Assembly (NCBI RefSeq): GCF_000242435.1
Contig: NZ_JH591189.1
Location: 43,420-93,116, forward strand
Length of the DNA stretch: 49,697 nucleotides
DNA from: Dialister succinatiphilus YIT 11850
GTDB lineage: Bacteria; Bacillota; Negativicutes; Veillonellales; Dialisteraceae
Reading direction: 5' to 3'
The position numbers and the translations under genes were made by a program. Positions 1 through 49,697 of this stretch are shown here, piece by piece. How positions within the stretch are numbered: position 1 is the stretch's first letter; the number at the start of each line of letters is the position of its first letter. Under the pieces are notes generated by a model. That model made no database searches. It was not told where the DNA came from and saw only the letters and a list, made by a program, of their open reading frames with translations.

Positions 1-154
1 CGAGCACGAGGAAAACGAGAATGGAGGAAAATCCTTTGAGCTTGCAAGCGTTGGCCGCGCGCAGAATCTGGCCGACATGATAACGACGGAAGAACGCCGA
101 AGTTTTCTTCGAGATGGATTCCATCTGCTGGGTGGTTTGTGATATACTTTTCAT
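1..154 (-). CDS. IS transposase, N-terminal fragment cut by window edge
   Basis: The reading frame starts at the ATG at 154-152 and runs off the left edge (51 codons visible). The N-terminus begins MKSISQTTQQMESISKK and continues with an FFRRYHVGQILRAANACK stretch, which resembles the start of IS4-type DDE transposases common in Firmicutes. A GGAGG ribosome-binding site lies about 10 bases upstream of the ATG. The catalytic DDE residues are outside the window, so activity cannot be judged. The family call rests on memory of the N-terminal pattern only. Confidence 0.6.
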   Translation of the reverse strand, partial: MKSISQTTQQMESISKKTSAFFRRYHVGQILRAANACKLKGFSSILVFLVL

Positions 155-226
155 AGCATGAGCCTCCGGTGCTTGGTATGTTTTTGAGCCAACATAATTA
201 TACCAAACTGGCAAGACTCATGCTAT
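153..226. repeat. 10-bp inverted repeat in the transposase leader
   Basis: ATAGCATGAG at 153-162 is perfectly complementary to CTCATGCTAT at 217-226. In the transposase mRNA this would form a hairpin that includes the start codon and brings the ribosome-binding site into the loop. A TATAAT-like hexamer for the minus strand lies between the arms. Such sequestering structures are known to limit transposase translation in other elements; the role here is inference. Confidence 0.5.
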
Positions 227-349
227 TTTTCTGTTTACAAAGCCTGGACTTTCAAGGGGTGCAGGGGATTTTTACCTGCGAAGTTTGAGTTTGGAAATCA
301 GAAACTGCAGCGCATCCTTGGCTGCCGTGATGAAAAGGACTTTGTCGCT

Positions 350-3300
350 TTGACTGGCGGAAAGCTTTCAGGGCTTCTGAAGGAGAACGCAGTTCTGGTG
401 GAGAAGGACATGGAAAGGCAGATGAAGGCTCCCGGCCGGCGGTTCCACCTGGTTACCACGGTGGCTCTCGGGGACGGAAGCCAGAGGCAGGTGGATATGC
501 AGGGCTGCCGGGGAGAGAGGGAAGAGGAAAAAGACCTGGTTTTTGTCTTTGTGACGGCGGTGAATGAAGAACTACCGGTGTATGAAAAGGACCATATTAC
601 CGGATTCCCCGGGATGCGGCAGTTTCTGGCGGATTCTGAGAAGGTGGTGAAGGAAAGCGGCCATCCCGAAAAGTATGCCCTTTTATTTTTTGACATTGTC
701 CATTTCAAGTTTTTCAATGTGACCTACGGCATACCGGAGGGGGACGCTTTTCTTCGTCAGATCGGAAACTGCCTGAAAGAGGTCTTTCCAGGGTATTTCA
801 TTTCCCGCTTTGATGTGGATCATTTCATGGTGCTGGCAGACAGCTCCGGCGTGGAGGATAAAATCCGGGAGGCCCACAGCCGCATCTTGGCTCTTCGCCC
901 TTCTGCCAAGGTGGACTGCAAGGCAGGCATTTACCAGCTGGGCCGCTGGGGCGCAGACCCCAATCTGGCGGTGACCAGGGTCAAGATTGCCTGCGACAGC
1001 ATCCATGACAGCGGCGACCGGTTCATGGCTTACTACACGGCGGCTCTGGACAGGAAGGTGGAGCTTAAGGATTATGTATCCCGTCATATGGATGAAGCGG
1101 TGGAAAAGGGATACATCAAGGCCTATTACCAGCCCATCGTGCGCACTGTGTCCGGCGCTCTCTGCGGTATGGAGGCTCTGGCCCGGTGGGAGGATCCGGA
1201 GAAGGGGTTCCTTCAGCCGGTGGATTTCATTTCCGCCCTGGAAGAGAGCCGGCAGATTCATAAGCTGGATCTGGAAATCATCCGGCAGGTATGCGAAAAT
1301 TTTTCCCGCTGCATGGCCGAGGGCCGTCCGGTGGTGCCGGTGTCGGTGAACCTGTCCCGTCTGGACTTCCTGCAGTGTGATATTTTCCAGGAAGTGGAGA
1401 ACCGGGTGCTGGAGTACAATGTGCCCCGTGACATGATTCATATCGAAATCACGGAAAGACTGCTTAACGCCATGGATTCTCGCATCCGGCAGGGGCTTCA
1501 GCGGTTTCGGAAGGCGGGCTATGAAATCTGGATGGATGATTTCGGAAGCGGCTACTCCTCTTTAAATCTGTTGAAGGGGTATTTCTTTGATGTGCTGAAA
1601 ATCGATATGGCCTTTCTGGGAAGCTCCAGCGAAAGGGCCCGAAAGATTATCAGTTCCATCATTTCCATGGATAAGAGCATCGGTACCCGCAGTCTGGCAG
1701 AAGGGGTGGAAACAAAGGAGCAGTTTGAATTTCTGAAGAACAGCGGCTGCGAAAAGGTGCAGGGCTATTTTTTCGGAAAGCCCATGCCCTATGAGGAAAG
1801 CCTTGACCACTGCATGCGGGAAGGGCTGAAGGTTGAAACCCGGGCCTGGAAGGCTTACTACGATACCATCGGTATGGTCAATTTCCAGACCGATGAGACC
1901 CTGACTCTTCTGGAATATGATGGACGCGCCGTTCGATACCTTTTTGCCAACAGTGCCTATGTTGACATGATTCGCACCCTGGGGGACCATGACGTGAGGG
2001 AGGCGGAGCGCTATATCAATGATCCCACCTTGGAGCTTTCTTCCATTTTTCGGAAATATCTGGATAAATGCACCGCCGACGAAAAGGTGCATGAGCTTGT
2101 CTATCTTATCCATGACCAGTTCATAAAGGCTGTGGGGCGCTGCATCGCCCAGTGCAACGGCAGAGCCTGCATCAAAATCAGGATATCCAATATTACCGGA
2201 AGCATGACCCACGAGGAAGAGAAGCGGGTATACCATGTACTCCATAATGTGTATGCCGTATATGACGATATTTCCCTGCTGGACCGGGATAAGGATACCC
2301 TGGAGCCCATGGCTGTCAGCGACGGCGACTGGTCGGAGCATGAAAAAATCCCTCATGCCGGAAACTGTATCAGAAATTATGGACTCCGCAACATTTATGC
2401 CGATGATTATGAAAGATACATGGCCTTCATGGATATGGATACCTTGGAAAAACGGATCCAGAAGGCAGGCACCGGATTCCTTTCCGGCTTTTTCCGCACC
2501 CGGGTGGAAAAGGGACGGTTTATGTGGATGATTCACACCCTGATTCCCATTCCCCGGACCAATTATAGTCAGGTGCTCCACTGTATTCATCGGATTTCCG
2601 GAAACAGGTCTGATTTTCCGGAAGGCCTTTCTCTTCCATTGGAAAACAGGGAACAGGGGATGTTTTCGGTTGAGGAGCTGTGGAATTCGCTCATTCACGG
2701 AAGCAGGCGGGCCTATTTCTGGAAAGACCGGGAAGGACGCTACCAGGGGGCCAGCAGGAATTTCCTCCTCTATACCGGACTTCCTTCCATCAGCGCCATG
2801 AAGGGAAAGACCTCTTCAGACATGGGATGGCTCATGGATGACCATGGGGCGAGAAAATTGGAAAGCCGTGTCTTTTCCGGCGCGGCGGTCATGAACCGGC
2901 CTATGGACATTATTGTGAAAGGGGTGGTGAAGAGCATCGTTTATGGCAAGGTGCCTGTTTACCGGGACGGGGAAATCATAGGCACTCTGGGCTGGTTTGA
3001 AGATGCAGAGCAGATGGAAAAGGAAACGGGCCGCCAGCCCGTCATGGTCACCGACCGGGTCACCGGCGTCATGAACAGCCGGGGCGTCATCGAATCCCTC
3101 ATCGGCTGCCAGGAGGCGTACCGGAACTTTGGCAGCGATTATGCCATGCTTTTCCTGACCATCCCTCAGTACCGGCGGATCCTTCACAGTTACGGAGAAA
3201 AGACAGCCAACGGCCTCTTAAAGGCAGCAGCCGGCAAAATCCGCCATATCATGGGTACCAGAGGCACCGTGGGCCGACTGGACGGTGCCGGTTTTGTCAT

Positions 3301-4858
3301 CCTCTTCTACTATGAAGACCAGACGGAAGTGACATTCCTGTGCCGGAAACTTCGGCAGGCCATCGCCGATATCCACGAGGTGGGAGGCAGCAGCTGCACA
3401 GTGACAGCGGAAATCATCATCACCTACGGCTCCGACGGGATTACCACCGGCCGCCTCTTAAGGGAGGCTGTGGGCATGATGCGGGATAGTGACGACGGAT
3501 ACAGGGATAAGATGGATCGCTGGCTGGACAGGGAAGCTCTCTTCGATGCCCTGCCGATTCCTTATGCCCTGCTGGATACACCGATGGGGGAAGATGGAGG
3601 CATATCCCAAATCATCTGCCGCTACCATAACGATGCCTATGGCAAAGCCCTGGGTCTTAAGGAAAATGAGGAGCTGAGCCGCCATCTGACTGCCCTTTTG
3701 AACCAGGAAAACTACAGCTGGGGCCAGAAGGCCTATGAAGCAGCCTATGAAAAGCATACCCTTTACGGAGAAAAATACGTACCTCAGCTTGGAAAGACTG
3801 TACGCTACATCATAGCGCCGGGGCCCTGGCGGGGCAGCTGTGTCCTCATGCTGCTGGGCAGCGGCGGGAAAACGAAAGACCAGCCGGTACACCAGTCTAC
3901 AGAACACCAGATCCTCCGCCTCACCCGCATGCTCATGACGGCTTCGGACTATGAAGCATCGGTGAACCGGGTGCTTCGGGAAATAGGGCAATTCCTTTCC
4001 TGTGACAGGGTGTATATATTTGAAAAACAGGGCAATCGGATTTCCAATACCTTTGAGTGGTGCAGGGAAGGGGTCACTTCGGAAATGGGAGAGCTCCAGG
4101 ACCTGAACTACGAAGAATATGTGGGTGTATGGGACCGGTACCTGAGGACAAACAGCAGCGTGGTGATTCCAGACATTGAAGCTATCCGCCAGACGGACGC
4201 CATTACCTATGACTGCCTGAAAAAGCAGCATATCCACTCCCTTATGGAAGCGCCCATGTACCATGACCATAACCTCTCCGGCTATCTGGGCGTGGATAAC
4301 TATAAGGAATCGGATGCGGCGGACATGAAGTACCTGCTGGAAAATATGGCGGTGTACCTGTCCTGGAAAAAGGATATCCATGACCTTATGGACAGGCTTC
4401 GCTATCTCAGCGAAAACGATATCCTCATCGGCGTTCATAACAGAAACGCCATGAATCGGCGCCTTTCGTCCCTGAAGGCAGAGGACCGTTCCCTGGGCAT
4501 TATCTACGTGGACCTGAACAACCTGAAATGGACAAACGATACCTATGGCCACAGCGTGGGAGACAGCCGTCTCCGGGACATGTCGGCCCTGATGAAATCC
4601 GTATGCCCGCCCCAGGATATTTACCGGCTGGGCGGTGATGAATTTGTGGCCTTTCTGGATGGGGCGGACGAAGACAGTTTCGAAAAAACGATAGAGAACT
4701 TCCGGAAAGCGGCAAAATGCCGATCCATTCATGTGGCGGTAGGCGGAAAGTGGATTCCCCATGCGTCTTCGCTGGTGCGGGGCATGCGGGACGCGGAACA
4801 TCGCATGTACAGCGAAAAACGGCGTTCCCATGAGGGACGGGAAGACAGCCTTTCATGA
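350..4858 (+). CDS. Multi-domain c-di-GMP protein (EAL and GGDEF), 5'-truncated by IS
   Basis: About 1502 residues from a TTG start at 350; the frame is open back to 188 but has no ATG and reads into the IS, so the true N-terminus is lost. Domains in order: remnant of a PAS domain (1-70); degenerate GGDEF with DVDHF at 155-159; EAL phosphodiesterase domain with E275-A-L277, SVNLSR, EITE, MDDFG, LKID, EGVE and QGY motifs all present; a PAS-like region about 500-680; another PAS about 770-870; second degenerate GGDEF (DGAGF at 978-982); PAS; GAF (about 1195-1350, with NTFEWCREGV); and a C-terminal GGDEF with intact GGDEF at 1428-1432. No RxxD inhibitory site precedes the last GGDEF. It could therefore both make and degrade c-di-GMP. 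Whether the truncated gene is expressed is unknown; an AAAGGA stretch lies about 10 bases before the TTG. A bidirectional terminator follows. Confidence 0.85.
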   Translation: MTGGKLSGLLKENAVLVEKDMERQMKAPGRRFHLVTTVALGDGSQRQVDMQGCRGEREEEKDLVFVFVTAVNEELPVYEKDHITGFPGMRQFLADSEKVVKESGHPEKYALLFFDIVHFKFFNVTYGIPEGDAFLRQIGNCLKEVFPGYFISRFDVDHFMVLADSSGVEDKIREAHSRILALRPSAKVDCKAGIYQLGRWGADPNLAVTRVKIACDSIHDSGDRFMAYYTAALDRKVELKDYVSRHMDEAVEKGYIKAYYQPIVRTVSGALCGMEALARWEDPEKGFLQPVDFISALEESRQIHKLDLEIIRQVCENFSRCMAEGRPVVPVSVNLSRLDFLQCDIFQEVENRVLEYNVPRDMIHIEITERLLNAMDSRIRQGLQRFRKAGYEIWMDDFGSGYSSLNLLKGYFFDVLKIDMAFLGSSSERARKIISSIISMDKSIGTRSLAEGVETKEQFEFLKNSGCEKVQGYFFGKPMPYEESLDHCMREGLKVETRAWKAYYDTIGMVNFQTDETLTLLEYDGRAVRYLFANSAYVDMIRTLGDHDVREAERYINDPTLELSSIFRKYLDKCTADEKVHELVYLIHDQFIKAVGRCIAQCNGRACIKIRISNITGSMTHEEEKRVYHVLHNVYAVYDDISLLDRDKDTLEPMAVSDGDWSEHEKIPHAGNCIRNYGLRNIYADDYERYMAFMDMDTLEKRIQKAGTGFLSGFFRTRVEKGRFMWMIHTLIPIPRTNYSQVLHCIHRISGNRSDFPEGLSLPLENREQGMFSVEELWNSLIHGSRRAYFWKDREGRYQGASRNFLLYTGLPSISAMKGKTSSDMGWLMDDHGARKLESRVFSGAAVMNRPMDIIVKGVVKSIVYGKVPVYRDGEIIGTLGWFEDAEQMEKETGRQPVMVTDRVTGVMNSRGVIESLIGCQEAYRNFGSDYAMLFLTIPQYRRILHSYGEKTANGLLKAAAGKIRHIMGTRGTVGRLDGAGFVILFYYEDQTEVTFLCRKLRQAIADIHEVGGSSCTVTAEIIITYGSDGITTGRLLREAVGMMRDSDDGYRDKMDRWLDREALFDALPIPYALLDTPMGEDGGISQIICRYHNDAYGKALGLKENEELSRHLTALLNQENYSWGQKAYEAAYEKHTLYGEKYVPQLGKTVRYIIAPGPWRGSCVLMLLGSGGKTKDQPVHQSTEHQILRLTRMLMTASDYEASVNRVLREIGQFLSCDRVYIFEKQGNRISNTFEWCREGVTSEMGELQDLNYEEYVGVWDRYLRTNSSVVIPDIEAIRQTDAITYDCLKKQHIHSLMEAPMYHDHNLSGYLGVDNYKESDAADMKYLLENMAVYLSWKKDIHDLMDRLRYLSENDILIGVHNRNAMNRRLSSLKAEDRSLGIIYVDLNNLKWTNDTYGHSVGDSRLRDMSALMKSVCPPQDIYRLGGDEFVAFLDGADEDSFEKTIENFRKAAKCRSIHVAVGGKWIPHASSLVRGMRDAEHRMYSEKRRSHEGREDSLS

Positions 4859-4868
4859 AATCAAAAAA

Positions 4869-4912
4869 GACCTGTCAGGAAATGGAAATCATTTTCTGAC
4901 AGGTCTTTTTTT
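4869..4912. terminator. Bidirectional intrinsic terminator
   Basis: GACCTGTCAG at 4869-4878 pairs with CTGACAGGTC at 4896-4905, preceded by an A run and followed by seven T. It serves the c-di-GMP gene on the plus strand and the convergent HAD gene on the minus strand. Confidence 0.9.
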
Positions 4913-5600
4913 AAGAAAGAAGCAGGGAAGAGAGCTCTTTGGGAGAAGAAACGATGGCATCAGCGCCGGCCCTTTCCAGCTCTTCCCGGCTGCCGTAGCC
5001 GTAGGAAACGCCGATGGCCGGTAAATGGTTTTCCCTGGCTCCCTCTATGTCGTAGAAGGTATCGCCGATCATCACCGTATGGGCGGCAAGAAAGGCAGGG
5101 GAGAACCCTTTTTTCTCCAGCAGGGACAGGGCTTTCCGTATAATCCGGGCCTTCTGGTCCCGGGTGCCCCTTTTCTTCAGCTCATCGCCTATATCACTGC
5201 CGCAGATGACGGAAAAATAGGGGGCAAAACCGAAGTGGGCTATGATTTCCTTTACAAAGGGCTCGGGCTTGCTGGAAGCCACGGCCAGGGTATGGCCGCG
5301 GTCCACTGCCTCCTTTAAAAAGGGCGCCAGTCCCGGATAGGGCCGGCAGTCCAGGATGCCCTTCGTTTCATAGAGCTCCCGGAAATGGGTGACTGCCGTC
5401 ACAATGTCTTCGTCACTCATATGATAGAGCTTTTTCATCTGTACATTAAGAGGCGGCCCGATAAAGGTTTTCAGCTTTTCTGGGTCTGTTTCATGGATGC
5501 CTACAAAAGAAAGGCCGTACTGCACGGCCTTCACAATGCCTGGAGCGGATTCGGAAATGGTACCGTCCAGGTCGAAGAGAAAAACAGGATAGGATTTCAT
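4911..5600 (-). CDS. HAD-family phosphatase, phosphoglycolate phosphatase-like
   Basis: The 229-residue protein is a haloacid dehalogenase superfamily subclass IA hydrolase. Motif I is FDLDGT with D10 and D12, the nucleophile and acid/base pair; motif II is in VASSKP (about 110); motif IV is VMIGDTFYDIEGA (about 178). An alpha-helical cap lies between motif I and II, as in Gph and PpaX. Likely role is cleavage of a small phosphate ester such as phosphoglycolate or pyrophosphate, but substrate cannot be read from the sequence. The start at 5600 is preceded by an AAAGGACC ribosome-binding site. Transcribed alone and convergent with the c-di-GMP gene. Confidence 0.8.
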   Translation of the reverse strand: MKSYPVFLFDLDGTISESAPGIVKAVQYGLSFVGIHETDPEKLKTFIGPPLNVQMKKLYHMSDEDIVTAVTHFRELYETKGILDCRPYPGLAPFLKEAVDRGHTLAVASSKPEPFVKEIIAHFGFAPYFSVICGSDIGDELKKRGTRDQKARIIRKALSLLEKKGFSPAFLAAHTVMIGDTFYDIEGARENHLPAIGVSYGYGSREELERAGADAIVSSPKELSSLLLS

Positions 5601-5611
5601 AAGGTCCTTTC

Positions 5612-5643
5612 TGGATATAGTGAGCTAGTGAGCTAGTGGGCTG
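5612..5643. repeat. Short tandem repeat of a GCTAGTGA-type octamer
   Basis: Three imperfect 8-base units (GCTAGTGA, GCTAGTGG, GCTGGTGG) lie directly upstream of the HAD gene. A related stretch occurs right after the diguanylate cyclase gene near 30798-30830. No function is apparent. Confidence 0.5.
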
Positions 5644-5936
5644 GTGGGACAGGGGAGCCTGTCCCACTGTCCGCTTGCCGCCGACTGCCTTGAATATATG
5701 AAACTATGCTTAGTGTCCATAGTGCCACCGCGAAGCGGGGGAAAGGTGGTGCCGTAAAGCACCAAGGGGGGCCGCAAAGCGGGCCCTATAAGATTGCCGC
5801 GCAGCGGCCTCCAGAACCCTCGGGCCCAAGGCCCGTCAAACTTTAGAACCTTAAGAACCTTCGGGGCAAAGCCCCGTCAACCCTTCCGCGCCGGGCGGCG
5901 CGGAACCCTTTGAACCCGGGCCTGCAAAGCAGGCCC
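5644..5936. repeat. Cluster of about eight GC-rich hairpins
   Basis: This 300-base gap between two minus-strand genes is packed with perfect short hairpins: 5644-5667 (10 bp), 5748-5763, 5769-5786, 5796-5808, 5821-5835, 5862-5876, 5884-5905 (9 bp) and 5918-5936 (8 bp). Several share a GC-AAA-GC loop pattern. The last three are separated by similar AT-richer linkers such as GTCAACCCTT and CCCTTTGAACC. The final hairpin touches the stop codon of the TetR gene and could end its transcript, though no T run follows on that strand. No ORF or known RNA family is recognised. Confidence 0.7.
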
Positions 5937-5938
5937 TT

Positions 5939-6592
5939 TTACTTGGCGCCCTGGAGGATTTCCTTCAAATACTGATTGGTTTCTTTCTTTTCATCCAAAG
6001 TGCCCAGAAGGATGTCTACGTAGCGGTCCAGGGTGTCGGCGTCGGTATAGCCGGAGATGAAGGAGTTGCTGCGGTTGCTTTCCAGAATGATGGGAAATTC
6101 CACAGCCGAGAAAATCTGCATGGCCTTCAGCTCCAGGTCCTTTTCATTGGTATAGCCTGTAATTTCCGCCACATTGCGGATCACCTTCTCCCAGCACTGG
6201 CTGTGGAGGAGGGAGAGGTAAATGAAATAGGTGTCCTTGGCGTCTTCGCTGGAGGGATTGGAAATGGAACGGAACAGGGCAGGGTGCTGGCGGGCCAGGT
6301 GGAAATAGGCGAGGATGTATTTTTTCATCCGTTCCCTGGCGGGGAGGCGGGTGTCATCCAGGTAGGAAACGATATTTTCCAGATTGCCCATCATGTATTC
6401 CAGAGCGCAGCCGATGAGTTCTTCCTTGGAGCCGAAGTAATAGCGCACAGAGGCAATGTTTACATTGGCTTCTCTGGCAATGGTACGGACGGTGGCTTTT
6501 TTGAAGCCCTGCTGCTGCAGGATGTGCACCGTGGTGGCAATCATTTTTTCGCGGACTTTTTCACCTTTTCCTGTTAATTTTCTTGCACTCAT
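5939..6592 (-). CDS. TetR-family regulator, coupled to the activase gene
   Basis: A 217-residue TetR/AcrR-type repressor. The N-terminal helix-turn-helix is at about 14-62 (TVRTIAREANVNIASVRYYFGSKEELI), followed by an all-helical ligand domain. The start at 6592 (MSARKLTGKG) is chosen because its ATG overlaps the stop of the upstream activase gene (ATGA at 6592-6589) and an AGAAAGGG ribosome-binding site lies upstream; a longer in-frame extension into the activase gene is not credible. The overlap implies translational coupling, so the regulator is probably made with the enzyme activator and may control that operon. The ligand is unknown. Confidence 0.88.
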   Translation of the reverse strand: MSARKLTGKGEKVREKMIATTVHILQQQGFKKATVRTIAREANVNIASVRYYFGSKEELIGCALEYMMGNLENIVSYLDDTRLPARERMKKYILAYFHLARQHPALFRSISNPSSEDAKDTYFIYLSLLHSQCWEKVIRNVAEITGYTNEKDLELKAMQIFSAVEFPIILESNRSNSFISGYTDADTLDRYVDILLGTLDEKKETNQYLKEILQGAK

Positions 6593-9500
6593 AATGTGGT
6601 ACCCTTTCTGATGTTCATGGTCTTTCTTACAAAGGACAGATCGTCCGGTGTTTCTTTCTTTTCTGTCAATGCGTTCATCATCAGCTTGAGGCGGTTGGCC
6701 TGGTTCACTTCGCTGGCGCTGGCATCGCAGTCCAGGGCCAGGAATACGGCTTCCGGATAGGCGCTGTGGAGTTTGTGAATCATGCCTTCCCCGGTAATGT
6801 GGTTGGGCAGGCAGGCAAAGGGCTGGAGGCATACCACGCCACGGCATTCATGGTAGAGAAGGTCGATCATGTCGGCGGTGAGGAACCAGCCTTCACCGGC
6901 CCGGTTGCCCAGGGAGAGGTACTGGGAGGCTCTCTTGGCCAGCTTGCCGATGCTGGTGATTTCATGGAAACGTTTGGAGTTTTTCAGCGCTTTTTCCAGG
7001 GGCTTTCTGTACCATTCGATGAGGTAGCGGGTGAAGGTGCCTTTCAGGTCATCCTTGAAGGTGCCGTCCATTTCTTTTCTTTGGAAATGGCTGTCCAGGG
7101 AGCCGTAGAGGAAGAAGTCCAGCATGCCGCTTGTTTCCGCTTCGCCGCCGTTAGCCTCGATGGCGTGGACGATGTCATTGCTGGCAATGGGGCTGAATTT
7201 TACATAGATTTCACCTACAATGCCGATGCGGGGACGGCGGGGCACGTCGGCAAGGGGCAGACGGTCGAAGTCTTTGATGATGGAGGCAATGTTTTTCTTG
7301 TACTGATGGTAAGATTCGCCTTTCAGAATGGCGGCAGCCGCCTTTTTCTGCCAGGACCGGTAGAGAGTCTCCGCGCTGCCCGGTTCCTTTTCGTAGGGGC
7401 GGGTGCGGTAGAGGCACTGCTGCAGGGCGTCGCCGTACACCACGGCCTGGATGAGTTTGATTCCCAGGCCCGGCGTGAATTTGAAGCCCGGCTGGGGTTC
7501 AAAGCCGTGGGTATTGAGGGAAATCACCGGTATCTGGGACAGCCCTTCTTCGTCCAGGGCTTTGTGGATGAAGCCGATGTAGTTGGAGGCGCGGCACATG
7601 CCGCCGGTCTGGGACATCATGACGGCTGTGCGGTTCAGGTCGTATTCCCCTGATTTCAGAGCTCTCATGAGGGAGCCGATGGTAATGATGGCAGGGTAGC
7701 AGGCGTCGTTGTTCACGCAGGAAAGGCCTTCGTCAATGTCAGCCCGCACCGGCGGCAGTACCTTTACATGGTAGCCGCCGCTTCTGGCAGCTGCTTCGAT
7801 GAGAGGGAAATGGATAGGAGACATTTCCGGCACCAGAATGGTGAAGTCTTTCTTCATGTCTTCGGTGAAGGCGGATTTCGGATAGAGAATGGGTTCAGCC
7901 TTTGTGTTTTCTTCCACCCTTTCCTTGATGGCGGATTTCAGAGAGCGAAGGCGGATGCGGACGGCACCCAGGTTCAGACTCTGGTCGATCTTGAGGCAGG
8001 TGTAGAGGCGGTCCCTCTTGTTCATGATTTCCTGTACCTGGTCGGTGACTACGGCGTCCAGGCCGCAGCCGAAGGAGTTGAGCTCCACCAGCTCCAGATT
8101 GCTGTGGCGGGTGACGTAGTCCGCTGCTTTATACAGACGGCTGTGCCAGGTCCACTGGTTCATGACCCGGAGGGTGGGGAACTGGCCGCCCACCATGGAT
8201 ACGCCGTCTTCTGAAAGCACGGCCATGCCCAGCTGGTTGATGAGGTCGGGAATGGAGTGGTTCACTGTGGGATCCACATGGTAGGGACGGCCGGCCAGTA
8301 CGATGCCGATGAGGTGCTTTTCTTTGATTTCTTCCAGAATCCGTTTCGTTTCCCTGTACAGGTCCTGGCGGTATTCTTCTTCTGCCGCCTGTCCGGCGTA
8401 AATGGCAGATTCGATGTCACTGCCCGGAATGCCTAAGGGCTTGAAGAATTTCTTCAGCCTGCCGAAGATGGCTTTGGAATGAAGGGGCAGGAAGGGGTGG
8501 TAGAATTTAGCTTTGTACCGGGAGAGCACTTCGTCCATATTGGCCTGGATATTTTCCGGATAGGAGGCCACCATGGGGCAGTTGTAGCTGTTGGTGCTGC
8601 CTTCGTCAGGTCCCTTGTCGATGCAGGGGTACCAGATGAAGTCTACGTGTTTCCTGGCCAGGTCGTACACATGGGCATGGGCCAGCTTGGCCGGGAAGCA
8701 TTCGGAGTAGGATGGAATGGTTTCCATGGCTTCCGTAGGAATGTCCCGGAGCTGTTCACTGGAAAGGAGGACCCGGTAGCCCAGTTTGGTGAAGAAGGCA
8801 TGCCAGAAGGGATAGTCCTCGTACATGTTCATGGTGCGGGGAATGCCTACGGTGCCTCTCTTGGCGTCCCTGGGGGACAGAGGGCGGCGGTGCCAGATCT
8901 TATCGTATTTCCAGCGGTAAATATTGGGCAGGGTGGAGTGGGGCGCCGTCTTGCCGGTGAGCATGATGGCAGCGCCTCTTTCGCAGCGGTTGCCGGAAAC
9001 AAAGGCGCGGCCGTCGTTGAAGCGGGTCAAGGTAATCATGCAGTGATTGCCGCAGCCGGGGCAGCGTTTCATTTCATTGGTATAGGACAGGGTTTTGAGT
9101 TCTTCCGGTGTAACCAGAGAAGACACATGGCCTTCGGGGCAGGAGTCCTTCGTAATGAGGGCAATGCCGTAGGCGCCCATGAGACCGGCTACATCGGGAC
9201 GGATCACATGGCAGCCAAGGAGCTTTTCAAGTGCCCGGAGCACGGCATCATTATAGAAGGTGCCGCCCTGCACGACGATTTTATTTCCCAGGTCCGATGC
9301 CTTCCTGAGGCGGATCACCTTGTAGAGGGCATTTTTGATGACCGAGTAGGAAAGGCCGGCGGAAATATCAGCTACAGATACACCGTTTTTCTGGGCTTCC
9401 CGTACCCGGGAGTTCATGAATACGGTGCAGCGGGAGCCCAGGTCCACCGGATGGGGAGCTTTGAGGGCAATGCGGGAGAACTCTTTGATGTCCATGCCCA

Positions 9501-10878
9501 GGGACTGGGCGAAGGTGTCCAGGAAGGAGCCGCAGCCGGAAGAGCAGGCTTCGTTCAAAAGGATATCATCCACGGCGCCGTCCTTGATGCGGCAGCATTT
9601 CATGTCCTGGCCGCCGATATCCAGAATGGTGGTGACGTCGGGAAGGAAATGCCGGGCACCCCGGTAGTGGGCCATGGTTTCCACTTCGCCCACATCCGCC
9701 TGGAGAGCCCGCTTAATGAGCTCTTCGCCGTAGCCGGTCACACCGGCACCGGCAATGACAGCTCCCTTGGGCAGCTTGCTGTAGAGGTCGGAAAGAATCT
9801 TTCTGGCACCGGCCAGGGGCGTGCCTTTGTTGCTGCTGTAATATTCGTAGAGAATGCGGCCTTCCTTATCCAGAAGTACGGCCTTGATGGTGGTGGAACC
9901 GGCGTCGATGCCAAGCCACAGGGACCCTTTGGCTTTTGAAATATCGCCCCGGGGTGCATGGAAGCGGCTGTGCCGCTCTGTGAATTCCCGGTATTCCTCT
10001 TCGCTGGCAAAAAGGGGCGGCAGGGTTTTGGAAGTGCCCAGGTCTACGTCTTTGGCCTCTTCCACTTTGGCCAGCCAGCTGTCCAGGTCCATGGGGCGGT
10101 CATGACGGCCGGACAGGGCGGCGCCCATGGCTACATAGAGCTCCCCATGCTCCGGTACGATCATATCTTCATCGGCAATGTCCAAAGTCTTCTGGAAACG
10201 CTGCCGCAGCATGGGCTGGAAAGTCAGAGGCCCTCCAAGAAAAGCTACTTTGCCGTGAACCGGACGGCCGCAGGTGAGACCGGAAATAGTCTGGTTCACT
10301 ACGGACTGGAAAACGGAAAGGGCAATATCCTCATGGGAAACCCCTTCATTCAAAAGGGCCTGGATATCGGTTTTGGCAAATACGCCGCAGCGGGAAGCAA
10401 TGGGGTAAATCCGGCCGGCTTTGGCGGCCAGCTGTCCCAGGCCTGCTGCATCCACAGAAAGGAGGGAGGCCATGCGGTCGATAAAGGCACCGGTGCCGCC
10501 GGCGCAGGCGCCGTTCATCCGCTGATCTACGCCGTTCCGAAGATAGGTGATTTTCTCATCTTCCCCGCCCAGCTCGATAATCACATCGGTGTCGGGGTGG
10601 AAAGTCTCCACCGCTTTCGTTTCCGCCAGAATTTCCTGGCAGAAGGGGAGACCCATCAGTTTGGCCAGCCCCATGCCGCCGCTGCCGGAAATAGAAGCGG
10701 TGATGCGATAGCCCGAAAATTTCTCCTGCAGTTCTTTCAGAAGAGACATGGTAGCGCTTCGGATATCAGACATATGGCGCTGGTACCGCCCGAAAAGAAG
10801 CTTCAGGTAAGGCGATAAAGCAGCCACCTTCACTGTGGTGGAGCCCACATCGATTCCTACGTGAATGACTGGTTTCAT
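6589..10878 (-). CDS. Giant acyl-CoA dehydratase activase-type protein (BadF/BadG/HgdC family plus DUF2229)
   Basis: About 1429 residues. Two tandem ASKHA ATPase domains of the 2-hydroxyglutaryl-CoA dehydratase activator family: HVGIDVGSTTVK at about 5 and LWLGIDAGSTTIK at about 320, each with a paired cysteine region (ACAGGTGAF / SRCGVF and ACSSGCGSF / SRCTVF) that in HgdC ligates a bridging 4Fe-4S cluster. A CPGCGNHC cysteine motif follows near 604, then a DUF2229 region (from about 670) and a C-terminal dehydratase-like part with a VNNDACYPAI motif near 1055. Members of this family use ATP to drive electron transfer; the partner of this large fused form is not established. The start is set at 10878 because GGGAGGT lies 8 bases upstream; a longer frame adds 13 residues without family support. 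No dehydratase subunit genes adjoin. Overlaps the TetR gene by 4 bases. Confidence 0.85.
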   Translation of the reverse strand: MKPVIHVGIDVGSTTVKVAALSPYLKLLFGRYQRHMSDIRSATMSLLKELQEKFSGYRITASISGSGGMGLAKLMGLPFCQEILAETKAVETFHPDTDVIIELGGEDEKITYLRNGVDQRMNGACAGGTGAFIDRMASLLSVDAAGLGQLAAKAGRIYPIASRCGVFAKTDIQALLNEGVSHEDIALSVFQSVVNQTISGLTCGRPVHGKVAFLGGPLTFQPMLRQRFQKTLDIADEDMIVPEHGELYVAMGAALSGRHDRPMDLDSWLAKVEEAKDVDLGTSKTLPPLFASEEEYREFTERHSRFHAPRGDISKAKGSLWLGIDAGSTTIKAVLLDKEGRILYEYYSSNKGTPLAGARKILSDLYSKLPKGAVIAGAGVTGYGEELIKRALQADVGEVETMAHYRGARHFLPDVTTILDIGGQDMKCCRIKDGAVDDILLNEACSSGCGSFLDTFAQSLGMDIKEFSRIALKAPHPVDLGSRCTVFMNSRVREAQKNGVSVADISAGLSYSVIKNALYKVIRLRKASDLGNKIVVQGGTFYNDAVLRALEKLLGCHVIRPDVAGLMGAYGIALITKDSCPEGHVSSLVTPEELKTLSYTNEMKRCPGCGNHCMITLTRFNDGRAFVSGNRCERGAAIMLTGKTAPHSTLPNIYRWKYDKIWHRRPLSPRDAKRGTVGIPRTMNMYEDYPFWHAFFTKLGYRVLLSSEQLRDIPTEAMETIPSYSECFPAKLAHAHVYDLARKHVDFIWYPCIDKGPDEGSTNSYNCPMVASYPENIQANMDEVLSRYKAKFYHPFLPLHSKAIFGRLKKFFKPLGIPGSDIESAIYAGQAAEEEYRQDLYRETKRILEEIKEKHLIGIVLAGRPYHVDPTVNHSIPDLINQLGMAVLSEDGVSMVGGQFPTLRVMNQWTWHSRLYKAADYVTRHSNLELVELNSFGCGLDAVVTDQVQEIMNKRDRLYTCLKIDQSLNLGAVRIRLRSLKSAIKERVEENTKAEPILYPKSAFTEDMKKDFTILVPEMSPIHFPLIEAAARSGGYHVKVLPPVRADIDEGLSCVNNDACYPAIITIGSLMRALKSGEYDLNRTAVMMSQTGGMCRASNYIGFIHKALDEEGLSQIPVISLNTHGFEPQPGFKFTPGLGIKLIQAVVYGDALQQCLYRTRPYEKEPGSAETLYRSWQKKAAAAILKGESYHQYKKNIASIIKDFDRLPLADVPRRPRIGIVGEIYVKFSPIASNDIVHAIEANGGEAETSGMLDFFLYGSLDSHFQRKEMDGTFKDDLKGTFTRYLIEWYRKPLEKALKNSKRFHEITSIGKLAKRASQYLSLGNRAGEGWFLTADMIDLLYHECRGVVCLQPFACLPNHITGEGMIHKLHSAYPEAVFLALDCDASASEVNQANRLKLMMNALTEKKETPDDLSFVRKTMNIRKGTTL

Positions 10879-10966
10879 GAAATAACCTCCCAAGCCTGCG
10901 GCTGTGCCACTGGCCATTAAAAATCAATGAAAAACATCCTGTTACAAAATACATACTGTTGTTTAT

Positions 10967-10978
10967 AATCATATGATT
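10967..10978. promoter_or_regulatory. Perfect 12-bp palindrome, candidate operator
   Basis: AATCATATGATT is a perfect palindrome between the predicted promoter and the activase start codon. A related half-site (GCATATGATT) lies near 11064. TetR regulators usually bind such inverted repeats; assignment to the operon's own TetR is inference. Confidence 0.35.
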
Positions 10979-10993
10979 GACTTGTTCGATTAT

Positions 10994-11022
10994 ATTTTAG
11001 CACTCTTCGATAAATCCTACAA
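10994..11022 (-). promoter_or_regulatory. Predicted promoter of the activase-tetR operon
   Basis: On the minus strand a TTGTAG box (11022-11017) is followed after 17 bases by TAAAAT (10999-10994). This leaves a leader of about 105 bases before the activase start. Confidence 0.45.
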
Positions 11023-11140
11023 TCATGGAACTTTAAAACAACCGTTTGAAGTGATACATATTTGCATATGATTTTGATTAAATTCATAGATAACTGCATA
11101 GATGGCTATGAAAATAGGGGTCCGCAGAAGAGACAGCCTA

Positions 11141-11170
11141 AGAAGGCCCGGGGAAAAGCCCGGGCCTTCT
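11141..11170. terminator. Strong hairpin downstream of the LOG gene
   Basis: A 12-bp perfect stem (11141-11152 with 11159-11170, loop of 6) follows the end of the minus-strand LOG gene by 40 bases. The T tract on that strand is weak, so termination strength is uncertain; it would also insulate the activase promoter region. Confidence 0.55.
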
Positions 11171-11209
11171 TATAATATATGGATCTTATGTATCGATTTC
11201 GCAGAGAAA

Positions 11210-11764
11210 TCATTTTTCCAGGATTTTCATGATTTCTTCCAGGGAAGAACAGAAATGGATGGAGGAAAGGTCTTCCTTTTCGATGAATCCAAGGGCGAGC
11301 CAGTTTTGGAAGAGAACTTTCAGCGGGTCATATATTCCATCTATATTGGCAATAAGGATAGGCGGGCGGCTCCCCGGGGCGGCATAGATGCGGTAGTGGC
11401 TGAAGGTGTCGGCCAGTTCTTCCAGCGTGCCTATGCCGCCGGGAAGGACGATGAAGGCGTCGCCGGATTCGATGAGCGTCTGCTTTCTGGTGACCATGTC
11501 CGGTACTTCCAGAAGCTCTGTGATACCCCGGTGGGCCTGTTCCTTTTCGATGAATACCCGGGGGATAATGCCGGTGACCCGGCCGCCGGCAGCCATGGCG
11601 GCATCTGCCGCAAGGCCCATGAGGCCCACGGTGCCGCCGCCGTAAATCATGTGGAAGCCCCCTTTCCCCAGCGCCTCTCCCAGCCGCGCTGCCAGGGAAG
11701 CGAAGGCACCATCATTTCCAAAGTGGGAACCGCAGTAGACAGTAATATTTTTATAAGTAGTCAT
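11210..11764 (-). CDS. LOG-family cytokinin-riboside phosphoribohydrolase-like protein
   Basis: A 184-residue protein of the LOG / TIGR00730 family (once called lysine decarboxylase-like). Hallmarks are GGGTVGLMG at 42-50 and PGGIGTLEE at 108-116, with R93-K94 in the loop before it; these form the nucleotide 5'-monophosphate binding and hydrolysis site, releasing base and ribose 5-phosphate. Length matches the short bacterial members. A GAAGGA ribosome-binding site precedes the ATG. The physiological substrate in bacteria is usually an AMP-type nucleotide; nothing local narrows this. Monocistronic, with an AT-rich upstream gap shared with the str operon promoter region. Confidence 0.85.
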   Translation of the reverse strand: MTTYKNITVYCGSHFGNDGAFASLAARLGEALGKGGFHMIYGGGTVGLMGLAADAAMAAGGRVTGIIPRVFIEKEQAHRGITELLEVPDMVTRKQTLIESGDAFIVLPGGIGTLEELADTFSHYRIYAAPGSRPPILIANIDGIYDPLKVLFQNWLALGFIEKEDLSSIHFCSSLEEIMKILEK

Positions 11765-11987
11765 GGCTTTTCCTTCTTTTTACACAAATCATAGGGAATA
11801 GAGCTGTTATTTATTGTATCATAGATAAAGGGAAAGGAAGGGAAATCCTCTTTTTGAGAAAGCTTCTGCTTTCCGGACCTGGAGGGCATCTGCCGGGCAG
11901 AAAAGGCTCTTTTTGAAGCAAATGGTACGCCAGGAACCGTGGTAAAAAAGTTATGCATAAATACGGAGAAAAAAGCCAATAAAAAGT

Positions 11988-12016
11988 TTGACATGGAAGG
12001 CTGGTAATGATATAAT
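11988..12016 (+). promoter_or_regulatory. Perfect consensus sigma-A promoter of the str operon
   Basis: TTGACA at 11988-11993, a 17-base spacer ending in TGA, and TATAAT at 12011-12016: both hexamers match the consensus exactly, as expected for ribosomal protein genes. Confidence 0.92.
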
Positions 12017-12062
12017 TCCAATGTTGCGTGGATTTAGTGTGCTGCAAAGCAGGTGAGAATGA

Positions 12063-12314
12063 ATGACACTGGAAGAATTGAAATCCGGCACATTTGTAGT
12101 CGGAATGAAAGAAACTGAGCGGGCTATTGAGAAGCAGGAAGCGGCATGTGTTTTTATCGCCTCGGACTGCGATGAAAGAATTTCACGTCCCCTCATGGAA
12201 GCCTGCCAGTCGTCAGGAATTCCTGTGGAACAGGGATTCACTAAAAAAGAAATAGGCCGTGCCTGCGGTATCAAAGTAAAAGCCGCATCCGCTGCTCTTC
12301 TTACATCCCGGTAA
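12063..12314 (+). CDS. L7Ae-family ribosomal / kink-turn-binding protein
   Basis: An 83-residue protein of the L7Ae/L30e/S12e/Gadd45 fold, like YbxF/RplGB of Firmicutes, which bind kink-turn RNA. The typical pattern VVGMKETERAIEKQEAACVFIASDCDER and the terminal KVKAASAALL fit the family. It is the first gene of the str operon, where orthologs sit in Bacillus between rpoC and rpsL. The AGGTGAG ribosome-binding site at 12051-12057 selects the ATG at 12063 over an out-of-frame ATG at 12059. Confidence 0.88.
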   Translation: MTLEELKSGTFVVGMKETERAIEKQEAACVFIASDCDERISRPLMEACQSSGIPVEQGFTKKEIGRACGIKVKAASAALLTSR

Positions 12315-12381
12315 TATCTTTCGGGGCTATGCCCTGGAGGATCAATTATAAATTTACTTTTGAAGAAAGGAGGTGCCCATT

Positions 12382-12756
12382 TTGCCGACAATTAATCAGC
12401 TGGTTCGTAAAGGCCGCCAGACTCTGGCTACCAAAGCGAAGACCCCGGCTCTGAAACAGTCCCCACAGAAACGTGGTGTCTGCACCAGAGTTTACACAGC
12501 TACCCCGAAGAAGCCGAACTCTGCTCTTCGTAAAGTAGCCCGTGTACGCCTGACCAACGGAATCGAAGTTTCTGCTTACATTCCTGGTGAAGGCCATAAC
12601 CTGCAGGAACACTCCGTCGTCCTCATCAGAGGCGGCCGTGTTAAGGATCTTCCAGGCGTTCGTTACCACATTATCCGCGGCGCACTCGATACCGTAGGTG
12701 TATCCGGTCGTCAGCAGGGCCGTTCCAAATACGGCGCTAAGCGCGAAAAGAAATAA
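12382..12756 (+). CDS. rpsL: 30S ribosomal protein S12
   Basis: The 124-residue protein begins [13 protein letters not shown], the standard S12 start. That start is a TTG at 12382, placed 7 bases after a full AAAGGAGGT ribosome-binding site; an in-frame GTG at 12373 would overlap that site and is rejected. The streptomycin-relevant residues are wild type: K43 and K44 in TPKKPNS, K88 and D89 in GRVKDLPG. S12 sits at the decoding centre of the 30S subunit. Part of the str operon, with codon use of a highly expressed gene. Confidence 0.97.
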
Positions 12757-12783
12757 TTCATTCGTATTCATTAACTAATGTGA

Positions 12784-13287
<504 letters not shown>

Positions 13288-13308
13288 TTTTAATAAGGAG
13301 AAACAATC

Positions 13309-15387
13309 GTGGGCAGAGAATTTCCGCTTGAAAAAACAAGAAACATCGGCATCATGGCACACATTGATGCAGGTAAGACAACAACCACGGAACGAATCCT
13401 GTATTATACCGGTGTAAACCATAAGATCGGCGAAGTTCATGATGGCGCTGCCACCATGGACTGGATGGCTCAGGAACAGGAACGCGGTATTACCATTACA
13501 TCTGCTGCTACCACCTGCCACTGGAAAGGCTATCGTGTCAACATCATCGATACCCCAGGGCACGTAGACTTCACTGTAGAAGTTGAACGTTCCCTTCGCG
13601 TACTGGATGGCTCCGTAGCTGTATTCAGTGCTAAAGACGGCGTTCAGACCCAGTCTGAAACCGTTTGGAGACAGGCAGATCACTACCATGTTCCCCGTAT
13701 TGCATTCATCAACAAGATGGATACAGTCGGTGCAGATTTCCTGCATGCAGTAAAGACCATCGACACCCGTCTTCATGCCAAAGCTGTTGCTATGCAGCTC
13801 CCAATCGGCGCACAGGATACCTTCAAAGGCATCATCGATCTGCTGACCAGGGAAGCTGAAATCTACGACAGCGATGACGGCAAAGAATATCATAAGGAAC
13901 CTGTTTCCGATGATATGAAAGACATGGTAGAAGAATACCGTGAAAAGATTATCGAAGCTGCTTGCGACGGCGACGATGAACTGGCTGAAAAGTATCTGGA
14001 AGGCGAAGACATTTCCATTGAAGAAATCAAAGCTTCCATCCGTAAACAGGTACTGGCATGCAAGCTCTTCCCCGTATTCTGCGGCTCCGCATACAAGAAC
14101 AAAGGTATCCAGATGCTTCTGGATGCTGTCCTTGATTACCTCCCGTCCCCGCTGGATATTCCTCCGGTTAAAGGTACTTCCCTGGACGGCGAAGAAGAAG
14201 AACGCCCGGTATCCGACAGCGCTCCGCTGGCAGCCCTGGCATTCAAGATCATGGCAGATCCATTCGTTGGCAAACTGGCATACTTCCGCGTATATTCCGG
14301 CGAAATGCACCAGGGCACTTACGTTCTCAACTCCACCAAGGACAAGAAAGAACGCGTAGGCCGTATCCTTCTGATGCATGCTAACCACCGTAAGGAAATC
14401 GATGTAGCTTACACCGGCGACATTGCCGCTGCAGTAGGCTTCAAGGATGTTACCACCGGCGATACACTCTGCGACCCGGACAACCCGATCATCCTTGAAA
14501 AGATGGAATTCCCGGATCCCGTTATTTCCGTTGCTGTTGAACCGAAGACCAAAGCTGACCAGGAAAAGATGGGCAACGCCCTCCAGAGACTGGCAGAAGA
14601 AGATCCGACCTTCAGAGTACACACCGATCCGGAAACCAACCAGACCATCATTTCCGGTATGGGCGAACTTCATCTGGACATCATCGTCGACCGTATGCGT
14701 CGTGAATTCAATGTAGACTGCACCGTAGGCAAACCTCAGGTTGCTTATCGTGAAACCATCCGCAAATCTGTTGAATCTGAAGGCAAATTCATTCGTCAGA
14801 CCGGCGGTCATGGTCAGTACGGCCACTGCTGGCTCCGTCTTGAACCGATGGAAGCAGGCAAGGGCTTTGAATTCGCAAACGAAGTCGTTGGCGGCGTGAT
14901 TCCTAAGGAATTCATCAACCCGATTCAGGCCGGCGTCGAAGCTGCTATGCAGGACGGCGTTGTAGCAGGATATCCGATGGTTGATATCAAAGTTACCGTA
15001 TATGACGGTTCCTATCATGATGTCGACTCCTCCGAAATGGCCTTCAAAGTTGCAGGTTCCATGGCATTCAAAGACGGTGCCAAGAAAGCAGATCCTGTCC
15101 TCCTCGAACCATATATGAGCGTAGAAGTCGATGTTCCGGAAGATTACATGGGCGACGTTATCGGCGGCCTCAACTCCCGCCGTGGCCGCATCGAAGGCAT
15201 GGAAACAGAAAACGGCGAATCCAGAATCAAAGGCTTCGTTCCGCTGTCTGAAATGTTCGGTTATGCAACCGCTCTCCGCAGCTCCACCCAGGGCCGTGGC
15301 ACCTTCACCATGACATTCGACCACTATGAAGAAGTTCCGAAGGCTATTTCCCAGAAGATTACGGAAGAAAGACTCGGAAATAAATAA
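13309..15387 (+). CDS. fusA: Elongation factor G
   Basis: A 692-residue translocation GTPase, full length. P-loop AHIDAGKT at 17-24, G3 DTPGH, G4 NKMD; domains II to V follow, including [12 protein letters not shown] in domain IV. The start is a GTG at 13309, preceded by AAGGAG. It moves tRNA and mRNA through the ribosome after peptide transfer, and acts in ribosome recycling. The strong codon bias opens a very long antisense frame that is not a gene. Fourth gene of the str operon, 21 bases after rpsG. Confidence 0.97.
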
Positions 15388-15406
15388 TTTTTAAGGAGAA
15401 ACCAAA

Positions 15407-16594
15407 ATGGCAAAAGCTCATTACGAAAGAACAAAGCCGCATGTTAACATCGGCACCATCGGCCACGTAGATCACGGCAAAACAACCCTGACCGCTGCTA
15501 TTACCAAAGTACTGGCTGAAGAAGGCAAAGCTAACTTCCTCGACTATGCTTCCATTGATAAAGCACCGGAAGAAAGAGCTCGTGGTATCACAATCAACAC
15601 CTCCACCGTTGAATATGAAACCGAAAAACGTCACTATGCACACGTTGACTGCCCAGGGCACGCTGACTATGTAAAGAACATGATCACCGGCGCAGCTCAG
15701 ATGGACGGCGCTATCCTCGTTGTATCCGCAGCTGACGGCCCCATGCCCCAGACCCGTGAACACATCCTCCTGGCTAAACAGGTAGGCGTTCCGGCTATCG
15801 TAGTATTCCTGAACAAAGCTGACCAGGTCGATGATCCCGAACTGATCGACCTCGTTGAAATGGAAATCAGAGATCTCCTCTCCTCCTACGACTATCCGGG
15901 CGATGATGTGCCGATTATCGTTGGCTCCGCTCTCGGCGCTCTTAACGGCAACAAAGAAGATGAACAGAAGATCCGCGACCTCATGAAGGCTGTTGACGAA
16001 TACATCCCAACTCCTCAGCGCGATACCGATAAACCGTTCCTGATGCCTGTCGAAGACGTATTCACCATCACCGGCCGTGGCACCGTTGCTACCGGCAGAG
16101 TAGAACGCGGCACCGTTAAAGTAGGCGACGCAGCTGAAATCGTCGGCCTCCAGGATAAACCGACCGAAACCGTTGTAACCGGCGTAGAAATGTTCAGAAA
16201 GACTCTGGACCAGGCTATGGCAGGCGACAACATCGGCACCCTGCTCCGCGGCATTGACCGTAAGGACATCGTTCGCGGCCAGGTACTTGCTAAACCGGGC
16301 ACCGTTCATCCCCACACCGAATTCACCGCTCAGGTGTATGTACTGACCAAAGATGAAGGCGGCCGTCATACCCCGTTCTTCAACGGCTATCGTCCGCAGT
16401 TCTTCTTCAGAACCACCGACGTAACCGGCGACATCACCCTGCCGGAAGGCACCGAAATGTGCATGCCTGGCGATAATGTCGAAATGGCTGTTAAGCTCAT
16501 CACCCCGATCGCTATGGAAGAAGGCCAGCGTTTCGCTATCCGCGAAGGCGGCCGCACCGTTGGCGCAGGCGTTGTAGCTAAGATTGCAAAATAA
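15407..16594 (+). CDS. tuf: Elongation factor Tu
   Basis: A 395-residue GTPase that delivers aminoacyl-tRNA to the ribosome. P-loop GHVDHGKT at 19-26, DCPGH, NKAD; domains II and III complete. The domain III segment reads [13 protein letters not shown] where most EF-Tu have RPQFYF, a conservative change. AAGGAG precedes the ATG, 19 bases after fusA. Last gene of the operon, closed by a strong terminator. Confidence 0.97.
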
Positions 16595-16610
16595 TCTTTT
16601 GCCACTCTAA

Positions 16611-16640
16611 AAGAACTCCCTTCATGGGAGTTCTTTTTTT
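16611..16640 (+). terminator. Terminator of the str operon
   Basis: AAGAACTCCC at 16611-16620 pairs with GGGAGTTCTT at 16626-16635, loop of 5, followed by a T run. Confidence 0.93.
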
Positions 16641-16644
16641 GTTG

Positions 16645-16729
16645 ACAGGTTTCCCGTCCGTCATGGGGCTGCTGCATATCATCCCTGCTGTAACCCCTTG
16701 GCCACCGGTTTCCTGCCCGGCATGGGACT
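16645..16729. repeat. Two 26-base direct repeats in the gap after tuf
   Basis: Units at 16645-16670 and 16704-16729 agree at 21 of 26 positions, centred on GGTTTCC..G.CCG.CATGGG. The rest of the gap up to the next promoter shows nothing recognisable. Confidence 0.45.
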
Positions 16730-16817
16730 AGGGCTCTTCACATCTTTGGGAAACTGCCTCGCCTGCCACTGTCACATCGTTCTGGAATTGCCATAGTCAC
16801 GGGCCCTTGTAAAATGC

Positions 16818-16823
16818 TATAAT
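16818..16823 (+). promoter_or_regulatory. Extended -10 promoter for the exported-protein pair
   Basis: TGCTATAAT (TATAAT at 16818-16823) is an extended -10 element; no good -35 box lies at the right distance. Leader of about 35 bases. Confidence 0.55.
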
Positions 16824-16866
16824 ACTTTTAATAACTCTGCATTGATTAAAGGAAAGGTGAAAATAT

Positions 16867-17634
16867 ATGAAAATGAAAAAGTGGCTGGCCGCTTCCATGA
16901 CTGCTCTGGCCATGGCTGCCGGTACCATGGCGGTGTCTGCCGATTCTCTGACCCTGTCCGGCGGAGAAGTGCTGGATATGGGGTCCTCTGTTTCCGTATA
17001 TCCCGGAGAAAGGTCCTTCTTTGGAAGTCAGCTTCATGACTGGCTTCTGGAAGGGAATGCGGCAAAGACCGTGGAGGCGGCGCTGGAAGGGGCCGAAGTA
17101 TTCCCCAAAGACAAGGATTACTCCAGAGAATTTTCGGAAATGGCTGTGTCCATCCTCCGCACCGGAAAGGTGTACCAGGTGAGGGCGCAGGCCGATGATA
17201 CCTTTTATCAGGGCATGATGGTCTCCCTTTCTATTTCGGACAGCGATATGTTGAAACTGGCCCTTTACGGGAAGGAGGCTATGGCAGACCGGAATGAAGG
17301 GGAGAAGATAGCGGATGTTAAGGCGGCATCTTCTGAAAAAGCAGGGACATCGGAAAACTCGCTGGACCGGGCCCTTACCCTTTTGCACGGTGCGGTGAAG
17401 GTGGAAGACCACTCTTCCTGGGAAGACAGAAAGTCGGAGAAAGGCCTTGCTTACCGCACTGCCGATGCGAAGGCAGTGCTCACCAGAAACGGGTTCATGA
17501 TTCCTCTCTACGTGAAAGGAATTATTACCAGAGGAGAAGGGAAGACGGTGTATACCCTCTTTGCTGCAGACCAGGCATCGGGCCGCTATTTCCAGCCTCT
17601 TCTGGATAAAGCGCTGAAGGAAGCCGGGAAATGA
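16867..17634 (+). CDS. Exported protein of unknown function, paralog of the next gene
   Basis: A 255-residue protein with a Sec signal peptide (MKMKKWLAASMTALAMAAGTMAVSA, cleavage likely after ASA-like residues near 25). No known family is recognised. The C-terminal part (RNGFMIPLYVKGIITRGEGKTVYTLFAADQASGRYF, about 205-240) matches the C-terminus of the following protein in layout, so the two look like diverged duplicates. AAAGGAAAGGTGA precedes the ATG. Its stop overlaps the next start (ATGA), which implies coupled translation and perhaps a joint complex in the cell envelope. Confidence 0.75.
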   Translation: MKMKKWLAASMTALAMAAGTMAVSADSLTLSGGEVLDMGSSVSVYPGERSFFGSQLHDWLLEGNAAKTVEAALEGAEVFPKDKDYSREFSEMAVSILRTGKVYQVRAQADDTFYQGMMVSLSISDSDMLKLALYGKEAMADRNEGEKIADVKAASSEKAGTSENSLDRALTLLHGAVKVEDHSSWEDRKSEKGLAYRTADAKAVLTRNGFMIPLYVKGIITRGEGKTVYTLFAADQASGRYFQPLLDKALKEAGK

Positions 17635-18443
17635 ACATCAAGAAAACAGCAGCGCTCCTTGCCCTTCCATTCATGATGGCAGCAGGCAGCGTCATGGCGG
17701 CAGATCTTCCTGCCGCCGGCAGCGGCGCCATGGGAGAGATGAATGCTCTGGCTCCGGTCTTTCCAGGGGTGGGGCCGGTGATAGAAGGAACGGCGCCTTT
17801 GGCCGATTCTGTCAAAGCGGCAGCCCCTGTGCCGGTTTCGGAAATGGGAGACTTGTTTCTGAACCATGTATCTATGCCCAAAGACGTGCATTACGAACCT
17901 CTGGGCCGGGGGGACTCTGCCATAGCCCGTCACCTGGGCATGATGACGGTGAAAGGGAAGACCTATACTGCCGGCGCCGTAGCTCTGGGAGCCACCTTCA
18001 AAGGGAAGGAGTCCGATGAATTCTTCGGCGGCATGTTCCTCCCCCGGGGCCATACCCGGGAGGCAGGCGGACGGATGCTGGCCTTTAATATGGGCCTCCT
18101 GAAGCTGGAAAGTGCCATGAATGAAGTATTCCTCCAGGCAGTGGATGAGGCGAGAAGGGAGACGGGAGAAAAGCTTCCCTATAATTTCCTGACAGTGGAC
18201 ATGGTCCATGTGGAACAACTTCACAGCCTGAAAGGGAGTCCCAAAACTTACAGCTTTTCCATCCGTCCTGCTTTTTCTGCCGACGGCTTTCTCCTTCCCC
18301 TCTTTATGCGGGGCTTTGCCTCCAAGGTGGGAGACAGCTACCGCTTCCTCTTTCTGGCAGCGCCGGACAGTCAAAAGGATATGGTCAGTGAGGCAGGACT
18401 TTCCCTTATGAAACGGCGGGAAGAAAAGAACATACAGAAATAA
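17631..18443 (+). CDS. Exported protein of unknown function, paralog of the previous gene
   Basis: A 270-residue protein with a signal peptide (MNIKKTAALLALPFMMAAGSVMAA, cleavage after AMA-type residues near 23). The C-terminal segment ADGFLLPLFMRGFASKVGDSYRFLFLAAPDSQKD aligns with the NGFMIPLYVKG...LFAADQAS segment of the upstream protein. An alanine/proline-rich linker (about 24-70) follows the signal. No catalytic motif is evident. ATGA overlap with the previous gene; a terminator follows. Confidence 0.75.
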   Translation: MNIKKTAALLALPFMMAAGSVMAADLPAAGSGAMGEMNALAPVFPGVGPVIEGTAPLADSVKAAAPVPVSEMGDLFLNHVSMPKDVHYEPLGRGDSAIARHLGMMTVKGKTYTAGAVALGATFKGKESDEFFGGMFLPRGHTREAGGRMLAFNMGLLKLESAMNEVFLQAVDEARRETGEKLPYNFLTVDMVHVEQLHSLKGSPKTYSFSIRPAFSADGFLLPLFMRGFASKVGDSYRFLFLAAPDSQKDMVSEAGLSLMKRREEKNIQK

Positions 18444-18490
18444 GAAAAGGACTGTGAAAAAATGTAAATCATTTCTTCACAGCCTTTTTT
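18444..18490 (+). terminator. Terminator after the exported-protein pair
   Basis: A long imperfect stem around AGGACTGTGAA and TTCTTCACAGCCT, followed by seven T (to about 18491). Confidence 0.85.
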
Positions 18491-18529
18491 TGACCCTGTT
18501 TCGGCGCTGCCGGGACAGGAGTAAAATGA

Positions 18530-18535
18530 TATAAT
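18530..18535 (+). promoter_or_regulatory. Extended -10 promoter of the asparaginase gene
   Basis: TGATATAAT with TATAAT at 18530-18535; no clear -35. Leader of about 22 bases with AGGAGGT. Confidence 0.55.
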
Positions 18536-18563
18536 TGACATAGATTATGACAGGAGGTATACC

Positions 18564-19613
18564 ATGATTCTTTTCCTGATTCTGCTGATTACCCTGCTTC
18601 TTTTGGTTCCCCTTTCCTCTGTGAGGGCAGAGAGGAAACCGTCGGTCCATCTGCTGGCTACCGGCGGCACCATTGCAGGGAAGGCCGCTTCCGAAACAGC
18701 GACCACCGGCTATGAGGCCGGCGCCCTGGGAGTAAAGGATTTACTGGGGAGCCTGCCGGAGGCCCAAAACTTCGCCCAGGTGACGGGAGAGGAGATATCC
18801 TCCATAGACAGCAAGGATATGACCGATGATATCTGGTTTTCTCTGGCAGAAAGGGCCAATGAGCTGGAAGGGGAAACCGATGGCCTTGTGGTGATTCATG
18901 GCACCGATACCATGGAAGAGACGGCCTGGTTCCTCCAGCTGACCGTGAAGCCCTCCATTCCCCTGGTGCTTACAGGGGCCATGCGTCCTGCCACCGCTGT
19001 CAGCGCAGACGGGCCCATGAACCTGCTGAATGCCATCCGTCTGGCAGCCCATCCATCCGCCCGGGGAAAAGGGGTGCTGGTCATGATGAATGATACCATC
19101 TTTTCCGCCAGAAATGTGACCAAGGGAAATACCCTTTCCCTTGATACTTTCCGCTCCCCCGACGGCCCCCTGGGCTATATGAATGACGGACATCCCTGCT
19201 GGTGCGCCCTGCCGGTGCATGTGCCGGAAGGAGAGGCCCCTTTTGATGTGAAGGGGCTCCATCGCCTTCCCCGGGTGTATATTATCTACGGCCATGCCGG
19301 TGCCGATGGTGCCATGGTGCGGGCGGCTGTGTCCGCCGGCGCTGAAGGCCTTGTGTATGCAGGCTGCGGAAACGGCAGCATTCACAGGGAAGACGAAAAG
19401 GCGCTGGCCAAGGCGGCATCCCAGGGCATTCCGGTGGTGAGAAGCTCCCATGCCGGCAGCGGCTCTGTCATTTCCGCAGAAGCCTCCTACGAAGAAGAAG
19501 GCTTTATCCGTGGCGGATCCCTGTCTCCCCAGAAAGCCCGGATTCTCCTCCAGCTTTCTCTCTCAAAGACCGGGGACTTCAGGGACATACAGAAGATTTT
19601 TGATAGATATTAA
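18564..19613 (+). CDS. Type II (exported) L-asparaginase
   Basis: A 349-residue asparaginase/glutaminase-fold enzyme hydrolysing L-asparagine to aspartate and ammonia. The first 22 residues are a signal or anchor segment (MILFLILLITLLLLVPLSSVRA), typical of periplasmic type II enzymes. The first active-site motif is LLATGGTIAG with T36; the second is HGTDTMEETA at 112-121 with T114-D115; LTGAMRP follows. AGGAGGT lies 6 bases before the ATG. Monocistronic. Together with the amino-acid permease downstream in the window it fits an amino-acid-fermenting lifestyle, but that link is inference. Confidence 0.9.
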   Translation: MILFLILLITLLLLVPLSSVRAERKPSVHLLATGGTIAGKAASETATTGYEAGALGVKDLLGSLPEAQNFAQVTGEEISSIDSKDMTDDIWFSLAERANELEGETDGLVVIHGTDTMEETAWFLQLTVKPSIPLVLTGAMRPATAVSADGPMNLLNAIRLAAHPSARGKGVLVMMNDTIFSARNVTKGNTLSLDTFRSPDGPLGYMNDGHPCWCALPVHVPEGEAPFDVKGLHRLPRVYIIYGHAGADGAMVRAAVSAGAEGLVYAGCGNGSIHREDEKALAKAASQGIPVVRSSHAGSGSVISAEASYEEEGFIRGGSLSPQKARILLQLSLSKTGDFRDIQKIFDRY

Positions 19614-19742
19614 AGAAGCGCATGAATCAGTACGTCCCGGGCATCCCTTTTGGCAAAATCATGCTTTCTGGTGCAAAGACAGGCCAGGATGCCCCTGCCT
19701 ATTGCAGAACCGGCCTGTTTCGTACCATGTCGCAAAATCTAT

Positions 19743-19774
19743 TTGACAACAGCTATCAAGAGTGATACTATAAT
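19743..19774 (+). promoter_or_regulatory. Promoter of the tandem cobalamin-riboswitch unit
   Basis: TTGACA at 19743-19748 followed after 17 bases by TACTAT (19766-19771), overlapping a TATAAT at 19769-19774 (20-base spacer). Transcription would start near 19781, just before the first aptamer. Confidence 0.7.
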
Positions 19775-19794
19775 GACAACCGAATATGAAAAGA

Positions 19795-19972
19795 AAGGTG
19801 CCCTGAGGGCTTAATAGGGAAGACCGGTGAAAAGCCGGCACGGTCCCGCCACTGTAATGCGGAGCGAATCCAATGATGTCACTGAGAAATCGGGAAGACG
19901 GATAGCGAGGAAGCAGAGTCAGGAGAACTGCCTGTCTTATATCACCGTTTGAACCCACGAGCGATGGGAAGG
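19795..19972 (+). promoter_or_regulatory. Cobalamin riboswitch, first copy
   Basis: The conserved core GAAAAGCCGGCACGGTCCC followed by GCCACTG is at 19829-19853 and the B12 box AGTCAGGAGAACTGCC at 19917-19932. The aptamer then continues through a conserved segment ending GCGATGGGAAGG. Known members bind adenosyl- or other cobalamins and usually switch off B12 synthesis, transport or B12-independent isozymes. A terminator hairpin follows at 19990. The core of this copy is identical to that of the second copy over about 55 bases, so the pair arose by a fairly recent duplication. Confidence 0.93.
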
Positions 19973-19989
19973 GGATGTCGTATGGATGT

Positions 19990-20018
19990 CTCTTTGCCCT
20001 GGGTAAAGAGCTTTTTTC
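19990..20018 (+). terminator. Terminator of riboswitch copy 1
   Basis: CTCTTT at 19990-19995 pairs with AAAGAG at 20005-20010, followed by C and six T. It lies 18 bases after the aptamer, as an expression platform would. Confidence 0.75.
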
Positions 20019-20064
20019 ATGGGTTGAACATTCGGTTATTGAGGAGCACAATTTCATAAGTAAA

Positions 20065-20247
20065 GCAGGTGCCCATAAGGGCTTAATAGGGAAGACCGGT
20101 GAAAAGCCGGCACGGTCCCGCCACTGTAATGCAGAGCAAATCCAACAGAAGTCACTGAGGAAATTGGGAAGGCTGGAGGCGCGAGGAAGCAGAGTCAGGA
20201 GAACTGCCTGTTTTGTATCACCGTTTGACCTACGAGCGATGGGAAGG
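20065..20247 (+). promoter_or_regulatory. Cobalamin riboswitch, second copy
   Basis: Same organisation as copy 1: conserved core at about 20098-20123, B12 box AGTCAGGAGAACTGCC at 20193-20208, and the GCGATGGGAAGG tail. The variable arm between core and B12 box differs in sequence (20131-20185). No promoter is seen between the copies, so both lie on one transcript. Its own terminator follows at 20285. No cobalamin, transporter or B12-dependent enzyme gene lies downstream. Confidence 0.93.
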
Positions 20248-20284
20248 TGTGTATTCATAAAGCCGATTTCTTTGGCCTGCCTTG

Positions 20285-20317
20285 AATCCACCTTGTCTGC
20301 AAGGTGGATTTTCTTTT
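20285..20317 (+). terminator. Terminator of riboswitch copy 2
   Basis: AATCCACCTT at 20285-20294 pairs perfectly with AAGGTGGATT at 20301-20310, followed by TTCTTTT. Confidence 0.9.
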
Positions 20318-20326
20318 GCATACCCG

Positions 20327-20790
20327 CCGGGAGATGATGACAGGGAACATCATTTTCCCGGAAATCTTCCCACCCTCTATCATTCGATGTAACGCCTGAA
20401 GAAGGCTTTACATATACCTGTGGGGATCTCTCCATGGTTCATCTCCTTTTGGGTGATGGCGGTAAAAGGGAAATATCATCATCACCCACCCCGTTTACCA
20501 TACCTTCTTTATGAAGTTCCTATATATCGGGTGCTTCGGCACCACTCTGATACAGGGGGCTGCCCCCCTGAGATTCATCTCCCTTTGGCGATGGTCATAA
20601 AAGGGAAATATGATCATCGCTCCTTTTTACCATCCCTTCCTCCGGGAAGTCCTCATAAACCGGTGCGGCGCACCGGAAAGGCTCTGCCATACGCCTTCGG
20701 TGAAAGGCAGATGGCCTGTCATTTGGGTAATAGCATTCCGTAAGGATGTTATTATACAGGTTCTCATAGGAGCGCACTGCTCCAACCCCT
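20327..20790 (+). ncRNA. B12-riboswitch-controlled structured region with repeated hairpins, no convincing ORF
   Basis: Between the second riboswitch terminator and the terminator at 20794 there is no credible protein. Instead there are many hairpins: 20327-20361 (stems CCGGGA/TCCCGG and ATGATG/CATCAT), 20388-20412, 20451-20487 (GGGTGATG/CATCACCC), 20530-20543 (UUCG tetraloop), 20553-20570, 20587-20621 (GGCGATG/CATCGCT), 20636-20649, 20660-20676 (CCGGTGC/GCACCGG), 20680-20716, 20728-20754 (GTAA tetraloop) and 20769-20783. Three of them (starting 20327, 20451, 20587) carry AGGGAA in the loop. Two units of about 137 bases (from 20434 and 20571) are clear imperfect repeats. Function unknown; a regulatory RNA or a decayed region are both possible. 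Confidence 0.5.
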
Positions 20791-20793
20791 TTT

Positions 20794-20822
20794 GAAGCGG
20801 CTTGGTGTCGCTTCTTTTTTTG
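20794..20822 (+). terminator. Terminator closing the riboswitch unit
   Basis: GAAGCG at 20794-20799 pairs with CGCTTC at 20809-20814, followed by eight T. It lies just before the separate gpx promoter. Confidence 0.82.
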
Positions 20823-20823
20823 C

Positions 20824-20852
20824 TTGCATTATTCGATGAAATTCGATATAAT
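20824..20852 (+). promoter_or_regulatory. Promoter of the glutathione peroxidase gene
   Basis: TTGCAT at 20824-20829, 17-base spacer, TATAAT at 20847-20852. This separates gpx from the riboswitch unit upstream. Confidence 0.8.
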
Positions 20853-20944
20853 AGAACCATCAGATAGATAAATATCGTTTTACTTAGACATGGATTAGCC
20901 GGCGGCGCCGCCGCCTTTAGGGCATGAGAGCCCGGGAGGTTTAT

Positions 20945-21490
20945 ATGAACGTATACGATTTCAAAGCAGTGAACGGAAAAGGCCAGGAAGTTTCCCTGTC
21001 CGACTACAAAGGCAAAGTTCTTCTCATTGTCAATACAGCCAGCAAGTGCGGCTTTACGCCCCAGTTTGAAGGACTGGAAAAACTGTACAATGCCTACAAG
21101 GACAGGGGCTTTGTGGTGCTGGGCTTCCCATGCAACCAGTTTGCAGAGCAGGATCCCGGAAGCGACGGAGAAATCCAGGAATTCTGCCGCCTGAACTACG
21201 GCGTTACCTTCCCCATGTTCCGCAAGGGCGATGTAAGGGGAGACAGTGCACAGCCCCTTTTCAAATACCTGACAAAGGAAAAGGGATTCAAGGGTCTTGA
21301 CATGGACCATCCCAATGCCAAAGTCCTTCTGGATTTCATCAAAAAGAACTATCCCCATTTCCTGGATGATGATTCCATTAAATGGAATTTCACCAAATTC
21401 CTGGTGGGCAGAGATGGAAATGTGGCAGCACGGTTTGAACCCACCAAGACACCGGAAGCCATAGCGCCGGAAATTGAAAAACTGCTGTAA
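20945..21490 (+). CDS. Glutathione peroxidase-family thiol peroxidase
   Basis: A 181-residue peroxidase of the GPx family with cysteine, not selenocysteine, at the active site: C35 in [10 protein letters not shown]65 in GFPCNQF, W147-N148 in IKWNFTKF. C81 in EFCRLNYG fits the resolving cysteine of thioredoxin-dependent bacterial members. It reduces H2O2 or lipid hydroperoxides in the cytoplasm. The start at 20945 (MNVYDFKAV) is chosen because GGGAGG lies 6 bases upstream; an earlier in-frame ATG at 20924 would place that site inside the gene. A GC-rich stretch at 20898-20925 lies in its leader. Confidence 0.92.
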
Positions 21491-21505
21491 CAGTCATTGA
21501 AAAAG

Positions 21506-21537
21506 GACAGTGAAGGATTTTCTTCACTGTCTTTTTT
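21506..21537 (+). terminator. Terminator after gpx
   Basis: GACAGTGAAG at 21506-21515 pairs with CTTCACTGTC at 21522-21531, followed by a T run. Confidence 0.92.
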
Positions 21538-21630
21538 GCTGGTGATCGAAGAGAGCCGCTGCCTTAAGACGCCGAGCACCGCAGGACTCTTCATTTTGCG
21601 AACCCTTCACGCCTTAAAGAGCGCGCCCCT

Positions 21631-21658
21631 TTGAACACTCTTCCTCTTATGGTACTAT
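21631..21658 (+). promoter_or_regulatory. Weak promoter of the Cof-type phosphatase gene
   Basis: TTGAAC at 21631-21636, 16-base spacer, TACTAT at 21653-21658. The preceding gap (21541-21630) holds a degenerate stretch like the linkers of the 5644-5936 hairpin cluster. Confidence 0.45.
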
Positions 21659-21691
21659 AAGAAAGGAAATGAAAAGCAAAGGAGGCAGAGG

Positions 21692-22453
21692 ATGAAGAAA
21701 TATTTCTTTTTTGATATTGATGGTACCCTGACTACGCCGCTGACAGCAGATTATCCGGAAAGCACCAGGGCAGCGGTGAAGGAACTCATCCGCCGGGGAC
21801 ACTTTGTTTCCCTGGCCACCGGACGCATGCAGGCAGATGCCCTGGAAGTAGCCAGGACCCTGGGCATATCAGCTCTGGTGTCCGATGGCGGCAATGCGGT
21901 CACCATTGACGGGAAGATTCTTTATGATGAAGGCCTGCCTCTTTCGGACTGCATCCGTACCCTTTCGGACATTGATGAAGAAAAGCATCCCTGGGCGGCC
22001 GCTCCCTATAATAAGAAATACCGCGTTACAAGGACCCCTCTGTATCTGGAAAAAGTCAAAGACCGGTATTATGAAACGGAAGTGGATCCCTCCTTTGACT
22101 TCCGCAAAGTCTCTGCCATCCACAAGATTTTTGTGGCCTGCAGCAAACAGGAAAGGGATGACATTCCTCTCTATACGCTGCCCCACGTATGGTTCAGCAC
22201 GGACACCATGCTCATCGAGCCGGTGCATAAGGAAAGGGGCATTATGGAAATACAGAAACGGTTCCATATTTCCGACAGGGACATCGTTGTTTTCGGCGAT
22301 GGCATGAATGACCGCTCCATGTTCCGTAAAGAATGGTTTCGCATCGCCATGGGCAACGCCAAACCGGAGCTGAAGGCCCTTTCCAGCTACATCACCGACC
22401 GGGCCGACGAAGACGGTATCTACAACGCCTGCCGCCACTTCGGCTGGATTTAA
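21692..22453 (+). CDS. Cof-type HAD hydrolase (sugar- or cofactor-phosphatase)
   Basis: A 253-residue HAD superfamily type IIB enzyme. Motif I FFDIDGTL has D8 and D10 as catalytic pair; LATGR is motif II; HKERGI supplies the motif III lysine; VVFGDGMNDRSMF is motif IV. A type C2 cap lies between motif II and III. Such enzymes dephosphorylate sugar phosphates, FMN or pyridoxal phosphate; the substrate is not predictable here. AAAGGAGG precedes the ATG. Monocistronic. Confidence 0.87.
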   Translation: MKKYFFFDIDGTLTTPLTADYPESTRAAVKELIRRGHFVSLATGRMQADALEVARTLGISALVSDGGNAVTIDGKILYDEGLPLSDCIRTLSDIDEEKHPWAAAPYNKKYRVTRTPLYLEKVKDRYYETEVDPSFDFRKVSAIHKIFVACSKQERDDIPLYTLPHVWFSTDTMLIEPVHKERGIMEIQKRFHISDRDIVVFGDGMNDRSMFRKEWFRIAMGNAKPELKALSSYITDRADEDGIYNACRHFGWI

Positions 22454-22466
22454 GGATTCTCCGGTA

Positions 22467-22732
22467 ATGATTATCTTTGTAAAGAGACTGGATAAGGCTG
22501 TTCCCCTCAGGCCGGCCTGATTTTTGATGAATCGGGCTGGCCGCAAGCCCTGGAGGAAAGAAATCCAAGTGCCCCGGCCTGTCATCAGGAAGAAGCGGAC
22601 ATGCTGATGGCAGATACCAGGAATATGCTTCCCCTTTTCCGGGACCGGCGGAAGAGCTGGAAAAGAGATATGAAAGTGGAAATGCCGGGGGTGGGGGAAG
22701 AAATTGCCTTCCTGTATCAGCCCTTTCTTTGA
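22467..22732 (+). pseudogene. Possible frameshifted small gene
   Basis: After the phosphatase, an ATG at 22467 opens a short frame (MIIFVKRLDKAVPLRPA) that stops at 22518. A single -1 shift there continues into 71 sense codons that read like protein (LIFDESGWPQALEERNPS to GEEIAFLYQPFL) and stop at 22730. AAGGA lies about 10 bases before the ATG. No family is recognised, and chance readability cannot be excluded. The rest of the 22454-22824 gap shows nothing else. Confidence 0.25.
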
Positions 22733-22824
22733 CTTTCTGCCCGCTTTACCGGACTGGGAAACAGGAACCGGTCTTTGGAAGAGAACCCTATCCGGATGAT
22801 TGTAAACAGATAAAATTGCATAAA

Positions 22825-22853
22825 TTGACAAAAGGACTGCTGCTGATTATTAT
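22825..22853 (+). promoter_or_regulatory. Promoter of the ecf operon
   Basis: TTGACA at 22825-22830, 17-base spacer, TATTAT at 22848-22853. A second possible promoter (TTGACG, 18 bases, TATCAT) lies at about 22876-22905. Between them, GACTG (22834) and CAGTC (22862) with seven T could form a terminator-like hairpin. Confidence 0.65.
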
Positions 22854-22954
22854 ATAAAAGACAGTCTTTTTTTCATTGACGGAAAAAGGAATTGTCTGTT
22901 ATCATAAAGTATCATTGTATTTTTATATTTCTCAGGACATAAGAAAGAGGAAAC

Positions 22955-23839
22955 ATGGAGAAAGAAAGTATGAAGGATGAAAAAAAGGGTGGAGACATTC
23001 TTTTTGATATCCGTCATTTGACCCATACCTTTGAGACGGAAGAGGGGAAGAAGTTTGATGCCCTCTCCGATGTATCCGCCACCATCAGGAAGGGGTCCTT
23101 TACGGCCATCATCGGTACCAACGGCAGCGGCAAGTCCACGCTGGCCCGTCATTTGAACGCCCTGCTGATTCCCACGGACGGGGAAATCTATGTGGAGGGT
23201 ATGAAGACCTCCGATTTTTCCCATATCTGGGATATCCGCCAGAAGGTGGGCATGGTGTTTCAGAATCCGGACAACCAGCTGGTGGCTGCCATTGTAGAGG
23301 AAGATGTGGCCTTCGGTCCGGAGAACCTGGGCATTCCTTCGGAGGAAATCAAAAAACGGGTGGATGTGGCTCTGGAGAAGGTAGGCATGACGGCTTACCG
23401 CACCCATTCTCCTGCCATGCTTTCCGGCGGGCAGAAGCAGCGCATCGCCATTGCAGGCATTCTGGCCATGCATCCGGACTGCATCGTGCTGGATGAACCG
23501 ACAGCCATGCTGGATCCCCATGGCCGTAAAGAGGTTATGGATACGGTGCATGAGCTGAATGAAAAGGAAGGCATAACCATTGTGCTCATTACCCATTTCA
23601 TGGAAGAAGCGGTGACGGCGGACCATGTGATGGTCATTGACAAGGGCCATCTGAGAATGGAAGGAACGGCCAGGGAGGTTTTCTCCCAGGCCGACAAGCT
23701 GACGGCCCTGGGACTGGATGTGCCGGTGGCGGCGGATCTGGCCCATGGACTTCGGAAGAAGGGCTTCCATATACCGGAAGATTGTTTGACAGATGAGGAG
23801 CTGGGAGAATCATTATGTCCATATGCGTCGAAAATGTAA
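22955..23839 (+). CDS. ecfA1: ECF transporter ATPase subunit A1
   Basis: A 294-residue ABC ATPase of the energy-coupling factor type. Walker A GTNGSGKST at 54-62, Q-loop VFQNPDNQLV typical of EcfA1, signature LSGGQKQR, Walker B CIVLDEPTAMLDP, H-switch THF. It pairs with EcfA2 and the membrane protein EcfT to energise uptake by exchangeable vitamin- or metal-binding S subunits. GAAAGAGG precedes the ATG. Overlaps ecfA2 by 25 bases. No S-component gene is in the window, as in group II ECF systems whose S genes are scattered. Confidence 0.92.
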   Translation: MEKESMKDEKKGGDILFDIRHLTHTFETEEGKKFDALSDVSATIRKGSFTAIIGTNGSGKSTLARHLNALLIPTDGEIYVEGMKTSDFSHIWDIRQKVGMVFQNPDNQLVAAIVEEDVAFGPENLGIPSEEIKKRVDVALEKVGMTAYRTHSPAMLSGGQKQRIAIAGILAMHPDCIVLDEPTAMLDPHGRKEVMDTVHELNEKEGITIVLITHFMEEAVTADHVMVIDKGHLRMEGTAREVFSQADKLTALGLDVPVAADLAHGLRKKGFHIPEDCLTDEELGESLCPYASKM

Positions 23840-24681
23840 GCTGTGTGTACAGCAAGGGTTCTCCCTTTGAGAAGGTGGCGCTGGAAAATATCAGCCTCAC
23901 CATTGAAAAGGGAGAATTTATCGGGATTATCGGCCATACGGGCAGCGGAAAATCTACCCTGATCCAGCATCTGAACGGCCTCATCCATCCCACCTCCGGA
24001 AAGGTGACCATTGACGGCGTGGACCTGGCAGCCAAGACGAAGGAAGCGGTAGCCAAGCGCCATTCTGTGGGCATGGTTTTCCAGTATCCGGAGCATCAGC
24101 TCTTTGAGGAGACCGTGGCCAAAGATATCGCCTTTGGCCCGAAGAATCTGGGCTGCAGTGAAGAGGAAACGGAAAAAAGAGTGAAAAGTGCCATGAAATT
24201 TGCAGGCCTTGATTATGATACCTTCGGCGGCCGTTCGCCTTTCCGCCTTTCCGGCGGCCAGCAGCGGCGCGTGGCCATTGCAGGGGTGATTGCCATGCAT
24301 CCCGATTTCCTTATCCTTGATGAGCCGTCGGCAGGCCTTGATCCCATCGGACGGCGTGAAATTTTCTCCCGCATCCAGAGCTGGTACCAGAAAGGCGTTT
24401 TTTCCGTCATCCTGGTATCCCATAACATGGACGACATTGCACGGCTGGCTACCCGCCTGCTGGTGATGCACAAGGGCCATCTGGTGATGGATGGAAAGCC
24501 CATGGATATTTTCCTCCACCATCGCAGGGAGCTTCAGGAATGCGGCGTCGATGCGCCGCCTTTGACACAGACCCTTCTGTATCTGAAGGAGAAGGGCATT
24601 CCGGTGCCGGAGGATGCGAAAACCGTGGAAGAAGCGGTGGATAGAATGAGTCAGATGCTGGGAGGCGGAAAATCATGTTAA
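23815..24681 (+). CDS. ecfA2: ECF transporter ATPase subunit A2
   Basis: A 288-residue ABC ATPase. Walker A GHTGSGKST at 40-48, Q-loop VFQYPEHQLFEETV (diagnostic for EcfA2), signature LSGGQQRR, Walker B FLILDEPSAGLDP, H-switch SHN. Forms the nucleotide-binding heterodimer with EcfA1. The ATG at 23815 lies inside the 3' end of ecfA1, and its own end overlaps ecfT by 7 bases, so the three are translationally coupled. Confidence 0.92.
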   Translation: MSICVENVSCVYSKGSPFEKVALENISLTIEKGEFIGIIGHTGSGKSTLIQHLNGLIHPTSGKVTIDGVDLAAKTKEAVAKRHSVGMVFQYPEHQLFEETVAKDIAFGPKNLGCSEEETEKRVKSAMKFAGLDYDTFGGRSPFRLSGGQQRRVAIAGVIAMHPDFLILDEPSAGLDPIGRREIFSRIQSWYQKGVFSVILVSHNMDDIARLATRLLVMHKGHLVMDGKPMDIFLHHRRELQECGVDAPPLTQTLLYLKEKGIPVPEDAKTVEEAVDRMSQMLGGGKSC

Positions 24682-25478
24682 CAGATATTACCCTCGGCCA
24701 GTATTACCCGGGAGATTCTTTCCTGCACCGCATGGACCCCAGAGCCAAGATTCTCTGCACCATGATTTTCATCGTGGCCATTTTCCTGGCCAATAACCTG
24801 TGGTCCTACATTCTGGTGGCCGGATTTACTTTCCTGGCCATCGCCCTGTCCGGCGTGCCGGTTTCCCTGATTTGGAAAGCCATCAAGCCTTTGTGGATTA
24901 TTCTGGTATTCACCATGGGTATCCATGTGCTCACCACACCGGGCAATGAGCTCTTTACCTGGAAATTCATTCATATTAGTCAGGAAGGGATACAAAACGG
25001 CCTCATCATGACCCTGCGTCTGGTGTTCCTCATTGCCTTTTCTTCCCTCCTTACCTATACCACCAGCCCCATTGTGCTCACTGACGGTATCGAAGCACTG
25101 CTCATGCCTTTCAAACGGTTCGGCGTACCGGCCCATGAACTGGCCATGATGATGACCATTGCCCTTCGTTTCATTCCTACCCTTCTGGAAGAAACGGACC
25201 GTATCATGAAAGCCCAGTCCTCCAGAGGCGCCGATTTCGTAAACGGAAATCTCTGGCAGCGGGCGAAGAACATGGTCCCCCTGCTGGTACCCCTCTTCAT
25301 TTCCGCCTTCCGCAGAGCCGACGATCTGGCTACCGCCATGGAAGCCAGGTGCTACCGCGGCGGAGAAGGCCGCACCAAAATGCATCAGCTGGCCTATACC
25401 TGGAGAGACAGGAATGCGTTCCTGGCAGTGGTATTGGTTACAGCCCTGCTCCTTGGACTGTATATCTATTTCAAATAA
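24675..25478 (+). CDS. ecfT: ECF transporter transmembrane subunit T
   Basis: A 267-residue integral membrane protein with hydrophobic spans at about 27-60, 65-85, 105-130 and 243-265. The two coupling-helix motifs that contact the ATPases are visible as QSSRGADF (about 177) and EARCYRGG (about 223), near the Ala-Arg-Gly type signature. It links the ATPases to the S component. Starts within the ecfA2 end; GGAGGCGG precedes the ATG. Confidence 0.92.
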   Translation: MLTDITLGQYYPGDSFLHRMDPRAKILCTMIFIVAIFLANNLWSYILVAGFTFLAIALSGVPVSLIWKAIKPLWIILVFTMGIHVLTTPGNELFTWKFIHISQEGIQNGLIMTLRLVFLIAFSSLLTYTTSPIVLTDGIEALLMPFKRFGVPAHELAMMMTIALRFIPTLLEETDRIMKAQSSRGADFVNGNLWQRAKNMVPLLVPLFISAFRRADDLATAMEARCYRGGEGRTKMHQLAYTWRDRNAFLAVVLVTALLLGLYIYFK

Positions 25479-25488
25479 AAGAAAGGAA

Positions 25489-25513
25489 GCCGGGGCAGAG
25501 GCCCCGGCTTTTT
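25489..25513 (+). terminator. Terminator hairpin between ecfT and truA
   Basis: GCCGGGGC at 25489-25496 pairs perfectly with GCCCCGGC at 25501-25508, loop AGAG, followed by five T. It ends only 7 bases before the truA ATG. Confidence 0.85.
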
Positions 25514-25520
25514 GAAAACG

Positions 25521-26318
25521 ATGAAAAATATATGGATTACCCTTTCCTATGAAGGCACAAGCTACGGCGGGTTCCAGCGGCAGGAAAACCGCATGACCGT
25601 GCAGGAAATGGTGGAAAACTGCCTTCAGTCGCTGACCGGCGTGAAAACCACTCTCTACTTCGTGGCCCGCACGGACGCCGGCGTCCATGCCTACGGCCAG
25701 GAATGCACTTTCTATACCGATTCCACCATTCCCGGGGACCGCTTCCTGTACGCCATGAATGCCTGTCTTCCCTATGATATCCGCGTCACTGCCAGCCGGG
25801 AGGTAGATATGGACTTTTCCGTAAGAAGGAGAAACTATGGGAAAACCTATGGCTATCTTTTGACGGAAGGAAGGGAAACATCGCCCTTCCTGAAACGGTA
25901 CATCTGGCGCACCGGGAAGAAACTGGATCTTTCCCTCATGGAAAAGGCGGCAGCGGTGCTTAAAGGACGTCATGACTTTACCTCCTTCCGCGGCAATAAT
26001 TCCGTGCCCTCGGACCCGGTGCGGAAGATCCATGACATCCGCATTCAAAAGGAAGGCTCCCTTTATCGCGTTTACGTAACCGGCGAGGGCTTCCTCTACC
26101 ATATGGTGCGCAACATGGCGGGGGCCCTGGTGGATGCAGGATGCGGCGCGCTGTCTCCGGAAGACATTACCCGCATCCTTGAAGCCCGGGACCGGAGGAA
26201 ACTGGGCATCACGGCGCCTGCCGAAGGCCTCTGCCTCCTTCGTGTGTACTTTGCACCCATTACCGGGAAGGATATCGACGAAACCCTGAAGATGCCTCTC
26301 TATCCCTGGTGCCTTTGA
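25521..26318 (+). CDS. truA: tRNA pseudouridine(38-40) synthase
   Basis: A 265-residue TruA. The catalytic aspartate is D52 in ARTDAGVHA; YEGTSYGGFQRQ at the N-terminus and RNMAGALVDAG near the C-terminus are family motifs. It modifies positions 38-40 in the anticodon arm of tRNAs. The start at ATG 25521 matches usual TruA; an in-frame TTG at 25512 lies inside the T tract of the preceding hairpin. No Shine-Dalgarno sequence is visible because the hairpin occupies that place. The order ecfA1-ecfA2-ecfT-truA is conserved in Firmicutes, though the usual flanking rplQ and rplM-rpsI are absent here. Confidence 0.93.
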   Translation: MKNIWITLSYEGTSYGGFQRQENRMTVQEMVENCLQSLTGVKTTLYFVARTDAGVHAYGQECTFYTDSTIPGDRFLYAMNACLPYDIRVTASREVDMDFSVRRRNYGKTYGYLLTEGRETSPFLKRYIWRTGKKLDLSLMEKAAAVLKGRHDFTSFRGNNSVPSDPVRKIHDIRIQKEGSLYRVYVTGEGFLYHMVRNMAGALVDAGCGALSPEDITRILEARDRRKLGITAPAEGLCLLRVYFAPITGKDIDETLKMPLYPWCL

Positions 26319-26335
26319 GAAGATAGCAATGATTT

Positions 26336-26383
26336 GCGGCAGCTGGCTGCTTTCCGTAGGATGGCAGGAACTGCCGCTTTTTT
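26336..26383 (+). terminator. Terminator after truA
   Basis: GCGGCAG at 26336-26342 pairs with CTGCCGC at 26371-26377 around a 28-base interior with further pairing, followed by six T. Confidence 0.8.
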
Positions 26384-26425
26384 GAACACTGGAAGCTGAA
26401 CGGTTCAATCATTTCATCTCTGCTG

Positions 26426-26454
26426 TTCCAATCGAAGAGAAAATCATATATAAT
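26426..26454 (+). promoter_or_regulatory. Promoter of the double-HTH regulator gene
   Basis: TATAAT at 26449-26454 is clear; the -35 box 17 bases upstream (TTCCAA) is poor. Confidence 0.5.
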
Positions 26455-26496
26455 AGGAAGAATGAAACTGTGCAGGTACTCCAGGGGGCGTTCATC

Positions 26497-27276
26497 ATGG
26501 AAGCAGGAAAAAAGGAAAAAATAGAAAAGGAGGCCCGCCGCCTTTTCGGGGAGAAGGGATACCATGATACATCCCTTCGGGACATCAGCCGTCAGGCAGG
26601 GGTAAGCGTATCATCCATTTCCTATTATTTCGGCACCAAGGAAGAGCTGTATCATACCCTTTTCCCGAGGGAAGAAAAGGAGAAAGCGCCGGACAAGAAG
26701 GAGCAGATTGAAAATGCAGCCATCCGCCTCTTTGCGCTGAAGGGCTATTCCGACGTGTCCATCCGGGATATCGGTAAGGAAGCAGGGGTGAACAGCGCCG
26801 CCATTTCCTATTACTTCGGCGGGAAGAAGGAACTCTATGCCGCCATACTGGAGCGGGGAAGCGCCCTTCTGGTGGATTTCGTGGAAATGGCTGCCGACGG
26901 CACCAGAAAGCCCATGGAAATCATGGAATTGTATTCCCGCTTTTTCTTCCGTCTTATGAAGGAACATCCCTATATTCTCCGCATCTTTTCCTGGGAAATG
27001 ATTCATCCCACCGACGTCTTTGCCTCCATTGGAAAGGAACGATTCGCCATGGTGCTGGTGGTGCTCCGGGCAGCTCTCACGGAGGGCATGGAGGAAGGCA
27101 TTTTCCGCCATAATCTGAAACCCACGGAGGTCTGCATTTCCTGGGCCGGCATGGTGGCCTATTATTATCTTATGAGTGAAATCAAGAAACGGTTTGCGGT
27201 GAAGGAGGAAATTTCCGAAGCCTCCTACATGGACCAGGCCTTCGACGTGCTCATGAACGGTATCAAGGAGAAATGA
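26497..27276 (+). CDS. TetR-type regulator with two tandem DNA-binding domains
   Basis: A 259-residue protein. Two complete TetR_N modules follow one another: residues 9-56 (EARRLFGEKGYHDTSLRDISRQAGVSVSSISYYFGTKEELY) and 71-118 (AAIRLFALKGYSDVSIRDIGKEAGVNSAAISYYFGGKKELY), joined by a charged linker. A single ligand/dimerisation domain follows. Ordinary TetR proteins have one HTH and about 200 residues, so this is an internal duplication or fusion. The start at 26497 is set by AGGGGG about 8 bases upstream; a GTG at 26470 lacks such a site. It stands alone between terminator and permease leader; its target is unknown. Confidence 0.88.
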   Translation: MEAGKKEKIEKEARRLFGEKGYHDTSLRDISRQAGVSVSSISYYFGTKEELYHTLFPREEKEKAPDKKEQIENAAIRLFALKGYSDVSIRDIGKEAGVNSAAISYYFGGKKELYAAILERGSALLVDFVEMAADGTRKPMEIMELYSRFFFRLMKEHPYILRIFSWEMIHPTDVFASIGKERFAMVLVVLRAALTEGMEEGIFRHNLKPTEVCISWAGMVAYYYLMSEIKKRFAVKEEISEASYMDQAFDVLMNGIKEK

Positions 27277-27410
27277 TGATTTTTATAGACAAAATCTATT
27301 GATTACAGTCGCCATGAGTTTTATGTCATGAATGCATAAAATTTATATCCCCTGGGTCATTAAATCAGGGCCGTATGTACGAAAAAGTATGGAAAATGTA
27401 AATTTCTGTC

Positions 27411-27437
27411 TTGATGTACAGTGGGTCTGCGTATAAA
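27411..27437 (+). promoter_or_regulatory. Possible promoter of the amino-acid permease gene
   Basis: TTGATG at 27411-27416 and TATAAA at 27432-27437 with a short 15-base spacer. The AT-rich gap 27277-27410 shows nothing else. Confidence 0.4.
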
Positions 27438-27457
27438 ATAAAAAAAGTAGTTCTTTT

Positions 27458-27499
27458 CTCCGGATCTTCCCCATGAAAGGGCGCGGATCCGGAGTTTTT
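27458..27499 (+). terminator. Terminator-like hairpin in the permease leader
   Basis: CTCCGGATC at 27458-27466 pairs perfectly with GATCCGGAG at 27486-27494, followed by TTTTT and located only 20 bases before the permease ATG. It could terminate upstream transcripts or act as an attenuator for the permease. Confidence 0.75.
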
Positions 27500-27519
27500 G
27501 TCAGATTTGGGAGTTTCAT

Positions 27520-28977
27520 ATGGCAGAAAATAATCAGGAAATGCATGAGAACCTTGAAAGAGGGTTGAAGAACCGGCACATCCAGCTGATCGGTCTTGGC
27601 GGAGCCATCGGCGTAGGCCTGTTCCTCGGATCCGCCACAGCCATCGAACTGGCAGGGCCTTCGGTGCTTTTGACTTATATCATCGGCGGCGTTGCGATTT
27701 ATTTCATTATGCGGGCCCTGGGCGAATTGTCCGTGGCCTACCCTGTATCCGGCGCCTTCAGTGCCCATGCCGCCCGTTTCCTGGGACCCAAGTGGGGCTA
27801 TCTCACCGGCTGGACCTACTGGTATATGTGGATGGTTACCTGTATGGCGGAACTAACGGCCGTAGGGATTTACATGAATTTCTGGTATCCCGACCTGCCC
27901 CAGTGGGTATCGGCCCTCTGTGCCCTTCTCCTGATGACGGTGGTTAATTTCATTGCCGTTTCTGCTTACGGGGAATTTGAATTCTGGTTTGCCCTGATTA
28001 AGATCTGCACCATTATCTTTATGATTATCGGCGGTGCCGGCATGATCCTCTTCGGCATCGGCAACGGCTGGGAGCCTGTGGGGATTACGAACCTGTGGAC
28101 CCACGGTGGCTTCTTCCCCAACGGCATCGGCGGCACCCTCATGGCTCTGGTCATGGTGATGTACTCCTACCTGGGCATTGAAATCATCGGCGTCACTGCC
28201 GGCGAAGCCCATGATCCGAAATCCACCATTAAGAAAGCCATTGATGAAGTGTTCTGGCGTATCCTGATTTTCTATGTACTGTCCCTCGGCGTGATTATGG
28301 CTATTTATCCCTGGGATGAAATCGGCCATCTGGGCAGTCCCTTTGTTATTACCTTTGAAAAACTGGGCATTGCAGGAGCCGCTGACATTATCAATATCGT
28401 AGTCATTACGGCAGTGCTGTCCTCCTGCAACAGCGGCATCTTCAGCTCCGGCCGCATGCTTTACAACCTGTCCCTGCAGGGGAACGCTCCTTCCTGCTTC
28501 CAGCGTCTGAACCGTCACCGCCTGCCCTGGATCGGCATCCTCTTCTCTGCGGCAGTGCTGCTTTTCTCGGTGCTCATGAATTACATCATGCCGGCCCAGG
28601 TCTTCGTGTATGTTACCAGCGTGGGATCCTTTGGGGCTCTCTTTACCTGGTTCGTCATTCTCCGGACCCAGCAGAAATTCCGTGCTACCCTTTCGCCGGA
28701 AGAAAAGAAACTTCTTACCTATAAAATGCCCTTTGCTCCCTACTCCGGATACCTTACCATGCTCTTCCTTCTGGGTGTGGTGGTGGCTTCCGCTTTCCGC
28801 GATGATACCCGGGTAGCCCTTTACGTGACTCCTGTATGGTTTGCCATCCTTCTCATCGGCTACCATTTCATTGAAAAGAATAAAAGAAAACATGAAAGAA
28901 AATCCGGCAGCTTTAAGGAAGAAGGAGAAACGGCGGAAGGCTTTGCTGCATCTCCTGCCGATGTGAGAATAAAATAA
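27520..28977 (+). CDS. Amino-acid permease, APC superfamily (AAT type)
   Basis: A 485-residue membrane transporter with 12 predicted spans. The N-terminal signature LIGLGGAIGVGLFLGSATAI (about 24-43) and the GELSVAYPVSGAFSAHAARFLGP segment place it with the AAT group (proline, GABA, aromatic and asparagine permeases). It would import an amino acid with protons. Substrate cannot be fixed from sequence. The charged C-terminal tail (from about 455) is cytoplasmic. GGGAG lies 7 bases before the ATG. Monocistronic. Confidence 0.88.
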   Translation: MAENNQEMHENLERGLKNRHIQLIGLGGAIGVGLFLGSATAIELAGPSVLLTYIIGGVAIYFIMRALGELSVAYPVSGAFSAHAARFLGPKWGYLTGWTYWYMWMVTCMAELTAVGIYMNFWYPDLPQWVSALCALLLMTVVNFIAVSAYGEFEFWFALIKICTIIFMIIGGAGMILFGIGNGWEPVGITNLWTHGGFFPNGIGGTLMALVMVMYSYLGIEIIGVTAGEAHDPKSTIKKAIDEVFWRILIFYVLSLGVIMAIYPWDEIGHLGSPFVITFEKLGIAGAADIINIVVITAVLSSCNSGIFSSGRMLYNLSLQGNAPSCFQRLNRHRLPWIGILFSAAVLLFSVLMNYIMPAQVFVYVTSVGSFGALFTWFVILRTQQKFRATLSPEEKKLLTYKMPFAPYSGYLTMLFLLGVVVASAFRDDTRVALYVTPVWFAILLIGYHFIEKNKRKHERKSGSFKEEGETAEGFAASPADVRIK

Positions 28978-28982
28978 GTGGA

Positions 28983-29011
28983 AAACAGCTCCCCAGGGAG
29001 CTGTTTTTTTT
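28983..29011 (+). terminator. Terminator after the permease gene
   Basis: AAAACAGCTCC and GGAGCTGTTTT form a stem around CCAG, ending in eight T. Confidence 0.92.
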
Positions 29012-29025
29012 AGAAGGGGAAAGTA

Positions 29026-29136
29026 TAGGGCCTGGTCTTTAGCAGTCTGCTAAAACTCCTGCCAAAGGAGACTCTTGCAAGCCCTGGCCCATCGTTAAAG
29101 GCTTCTGCAGCCTGGGAGCAGGATCCTTTCTTTTTT
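29026..29136 (+). ncRNA. Structured region with its own terminator, possible small RNA
   Basis: GGGCC at 29028-29032 pairs with GGCCC at 29086-29090, enclosing two hairpins (TAGCA/TGCTA at 29040-29052 and CTCCT/AGGAG at 29056-29070), a branched fold. A hairpin AAAGG...CCTTT (29097-29129, inner CTGC/GCAG) with a T run follows. No promoter is visible directly upstream, so it may be made by read-through from the permease gene. No known family recognised. Confidence 0.35.
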
Positions 29137-29176
29137 ATTATTCTTCTATTATTCTTGTTCATACATTCGATTTTTC

Positions 29177-29206
29177 TTGGAAATATCTGCTGAAATCTGT
29201 TATAAC
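29177..29206 (+). promoter_or_regulatory. Promoter of the c-di-GMP riboswitch unit
   Basis: TTGGAA at 29177-29182, 18-base spacer, TATAAC at 29201-29206. Confidence 0.5.
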
Positions 29207-29234
29207 AAATTGGTGATAATTTTATAAGCATAAT

Positions 29235-29315
29235 CTTTATAGGTATAAAGGCAAAGCAGGTGAAAATCTGTGACGCAAAACTATAGGGCCTGTTACATGG
29301 CAGCCAGCTGCAACG
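29235..29315 (+). promoter_or_regulatory. c-di-GMP-I (GEMM) riboswitch
   Basis: Conserved elements appear in order: AAAGGCAAAGC (29247), a short GAAA-type arm, GTGACGCAAAACTA (29270-29283), GGGCCT, and ATGGCAGCCAGCTGC (29297-29311). This is the GEMM-I aptamer pattern, which binds bis-(3'-5')-cyclic di-GMP. Two terminator hairpins lie between it and the start of a diguanylate cyclase gene, so c-di-GMP probably feeds back on its own synthesis. The sign of control cannot be read off with confidence. Confidence 0.88.
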
Positions 29316-29330
29316 AAGGAGCAATTGCAA

Positions 29331-29362
29331 AAAGCACTGATTCTGTTCATCAGTGCTTTCTT
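29331..29362 (+). terminator. First terminator of the c-di-GMP riboswitch
   Basis: AAAGCACTGA at 29331-29340 pairs perfectly with TCAGTGCTTT at 29350-29359, followed by CTTT. Confidence 0.85.
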
Positions 29363-29369
29363 TGGGCGC

Positions 29370-29389
29370 AGTGCAGGCTGCACTTTTTT
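29370..29389 (+). terminator. Second terminator before the cyclase gene
   Basis: AGTGCA at 29370-29375 pairs with TGCACT at 29379-29384, followed by six T. Its 3' arm could instead pair with the AGTGC of the first hairpin, so the two structures may compete. Confidence 0.75.
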
Positions 29390-29424
29390 ATGATGCTTAG
29401 CTGAGAAAGAAATGGAAGTTTGCA

Positions 29425-30795
29425 ATGGAAGATGACAAGTTTATACCGGACCTGGATATGAATGTGCCGGTAGCCTATGCTGCTTTTGAAGTAGTGATGG
29501 ATGAGGAAAAGAAAAAGGCCATAGACGCCATCTATGTATATGTCAATAAGGCATACTGCGAAATGGTGGGGAAAGATAAGTCCGAGCTCATGGGCCGCTC
29601 TTTCTTGTCCGTCTATGACAATGCCGATGAAAAATGGTTCGACTACTGCTATGAAGCGGCTCAGGGAAAAAGGATACGGAACCGCATGTACAGCCGGGAA
29701 GTGGGCCACTGGCTGGAATTTGAAGTGGAGCCGGCCGGTGAAGGCCGGGCGGCCTTCATCTTCATGAATGTGGATCTGGACCATGTGGAACGGATGAACC
29801 TCCGCCAGTCCACCAACACTGACGATATTATCATCAAGCTGGTGAAAATCATGGACGGCGGGGAAAGCTACGAAAAAGCGGTGAACCACATGCTGGCTGA
29901 GCTGGGTACCATTATTCATGCCGACCGCCTCTACATTCTGGAAACGGACGGAAAGACAGCAAGCAATACCTTTGAATGGTGCCGGGAAGGGGTAAAGCCT
30001 GAAATCGACACGCTCCAGAATCTTCCCTATGACGAATATATCGGCGGCTGGGAAAAATACCTGGTTCGCAATACCAGTCTGGTGCTGGAAGACATCGGCG
30101 TTCTGGCGGCTGATGACCCTGTGGACTATGAAAACCTGAAACGGCAGGGCATACGGAATATTATGGATTCCCCCATTTACGATGGCGGAAAACTTATCGG
30201 CTACATCGGCGCCGATAACTATGAAATCAGCGATGCAGTAAATACCCAGAAAATATTGGAAACTATTTCCTATTTTCTGGGAGCCCGCATGGTGAACCAG
30301 AAGCTCCTTTCCCGGCTGGACTACCTGAGCCACCGGGACATGCTGACCGGTGTGAGAAACAGAAACAGCTTCATGGAAAAGCTGGAAGAACTGGAGGGGC
30401 TGGCACACCCGGCGGGCATCGTATTCGGCGATGTGAACGGACTGAAAAGGGCCAATGATGAAGAGGGCCACGTGGCAGGAGACAGGCTCCTCCGGCGGGC
30501 GGCAAAGGCCATGCAGCAGTTCTGGGGCGATGAGTTCGTATACCGCGCCGGGGGAGACGAATTCGTGGTCCTTCTGCCGGATATTTCTGAATGTGCCTTT
30601 TACAGGAAATTTGAAGAATTTTATGATGCCATGAAGGCCAAAGAGAATATGTCCATTGCCCTCGGCGCCCAGTGGGCCGAAAGCGGCAGCCATCTCAATG
30701 CTGCCTTCAACCAGGCAGACCGGAAAATGTATCAGGATAAGAAAAAATACTACCATCTCTGCCTCACGGAAATGGATCCGGAAAAGGTGAAATGA
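29425..30795 (+). CDS. Diguanylate cyclase, PAS-GAF-GGDEF
   Basis: A 456-residue protein. PAS-like domain at about 15-120, GAF domain about 145-290 (with NTFEWCREGV), GGDEF domain 305-456 with the intact active motif G376-G-D-E-F380. No RxxD inhibitory site is visible upstream of it. It would make c-di-GMP from two GTP. No membrane segment, so cytoplasmic. The GAF-GGDEF part is clearly related to the C-terminus of the giant c-di-GMP protein at 350-4858 (shared NTFEWCREGV and L.Y.EY.G.W..YL). It is under a c-di-GMP-I riboswitch. Confidence 0.93.
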   Translation: MEDDKFIPDLDMNVPVAYAAFEVVMDEEKKKAIDAIYVYVNKAYCEMVGKDKSELMGRSFLSVYDNADEKWFDYCYEAAQGKRIRNRMYSREVGHWLEFEVEPAGEGRAAFIFMNVDLDHVERMNLRQSTNTDDIIIKLVKIMDGGESYEKAVNHMLAELGTIIHADRLYILETDGKTASNTFEWCREGVKPEIDTLQNLPYDEYIGGWEKYLVRNTSLVLEDIGVLAADDPVDYENLKRQGIRNIMDSPIYDGGKLIGYIGADNYEISDAVNTQKILETISYFLGARMVNQKLLSRLDYLSHRDMLTGVRNRNSFMEKLEELEGLAHPAGIVFGDVNGLKRANDEEGHVAGDRLLRRAAKAMQQFWGDEFVYRAGGDEFVVLLPDISECAFYRKFEEFYDAMKAKENMSIALGAQWAESGSHLNAAFNQADRKMYQDKKKYYHLCLTEMDPEKVK

Positions 30796-30839
30796 AAAAG
30801 TGAGCTGGCGGGCCAATCCACCAGTCCGCTGATTGACCC

Positions 30840-30868
30840 TTGACAAGACCGGTCCCATTGGCTACAAT
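30840..30868 (+). promoter_or_regulatory. Promoter of the T-box leader
   Basis: TTGACA at 30840-30845, 17-base spacer, TACAAT at 30863-30868. Confidence 0.85.
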
Positions 30869-30874
30869 GGACAC

Positions 30875-31180
30875 ATATCAAAAAAGTGCTGATGGAAAAA
30901 AGTACTCATTTTGGAAGCCAAGCAGAGAGCCGGCATTGGGTGGGAACCGGCGGCGGAGGAATGAGGAAGTTCTTTCCTGAACTGCGCGGCTGAACGTAAA
31001 AGTAGGCTGCGACGCATGCCCCCGTTACCGGGCGTAGAGTTGATCTGATGAAGATAATTTGGGTGGTACCACGGATAATCCGTCCCTTGGGTACCACCCT
31101 TTTGTGTTGATTCAGGTAAACAGGGTGGTACCGCGATGTGTCCCGTCGTCCCTTGCTTAGAAATAAGCAGGGGACTTTTG
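30875..31180 (+). promoter_or_regulatory. T-box leader with Phe-type specifier and two antiterminator/terminator modules
   Basis: Stem I shows AGTA (30901-30904), helix CTCATT/AATGAG (30905-30910 with 30960-30965), GGAAA/TTTCC (30894-30898 with 30973-30977), AGAGAGCCGGC and a GGTGGGAACC-like apical part. The specifier loop strand between the helices is GAAGTTC (30966-30972), giving TTC (Phe) as specifier. The T-box motif TGGTACC occurs twice: 31064-31070, with terminator 31061-31070/31090-31099 plus TTTT, and 31126-31132, with terminator 31148-31175 plus TTTT. The TGGT bulge fits a tRNA with discriminator A73, as tRNA-Phe has. Uncharged tRNA would allow read-through into pheC. Confidence 0.88.
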
Positions 31181-31214
31181 ATTTTCATAAAGGAAAGCAT
31201 GGGAGGATGGAAAG

Positions 31215-31994
31215 ATGGATATGAAGAAAATAGCAGGAGCCGCCGTTTTGGCAGCAGGGCTTCTCCTGGGAGGCGCCGGCAGCGTTTGGGCCGCCCATTT
31301 GGAAGATATTGCAGCCCGGGGGACCCTCCGGGTGGGTACCACCGGTGATTATCGGCCCATGTCCTATAAGGACGCTGATGGGAAGTATGAAGGCTTTGAT
31401 ACAGAACTGGCAGAAAAACTGGCAGACTCCCTTCATGTGAAGGTGGAGTACGTGCCCACCACATGGAAGACCCTTTCCGCCGATACGGCAGCAGGAAAGT
31501 TTGACCTGGCCCTCTGCGGCATTACAAGAACCTTTGACCGGGAAAGGACCCTGGCCATGTCTGATGGCTACCTCCTCTTCGGCAAGACCATTCTCTGCCG
31601 GAAGGGAGAGGAAGGAAAGTACAAGTCCCTGGCGGACCTGGACAGGCCGGAGGTGAAGGTCATGGTGAATCCGGGCGGAACCAATGAGAAATTTGCCAAG
31701 AGCCGCCTGACCCACGCCACCCTTCTCATCCATGAGAAGAATGCAGAAATCCCTTCCCTCATAGCGGAAGGAAAGGCGGATATCATGATTACGGAAACCA
31801 TGGAAGCCAGGCGGTATGTGCGCATGAATGAAAAGCTGGCGGCGCCATTGGTGGACAAGCCCTTTACCAGAAGCCGTTTCGGCGCCCTCATGGCCAAGGG
31901 AGACCAGGATTTTCTGAACTATGTGAATTTCTTCCTGGCAGAAATGGAAACTGACGGTACCATGGATGCACTGGAAGATACATACATTAAATAA
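31215..31994 (+). CDS. pheC: Cyclohexadienyl dehydratase (periplasmic prephenate/arogenate dehydratase)
   Basis: A 259-residue protein with a signal peptide (cleavage after VWA near residue 24) and the type 2 periplasmic-binding-protein fold. It matches PheC of Pseudomonas aeruginosa better than amino-acid-binding proteins: LRVGTTGDYRPMSYKD at about 36-51, and VNPGGTNEKFAKSRL near 150, the latter almost identical in PheC. PheC converts prephenate to phenylpyruvate or arogenate to phenylalanine outside the cytoplasm. The Phe-specific T-box upstream supports this call independently. The alternative is a solute-binding protein of an amino-acid ABC transporter. GGGAGG precedes the ATG; a nearer ATG at 31207 is out of frame. 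Confidence 0.78.
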   Translation: MDMKKIAGAAVLAAGLLLGGAGSVWAAHLEDIAARGTLRVGTTGDYRPMSYKDADGKYEGFDTELAEKLADSLHVKVEYVPTTWKTLSADTAAGKFDLALCGITRTFDRERTLAMSDGYLLFGKTILCRKGEEGKYKSLADLDRPEVKVMVNPGGTNEKFAKSRLTHATLLIHEKNAEIPSLIAEGKADIMITETMEARRYVRMNEKLAAPLVDKPFTRSRFGALMAKGDQDFLNYVNFFLAEMETDGTMDALEDTYIK

Positions 31995-32024
31995 AGCAGT
32001 ATAGGAACAGGGGAGGACATAGAA

Positions 32025-33020
32025 ATGAAGACATGGATGAAAATGAGCATGGCAGCAGCTTTGGCAGCAGCAGCACTGGTATATGGAGGATGCGGCGGCA
32101 GTCAGCCCAAGGGCGGCGCCGGCTCTGCTTCCGGAAAACCGATTATCGGCGTGGTGCAGATCGTGCAGCATGGATCTCTGGATCAGGCCAATAAGGGCTT
32201 CGTAGACGGCTTAAAGGAAAGGGGCTATGGCGAGGATAAGGTCACCTTTGATCAGCAGAATGCCCAGGGCGACCAGTCCAACCTGAAAACCATCGCATCC
32301 CGCTTCAAATCAGAAAAGCCGAAACTCATCTGCGCCATTGCTACTCCTGCAGCCCAGGCGGTGGCCAATGAAATCAAGGATATTCCCATCGTAGGCACTG
32401 CCATTACGGACTATACCACGGCCAAACTGGTGAAGAATGATGAAAAGCCCGGCGGCAACGTGACCGGCGTCAGCGATCTGGCTTCCATTGATGCCCAGAT
32501 GGATCTGGGAAGGGCCCTGGTCCCCAATGCCAAGACGGTGGGACTCATTTACTCCTCCAGCGAGGTCAACAGTGAAGTCCAGGCCAACATGATGAAGGAT
32601 TACTGCAAAAAGAACAATTTGGCCGTAGAGGAGAGAACTGTAAACAGCGTGAACGATATCCAGCAGGTGGCGGAATCCCTGGCAGGCAAGGTGGATTTCA
32701 TCTATGTACCTACCGATAACACCCTGGCTTCCTCCATCCCCACTCTGATGAAGGTCACCGATGCCAATAAGATTCCGGTCATCGTGGGAGCCGACATTAT
32801 GGCCAAAGACGGCGCACTGGCCGCTCTTTCCGTAGACTACTACAAACTGGGCGTTCAGACAGGCCACATGGCCGCTGATATCCTGGACGGCAAAATCAAG
32901 CCGGAAACTGCAGCCATCCAGCACCAGAAGGAATACACTATTGTCATCAATAAGAAGGATGCCGACATTCTGGGAATCAAGATTCCTGATGAAATTGCAA
33001 AGAAAGCACAGATGGTTTAA
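32025..33020 (+). CDS. TrpX-like ABC substrate-binding lipoprotein
   Basis: A 331-residue protein of the ABC_sub_bind family (TrpX/YtfQ-like type 1 fold). The signal ends in a lipobox with C23 (ALVYGGC), so it is a membrane-anchored lipoprotein. Motifs include GVVQIVQHGSLDQANKGFVDGL and VGLIYSSSEVNSE, common in TrpX proteins proposed to bind tryptophan. It lies 30 bases after pheC with a GGGGAGG site, so it is probably under the same Phe T-box, suggesting an aromatic amino acid or precursor as ligand. The permease and ATPase genes usually next to it are absent. Confidence 0.82.
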   Translation: MKTWMKMSMAAALAAAALVYGGCGGSQPKGGAGSASGKPIIGVVQIVQHGSLDQANKGFVDGLKERGYGEDKVTFDQQNAQGDQSNLKTIASRFKSEKPKLICAIATPAAQAVANEIKDIPIVGTAITDYTTAKLVKNDEKPGGNVTGVSDLASIDAQMDLGRALVPNAKTVGLIYSSSEVNSEVQANMMKDYCKKNNLAVEERTVNSVNDIQQVAESLAGKVDFIYVPTDNTLASSIPTLMKVTDANKIPVIVGADIMAKDGALAALSVDYYKLGVQTGHMAADILDGKIKPETAAIQHQKEYTIVINKKDADILGIKIPDEIAKKAQMV

Positions 33021-33037
33021 AACAGTCCATCAGCCAG

Positions 33038-33079
33038 GGGGCTTTGAAAAAGGGCAGTCACTTTTTCAAAGCCCCTTTT
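33038..33079 (+). terminator. Terminator of the pheC operon
   Basis: A perfect 15-bp stem, 33038-33052 with 33061-33075 (GGGGCTTTGAAAAAG and complement), followed by four T. Confidence 0.93.
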
Positions 33080-33158
33080 GGCATGGGAAAATACCATTTT
33101 ACCGGCCTGTACTGTTTTTAAAATCCATTTTCCTGTTTTTTCTCCTAAATAACTGTGA

Positions 33159-33164
33159 TATAAT
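33159..33164 (+). promoter_or_regulatory. Extended -10 promoter of the yggS-sepF cluster
   Basis: TGATATAAT with TATAAT at 33159-33164; no clear -35. Confidence 0.55.
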
Positions 33165-33236
33165 AATCTCTAGGTATATCCATTTATCCATAGCATGGAG
33201 GATATACGAAAGATACTTGCAAAGAAGGCGGGGGCT

Positions 33237-33926
33237 ATGTCAGAAATCAAAGAAAGATTAGCCCATGTAATGGACCGGATTGAAGCGGCCAGGAAGCGTT
33301 CTCCCTATGGACAGAAAGTGACCCTGGTGGCAGTGACAAAATTCCATCCTCTGGAGGATATGGAAGAAGCCATTCATCTGGGAGTCACCCAGGTAGGAGA
33401 AAACCGGGTCCAGGAAATGGAAGAAAAGTACAAAGCCTTGAAGCTTCCGGTCATTTGGAACCTGCAGGGACATTTACAGAAAAATAAAGTGAAAAAAGCG
33501 GTGGCCATGGCAGACCTGATCCAGTCGGCAGATTCTCTGGATATTATGAAGGAAATCGACCGGCGGGCCGGAGAAATCGGCAAGGTGCAGGATGTGCTCC
33601 TGGAATTCAATATTTCCGGAGAAGAATCAAAGCACGGCCTTCCTCCACAGTCTATGAAGGAAGCCCTGGACACAGCCAAAGCCCTTTCCCATATCCGGGT
33701 CAAGGGGCTCATGTGCATGGCGCCGGCCTATGAGGATGTGGAAAAGACCCGCCCCGTATTCCGGAAGGCCCACAGCATGTGGACTGACATGAAGAAAGAA
33801 TTTCCTGAAGGACAGATTTCCATTCTGTCCATGGGAATGACCCATGATTTTGAAATTGCCATTGAAGAAGGAGCCAATATGGTGCGCATAGGCACTGCCA
33901 TTTTTGGCGAAAGACACTACCATTGA
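33237..33926 (+). CDS. yggS: Pyridoxal phosphate homeostasis protein YggS/PLPBP
   Basis: A 229-residue PLP-binding protein with alanine racemase N-terminal fold. The PLP lysine is K35 in VAVTKFHP; QVGENRVQE and SMGMTHDFEIAI are family motifs. It buffers PLP and affects amino-acid pools. The start at 33237 (MSEIKERLAHV) matches the family; an ATG at 33195 in frame adds 14 residues but has no ribosome-binding site. It heads the ylm-type cluster, as ylmE does in Bacillus. Confidence 0.92.
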   Translation: MSEIKERLAHVMDRIEAARKRSPYGQKVTLVAVTKFHPLEDMEEAIHLGVTQVGENRVQEMEEKYKALKLPVIWNLQGHLQKNKVKKAVAMADLIQSADSLDIMKEIDRRAGEIGKVQDVLLEFNISGEESKHGLPPQSMKEALDTAKALSHIRVKGLMCMAPAYEDVEKTRPVFRKAHSMWTDMKKEFPEGQISILSMGMTHDFEIAIEEGANMVRIGTAIFGERHYH

Positions 33927-33938
33927 GAGGAGAAAAAA

Positions 33939-34445
33939 ATGAGTCTGCTTGATAAATTTAAGGATCAGTTTGTAGACAGGGATGAGGATGAAAGAGAAGA
34001 GGACATGGAAGAAGAAGCTGCACCGGTCAGCCCTTCTGCTCCCGTTCCGCCTCGCGCTTCTGCGGTAAGCCCTGTGAGAGGCATTGGCCGCACCGCCCAG
34101 CCCCGTCAGGCTGCCAAGCCCTATACCATGGTGGTGGTGAACCCCAAGAGCTATGGGGATGCTGAAAAAATCGGCGACCATCTGAAGGCTATGCGCCCGG
34201 TGGTGATGAACATGGAAAAAACCGATGCCGATGAAGCACAGCGGATTGTAGACTTCGTACAGGGCATCATGTATGCACTGGACGGACGAATCGACCAGAT
34301 TTCCGAAAATATTTATCTCTGCGCGCCGAATAACATGAGCGTATCCCGTGAAAATTTCGCTGCCTATCAGGATCAGCAGCAGGCACCGGCAGCGCCTCAG
34401 TGGAACGCCCAGACACCTCAGGGACCTGAGGCTCCCCAGGGCTGA
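33939..34445 (+). CDS. sepF: Cell division protein SepF
   Basis: A 168-residue SepF. The N-terminal amphipathic helix MSLLDKFKDQFV is the membrane anchor; an acidic and proline-rich linker follows; the SepF core runs about 60-145 (VVVNPKSYGDAEKIGDHLKAMRPVVMNMEKTDADEAQRIVDFVQGIMYALDG). A Gln/Pro tail closes it. SepF tethers and bundles FtsZ at the division site. AGAGGAG precedes the ATG. Its stop overlaps the start of a second sepF-like gene. Confidence 0.94.
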   Translation: MSLLDKFKDQFVDRDEDEREEDMEEEAAPVSPSAPVPPRASAVSPVRGIGRTAQPRQAAKPYTMVVVNPKSYGDAEKIGDHLKAMRPVVMNMEKTDADEAQRIVDFVQGIMYALDGRIDQISENIYLCAPNNMSVSRENFAAYQDQQQAPAAPQWNAQTPQGPEAPQG

Positions 34446-34867
34446 TGTCTTTTCTTTCCAAGGGAGTGAACTGGCTGAAAAGCCAGTTTGAAGAAGCTCC
34501 TGAAGAAGACAGCTATGAGGAACAGGAACGGGACGAGGGAGAAGATGTACCGGCGGCAGGCGCGCTGCCCGCAAGGAGCATCCGGCCCCAGGAAGTGGAT
34601 ATCATGGTTCCCGGTTCCTACGGAGATGCCCGTCGTGCCGTGGATGCCCTGGCAAGGGGCATGACGGTTATCGTTGTTTTGAATGATAATGTGGATGATG
34701 AAGCAGCCAGCCGTTTTGTGGACTTCATGAGCGGCGCTGTCTATATGGCCCATGGAGATGTGATGCTCCTCAATGATGATGTGCTCATCTGCGTTCCGTC
34801 TACGGTGGATCTTCATGAAGACAGGCTGGCCTTTGTTTCAGGTATTCCCACCTGGAAAGGACCGTAG
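34445..34867 (+). CDS. Second SepF-like protein
   Basis: A 140-residue SepF paralog. Anchor-like helix MSFLSKGVNWLKSQF, acidic linker, then a core (VDIMVPGSYGDARRAVDALARGMTVIVVLNDNVDDEAASRFVDFMSGAVYMAHGDVMLLNDDVLICVPS) that keeps the SepF layout but diverges from the first copy; for example the NPKSY segment is changed to VPGSY. Start and previous stop overlap (TGATG). It may form mixed rings with SepF or have a separate role in the division complex. Confidence 0.85.
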   Translation: MSFLSKGVNWLKSQFEEAPEEDSYEEQERDEGEDVPAAGALPARSIRPQEVDIMVPGSYGDARRAVDALARGMTVIVVLNDNVDDEAASRFVDFMSGAVYMAHGDVMLLNDDVLICVPSTVDLHEDRLAFVSGIPTWKGP

Positions 34868-34869
34868 AA

Positions 34870-35667
34870 ATGAAGAAGATTCTCATTTTCGGCTGCGGCG
34901 CCATGGGAGGAGCCATCCTCTCCGGCTGCCTTGCCAAAGGGCTGTGGAAAAAAGAAGAAATATATGTGAAAGAGCATTCCGAAGAAGCATCCCGCGAAAA
35001 GGCGTCCCGCTACGGCGTTCATGCTTCCATGGACGGCAGGGAAGCCAAAGAGGCGGACCTGGTGATTCTGGCGGTGAAGCCCAATGTGGTACCCGGAGTG
35101 CTTCAGGAAATATCCCGGTATCATCCATCCCGGGTTCTTTCTATTGCGGCGGCGGTTACCCTTGCATCTCTGGAAGGGGCCCTTCCGGAAGAAACCGAGG
35201 TGATCCGCGTCATGCCCAATACCCCTGCATCGGTGGGGGAAGGCATGGCTGCCATTGCACCGGGAAAGAAAGCATCCCCCGATTTCATCAGGGAAGCGGA
35301 AGAGATTTTCTCCGCCCTGGGGAAGGAAGCGGTGGTGACAGAAAGGCAGCTTGACGAGCTGGGGGCTCTCTCCGGCGCCGGCCCGGGATATGCCTTTGTC
35401 ATCATTGATGCCCTGGCTGATGCGGGAGTGCTCATCGGCCTTCCCCGGAAGCTGGCCATTGAAGCGGCGGCACAGACATTGTATGGAGCTGCCAAAATGG
35501 TACTGGAAACAGGAAAGCATCCGGCAGAACTGAGAGACCAGGTCACAAGCCCCGGCGGTACCACCATTGCAGGCATTCATGCCATGGAAAGGGACGGCAT
35601 CCGGGCCGCCCTCATGGATGGCGTCAAGGCGTGCCTTGAAAAATCTGACGCTATGGCAGGGAAATAA
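34870..35667 (+). CDS. proC: Pyrroline-5-carboxylate reductase
   Basis: A 265-residue NAD(P)H-dependent enzyme making proline from pyrroline-5-carboxylate. Rossmann motif FGCGAMGGAI at 7-16, VMPNTPASVGEG, and the C-terminal signature SGAGPGYAFVIIDALADAG with TSPGGTTIAGI. Starts 2 bases after the sepF-like gene, so it is co-transcribed; in related genomes proC also lies in ylm clusters. The following gap 35668-35826 holds a weak GCAGGG/CCCTGC hairpin. Confidence 0.94.
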   Translation: MKKILIFGCGAMGGAILSGCLAKGLWKKEEIYVKEHSEEASREKASRYGVHASMDGREAKEADLVILAVKPNVVPGVLQEISRYHPSRVLSIAAAVTLASLEGALPEETEVIRVMPNTPASVGEGMAAIAPGKKASPDFIREAEEIFSALGKEAVVTERQLDELGALSGAGPGYAFVIIDALADAGVLIGLPRKLAIEAAAQTLYGAAKMVLETGKHPAELRDQVTSPGGTTIAGIHAMERDGIRAALMDGVKACLEKSDAMAGK

Positions 35668-35826
35668 GAAGGCATAGGAGCAGGGCAGATGTTCTGTTTC
35701 CCCTGCCTCTCAATCCCGGGAGAGCACCGGCTTAAGCTGAGCCGCCTGCCTGCCTGGCATAACATACAGAAATGAAAGCGGACATGATTCAATCAGCGCT
35801 TCCCTGAAGACAGGAAAGAGGATGGA

Positions 35827-36618
35827 ATGAAGGATAGAGAAAAAATACTTCGTTATTTTGCGGCCTCCGGTGATGAATCGAAGGACATGGCCATGCGGCT
35901 TCTGGATCTGGCGGATGCGGTAGACCGGGGACGGCCCTTTGCAGTGGGCCCGTTCATGGCTCCCTTTGCCCGGCAGATCGGCCAGACCATTGCAGCCCAT
36001 ATGAAGACTGTGAAATCCACAGCCTTTGGCGGCTATCATGAAGCAGAAAGGGTGCGTATCGCCTTCCAGCGAGTGGATTACGATGGCCCTGTGGACTTTT
36101 CCGAAAGCCTGCTCTCGGTGACCTGGGACGGCCGGTACCGTCTCATCGGCCATCGGGATGTACTGGGCTCCCTCATGGGCCTTGGCATCGACCGCTCTGT
36201 GACAGGAGATATCCTCATGCAGGGCGCCGGCTGCCAGATCGTGGTGGACAGTGCCATGAAGGACTGGCTCATGGACAACTTCAAAAAAGTGGCCATGGTG
36301 CCGGTGAAGGTGGAGGAAATCCCTCTCTCTGATATTCAGCCGCCCAAGCAGACCGCCAAAGAAGTGCGGGCCACAGTGGCATCCCTTCGTCTGGATGCCG
36401 TAGGAGCTGCAGGCTTCGGCATTTCCCGTTCCAAAATGGTGGCGGCCGTGGAGGATGAAAGGACGGAAGTGAACTGGCAGCCTGCCAAAAGCGCTTCCCA
36501 AACTGTAAAGGCAGGAGACATTATCAGCATCCGCGGAAGAGGCCGCATAGAAATCAAGGAAGAAACCGGCAGGAGCCGAAAGGGACGCACCGGCCTTCTG
36601 ATATACAGATATAAATAG
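35827..36618 (+). CDS. ylmH: S4-domain RNA-binding protein YlmH
   Basis: A 263-residue YlmH. The N-terminal part contains FGGYHEAERVRIAF and the GHRDVLGSLMGLGIDRSVTGDILM motif; the C-terminal S4 domain is at about 185-250 (SLRLDAVGAAGFGISRSKMVAAV...). In Bacillus it is linked to division and was recently tied to ribosome-associated quality control. An AAGAGGATGG stretch precedes the ATG. It keeps the ylm cluster order between sepF and divIVA. Confidence 0.9.
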   Translation: MKDREKILRYFAASGDESKDMAMRLLDLADAVDRGRPFAVGPFMAPFARQIGQTIAAHMKTVKSTAFGGYHEAERVRIAFQRVDYDGPVDFSESLLSVTWDGRYRLIGHRDVLGSLMGLGIDRSVTGDILMQGAGCQIVVDSAMKDWLMDNFKKVAMVPVKVEEIPLSDIQPPKQTAKEVRATVASLRLDAVGAAGFGISRSKMVAAVEDERTEVNWQPAKSASQTVKAGDIISIRGRGRIEIKEETGRSRKGRTGLLIYRYK

Positions 36619-36674
36619 AGGAGCCTGCTTTCCATACAAGGTAAACACAGACATTCCAAAGGAGACATATACAT

Positions 36675-37394
36675 ATGATTACACCAATGGATATACACAA
36701 CAAAACATTTTCCCGCCAGATTCGCGGCTATGCACAGGATGAAGTAAATACATTCCTGGAAGAACTGGCCAAGGACTATGAACGGATTTACCGTGAACAT
36801 CGGGAAATGGAAGAAGAAATGGACACCATCCGGACAAAGCTTAGAAACTATGAAAAGATGGAAGCCACCATGTCCAATACCCTGGTGATGGCCCAGGAAA
36901 CGGCAGACAATGTGAAGAAGAACGCTCACAAGGAAGCGGAACTTTCCATTCGGGAAGCCCAGAATGAAGCCCATAAAATCGTGGCTGATGCAGAAGCTGC
37001 CCGCCGCCGGATGAATGGTGACCTTCTGAAAACAGAAGGGGACATGAACCTTTACATTGAAAAACTTCTTTCCAATTTCAAATCTGCCCTGGCTCTCATC
37101 GAGGCCGCCAAAGCCGTAAAAGCACCCCAGCCTGTAGAAGAAGGCACCGCGAAGCCGGCACCGGCTGCCGAAGCAGCACCGGAAGCAGAAGCTGCACCGG
37201 CCGCAGAGGAAGCACCGGAAGCAGACGCTCCCAAAGAAGAACCTGCCCAGGAAGCAGCGCCGGCTGCCGAGGAGACAGAAGAAGTAAAAGAACCCACTGC
37301 CGGCGGCAACCTCTTTGACCAGGCCGCTGCCACTGCCAAAGGAACGGAAGAGAAAGCAGAAGATCCGGCAGCGCAGGAAGAAAATAAGGAATAA
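36675..37394 (+). CDS. divIVA: Cell-pole / septum protein DivIVA
   Basis: A 239-residue coiled-coil protein. The membrane-binding N-terminal domain is MTPMDIHNKTF-like (ITPMDIHNKTFSRQIRGYAQDEVNTFLEEL, 2-32), followed by a long coiled coil to about 150. The tail from about 155 is rich in Ala, Glu and Pro (repeats of EAAPAAEE type), low complexity and likely disordered. It recognises curved membrane and recruits division or cell-wall factors. AAAGGAG precedes the ATG. Last division gene before speE. Confidence 0.92.
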   Translation: MITPMDIHNKTFSRQIRGYAQDEVNTFLEELAKDYERIYREHREMEEEMDTIRTKLRNYEKMEATMSNTLVMAQETADNVKKNAHKEAELSIREAQNEAHKIVADAEAARRRMNGDLLKTEGDMNLYIEKLLSNFKSALALIEAAKAVKAPQPVEEGTAKPAPAAEAAPEAEAAPAAEEAPEADAPKEEPAQEAAPAAEETEEVKEPTAGGNLFDQAAATAKGTEEKAEDPAAQEENKE

Positions 37395-37398
37395 ACCG

Positions 37399-38256
37399 AT
37401 GGAAGAAAAAAAATACGTCACCGAATGGGCCAATAAAAATCTGGGCCTCACATTGAAAATCACAAACATGGTGCATGAGGAACAGACACCATTCCAGCAT
37501 ATCGAAATCGCAGACACCCTGGAATACGGCCGGCTCCTGATTCTGGACGGCGTATTTCAGACCTCTGTGAAGGATGAATGGACCTACCATGAAATGATTT
37601 CCCACGTGCCCCTCATGCTGCACCCCCATCCGGAAAGGGTGCTCATCATCGGCGGCGGCGACGGCGGCGTGGCTCGGGAAGTGTGCCGCCACCACTGCGT
37701 CACCCATGTGGACCTCTGCGATATCGACGGCCGGGTCATAGAACTGTCCAAGGAATATTTCCCCAGCATTTCTAAAGTCCTTAGAAATCCTCCGGAAAAA
37801 CTTCATGTCCACGTAGGCGACGGCATTGCCTTTGCCAGGAAAGTGAAGGACTTCTACGACGTCATCATCATTGACTGCTCCGATCCTATCGGACCGGGAG
37901 AAGGACTTTTTACCAGGGACTTCTATAAGAGCGCCTTCGCGGCCCTTCGCAAAGACGGGCTCCTTGTGCAGCAGACCGAGTCCCCCATTGTGCAGCAGTC
38001 CACGGTGCACGATGTATTTGAAGCGATGAATGATGTATTCCCCATTGTGCGCATGTACTATTCCCATGTGCCCATTTATCCGGCCTGCCTGCATTCCTTC
38101 ATGCTGGCCTCCAAAGTGTACGACCCCCTCACGGCAGAACCCAGGGATGGGGCACCGGAGCCTATGAAATACTACAACCGCCACATCCAGAAGAGCTGCT
38201 TCGTTCTTCCCAATTTCATCAAAGAACTTCTCTACAAAGGACAGAAATCCTTCTGA
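37399..38256 (+). CDS. speE: Spermidine synthase
   Basis: A 285-residue polyamine aminopropyltransferase. GGGDGG at 85-90 binds decarboxylated SAM; IIDCSDPIGPG (about 153-163) carries the catalytic aspartates; the N-terminal beta domain has LEYGRLLILDGVFQ. It transfers aminopropyl to putrescine or a similar diamine. The start at 37399 (MEEKKYVTEW) fits the family and follows AAGGA; a longer in-frame extension overlaps divIVA and reads as basic non-homologous residues. Starts 4 bases after divIVA. No speD is nearby. Confidence 0.92.
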   Translation: MEEKKYVTEWANKNLGLTLKITNMVHEEQTPFQHIEIADTLEYGRLLILDGVFQTSVKDEWTYHEMISHVPLMLHPHPERVLIIGGGDGGVAREVCRHHCVTHVDLCDIDGRVIELSKEYFPSISKVLRNPPEKLHVHVGDGIAFARKVKDFYDVIIIDCSDPIGPGEGLFTRDFYKSAFAALRKDGLLVQQTESPIVQQSTVHDVFEAMNDVFPIVRMYYSHVPIYPACLHSFMLASKVYDPLTAEPRDGAPEPMKYYNRHIQKSCFVLPNFIKELLYKGQKSF

Positions 38257-38261
38257 TGAAA

Positions 38262-38297
38262 AAAGCACTGATTTCCATGAAATCGGTGCTTTTTTTG
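38262..38297 (+). terminator. Terminator of the yggS-speE cluster
   Basis: AAAGCACTGATTTC at 38262-38275 pairs with GAAATCGGTGCTTT at 38279-38292 with one G-T pair, followed by T. Confidence 0.92.
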
Positions 38298-38476
38298 ATG
38301 AGTTCCAAAGGGTTGATGCTCCCCTTTTCCTGAGGAAGGAATATTCAGCGGCTGCATTTTAGAAGGAAAAACATAGAATATTATCTTTCAGGTCATTCAT
38401 TTTCCCAAAAGGGGACAAAGCTTCTACAGAAGGCTGTTTCTACATAAGGCTTATGAAATCTGATTTATTTGACCTA

Positions 38477-38505
38477 TTGACAAATGCCAGGAAAGAAACT
38501 ATACT
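38477..38505 (+). promoter_or_regulatory. Promoter of the plus-strand TetR gene
   Basis: TTGACA at 38477-38482, 17-base spacer, TATACT at 38500-38505. The leader to the ATG is about 150 bases; the preceding AT-rich gap 38298-38476 shows nothing else. Confidence 0.8.
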
Positions 38506-38664
38506 GAAAGATAATGAAAAATGTTCTAAAATTCTATTGTCTAGAAGAATGGGAAGGGCAGAAGAAGATTTTCTTTTCTGCACCCCCGGGAGAGGAATAG
38601 ACGGGGAATGCCTATTTCATTGATTTTCCCGCCGGTTCATTTTTAGTATCAAAGGAGCTTTGAT

Positions 38665-39327
38665 ATGAATCAGTCACCAGTTATGGCGGAAAGAATGAGG
38701 CAGACGAAAAACAGGATTCTGCAGACAGCGAAGGATATTTTTCTGGAGCAGGGCTGCCGGCGGACCACCATCCGCCAGATTGTGGAACGCTCCGGCATTA
38801 CCTCCGGCAGCATTTACAATATTTTTTCCAGCAAGGAAGAAATATTCAATACCCTGGCCGCCGATGTGCTGGAAAACTGCATCCGCATGGTGCAGAAGGA
38901 AGCGGGCGGTGAATCGCCGCTCTATCAGTATGCGGCAGTGCTTCTGGTGGAAATGGAAGCCATTGCCCGGGATGAACGGGTGAGGGAACTGTATCAGGAG
39001 GCCTATACATCACCGGCCATGTTTGAAGCGGCGGTGAATCGTCATGTGCGCCTGGAAATGAAAATTTTCGGCGAATCTTACGGGAAGCTCTTCAAAGAAG
39101 ATGAGATCCTTGCCCGGAACTACATGGTGAAGGGGGCCATGGGCGGCTTCATCAATTCCTTCTATTTCAAGGACCCGCCCCCTGTGGAAGAAGCGGAATT
39201 CCTTCTTCTTTCCCTGACCTTCAGGGTCCTGGGAAGCAAGAAAAAGGATATCCTTCCCATGCTGAAATCACTGGACCAGAAGAGGGAGGTATGGGCCATG
39301 ATGGCAAAGGATATCCTGAAAAAATAG
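38665..39327 (+). CDS. TetR-family regulator
   Basis: A 220-residue TetR protein. HTH at about 19-62 (TTIRQIVERSGITSGSIYNIFSSKEEIF), helical ligand domain after it. Its HTH is nearly the same as that of the convergent TetR gene next door (39475-40146), so the two probably descend from one duplication and may share operators. AAGGAG lies 8 bases before the ATG. No target gene is adjacent. Confidence 0.9.
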   Translation: MNQSPVMAERMRQTKNRILQTAKDIFLEQGCRRTTIRQIVERSGITSGSIYNIFSSKEEIFNTLAADVLENCIRMVQKEAGGESPLYQYAAVLLVEMEAIARDERVRELYQEAYTSPAMFEAAVNRHVRLEMKIFGESYGKLFKEDEILARNYMVKGAMGGFINSFYFKDPPPVEEAEFLLLSLTFRVLGSKKKDILPMLKSLDQKREVWAMMAKDILKK

Positions 39328-39414
39328 AAAGGGGAAAGAGGTTCTGTCATGGCTGCATCCCCGGCATCCGGTTTCTTTAGAGGCCGGGATGAAGTCAGAA
39401 TCGGCAGAAACGTG

Positions 39415-39458
39415 AAAAAGCGGGGCGCCAGTGAATTTTCACTGACGCCCCGCTTTTT
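39415..39458. terminator. Bidirectional terminator between convergent TetR genes
   Basis: A stem of about 20 bp with one mismatch (AAAAAGCGGGGCG and CAGTGAA arms with their complements), flanked by A and T runs on both sides. Confidence 0.93.
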
Positions 39459-39474
39459 ATTTTATGCAAGGCAT

Positions 39475-40146
39475 TTAGGCTTCCGGTGTCTCGCCAGAAT
39501 GGTTCAGTACCTGGTTGGCCAGATCCAGCCAGAGTGCTTCATGATCTTCCATGTACTGGACAAGGCGGCTTGACTCCCTTGCTTCCAGTCCCATGTTCCG
39601 GAGGATGCAGAGCACCACTTTCCGACGGATTTCAGAATAATCAAGTTTCTGGGAGAAATCGAAGGAAATGACATAGGACGATACGGCACCTTCAGAAAGA
39701 AGGATGGCTGTGGAAAGCTTGGAATTGCGGGGATGTCTCCTGCCGGCCCACACTTCTTCAGCCAGAGTGGAGTGACGCTTAATCACCGTTTCCATAAGGA
39801 AGGGAGATGTATGGAAGGCACACATCAATTCCCTGACCACCGGATTCTTTTCCGTAATGTAAAGCTCCATGCCCAGAAGGCCTACCATACGGTTTTCTGC
39901 CGGCTGTCCTTCCAGTGCTTTGTCAATCTTTGCTTTGGCATTGGTCAGGAATTCATCAACCAGAGCGGAAAACAGATGTTCTTTATCCTCAAAAATATTG
40001 TAAATACTGCCGGATGTAATACCGGATTCCTGCACTATCTGACGAATGGTCGTGGTTTTATAACCCTGGGTCAGAAACAGCTTCTCTGCAGTTCTGAGAA
40101 TCTGATTCCGTATACCCTTCATGTGGACTGCCCTTTTTTCGGACAT
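39475..40146 (-). CDS. TetR-family regulator, paralog of the convergent gene
   Basis: A 223-residue TetR protein. HTH at about 19-62 (TTIRQIVQESGITSGSIYNIFEDKEHLF) differs from the neighbour's by only a few residues in the recognition region, while the ligand domain diverges more. A GAGGT sequence lies about 11 bases before the ATG at 40146; an alternative start at 40122 (MKGIRNQ) is possible. Own promoter upstream; no obvious regulated gene beside it. Confidence 0.9.
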   Translation of the reverse strand: MSEKRAVHMKGIRNQILRTAEKLFLTQGYKTTTIRQIVQESGITSGSIYNIFEDKEHLFSALVDEFLTNAKAKIDKALEGQPAENRMVGLLGMELYITEKNPVVRELMCAFHTSPFLMETVIKRHSTLAEEVWAGRRHPRNSKLSTAILLSEGAVSSYVISFDFSQKLDYSEIRRKVVLCILRNMGLEARESSRLVQYMEDHEALWLDLANQVLNHSGETPEA

Positions 40147-40229
40147 AGTAATTTGTACCTCACTTTTCCCCTAAACAAAAAACGTATACACATGCATTAT
40201 ATATACCTAAAATGCCCCTGACTTAGTTT

Positions 40230-40259
40230 ATTATAAAAGACATTCCACCCTATTGTCAA
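40230..40259 (-). promoter_or_regulatory. Promoter of the minus-strand TetR gene
   Basis: On the minus strand TTGACA (40259-40254), 18-base spacer, TATAAT (40235-40230): both boxes perfect. An inverted GTATA...TATAC pair lies downstream at about 40182-40207 and could be an operator. Confidence 0.85.
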
Positions 40260-40524
40260 ACGGAAAATGATTTAGAGATTGACGGAAGAAGAGAAAAAGG
40301 GTAAAAATACGGAAGTTATGGTAAAAACATGACATGACAAGAAGATAACATTCTTTACATATTTGCCAGACCCCCTATTTTTTATAGAGGGGAAGAATGA
40401 AAAAAGAAAGGAAATAGAAAAAAGCTCATATGCTTAAAGAGGTATGCTCTTTTAGATTTCTTTTAGTTTTAATGAAATAGTAAACACCTGTCCAGCCATA
40501 GAGGCCTGCTTTATTCTGTTTCAG

Positions 40525-40727
40525 GCAAAAGGAAAGGCGCAGGACTTAGGGGGATCCTGCGCCTTCATCTTCTCCCCCGGCAGGCAGGAACCGGGCCGCA
40601 TCTGAAATAAGGGCGTTATTTCAGTATGGCAGGACCGGTTCTATTTGGGGCAGACCAGCCGGGGGAGAATTACCTTGGAATGTGGAAACATTCCCGTTCC
40701 AAAAGTCCCTTGGGAGCGTTTAGAACG
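40525..40727 (-). ncRNA. Candidate small RNA of about 200 nt
   Basis: A near-consensus minus-strand promoter and a terminator frame a 200-base region without an ORF. Predicted folding, 5' to 3': small hairpin GCGTT/AACGC, hairpin around GGAATG/CATTCC, then a long arm with outer stem CTCCCCCGGC/GCCGGGGGAG, middle stem GAACCGG/CCGGTTC and inner stem CTGAAATAA/TTATTTCAG, then the terminator hairpin GGCGCAGGA/TCCTGCGCC with TTTCCTTTT. The size resembles 6S RNA but the ends do not pair as in 6S. No known family is recognised. Confidence 0.55.
40527..40563 (-). terminator. Terminator of the candidate small RNA
   Basis: GGCGCAGGA and TCCTGCGCC (40536-40544 with 40555-40563) form a 9-bp stem; on the minus strand it is followed by TTTCCTTTT. 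Confidence 0.75.
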
Positions 40728-40733
40728 CATTTA

Positions 40734-40763
40734 ATTATAATGCGTATATAGTACAAAAGTCAA
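40734..40763 (-). promoter_or_regulatory. Promoter of the candidate small RNA
   Basis: On the minus strand TTGACT (40763-40758), 18-base spacer, TATAAT (40739-40734). Confidence 0.75.
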
Positions 40764-40909
40764 TACTGTTTTTATAAATTCATGAAATATTTCCAAAAAC
40801 AAACTTTAAGATTTGAAAAGTTGCGAGGCATCAAGGATTGTGAAAAGAGAGTGACTTTTTCTGTCATGCTTTTACAGCTATTCTTTGCATAAAAAGAAGG
40901 AAGCGGCAG

Positions 40910-40947
40910 AAAAAGGACGAAGCACCGGGCGGTGTTTCGTCCTTTTT
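40910..40947. terminator. Bidirectional terminator downstream of the methyltransferase gene
   Basis: A 17-bp stem with one G-T pair, 40910-40926 with 40931-40947, flanked by A and T runs. It lies about 105 bases after the minus-strand methyltransferase gene. The rest of 40948-41052 and 40764-40909 shows no gene. Confidence 0.88.
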
Positions 40948-41052
40948 CATGGGTGAATGATATCAAAATTCTGATACCATATGACCAAATTTCAAGAATG
41001 AAGTATAAGCAGTAAAGACTCTTTACCATAGGTCTGGGACATGAATCCCTTT

Positions 41053-41799
41053 TCAGGACCGGTACTTTCTGGAGGCCCCATAGGCAGCAAGACCCAGGGC
41101 GGCAGCGCTTAAAGCGGCGGCCGTCAGCTTACCGTAGGGGATGGAAGAGAGATGGAGTTTCCTCCTGGCCGTATCCAGAGGGGTCACCGGCTTTTCTGAC
41201 ACCACTGCCAGGGCCCCCAGCCGGGAGCGGATGGTGACATCTCTGAACCCGGCATCTTCCAGAAGTTCCTTCAAATCGCTTCTGCCATAGACCTTCATGC
41301 CGGGAATCAGTTTTTCATAAATCCGGTGAAGAGGAAGGCCGCCTTTGGACTGAAGGATGAGCAGGGAAGCGCCGGGCTTCATGACCCGGAGCACTTCTTT
41401 CAGGCAGGTCTCCGGATCCTTCCAGAAATAAAAGGATTCCGCTGCCAGGACGAAGTCAAATTTCTTTTCATTGAAAGGAAGCACATCGGGGGCGCCTTCG
41501 TACACAGAGCAACGGCCCTCCCGGATGGCCTTTTCGTTCTGGCGGTAGGCAAAGTCCACGGCCCGGAAGGAAGTATCAATGCCGTACACATGACCTTTCG
41601 GCGCCTTCTTCAAAAGACGCTCCAGGTTTTTCCCGCCGCCGCAGCCGATTTCAAGGATTTCCGCATCCTCCGGTATGGTTACCTGAGACAGCCCCCAGAG
41701 AGAAAGGGGCGTATTCCAGAGGTCTGATGCCGACAGCAGGTATCCTTCTGCTTTCGGACCGGCGTGGAAGGGAAACGATTTTTTGAGTAATGTTTTCAT
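41053..41799 (-). CDS. SAM-dependent methyltransferase with C-terminal membrane helix
   Basis: A 248-residue class I methyltransferase (type 11 / UbiE-like). SAM-binding motif ILEIGCGGGKN at 48-58; acidic residue GIDTS after strand 2; FDFVLAAESFYFW is motif II/III. A hydrophobic stretch near the C-terminus (LTAAALSAAALGLAAYGAS) may anchor it in the membrane. Substrate unknown. AAAGGAGG precedes the ATG. A TATAAT box for this strand lies at 41836-41841. Monocistronic. Confidence 0.85.
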   Translation of the reverse strand: MKTLLKKSFPFHAGPKAEGYLLSASDLWNTPLSLWGLSQVTIPEDAEILEIGCGGGKNLERLLKKAPKGHVYGIDTSFRAVDFAYRQNEKAIREGRCSVYEGAPDVLPFNEKKFDFVLAAESFYFWKDPETCLKEVLRVMKPGASLLILQSKGGLPLHRIYEKLIPGMKVYGRSDLKELLEDAGFRDVTIRSRLGALAVVSEKPVTPLDTARRKLHLSSIPYGKLTAAALSAAALGLAAYGASRKYRS

Positions 41800-41883
41800 A
41801 GTGACAGCCTCCTTTATCCAGTTTTCTTACTTATTATTATAGCTGAAAATGGAGGAGAATGACACGTCCTTTCCCCTTATCTG

Positions 41884-41963
41884 GAGCCGGGAAGAACGGA
41901 GGCTCGTGGCAGCCAAAGGGCATCACCTCGCTGAGCCGCCACAGCTCCCGCTGGGCTTTTTTT
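41884..41963 (+). other. Two hairpins ending in a T run, unassigned
   Basis: GAGCC/GGCTC at 41884-41905, then an interrupted stem (AGCC, GGG, GCTG with CAGC, CCC, GGCT; 41911-41957) followed by seven T. It looks like the end of a short plus-strand RNA, but no promoter is visible. The remaining AT-rich stretch to 42100 shows no feature. Confidence 0.4.
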
Positions 41964-42102
41964 CTTTTTGTGTATATTCTGCATAAAAAACAAAAGAAAT
42001 TTCTCTCGGCGCTGAAATGGAGAAATGATAGATAAATACTGAGAAAATCAGCATTTATAAAAAATAAAAATACAGAAAATGTAAAAAAATCCAAATTTCC
42101 TA

Positions 42103-42131
42103 TTGCACATTTATGCAAAGCGCTGTATAAT
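42103..42131 (+). promoter_or_regulatory. Promoter of argGH
   Basis: TTGCAC at 42103-42108, 17-base spacer, TATAAT at 42126-42131. A hairpin (AGCCC/GGGCT) at about 42148-42166 lies in the leader. Confidence 0.8.
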
Positions 42132-42167
42132 TATCACATCTTAAGAAAAGCCCCCGTGAAGGGCTTC

Positions 42168-42181
42168 TGAAATTGTCTATA
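42168..42181 (+). repeat. Left arm of a 14-bp inverted repeat flanking argGH
   Basis: TGAAATTGTCTATA in the argG leader is exactly complementary to TATAGACAATTTCA at 44911-44924 after argH. Both copies stand beside GGGCTT-type hairpins. Confidence 0.7.
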
Positions 42182-42206
42182 TTCCATGAAGAAAGGCGGC
42201 ATTCCT

Positions 42207-43460
42207 ATGGCTGATGTAAAAAATGTAAAAAAAGTAGTTCTTGCTTATTCCGGCGGACTGGATACGTCCGTTATTATTCCCTGGCTGAAGGAAAACTATG
42301 GCTGCGAGGTCATTGCCTGCACAGTGAACCTGGGCCAGCCTGAAGATTTTGATGCTATCCACAAGAAAGCCCTGGCTTCCGGTGCTTCTGTGGCAGAAAC
42401 CCTGGATGTAAGGAAAGAATTTATCGAAGATTATGCCTATAAAGTCCTCCAGGCCGACGGCCGGTATGAAGGCAAGTATCTGCTGGGCACTTCCTTTGCC
42501 CGTCCCCTTATCGGCAAATGCCTGGTGGACATGGCCAAGAAGTACGGCGCTGACGCCATCTGCCACGGTGCTACAGGCAAGGGCAATGACCAGGTTCGTT
42601 TTGAACTGACCATCAAGGCCCTGGCTCCTCATATGAAGATCATTGCTCCCTGGAGAATCTGGGATATGAAGTCCAGAGAAGATGAAATGAAGTACGCTGA
42701 AGCCCATGGCGTACCCATTGATAAATACGATGAAAAGCAGACTGACGAAGAAAAGGCTGCCCAGAAATACCCGTACTCCATGGACTGGAATATGTGGCAT
42801 CTGTCCCATGAAGGGGACGACCTGGAAAACCCGGCCAATGCGCCTCACAAGGATATGTACCTGGTGACCTGCGATCCCGAGGATGCTCCAGACAAGGATG
42901 AACTGGTAACCATCGAATTTGAAAAAGGCGTGCCCACCGCAGTGAACGGCAAGAAAATGGACGGCGTGGAACTGGTGAACACCCTGAATGCCATCGGCGC
43001 CAGAAACGGCATCGGCATTGATGACCTGGTAGAAAACAGACTGGTAGGCATGAAGTCCCGGGGCGTCTATGAAAATCCCTGCGGCTCCATCCTCTTCTAT
43101 GCTCACACGGAACTGGAAAGACTGTGCCTGGACCGGGCTACCTTCCATTTCAAGGAAGTGGCTGCAGTGAAATATTCCGAACTGGTTTATGACGGCATGT
43201 GGTTTGCACCGCTCAGAGAAGCACTCCAGGCCTTTGCCGATAAGACTTCTGAAACCGTAACAGGCAAGGTCACCCTGCGCCTCTACAAGGGCAACATTAT
43301 GTCCCACGGCGCAGAAAGCCCCTATTCCCTGTACAATGAAGAATTCGTCACCTTTGGCGAAGATGATGTATACAACCAGGCAGATGCAGAAGGTTTCATC
43401 AACCTCTTCGGCCTGCCCCTGACCATCCGGGCTCTGATGAAGGAGAAGAATGCAAAATGA
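42207..43460 (+). CDS. argG: Argininosuccinate synthase
   Basis: A 417-residue enzyme joining citrulline and aspartate with ATP. The P-loop-like AYSGGLDTS is at 13-21; [25 protein letters not shown] and SRGVYENP are family motifs. The start at ATG 42207 (MADVKNVKK) is chosen because AAAGGCGGC lies 7 bases upstream; an in-frame ATG at 42186 precedes that site. Overlaps argH by 4 bases (ATGA). Makes the penultimate step of arginine synthesis. Confidence 0.96.
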
Positions 43461-44884
43461 GTGATATGATGTGGGGCGGACGCTTTACCAAGGCGGAAGA
43501 AAAGAATGCCCTTGATTTCAACGCATCCATTTCCTATGACTGCCGGATGTATAAAGAAGACATTGCCGGCTCCAAAGCCCATGCGAAAATGCTTGCCCGC
43601 CACGGCATCATTTCCAAAGAGGACTGTGAGAAAATCACAGAAGGCCTCTCCGCCATCAAGAAGGAAATCGATGATGGAAAGTTTCCTTTCTCCATCGAGC
43701 TGGAAGATATCCACATGAACGTGGAAAAAAGGCTGACCGATGATATCGGCGACGCCGGAGCCAGGCTTCACACGGCCAGGAGCCGGAACGACCAGTGTGC
43801 TTTGGACCTTCATATGTATATGAAACGGCAGATAGGCCGGGTAGCGGAAAAACTGATTTCCGTGGAAGAGGCGCTGCTTGAGGCTGCGGAAAAGTACAAA
43901 GATGTGATTCTGCCCGGTTATACCCATATGCAGCGGGCCCAGCCGGTGCTCTTTGCCCATCACATGCTCTGCTACTTTGCCATGCTGGAAAGGGATTTCA
44001 AGAGGCTGGAAGAATGCTATGACATGGCTGACATGTCCCCCATCGGCGCCTGCGCTCTGGCAGGCACCACCTATCCCACCAATCCTCTGGAAGAAGCGGA
44101 AGAGCTCCATTTTTCTAAAGTTTATGGAAACAGTCTGGACGCCGTGTCCGACCGGGATTACCTCCTCCAGTTCCTTTCCTTTGCCTCCATCTGCGCCATG
44201 CACCTGTCCAGGCTTTCGGAAGAATTCATTTACTGGAGTACCAGCGAATTCCATTTCATAGAGCTCGATGACGGCTACTCCACAGGAAGCTCCATTATGC
44301 CCCAGAAGAAAAATCCGGATATGTGCGAACTCATCCGCGGCAAAACGGGCCGTGTCTATGGAAGCCTCATAGGTCTTCTCACCGTGATGAAGGGTCTTCC
44401 CCTGGCCTATGACAAGGATATGCAGGAAGACAAGGAAGGGGTATTTGATGCCATAGATACCCTCTACTTCGCCCTGGATATTTACGCCGGCATGATCAGC
44501 ACCATGACCGTCAACGGGAAGCATACCCGGGAAGTGCTGGAGCATGACTTCTCCAATGCCACCGATATGGCTGACTACCTGGCCAAGAAGGGGCTTCCCT
44601 TCCGTCAGGCCCATGCAGTGGTAGGCGGAGCAGTTCATTACTGCATTGAACATCACAAAGTGCTCCATGACCTGACTATGGAAGAATTCAAATCCATGAG
44701 TCCCCTTTTTGAGGAAGATATCCTGGAAGCACTGAAAATAGAAAACTGCGTGAAAAATCGTGAAAGCTACGGCGGCACAGGCCCGAAATCCGTAGAACGC
44801 CAGAAAGCCCATGGGAAAGAAGCGGTGGCAGCTATGAAAGAAAAGGCTGCTCAGTGGAAAGAATCCATGGCCTTCCTGGGATAA
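43457..44884 (+). CDS. argH: Argininosuccinate lyase
   Basis: A 475-residue lyase of the fumarase/aspartase superfamily, releasing arginine and fumarate. The signature loop [12 protein letters not shown] starts at G277, with the catalytic serine in it; MWGGRF at the start and RSRNDQ are typical. Coupled to argG by an ATGA overlap; a terminator follows. Confidence 0.96.
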
Positions 44885-44910
44885 CAGAAGCCATAGCGCC
44901 CTGCGCTTGG

Positions 44911-44924
44911 TATAGACAATTTCA
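44911..44924 (+). repeat. Right arm of the inverted repeat flanking argGH
   Basis: TATAGACAATTTCA, exact complement of 42168-42181; it touches the terminator stem at 44923. Confidence 0.7.
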
Positions 44925-44964
44925 CAGGAAAAAGCCCCCGCGAAAGCAGGGGCTTTTTCCTGTG
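44923..44964. terminator. Bidirectional terminator of argGH and the transglutaminase operon
   Basis: A perfect 16-bp stem, 44923-44938 with 44949-44964, containing A and T runs on opposite arms. Confidence 0.9.
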
Positions 44965-44993
44965 GGGAATGGGGATTACCGGACATACCGTTC

Positions 44994-47366
44994 TCAGAGC
45001 TTATGGATGAAGAGGAAGCGGAGTTTTTCTCCCCAGGTCATGGATGCAAGACATTTTTCCCTGGCCTTCACGATGAGGGAAAGAACTTCTTCTTTTTCTT
45101 CCCGGTCAAGGGGGTTTCCGGACCATCTGGCTTTCACCAGAAGATCCAGCAGATGGTCCCATCCCTGGAAGCGCTGGTCCTTTTGGAAAGCGGCCTTTCT
45201 TTCTTCGTAGCTTCCCTTTGGCGGAAGGCCGGCATAGGAGGAAAGGCGGTCCATGTAATCCAGAAGGCGGTTAAATCCTTCCTTCCCGGAGGTTCCGTTT
45301 TTGAAAATCCGGCTCACTTCTGTCAGACGGAAAACAAGGAAGCCTGCCAAAAGGAGAGGGATCAGGAGAAGGAGGAAAAGGATTTTCGGGAATGATTTTT
45401 TCCCTTCCACCGGGTTCTGCTGATTCAGCTGGGGCGGCTGGGGAGCAGATTCGCCCTTTGGCTGTGCCTGCGGCTGTCCCTGACTTTGCGGAGGTGATTC
45501 TTTGGGGGACTGGTCTTTCTTCGGCTGGGACCGGCTGGTCTTATCCTTGTCATCTACCGGAGCATCAGGGGCGCCGGTGTCATTTTTCTGCCTGTCTGCC
45601 GGAAGGGGGAAGGGGTTTTCACTGCCTTCATAGCCCGGCGTCATTTCCACCGGCCGCCAGCCCAGTCCGTCTACATAGACCTCAGCCCAGGCATGGGCGT
45701 GGTGGTCATTGATGGACAGGCGGTGAAGGCCGCCTTCGGAAAGGGGAGCGTCTTTGATTTCATCGGCTCCCACCGTGAGGCCTGCGGCGTAACGGGCAGG
45801 AATGCCGCTGGCCCGAAGAAGCATGACCGCGGCGGAAGCAAAGGAGGTGCAGTAGCCTTTTTTGCTTTCTGTCAGGAAATAGGTAATGAAATCTTTTCCT
45901 GCCGGTGTCTTTCCGGGGCTTCTGGTATAACTGTAATTTTCAGCAAGGAAACGGCGGATATCCTCGACCCGCTGCCGCTTTTCTGAAAGGCTCCGGGCCG
46001 GAGAAATGGGTCCCAGGGCGGCAAGACCCTCTTTTACGGCATCCGGAATGTCCAGATAATGGTCATAAACGAAGCGGCGGTATTCCTTCTCGGCGCCCAG
46101 ATAGGTGCGGAAATAGGGGTCGCTGCTGTTTTCTTCCTCCATCATGGAGAGAAGGGCACCGGCAGGCAGGTTCCACAGGTAGGTGCTGTAGGCCTTGCCT
46201 TCCCGGCTCATGGGAGAGCGGTCATAGGCAAAGAGGGGGGCGCCGAAGCTGGTATCGTAGGGAAGAAGGAAGAAAGGCGTCTTTTCATACACCGCATCTA
46301 CGTTGAAATCCTTTTTCAGGCCTTCCACCGATTCGTCATCTTTCATGTAGTTGGCAAGGCTCTGGGAAAGGGCAGGGCTTCGGGCAATGACTTCCATGAG
46401 CCAGGCTCCCTGGTCGTACCATTCGCCCTGATTCTTTTCAAATAAATGCGCAACGCTTTTATACCGGCCATCGGGCAGGTCTTTCCACTGATTGCTGCCG
46501 TAGTCTCCGCCGGTCCAGCTGCGAAGGTAAAGGCGGTGCGGCTGGTCTGCCGCTTCGATATCCGCAATGATGCGGCCGGAGTAGCGGATGCCTTTCACAT
46601 TGCCCAGCTTCTGCCTTCCGGCGCTGCCCTTCATCATGCCGGTGTAGGCATTACCGGCATGGAAGATGGGATCGTAGGGGTCCACGAAGGATACGATTTC
46701 TTCCTGGAGTTTGGAAAAGAGGGCGGGCTGTTCATAGCGGCTCTCCGGAATCACAAAGGAAAGGACAAGGCCCAGAACCAGAGCCGCCAGGAATGCGGGG
46801 ATTTCCGGATGGGTAAGGTCGTTTCCCTTCAGCCGGGCAGGCAGGGAAATCATGTAGGCTCCGGCAAGCGCAAGGGCAAGGGGCGGCGGATTGATGCCGA
46901 AGTAGAATCCCAGAAGCAGAATGGCGAGGGAAAGAAGGGAAGATAAGACAGCGCCGGTTTTGGAAAGGAAAGCGCTGAGGAAAAACCAGGAAAGGAAGAG
47001 AACCATATACACTTCCGCCGCCAGAGGAGATGCTCCCTCGGGCAGGCGGGGAAGTGCCAGGTCCACATCATAGGGTTCCTTCAGGGTGGTGAAGAGGGGA
47101 ACGGAAAAGGCGGTGAAACTGTCTTTCAAAGTGGAATGGAAAAGGATGAGCACGGCGGCCAGTAAGACAAAGAGAAGGGCCGTCAGCGGGAACCGTTTCT
47201 TTTCCGGCAGGGCGGCAAGAAGGAAACCCCCGGCCAGTACCAGAATAAAGGCAGCCATGGCCAAAAAGAAGGTGTCTCCACCGGCATAGGAAAAGAAGAG
47301 GGAAACCGTTCCGGCGGCACCGGAAGCGGTGACAAGGGCGGAAAAAAAGGAAACGTTTTTCATCAT
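44994..47366 (-). CDS. Membrane transglutaminase-like protein (TgpA type, DUF3488/DUF4129)
   Basis: A 790-residue protein. The N-terminal third has several membrane spans (to about 225, ending FVIPESRY). The extracytoplasmic transglutaminase-like domain has C506 in KKGYCTSFASAAVMLLRASGIPARYAAG, H558 in HAHAWAEVYVDGLGW, and EMTPGY where the third catalytic position is usually D. A Pro/Gln/Lys-rich linker (about 590-660) leads to one more span (FPKILFLLLLIPLLLAGFLVF) and a cytoplasmic DUF4129-like tail. Co-occurrence with moxR and DUF58 genes is a conserved pattern of envelope-linked protease systems. Last gene of the operon, overlapping the DUF58 gene by 4 bases. Confidence 0.88.
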   Translation of the reverse strand: MMKNVSFFSALVTASGAAGTVSLFFSYAGGDTFFLAMAAFILVLAGGFLLAALPEKKRFPLTALLFVLLAAVLILFHSTLKDSFTAFSVPLFTTLKEPYDVDLALPRLPEGASPLAAEVYMVLFLSWFFLSAFLSKTGAVLSSLLSLAILLLGFYFGINPPPLALALAGAYMISLPARLKGNDLTHPEIPAFLAALVLGLVLSFVIPESRYEQPALFSKLQEEIVSFVDPYDPIFHAGNAYTGMMKGSAGRQKLGNVKGIRYSGRIIADIEAADQPHRLYLRSWTGGDYGSNQWKDLPDGRYKSVAHLFEKNQGEWYDQGAWLMEVIARSPALSQSLANYMKDDESVEGLKKDFNVDAVYEKTPFFLLPYDTSFGAPLFAYDRSPMSREGKAYSTYLWNLPAGALLSMMEEENSSDPYFRTYLGAEKEYRRFVYDHYLDIPDAVKEGLAALGPISPARSLSEKRQRVEDIRRFLAENYSYTRSPGKTPAGKDFITYFLTESKKGYCTSFASAAVMLLRASGIPARYAAGLTVGADEIKDAPLSEGGLHRLSINDHHAHAWAEVYVDGLGWRPVEMTPGYEGSENPFPLPADRQKNDTGAPDAPVDDKDKTSRSQPKKDQSPKESPPQSQGQPQAQPKGESAPQPPQLNQQNPVEGKKSFPKILFLLLLIPLLLAGFLVFRLTEVSRIFKNGTSGKEGFNRLLDYMDRLSSYAGLPPKGSYEERKAAFQKDQRFQGWDHLLDLLVKARWSGNPLDREEKEEVLSLIVKAREKCLASMTWGEKLRFLFIHKL

Positions 47367-48376
47367 GCATCTCCTCCCAGCGCTTTATAAATTTCGCGTC
47401 GTCCCGACAGGGCAGCCCTCTCGGCCCCTTCTTTCGCGCACCAGATGGCAGGAAAGAGTTCCGGCGGAATGGGGGGCTTCGGATTTCCTGTGATATAGCA
47501 GATGGGAATATAGGGAGAAAGGCCGGAGCCCATGAGGGCGCCGGTCCGTCCTGCCCGGAGGAAGCCGGACAGGGCATCCATCCATTCCTCTCTGGTGCGG
47601 ATGGTGTGGGACGCAGTCCCCTTTGGGGCGGCAAAGACGAAGCGGAAAGGGATGCGGGCAGACAGCAGGGCAAGGCCGGCGGAATAGAGGGCATCCCCTA
47701 CCGTATCCCGGAGCACCTCATCCTCCTCATAGTCGGCGGCCAGAACGATTCTATCACTGCCGGCGGGATAGGAATCCCGCACATATACATCATCCTTCCG
47801 GGCAGTGACCTTCCAGTTGATGAGATGGGGATTGTCTCCGGGCTTGTATTCCGTGGCACCGAAATATTCTACCTCCTCGCTGCCGGCTATGCGGCGCAGG
47901 GCAGCCAGGGCATCATGGAAGGTGCCAGCTTGCTTTGGATACACCAGGATGGGAGACGCCGGGAGCTCTCTTTGAAAATGGAAAAGGCCGAAGGGGTCCT
48001 TCCAGGAAAAGGTGATTTTCCCCAGAGAAAGGCGGCCGCAGTGGACCATGGACCGGGTGAAATAAAAGACAAGCCCTTCCTTTTCTTCCTCATAGGCCTC
48101 ATAGGGGGAGCCGGAAAGACGTACTTCCGGCGAAGACAGGAAAGGAAGAAAAGGACTTTTCAGGGAAATGGCAATTTCTGCCTCTTTTCCCCGTTCTACG
48201 CGGCTGGGAGCCTCACAGGCGAAGGAAACGCTGCGCCCTGCCTTTCTGCTGAAAAAGTAAAGGCAGAAAGGTGATAGAAGAAGCATGACTGAGAGCAGGA
48301 AGGAGTCATAGAGGTCATAAATCACCATGAGGAAAAAGGCGATGAGAAGAAGGAACACATAGTAAAAACGGCCCAT
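47363..48376 (-). CDS. DUF58-domain protein
   Basis: A 337-residue protein with two N-terminal membrane helices (about 5-42) and the DUF58 motif YKPGDNPHLINWKVTAR near 185, followed by a von Willebrand A-like region. DUF58 proteins are partners of MoxR ATPases; function is poorly defined. It ends inside the start of the transglutaminase gene and begins directly after moxR, so the three are one operon. Confidence 0.87.
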   Translation of the reverse strand: MGRFYYVFLLLIAFFLMVIYDLYDSFLLSVMLLLSPFCLYFFSRKAGRSVSFACEAPSRVERGKEAEIAISLKSPFLPFLSSPEVRLSGSPYEAYEEEKEGLVFYFTRSMVHCGRLSLGKITFSWKDPFGLFHFQRELPASPILVYPKQAGTFHDALAALRRIAGSEEVEYFGATEYKPGDNPHLINWKVTARKDDVYVRDSYPAGSDRIVLAADYEEDEVLRDTVGDALYSAGLALLSARIPFRFVFAAPKGTASHTIRTREEWMDALSGFLRAGRTGALMGSGLSPYIPICYITGNPKPPIPPELFPAIWCAKEGAERAALSGRREIYKALGGDA

Positions 48377-49318
48377 TTACTCCTCCTTCAGCGATGGCAG
48401 GGGCAGGGAGGAAAGAAGGGAAGAAAGAACCGATTCCGCCGTCTTCCCTGCATACCGGGCATCGCCGGAAAGAGATATGCGGTGGCCCAGGGTATAGGGA
48501 GCCACGGTGGCCACATCGTCGGGAGTAGCATAGGACCGTCCTTCCATGAGGGCATGGGCCCGGGTCATGGCAGAAAGGGCCATGGTGCCTCTGGGCGATA
48601 CGCCAAGGCGGATGTCCGGATGATTTCTGGTGGCCCGGGCAATATCTACCATGTAGCCGTAAAGGCTTTCCTCCACATGAATGCGGGATACCTCCTGCCG
48701 GAGGGCCAGGAGCCCTTCGGGGGTAATGACAGAAGAAAGACCTTCGGCGGGATTTTTCTTTTCACCGGAGAGAATGCGGATTTCATCTTCCCTTTCCGGA
48801 TACCCTACGGTAATGCGGATCATGAAACGGTCCGTCTGGGATTCCGGCAGCTCCTGGGTGCCGGAGGAACCGAAGGGGTTCTGGGTGGCCATGACAATAA
48901 AAGGCTGGGGCACGGCATAGGTCTTCCCGTCCACCGAAAGCCGGCCTTCCTGCATGACTTCCAGAAGAGCGGACTGGGTCTTCGGAGAAGCCCGGTTGAT
49001 TTCATCGGCCAGGAAGAAATTGGTCATGGCGCTGCCCGGCATGTACCGGAAGGTGCCGGAATTTTTATCATACATGGAAAAGCCTGTAATATCCGATGGC
49101 AGTACATCCGGCGTAAACTGCATGCGCTTGTAGTCCAGCCCCAGCACATGGGTAAAAGCCACGGCAATGGTGGTCTTCCCTACGCCGGGAATGTCGTCAA
49201 TCAGAATGTGGCCGCCGGCCAGAATGGCAGTCAGTATCCGGCGGAGCACTTCATCCTTGCCCAGCACCGCCTTTCCCGTTTCAGAAAGGATCGCATCAAT
49301 GGTTTCTTTTGTATTCAT
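48377..49318 (-). CDS. MoxR-family AAA+ ATPase
   Basis: A 313-residue AAA+ protein. Walker A GVGKTT at 45-50, Walker B FFLADEINRASPKTQSALLEVMQEG near 107-131, sensor I VMATQNP. MoxR proteins act as chaperones that mature or activate partner complexes, often with DUF58/VWA proteins. First gene of the moxR-DUF58-transglutaminase operon; its stop is adjacent to the DUF58 start. Confidence 0.92.
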   Translation of the reverse strand: MNTKETIDAILSETGKAVLGKDEVLRRILTAILAGGHILIDDIPGVGKTTIAVAFTHVLGLDYKRMQFTPDVLPSDITGFSMYDKNSGTFRYMPGSAMTNFFLADEINRASPKTQSALLEVMQEGRLSVDGKTYAVPQPFIVMATQNPFGSSGTQELPESQTDRFMIRITVGYPEREDEIRILSGEKKNPAEGLSSVITPEGLLALRQEVSRIHVEESLYGYMVDIARATRNHPDIRLGVSPRGTMALSAMTRAHALMEGRSYATPDDVATVAPYTLGHRISLSGDARYAGKTAESVLSSLLSSLPLPSLKEE

Positions 49319-49358
49319 AGGGATACCTCAATTCTTGTACATAATTAATATATTACCT

Positions 49359-49364
49359 ATTATA
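49359..49364 (-). promoter_or_regulatory. -10 box for the moxR operon
   Basis: TATAAT on the minus strand (49364-49359), about 40 bases before the moxR start; no clear -35. Confidence 0.4.
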
Positions 49365-49474
49365 CCCCCTGTGGGAAGAGGCTTTGGATGCATTGGCTGA
49401 CTCATCGGGCGCTCTGGTCTGCCTCCCTGCCCCAGAGCGAAGGCAATGCAGCCCTTCTAAACAACCAGCGGCGA

Positions 49475-49498
49475 AAGCCGAGCTCCTTTTTTGCCCAT
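49475..49498 (+). terminator. Hairpin with T run
   Basis: CGGC-GAAA-GCCG followed by AGCTCCTTTTTT. A second hairpin, GCTCTGG/CCAGAGC, lies at about 49411-49438. No gene is attached to either within the window. Confidence 0.45.
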
Positions 49499-49504
49499 TG
49501 AGGC

Positions 49505-49575
49505 GTGAGATTTCTCCACTCCGCTCCGCTACGGTCGAAATGACGATAGGGGTGCCCGCCAATATCGTCATCTCG
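49505..49575. repeat. Dispersed intergenic repeat with inverted arms
   Basis: The stretch GAGATTTCTCCACTCCGCT continues into CGGTCGAAATGACGAT, whose end pairs with ATCGTCATCTCG (49536-49547 with 49564-49575, one mismatch). This type of stretch (assay-independent pattern GTCGAAATGAC...GAGATTTCTC) recurs between genes in many bacteria. Confidence 0.65.
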
Positions 49576-49675
49576 AGCGGGGGGATGCGCCGGTATGGGT
49601 GTTAGAGGGAAACCGCTTCGATGAAACTCTGAGTCGAGAGATCTCCCACCCCAATGCTTCCTGTACCATGGTGGA

Positions 49676-49697
49676 GTGAGATTTCTCCACTCCGCTT
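49676..49697. repeat. Second copy of the intergenic repeat, cut by window edge
   Basis: The last 22 bases repeat the first 21 of the copy at 49505 (GTGAGATTTCTCC...), then run off the window. Confidence 0.65.

Follow-up and report, generated by a model that had tools for sequence, protein, structure and literature searches.

A putative B12-gated small RNA gene behind tandem cobalamin riboswitches in Dialister succinatiphilus and related Dialisteraceae

Our analysis suggests that a locus of Dialister succinatiphilus YIT 11850 is the gene of a B12-gated small RNA that would act in trans, with its own promoter and terminator and without a protein product. The locus lies in a 49,697-nt stretch of a 2.5-Mb genome (contig NZ_JH591189.1); this whole stretch is called the window, and the features of the locus are collected in Table 1. 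We predict that the two tandem cobalamin riboswitches at its start act one after the other as transcriptional OFF switches. With B12 bound, P13 would be stabilised, the 5′ strand of the antiterminator would thereby be removed and each terminator would form; when B12 is scarce, polymerase would pass both terminators and produce an RNA with a body of about 500 nt. A repeat unit of this body is predicted to pair with the ribosome-binding site (RBS) of mcm, probably aided by Hfq, and to block mcm translation while the cofactor is missing. We are highly confident that this is a real, B12-responsive and independently transcribed non-coding RNA. The full statement, that the RNA acts in trans through RBS pairing and that mcm is among its targets, is one towards which we lean without being sure of it.

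Very few riboswitch-controlled regulatory RNAs are known, mostly from Listeria and Enterococcus, and the present family from the Negativicutes would add an independently evolved case. A regulatory RNA controlled by a riboswitch is in itself of a known kind; the RNA body is a previously undescribed RNA family, and no earlier report of such an RNA in Dialister was found in the open-access literature. It combines two serially arranged B12 sensors with a new hairpin repeat, and a concrete candidate for its target can be named.

Table 1. Features of the B12-gated RNA locus (positions are those of the window)
Feature	Position	Strand	Basis
Unit promoter, sigma-70-type, TTGACA-17-TACTAT	19743..19771	+	Promoter scan and comparison with relatives
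Aptamer 1, cobalamin riboswitch RF00174	19779..19949	+	Rfam 94.4 bits, E 2.5e-22
P13-like hairpin of riboswitch 1, CCCA-CGAGCGA-TGGG	19954..19968	+	Equivalent element in relatives
Inferred antiterminator 1 (AAGGGGATGTC / GATGTCTCTTT), overlaps terminator 1	19969..19995	+	Nascent-leader fold; equivalent in relatives
Intrinsic terminator 1 with T-run (stem 19990-20010)	19990..20018	+	Terminator scan
Aptamer 2, cobalamin riboswitch RF00174	20050..20225	+	Rfam 100.2 bits, E 5.6e-24
P13-like hairpin of riboswitch 2, CCTA-CGAGCGA-TGGG	20229..20243	+	Equivalent element in relatives
Inferred antiterminator 2 (AAGGTG..ATTCA / TGAAT.CACCTT), overlaps terminator 2	20244..20294	+	Nascent-leader fold
Intrinsic terminator 2 (20284-20311 in scan)	20284..20316	+	Terminator scan
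Non-coding RNA body	20319..20822	+	Fold z = -5.1; conserved in relatives; without conserved ORF
Hairpin H1, loop ACAGGGAA	20327..20360	+	Model R1 match 34.4 bits; covariation
CU-rich anti-RBS motif 1 (CCATGGTTCATCTCCTTTTG), complementary to SD + spacer + AUG	20432..20451	+	Pairs with mcm RBS
Hairpin H2, loop AAAGGGAAA	20452..20486	+	Model R1 match 40.2 bits
CU-rich anti-RBS motif 2 (GAGATTCATCTCCCTTTGG)	20570..20588	+	Sequence comparison
Hairpin H3, loop AAAGGGAA	20587..20621	+	Model R1 match 39.1 bits
Conserved 3′ hairpin GTAATAGCAT..ATGTTATTAT	20727..20756	+	Kept in five genomes
Conserved single-stranded CCAACCCCTTTT and intrinsic terminator 3 (stem 20794-20814, T-run)	20784..20822	+	Terminator scan, comparison

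Two cobalamin riboswitches in series

An earlier note on this DNA, made from the letters alone, had placed a promoter ahead of the aptamers. The scan recovered it, and its TTGACA-like box with the 17-nt spacer was found at the equivalent position in all 10 loci compared. An Rfam search, which that note had proposed, put both aptamers far above the gathering score of RF00174 (31.5 bits). Both are clear members of the family, cobalamin binding itself being inferred. The two aptamers were thus correctly called, whereas their cores, described as identical, are only nearly so (88% over a 90-nt block and 96% over a 48-nt block). They differ from the usual RF00174 members in that they stand in tandem and ahead of a non-coding RNA. 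The intrinsic terminator claimed after each aptamer was found as well.

A hairpin of the form CCYA-CGAGNGA-TRGG, which we read as P13, lies 3′ of each aptamer; its stem occurs among the relatives as CCCA/TGGG, CCTA/TGGG and CCTA/TAGG. In folds of most of the 17 expression platforms, the strand directly 3′ of P13 is able to form an antiterminator by pairing with the terminator's 5′ arm, and the three elements overlap one another. The antiterminator is weak in some folds (G001_2, G008_2 and G010_2; G numbers denote genomes). The lower part of P13 (e.g. CACC/GGUG) also involves the 5′ strand of the antiterminator, and compensatory versions were seen by eye, such as CUGC/GCGG in G001. In well-studied cobalamin riboswitches, bound cobalamin stabilises P13. 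If it does so here, B12 would favour termination and the RNA would be made at low B12. This OFF polarity is an inference from folding models, and no expression or B12-response data bear on it. With two switches in series, a tighter shut-off should be expected.

A structured RNA body without a conserved reading frame

The hairpin-rich stretch described in the earlier note folds far better than its dinucleotide shuffles (20318-20822, -186 versus -152 kcal/mol). A conserved TAATARCATC hairpin near its 3′ end is followed by CCCCTTTTGAAGC, which runs into the third terminator; the latter had been proposed before and was confirmed, stem and T-run alike. With its own promoter and a U-rich intrinsic terminator, the unit meets a trait of Hfq-type sRNAs. 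No known Rfam family scored above its gathering score in 20220-20920, where the best match at a relaxed threshold was a chance one (20.6 bits against a cut-off of 44). A genome-wide dispersed repeat was rejected, the RNA body being present as one copy in the genome.

The absence of an evident protein gene, already remarked upon, is borne out by the relatives, among which no ORF of the body is conserved and the longest ORFs shift in place and frame. Weak tblastn matches track conserved DNA in every frame and on both strands. By chance, reading frames as long as 107 aa remain open here, and one could read the unit as coding for a small protein or for leader peptides. This is hardly to be expected, since none of them stays in frame across relatives and a 258-aa ORF on the minus strand (19659-20435) is not preserved in G005, G003 and G004.

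Conservation among relatives

Our sample comprised 12 Dialisteraceae genomes, nine of them RNA-positive and three negative, and the positive genomes represent at least three genera. Similarity of the non-coding part at the DNA level was found in three genomes of the same genus (G003, G004 and G005), each with a tandem of cobalamin aptamers ahead of the similar part. G007, G008, G010 and G001 likewise have two aptamers in tandem before a non-coding stretch, and the set of hairpins is found in these four genomes and in G011.

The flanking genes in the window are an asparaginase gene and gpx (Pfam), and gpx also lies downstream of the unit in G005, G003 and G004, the last with mmd genes upstream. 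This arrangement would suit a long 5′ leader that places gpx under B12 control. We consider such a leader very improbable, as the terminator with its T-run and a separate gpx promoter intervene and as other genes follow the unit elsewhere: a serine-dehydratase-family gene in G007, pnp in G001 (with msrA upstream), a Cu-amine-oxidase N-domain gene in G010 and similar reading frames in G008 and G011. The gpx promoter had been proposed at 20824-20852, and TTGCAT-17-TATAAT can indeed be read there, although it falls below the scanner's -35 threshold. Since the downstream genes differ between genera, the RNA is an independent unit that travels as a gene of its own.

The earlier note had allowed for a riboswitch pair orphaned by deletion of the gene that it once controlled, and would have abandoned its preferred B12-gated non-coding RNA had a B12 gene stood directly downstream in relatives with 20327-20790 unconserved. 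The locus comparison that it proposed gave the opposite result: in none of the relatives is the unit directly followed by a B12 gene, and the modules of the body are conserved in nine genomes. That no coding gene precedes the third terminator would agree with an orphan pair followed by decaying sequence. However, the hairpins, CU motifs, 3′ module and terminator are kept with covariation in at least three genera and next to different neighbours, which refutes the orphan pair in its simple form and leaves it scarcely credible. The conserved body and the lack of a downstream B12 gene instead support a B12-gated non-coding RNA, the first option of that note.

Two variants of the unit were observed. 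In G011 (L052 reverse complement, about 2690-2790) the second aptamer appears to have decayed, the RNA body being kept with one intact riboswitch. In G010 (L050:8788-9400) an apparent second, shorter unit lies directly before the mutA riboswitch; it has a single cobalamin aptamer with a terminator, then a single AGGGAA hairpin and another terminator.

Repeated AGGGAA hairpins

The body is built from a repeat unit in which a CU-rich anti-SD/anti-start segment, a long [C/A]AGGGAA hairpin, a CU-rich segment and a short hairpin follow one another. Between the long hairpins, the conserved CU-rich single strands read GGTTCATCTCCYTT on the 5′ side of a hairpin and CCYTTTT on its 3′ side; a short hairpin is also present there, with a UAUAUA-rich run behind it. 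We collected 26 long hairpins with the [C/A]AGGGAA loop from the nine genomes, two to five per RNA. Their stems vary widely yet stay paired while the loop is constant. Changes on both sides were seen in 12 of the 13 stem pairs, with 71 double-change cells where shuffles led us to expect 23. The covariation score of 0.589 (0.243 in shuffles) was reached by none of 500 shuffles, and controls with slid positions gave 0.07-0.34. Collection required a stem around the loop, so the percentage of paired positions is inflated.

At least 10 of the 13 stem pairs are formed by 6 of the 44 AGGGAA sites on the forward strand of the window and by 1 of 31 on the reverse strand, and H1-H3 are the best of them all (12, 12 and 13 pairs). 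A covariance model made from the hairpins gave strong matches at the RNA locus only, in each of the nine genomes. It found no match in 49 other Veillonellales and one further match in 300 class-level genomes. This match (G121) was dismissed as chance, lying inside a coding gene with no riboswitch nearby, as was one at G000:C1:560666, which is antisense within an ORF beside cobalamin-synthesis-like genes and has no AGGGAA loop.

A constant loop on covarying stems, in a copy number that varies from two to five, recalls CsrB-type decoys, and the purine-only loop cores and the co-occurrence of Hfq (see below) would also be in keeping with an RNA that sequesters protein. Its [C/A]AGGGAA hairpins would then bind Hfq, as with CrcZ, or an unrecognised RNA-binding protein, and titrate it at low B12. 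We regard such sequestration as possible but doubtful. The conserved anti-RBS motifs would be left unexplained, and no other convincing AGGGAA hairpins occur elsewhere in the genomes, which leaves no visible mRNA targets for release. In addition, neither of the two proteins whose matching sites are best known fits. ACAGGGA agrees with the CsrA consensus, and the repeated hairpins with GGA in the loop meet a trait of CsrB and RsmZ; nevertheless CsrA was found in none of 40 Veillonellales genomes, control genomes being positive. Given its absence from these 40 genomes, a CsrA decoy was rejected, and the CsrB-like look must be convergence or coincidence.

The second protein is the ANTAR antiterminator, which RNAs of the Rli55/EutX type sequester. 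We give this possibility very little credence, even though the gating logic is alike and every genome encodes one ANTAR response regulator adjoining a sensor kinase. The gene is present in the three RNA-negative genomes too. An ANTAR dual hairpin is defined by hexaloops with A1 and G4 and a short linker (PMC3369931). With 3-bp stems and a linker of 3-14 nt, no A1/G4 hexaloop pair was found in the nine RNAs (0.93 expected), whose hairpins lie about 100 nt apart and have mostly 7-10-nt loops.

The mcm ribosome-binding site as a candidate target

Motif 1 reads as the reverse complement of a ribosome-binding site, comprising SD, 7 nt and AUG. In the window and the mutase region, the RBS of mcm, the gene of a 553-aa B12-dependent methylmalonyl-CoA mutase, is among its best matches outside the locus. 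This RBS (TTTTTAGGAGGAAGATGAAC, with the spacer AAGATGAAC) is invariant in eight genomes, between flanks that vary, and pairwise identity before the ATG is 92% for mcm versus 44% for mutA in the same genomes. The complementarity can be read from the sequences themselves; that mcm is a target, and that the outcome is repression, we infer. Such regulation would make sense, as a B12-dependent enzyme would not be translated without B12 and the making of unusable enzyme would be spared. Methylmalonyl-CoA mutase catalyses a step of propionate metabolism, and in a gut genus the RNA may therefore link B12 supply to propionate production.

When the motifs of each genome were paired with its own mcm RBS, energies of -21 to -26 kcal/mol were obtained, and only 0-3 of 300 shuffled motif sets matched this. 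The mcm RBS ranked first among the tested RBSs in five of eight genomes (G004, G007, G001, G008 and G011), third of 8 in G003, fourth of 68 in G000 and fifth of 24 in G010; in these last three, other sites pair equally well or better. Between 6 and 68 RBSs were compared per genome, and mcm was picked after viewing the best matches in the mcm locus and the window, not by whole-genome ranking. Because mcm was noticed before testing and the comparison sets are small, we regard it as a strong lead, not as proof. Anti-SD motifs pair with many RBSs, the conservation of the mcm RBS could have another cause, and the predicted fold leaves motif 1 only partly unpaired. RNAduplex runs with the full-length RNA on the genes of the window yielded no information, as long loops dominated them. 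The start of a gene at 48376 gave a match of 14 nt.

A strictly conserved AGGGAA loop is unnecessary for simple RBS pairing. UCCCUG, complementary to the loop core CAGGGA, occupies codons 5-6 of mcm in 8 of 8 genomes, and only 4 of 35 conserved leucine codons of mcm are invariant. We can speculate, tentatively and without expecting it to hold, that this new RNA family pairs with the mutase RBS and that its constant [C/A]AGGGAA loops in addition capture a protein not known to bind RNA in this way, or kiss UCCCUG in the mutase coding region.

Cobalamin riboswitches, the hairpins and methylmalonyl-CoA mutase occur in exactly the same nine of 12 Dialisteraceae genomes and in none of the other three. 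In six genomes, mutase genes are no more than about 5-16 kb away from the RNA. Hfq was detected in eight of the nine RNA-positive genomes, the exception being G007, a MAG of 75% completeness, and was absent from the three negatives; the binding of Hfq to the RNA, and any dependence on it, are inferred. The co-occurrence of Hfq and mutase is confounded by clade and genome size, and rests on 12 genomes only.

We also considered mutA, which encodes a B12-dependent methylmalonyl-CoA mutase subunit and whose start region can pair in two pieces. It cannot be the general target, since its spacer is unconserved and the mcm-type mutase gene was the only one seen in G004, G008 and G011. In five genomes (G000:C2 around 364393, L011; L055; L051; L053; L050) mutA stands behind a single cobalamin riboswitch, with GACAATTTCA ahead of the aptamer and TGAAATTGTC near the mutA start possibly forming a long-range pairing. 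The nearby mutA riboswitch also has the look of an OFF switch in at least one of the relatives, G007, which would be odd for a B12-dependent enzyme. The mcm gene of G007 (L119, G007:C45) is broken by an in-frame stop or frameshift, possibly an assembly error.

Comparison with known regulatory RNAs

EutX of Enterococcus has a B12 riboswitch before a non-coding RNA, is full-length without B12 and is linked to a B12-dependent pathway. The same is true of Rli55 of Listeria (PMC8079631). The Dialister RNA meets the defining trait of this type, a B12 riboswitch with a terminator upstream of a non-coding RNA, and resembles both in its inferred termination with B12 and its link to a B12-dependent pathway. 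In contrast, it has two aptamers in series, a different repeated hairpin and no ANTAR dual hairpins, and its likely partner is the mcm mRNA rather than a regulator protein. The analogy with Rli55/EutX drawn in the earlier note thus extends to the gating logic, as inferred, and not to the mechanism. Without CsrA in the genomes searched, and without an ANTAR dual hairpin in its sequence, the RNA is a copy of neither CsrB nor Rli55.

AspocR of Listeria is a B12-gated regulatory RNA that is produced without B12 and represses B12-related genes (PMC8079631). The Dialister RNA is B12-gated in like manner and, by inference, produced in the absence of B12. AspocR, however, is cis-antisense to the neighbouring pocR, whereas the genes flanking the Dialister unit are on its own strand and its pairing would be in trans and imperfect. 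RNAs of the LhrC family of Listeria reportedly carry several CU-rich sites in single strands, for which pairing with Shine-Dalgarno regions has been proposed. The Dialister RNA shares such anti-SD sites; unlike it, LhrC is stress-induced, not riboswitch-gated, and without AGGGAA hairpins. In the decoy RNAs CsrB, CsrC, RsmZ and CrcZ, numerous hairpins share a constant purine loop that includes GGA, whereas their stems vary. The Dialister RNA differs from these in the lack of CsrA in the order, in its longer stems, in the CU-rich motifs between its hairpins and in its B12 gating.

As a separate observation, exactly one clear ANTAR response regulator lies next to a sensor kinase in 12 of the 12 Dialisteraceae genomes, e.g. 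at L058.

Other riboswitches in the window

Two further riboswitches were seen in the window. A c-di-GMP-I riboswitch (29240-29315, 53.9 bits) lies upstream of a 456-aa ORF at 29425 that looks PAS-like by eye; the genus Dialister is usually described as non-motile. A T-box leader (30880-31090, 130.5 bits) lies upstream of an ORF at 31215 resembling an amino-acid ABC transporter binding protein.

Follow-up and report, generated by a model that had tools for sequence, protein, structure and literature searches.

Repeated AGGGAA hairpins in Dialister succinatiphilus appear to belong to a B12-gated non-coding RNA that may act on the methylmalonyl-CoA mutase gene mutB2

Three hairpins with AGGGAA in the loop, found in the window (the whole stretch of 49,697 nucleotides that was analysed), appear to be parts of an autonomous B12-gated non-coding RNA of about 500 nt, which occupies roughly positions 20312-20820. 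From sequence comparisons we put the probability at a little under 60% that the linkers of this RNA block translation of mutB2 when B12 is missing. The following steps are envisaged. Without B12, RNA polymerase would pass both terminators of a tandem pair of riboswitches, and the RNA would be made. The RNA would consist of modules, mostly a CU-rich linker resembling TTCATCTCC followed by a long hairpin with the AGGGAA loop. Translation of mutB2 would be blocked by pairing of the linkers with its start region, including the Shine-Dalgarno sequence; mutB2 is the predicted gene for the large subunit of the B12-dependent methylmalonyl-CoA mutase at the head of the propionate operon. When B12 is present, the riboswitches would terminate transcription, no RNA would be made, and the mutase would be produced. 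We infer that the RNA is expressed, is turned off by B12, pairs in the cell, and represses mutB2.

The features of the RNA all lie on the plus strand. A promoter-like site at 19743-19771 agrees with the consensus at 10 of 12 positions and has TG before the second hexamer; it is no more than a consensus match, and 2 such sites were found where 2.2 are expected by chance. Two cobalamin riboswitch aptamers follow, at 19779-19949 (94.4 bits) and 20050-20225 (100.2 bits). Both are full-length members of RF00174 and score above its gathering cut-off of 31.5. The preliminary description had missed this tandem pair directly upstream of the hairpins, which reveals what kind of RNA the hairpins belong to. 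Aptamer 1 is followed by a terminator-like hairpin at 19990-20010, and aptamer 2 by one at 20284-20311, immediately 5' of which lies a possible antiterminator partner. In aptamer 2, the sequence 5' of the terminator can pair with the 5' arm of the terminator, and only 1 of 200 shuffles does so equally well; for aptamer 1, the antiterminator pairing is not clearly above shuffles (30 of 200 as good). B12 gating of the RNA is well supported, and binding of B12 would lead to termination, judging by the antiterminator pairing and the known behaviour of the riboswitch family. No other Rfam family reaches its gathering cut-off over the RNA, and matches at E up to 5 are far under the cut-offs. Elsewhere in the window lie a c-di-GMP-I riboswitch (RF01051, 29240-29315, 53.9 bits) and a T-box leader (RF00230, 30880-31090, 130.5 bits).

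The hairpins were found where the preliminary description had placed them. Hairpin 1 (20327-20361) has the 8-base loop ACAGGGAA, with AGGGAA starting at 20342. Hairpins 2 (20450-20488) and 3 (20587-20621) share the 9-base loop AAAGGGAAA, with AGGGAA starting at 20467 and 20602, respectively. AGGGAA therefore lies in the loop as described but does not make up the whole of it, given that two unpaired bases precede it and one A follows it in hairpins 2 and 3. The stem change from GGTGATG/CATCACC in hairpin 2 to GGCGATG/CATCGCT in hairpin 3 is present in the sequence, and so are the GGTGC/GCACC hairpins. The surroundings do repeat, although the reported 137-base unit is not exact: the period is 135-136 bases, it covers the two later units, and hairpin 1 lies outside the repeat. 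A linker precedes hairpin 2 at 20433-20449, and a second copy of the TTCATCTCC motif precedes hairpin 3 at 20570-20586. In the later modules, a conserved linker of this type lies 5' of the hairpin, and the sequence 3' of it is rich in C and U.

The 380-base hairpin region occurs once in its own genome, where a model of the hairpin finds only its three own sites with E <0.2; a repeat or mobile element was rejected on these two results. A phage origin was also rejected: the query, riboswitches included, gave one match in 50,697 records, and this covered 17% of it. On the minus strand, between 20329 and 20621 of the window, the units would encode short peptides with Phe-Pro. These are most likely a by-product of stem and loop, since the plus strand carries both the riboswitches and the terminators, and changes in the stems are compensatory.

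Covariance models recover the hairpins in close relatives. A first model (R1), built from 13 hairpins, matches 9 of 12 genomes of family f1 and 11 of 61 genomes of the order. G018 and G021 were added by reading the sequence 3' of cobalamin aptamers in 15 chosen genomes, and together with the 11 matches of R1 they give 13 carriers, 9 of 12 in f1 and 4 of 4 in family f2. The RNA follows a cobalamin aptamer in all 13 carriers; the aptamers are tandem in 10 and single in G011, G012, and G021. In G011 an apparent decayed second cobalamin aptamer is seen on the minus strand about 100-150 bases after the single one, a possible relic of the tandem arrangement. A second model (R2), which combines linker and hairpin, matches 9 of 380 genomes of the class, all within f1 and f2. 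This search used strict filters and missed the carriers G004, G008, G010, and G011, so absence beyond f1 and f2 is not proven. A pattern scan of a genome collection returned 19 stretches, of which 4 are on contigs corresponding to G007, G008, G010, and G011 and 15 are in other taxa, about the number expected by chance (~15 by our own estimate). The non-carriers of f1 (G002, G006, and G009) are without any cobalamin riboswitch.

The RNA ends in a strong intrinsic terminator at 20794-20814. Among the carriers, an end terminator was detected by script in 10 of 11 RNAs and seen by eye in G010, G018, and G021. The next gene 3' of the RNA is an ORF at 20924-21490 that encodes a relative of glutathione peroxidase, scoring below curated cut-offs. 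The RNA could thus be viewed as a long B12-controlled 5' leader of this peroxidase gene, which is on the same strand and for which a peroxidase counterpart is also next in G003, G004, and G005. However, the strong terminator lies between the two, and other carriers have a different gene or a tRNA in this place (a 727-aa ORF in G001, a tRNA in G012 and G015, other genes in G007 and G008). Because of the terminator and the differing downstream genes, it is reasoned that the RNA is autonomous, and a peroxidase leader is highly improbable.

Conservation was assessed on 13 homologous RNAs (5687 bases, with the first 40 after the aptamer left out) against 500 dinucleotide shuffles. The 13 RNAs contain 32 copies of AGGGAA, compared with a mean of 1.9 and a maximum of 8 in shuffles. 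In 24 of these, the loop is closed by a perfect stem of 8 bp or more, compared with a mean of 0.014 and a maximum of 1, and each of the 13 RNAs has at least one AGGGAA in such a hairpin. In two f2 hairpins TGGGAA takes its place. The stems show strong compensatory change among the relatives: in the hairpin alignment 93.0% of cells are paired and 8 of 10 pairs have changed on both sides, and in the alignment with linkers the values are 97.8% and 10 of 13, counts that are favoured by choosing hairpins that fold, a bias absent from the shuffled-sequence test of AGGGAA. The hairpin has a covariation score of 0.651; shuffles reach 0.305, and sliding gives no more than 0.252. The earlier view that the structure and not the sequence was kept is thus borne out for the structure; for the sequence it is not, because no element varies less than the AGGGAA loop, and the single-stranded linkers are conserved as well.

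The proposed target was reached after nine kinds of B12-pathway gene had been screened. The start region of mutB2 reads TTAGGAGGAAGATGAACTCATG, and the linker CATGGTTCATCTCCTTT is predicted to pair with it from the Shine-Dalgarno sequence to the start codon; this pairing is a computational result. The linker before hairpin 2 is complementary to the ribosome binding site and start of mutB2 with -20.5 kcal/mol, a value equalled by 7 of 398 control sites. In 12 of 14 genomes, complementarity of the linker to the mutB2 start, scored as linker-only duplex energy, is in the top 0-3% of 398 controls, the excess over controls at a target start that characterizes a trans-acting small RNA. The number of controls as good is 7 in W, 5 in G003, 9 in G004, 7 in G001, 11 in G008, 7 in G010, 2 in G011, 3 in G018, 8 in G021, and 102 in G012 for f1 and f2, and 0 in G023, 2 in G025, 0 in G054, and 37 in G059 for family f4; in G012 and G059 the pairing does not stand out. 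Linkers of f1 and f2 were taken as the 18 bases before the hairpins (those of G018, G021, and one module of G004 by eye), whereas those of f4 were picked by eye after the idea arose. G005 (no mutB2 in two mutase hits), G007 (mutase split), and G015 (linker same as in G012) were left out, and one control that proved to be the opposite strand of the RNA was taken out. Other genes from the neighbourhoods tested in f1 have median ranks of 27-88%. Genus g4 (f1) carries a changed linker, TCATTTTCCTCC, which pairs with its own target over 12-15 bases free of gaps.

The core of the linker presumably resembles the 3' end of 16S rRNA, and several other starts in the own genome pair with the linker equally well. 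From this it could be argued that the RNA acts as a general anti-Shine-Dalgarno RNA with many targets, of which the mutase is only one. Compared with 28 controls that also contain AGGAGG, however, mutB2 is the best site in 7 of 10 genomes. In addition, own pairs of RNA and target do better than pairs swapped between species, with 24 of 20000 swaps as good for 13 species and, when each of nine genera is represented by one species, 2768 of 362880 permutations (p = 0.008), although the ranking and swap tests are not independent, since the RNAs and the targets are each related by descent. We consider general anti-Shine-Dalgarno action improbable. Repression of mutB2 through the linkers is to be read alongside results on the whole RNA. 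The duplex energy of whole RNAs is mostly ordinary and does not single out mutB2 (55 of 147 controls as good in W). The longest uninterrupted pairing of whole RNAs is rare (at most 12 of 147 controls) in 8 of 13 genomes; in the other 5, which include W, it is ordinary. Seven real control sites pair with the RNA of the own genome at least as well as mutB2. In the predicted fold the linkers show no unusual accessibility, with a mean unpaired fraction of 0.40 and 0.51 compared with 0.43 overall.

The occurrence of the mutase was surveyed with PF01642. Mutase genes of this family are present in all 13 carriers and absent in the three f1 non-carriers, which lack a B12 mutase, and 17 of the 22 genomes searched are positive. 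In 6 of the 13 carriers (G001, G003, G004, G008, G010, and G011) the RNA is located about 3-11 kb from a mutase gene. In the draft genome G007 the mutase gene (G007:C45:4053-5433) is broken by a stop or frame break. The cluster in the own genome starts with a CoA-transferase, mutB2 (mutase large domain), a B12-binding subunit, and MeaB, and continues with an ORF with an epimerase-like start (recognized by eye), mmdA, and mmdC, followed by mutA, mutB, and MeaB. No riboswitch lies in cis at mutB2 in the own genome, and a cis cobalamin riboswitch lies at mutA. Such a riboswitch precedes mutA in G000 (L111 1501-1673), G001, G018, G021, G023, and G025. The two mutases may therefore be controlled in opposite directions by B12.

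Family f4 (G023, G025, G054, and G059), a third family of the order, has a different short RNA about 60-270 bases after a single aptamer. This RNA has a small hairpin of the type GTA(T)GGGC(R)TAC together with a sequence complementary to the start of its own mutB2; in G054, 17 of the 18 bases of this sequence pair with the mutB2 start. A wider scheme may be drawn, in which mutB2 is repressed in trans at low B12, mutAB is under an opposite cis riboswitch so that isozymes are swapped, the AGGGAA hairpins recruit a novel RNA-binding protein in bacteria that have no CsrA, and f4 has its own version, a differently built RNA with a matching antisense stretch. As a whole this scheme is tentative and rather unlikely.

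Another way to read the hairpins is as a protein sponge, in which an RNA-binding protein is sequestered and titrated by the AGGGAA loops and the linkers serve just as spacers. Such a function would suit a loop that is invariant and recurs several times on stems that vary. CsrA sites have the form ANGGA, which AGGGA fits, and RNAs of the CsrB/RsmZ type carry repeated hairpins with GGA-containing loops. The AGGGAA hairpins are like them in offering several ANGGA loops. The difference is in the protein: CsrA was found in 0 of 60 genomes by a search that was positive in E. coli, B. subtilis, and T. maritima, and a CsrA sponge was rejected for this reason in spite of the ANGGA-type loops. An ANTAR site is formed by two adjacent hairpins with hexanucleotide loops, A in the first and G in the fourth place, and a linker of 5-12 nt (PMC3369931). 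The AxxG pattern agrees with this rule, and genes for an ANTAR regulator are present in 60 of 60 genomes; these include many without the RNA, and ANTAR presence does not track it. The loops have 8-10 nt, and the hairpins are mostly single and about 85-220 nt apart, with only one adjacent pair, in G004. A survey by script, which did not try a closed hexaloop, listed 27 AGGGAA hairpins with a stem score of at least 20 (11 RNAs); inspection of their letters shows that the bases flanking the hexamer never form a standard pair. An ANTAR sponge was rejected because loop size and hairpin spacing do not fit. In the model search no other AGGGAA hairpin was found below E 0.2 in the own genome, which leaves no mRNA that visibly shares the site. 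A sponge would also leave the linker complementarity without explanation. Despite the precedent of a cobalamin-gated sponge (PMC5821096), this reading is possible but on balance unlikely. The earlier suggestion of AGGGAA as a binding site is possible, but no binder was found, CsrA being absent and the pattern of an ANTAR site not being matched; the invariant loop may function in protein binding or in RNA stability.

Blocking of mutB2 by a B12-gated RNA would have relatives among known systems. In EutX/Rli55 of Enterococcus and Listeria, a cobalamin riboswitch and terminator control a non-coding RNA through which a B12-dependent pathway stays off when B12 is lacking (PMC5821096). The layout found here, in which a non-coding RNA is preceded by a cobalamin aptamer and terminator, is of the same type. 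The two differ in that EutX has a dual-hairpin ANTAR site at its end and titrates EutV, whereas the RNA described here has mostly single hairpins with longer loops and linkers complementary to an mRNA start. A further known system is AspocR, the antisense RNA of Listeria pocR. There, a B12 riboswitch controls an antisense RNA to a gene needed for B12-dependent metabolism (PMC9943018). AspocR is encoded opposite its target; here, the RNA and mutB2 are on different contigs (C3 and C2 of G000), an arrangement unlike that of pocR, and the RNA would pair through short repeated linkers only. In Veillonella parvula, a related organism in which a methylmalonyl-CoA mutase is under B12 control, a cobalamin riboswitch upstream of mutA represses it in cis with corrinoid (PMC9600662), while here the action would be in trans and on the other mutase. 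In another propionate producer, a 2024 study (PMC11575231) reports that cobalamin raises mutase expression although no riboswitch lies near the propionate genes, and states that an antisense-RNA mechanism was not investigated there. No report of the present RNA was found in open-licence papers, and the RNA would be a new twist on the idea of EutX/Rli55 and AspocR.

If the proposed mechanism is true, the RNA would be a vitamin-gated regulator in which the seed and the target site seem to vary together between genera, while the loop, without a known binder, is invariant. B12 control of propionate production in Negativicutes would then extend beyond enzyme activation.

Follow-up and report, generated by a model that had tools for sequence, protein, structure and literature searches.

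A predicted tRNA-Phe T-box with two switching modules upstream of the gene of an exported cyclohexadienyl dehydratase homologue in Dialister succinatiphilus

Why would a bacterium place a gene for an exported enzyme of phenylalanine synthesis behind a sensor of tRNA charging? The role of exported cyclohexadienyl dehydratase (CDT) has been called controversial, and both a 'hidden overflow pathway' and signalling have been proposed (PMC10520331). The question is raised here by a 49,697-nucleotide stretch of the genome of the gut bacterium Dialister succinatiphilus YIT 11850 (the window; bases 43420-93116 of contig C3), where a pheC-like gene follows a T-box leader. The first-pass annotation of this DNA had proposed that starvation for charged tRNA-Phe turns on an extracytoplasmic phenylalanine route.

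Identity and specifier of the T-box leader

The Rfam covariance model for T-box leaders (RF00230) matched the forward strand at 30880-31090 with 130.5 bits (E 8.1e-29), above the gathering score of 93 bits, and the match covers Stem I, the middle stems and the first antiterminator. The start had earlier been placed at 30970, which is the specifier itself; the T-box begins 90 bases upstream of it. Genome-wide, 37 RF00230 matches were found in 2.5 Mb, one of them partial. Directly upstream of the leader lies a likely sigma-70 promoter (TTGACA-17-TACAAT, forward strand, 30840-30868), called from its consensus match only (11 of 12 positions) where about 1.7 promoter-like sites per region are expected by chance; its placement fits.

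The specifier was calibrated within the genome itself. UUC lies in the Stem I internal loop of this leader (30970-30972, forward strand), and the Rfam alignment columns at which it stands were used to read the specifiers of nine further T-boxes in the genome, all in front of genes named by NCBIfam. In all nine cases the codon corresponded to the amino acid of the downstream gene (PheS UUC, ThrS ACC, CysS UGC, TrpD UGG, TrpE UGG, IleS AUC, ValS GUC, SerC UCC and an OAH/OAS sulfhydrylase UGC), and because of this agreement the UUC of the pheC leader is read as phenylalanine. An alternative specifier frame is ruled out, since the nine calibrating T-boxes share the same columns. UUC was also unchanged across nine related leaders, and the covariance alignment retained it, upholding the phenylalanine codon that the first-pass annotation had recognised. 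UUC is the specifier in 99% of the phenylalanine T-boxes in TBDB (PMC7778990).

A single tRNA-Phe was found in the genome, with anticodon GAA and the 3' end GCACCA. Its discriminator is therefore A, and its terminal ACCA pairs with the UGGU bulge of the first antiterminator (31064-31067), so that the fit to a discriminator-A tRNA suggested earlier holds for the host's own tRNA-Phe at both the specifier (UUC with GAA) and the bulge. Elsewhere in the genome the bulges read UGGC in Trp leaders and UGGA in Thr and Cys leaders, as expected from the usual discriminators. A predicted tRNA-Phe switch in front of pheC is thus well supported by the DNA sequence. The leader shares with transcriptional RF00230 T-boxes a full Stem I, the UUC specifier, the UGGU bulge, an antiterminator/terminator and a downstream amino-acid gene, but differs from them in that its one Stem I is followed by two antiterminator/terminator modules and its first terminator (T1) pairs with the bulge.

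Other structured RNAs were also seen. Within the window, a c-di-GMP-I riboswitch (53.9 bits, 29240-29315) precedes a PAS/GGDEF diguanylate cyclase gene (29425-30795), so this c-di-GMP maker seems to be controlled by its own signal, and tandem cobalamin riboswitches lie 100 bases apart at 19779-19949 and 20050-20225. Elsewhere in the genome, a raiA RNA (189 bits, L022:1259-1461) ends 40 bases upstream of the CysS T-box.

The PheC-like protein and its operon partner

The gene behind the leader (31215-31994, forward strand) encodes a 259-residue protein that homology, active-site residues and a tree identify as an exported CDT homologue. Judged by eye, its hydrophobic N-terminus and AxA-like cleavage site (...SVWA/AHLED) form a Sec-type signal peptide, which is also present in relatives. 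Negativicutes possess an outer membrane, and with the signal peptide a periplasmic location would be expected.

The Pfam match of the protein is to family 3 solute-binding proteins (SBPs), and its best matches in the PDB were AncCDT-3 (5jos, 273 bits; 54% identity), followed by AncCDT-5, AncCDT-1 and PaCDT, the PheC of Pseudomonas aeruginosa (3KBR/5HPQ; 174 bits, 41% identity). The protein contains both motifs first taken as signs of PheC, GTTGDYRP and VNPGGTNEKFA. All nine active-site residues of PaCDT (Y22, W60, K100, N128, T132, N133, N152, T169 and E173; PMC10520331) are conserved, as Y46, W84, K124, N152, T156, N157, N176, T193 and E197. A further 34 full-length homologous loci, 31 of them distinct, carry the same nine, whereas the full set is missing from AncCDT-1 and from eight SBP paralogues in the Dialister genome. 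In a tree whose sample held few outside CDTs, ancestral reconstructions as landmarks and some long branches, PheC and its relatives grouped with PaCDT, AncCDT-3 and AncCDT-5 on a branch supported at 100/100, with AncCDT-1 and the genome's own SBPs outside. The phylogeny with mapped catalytic residues that had been suggested as a check therefore places the protein among CDTs and not among amino-acid-binding proteins, and an ordinary amino-acid SBP is ruled out as the main reading by catalytic residues that the paralogues lack.

Catalysis by the PheC-like protein is likely on these grounds. However, its closest solved relative, AncCDT-3, has all nine residues and yet is only weakly active, with a kcat/KM of 6-155 per M per s where that of PaCDT is about 10^6, which makes it about 10^4- to 10^5-fold less efficient (PMC7683729). 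Conservation of the residues is therefore evidence for an efficient enzyme but not proof of one. Residue 188 of the Dialister protein is Leu, the residue of the more active AncCDT-3 variant (PMC7683729).

A second gene starts 30 bp downstream of pheC, probably in the same operon, and encodes a trpX-like ABC substrate-binding protein (32025-33020, forward strand, 331 codons; NCBIfam TrpX model and PF04392). It follows pheC at all seven T-box loci; in one relative (G011, L067:4753-6865) two trpX-like genes stand there, not one. The TrpX model covers the protein over nearly its full length at 355 bits, below the 390 cut-off, and the protein is accordingly treated as related to, rather than assigned as, the TrpX of TrpXYZ ABC transporters. 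It further differs from such a TrpX in being under Phe rather than Trp control and in its surroundings, as no permease or ATPase gene was found in the pheC operon. A set comprising TrpX, a second binding protein, a permease and an ATPase on contig C1 (403-407 kb) could serve the trpX-like protein.

These neighbours bear on another reading of PheC, as a protein that is not an enzyme in vivo but binds an aromatic acid (prephenate or phenylpyruvate, for example) and, with the TrpX-like protein, would form an uptake system induced by phenylalanine starvation. The Pfam family, the adjoining gene for another binding protein, the barely active AncCDT-3 (PMC7683729) and the sodium symporter driven by the same T-box type in the genomes RUG048 and RUG113 (see below) would all suit such a system. 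We nevertheless consider it rather unlikely, given that the nine catalytic residues, including E197, the equivalent of the general acid Glu173, are kept in all full-length homologues checked, down to about 60% identity, that AncCDT-3, AncCDT-5 and PaCDT have lost proteinogenic amino acid binding (PMC7683729), and that no permease gene adjoins pheC.

Two antiterminator/terminator modules behind one Stem I

The first antiterminator (31061-31086, forward strand), which carries the UGGU bulge already described, was identified by the Rfam match, folding and comparison of leaders. It overlaps T1 (31061-31103, forward strand), in which GGGTGGTACC is paired with GGTACCACCC and followed by TTTTGTGTT; the hairpin at 31061-31099 with its TTTTGTGTT tail folds at -23.9 kcal/mol. 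A second antiterminator (GGGTGGTACCGCG...TCGTCCC, 31121-31153, forward strand, UGGU at 31126-31129) is recognised as a conserved repeat with no second Stem I upstream of it. It overlaps a second, canonical terminator, T2 (31148-31185, forward strand), consisting of a 12-bp stem (31148-31175; -20.7 kcal/mol) and TTTTGATTTT, and this second module of antiterminator and terminator spans 31121-31175. Folding and conservation thus predict two overlapping pairs of mutually exclusive antiterminator and terminator.

The duplication is also evident in the repeats: GGGTGGTACCRCG occurs in the window only at 31061 and 31123 (0.00 expected in shuffles), and the copies of GGGTGGTACC at the same two positions are 62 nt apart. 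This spacing is too short to hold a second Stem I and rules out a full second T-box behind the first, so that the leader consists of one Stem I and two modules. The double arrangement, with a spacing of 60-65 nt, is shared by seven Dialisteraceae pheC leaders and two further ones, from RUG048 and RUG113. A hairpin occupies the T1 position in all nine, and the arms of T2 vary between Dialisteraceae genomes yet keep their pairing.

Within the genome, doubled modules were clear in three other leaders, those of a LivK-like gene (L004), a LivH-like gene (L009; both names assigned by eye) and SerC (L024), and are therefore not special to pheC. The SerC T-box has two antiterminators with differing bulges, UGGU and then UGGC. 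T-boxes with duplicated terminator-antiterminator elements were reportedly described as a class by Vitreschak et al. in 2008 (RNA 14:717); a literature search for duplicated-module T-boxes gave no match. The pheC leader has one sensing domain and two switching modules in common with this class and with 'partially tandem T-boxes', whose mode of action is stated as unknown (PMC7583486), but differs in that its gene encodes an exported CDT and its first terminator sequesters the bulge.

This sequestration sets T1 apart. Terminators in the genome are usually built with the antiterminator's 3' half, and T1 was alone among the genome's first terminators folded in having a strong stem through the bulge. 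The strand that carries the bulge is bound by the 3' arm of T1, GGTACCACCC, so that the terminator hides UGGU; this arm itself contains ACCA, like the tRNA end. The short U-run of T1 (TTTTGTGTT) and its unusual design mean that one of the two modules may do little, and the second module could be a dead duplicate, with a single module regulating. We regard this as unlikely, because nine leaders from two families retain the UGGU bulge and the hairpin of each module as well as the 60-65 nt spacing, even though the arms have changed in sequence.

Distribution, pathway context and proposed mechanism

Orthologues of pheC (E below 1e-55) were found in 145 of 380 Negativicutes genomes and 33 of 102 genera. 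An RF00230 leader stands at six other Dialisteraceae pheC genes, and the T-box, pheC and the trpX-like gene occur together at seven of the eight Dialisteraceae pheC loci; in the Dialisteraceae genome G007, the search upstream of pheC gave no T-box. Beyond this family, pheC orthologues occupy variable contexts, and none of the Acidaminococcaceae and Selenomonadaceae loci scanned had a T-box upstream of pheC. Control by a T-box therefore looks like a Dialisteraceae trait, and its presence on pheC across Negativicutes is not borne out. In RUG048 and RUG113, two Acidaminococcaceae-type genomes, a doubled UUC T-box (L063:4873-5160 and L065:4820-5105) lies before a sodium:solute symporter gene next to pheC. 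Their pheC is about 80% identical to that of Dialister and nests among Dialister sequences in the tree, which suggests transfer between families, and the doubled T-box at the symporter likewise suggests horizontal transfer and a Phe-linked transporter.

The remainder of the pathway constrains what PheC could contribute. An ordinary cytoplasmic prephenate dehydratase is encoded directly downstream of aroC, elsewhere in the Dialister genome, and a PF00800 protein is present in five of the six other T-box-pheC genomes. The exported enzyme is therefore not needed to complete the pathway, and PheC as the sole route to phenylalanine is ruled out. The sixth genome is that of the nearest relative (G005, L033), which has an internal TAG in pheC and no detected PF00800 prephenate dehydratase, and which may therefore need external phenylalanine. 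One chorismate mutase domain was found in the Dialister genome, of 95 aa and without a signal peptide; no exported chorismate mutase was found there, so that it is not obvious where prephenate would arise in the periplasm. A full pathway in the periplasm, like that of Pseudomonas, is accordingly unsupported, and PheC would depend on substrate that leaks from the cell or is supplied externally. The Dialister protein resembles PaCDT in its nine active-site residues, signal peptide and protein family, and as an exported enzyme alongside a cytoplasmic prephenate dehydratase; it differs in sequence, in its control by tRNA-Phe and in the absence of a detectable exported chorismate mutase. Of the extracytoplasmic route in the first-pass annotation, then, the Phe-specific T-box before an exported CDT-like protein stands, whereas the route itself is weakened by the cytoplasmic prephenate dehydratase and the sole detected chorismate mutase, which has no export signal. 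That annotation did not include the second module, the bulge-pairing T1, the trpX-like gene, the cytoplasmic prephenate dehydratase or the lack of a detected exported chorismate mutase.

From features that can be read directly in the DNA (the T-box and its specifier, two modules, an export signal, nine catalytic residues and a conserved operon) we infer the physiology of the operon, including the activity of the enzyme, the origin of its substrate, what the binding protein captures and how the two gates act in series. Our main reading, to which we give a probability of roughly 0.6, is that phenylalanine starvation induces a periplasmic convert-and-capture operon composed of a tRNA-Phe T-box with two serial modules, an exported PheC and a TrpX-like capture protein. 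The leader would act as a transcription-terminating T-box for tRNA-Phe, its single Stem I followed by the two modules one after the other. When uncharged, this tRNA would set its anticodon on the UUC specifier and its ACCA end on the UGGU bulges, preventing first T1 and then T2, so that pheC and the trpX-like gene are transcribed; with charged tRNA-Phe there would be no 3'-end pairing, and transcription would stop at T1 or T2. Two serial terminators may lower leakage and steepen the response. Once exported to the periplasm, PheC would dehydrate prephenate or arogenate that has escaped from the cell or reaches it from neighbours, yielding phenylpyruvate or phenylalanine outside the cytoplasm, and the TrpX-like protein may help to capture the aromatic product, possibly via a TrpXYZ-type ABC transporter encoded elsewhere. 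Because the cell completes the pathway without PheC, the enzyme is read as an emergency or scavenging step and not as the main route. A more specific version, with a true Phe-starvation enzyme harvesting leaked or neighbours' prephenate or arogenate, charging checked twice and T1 and the 3' end of the tRNA in direct competition for the bulge, is possible but tentative.

That the exported enzyme instead serves sensing or interbacterial signalling, a role suggested from gene neighbourhoods for exported chorismate mutase-CDT fusion enzymes (PMC10520331), with T-box control incidental, is very unlikely here, as the operon holds no receptor or signalling gene and tRNA-Phe charging control is conserved with the same operon across Dialisteraceae, linking the gene to the supply of phenylalanine.

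Each component, whether T-box, doubled module or exported CDT, is already known; no paper on the combination of a T-box with a cyclohexadienyl dehydratase was found in the open-access literature searched, an incomplete set. In the pheC leader, partially tandem T-boxes gain a conserved representative. The conserved tRNA-Phe sensor before pheC constitutes regulatory evidence for a role of the exported enzyme in phenylalanine supply in Dialisteraceae, and makes the question of that role testable.
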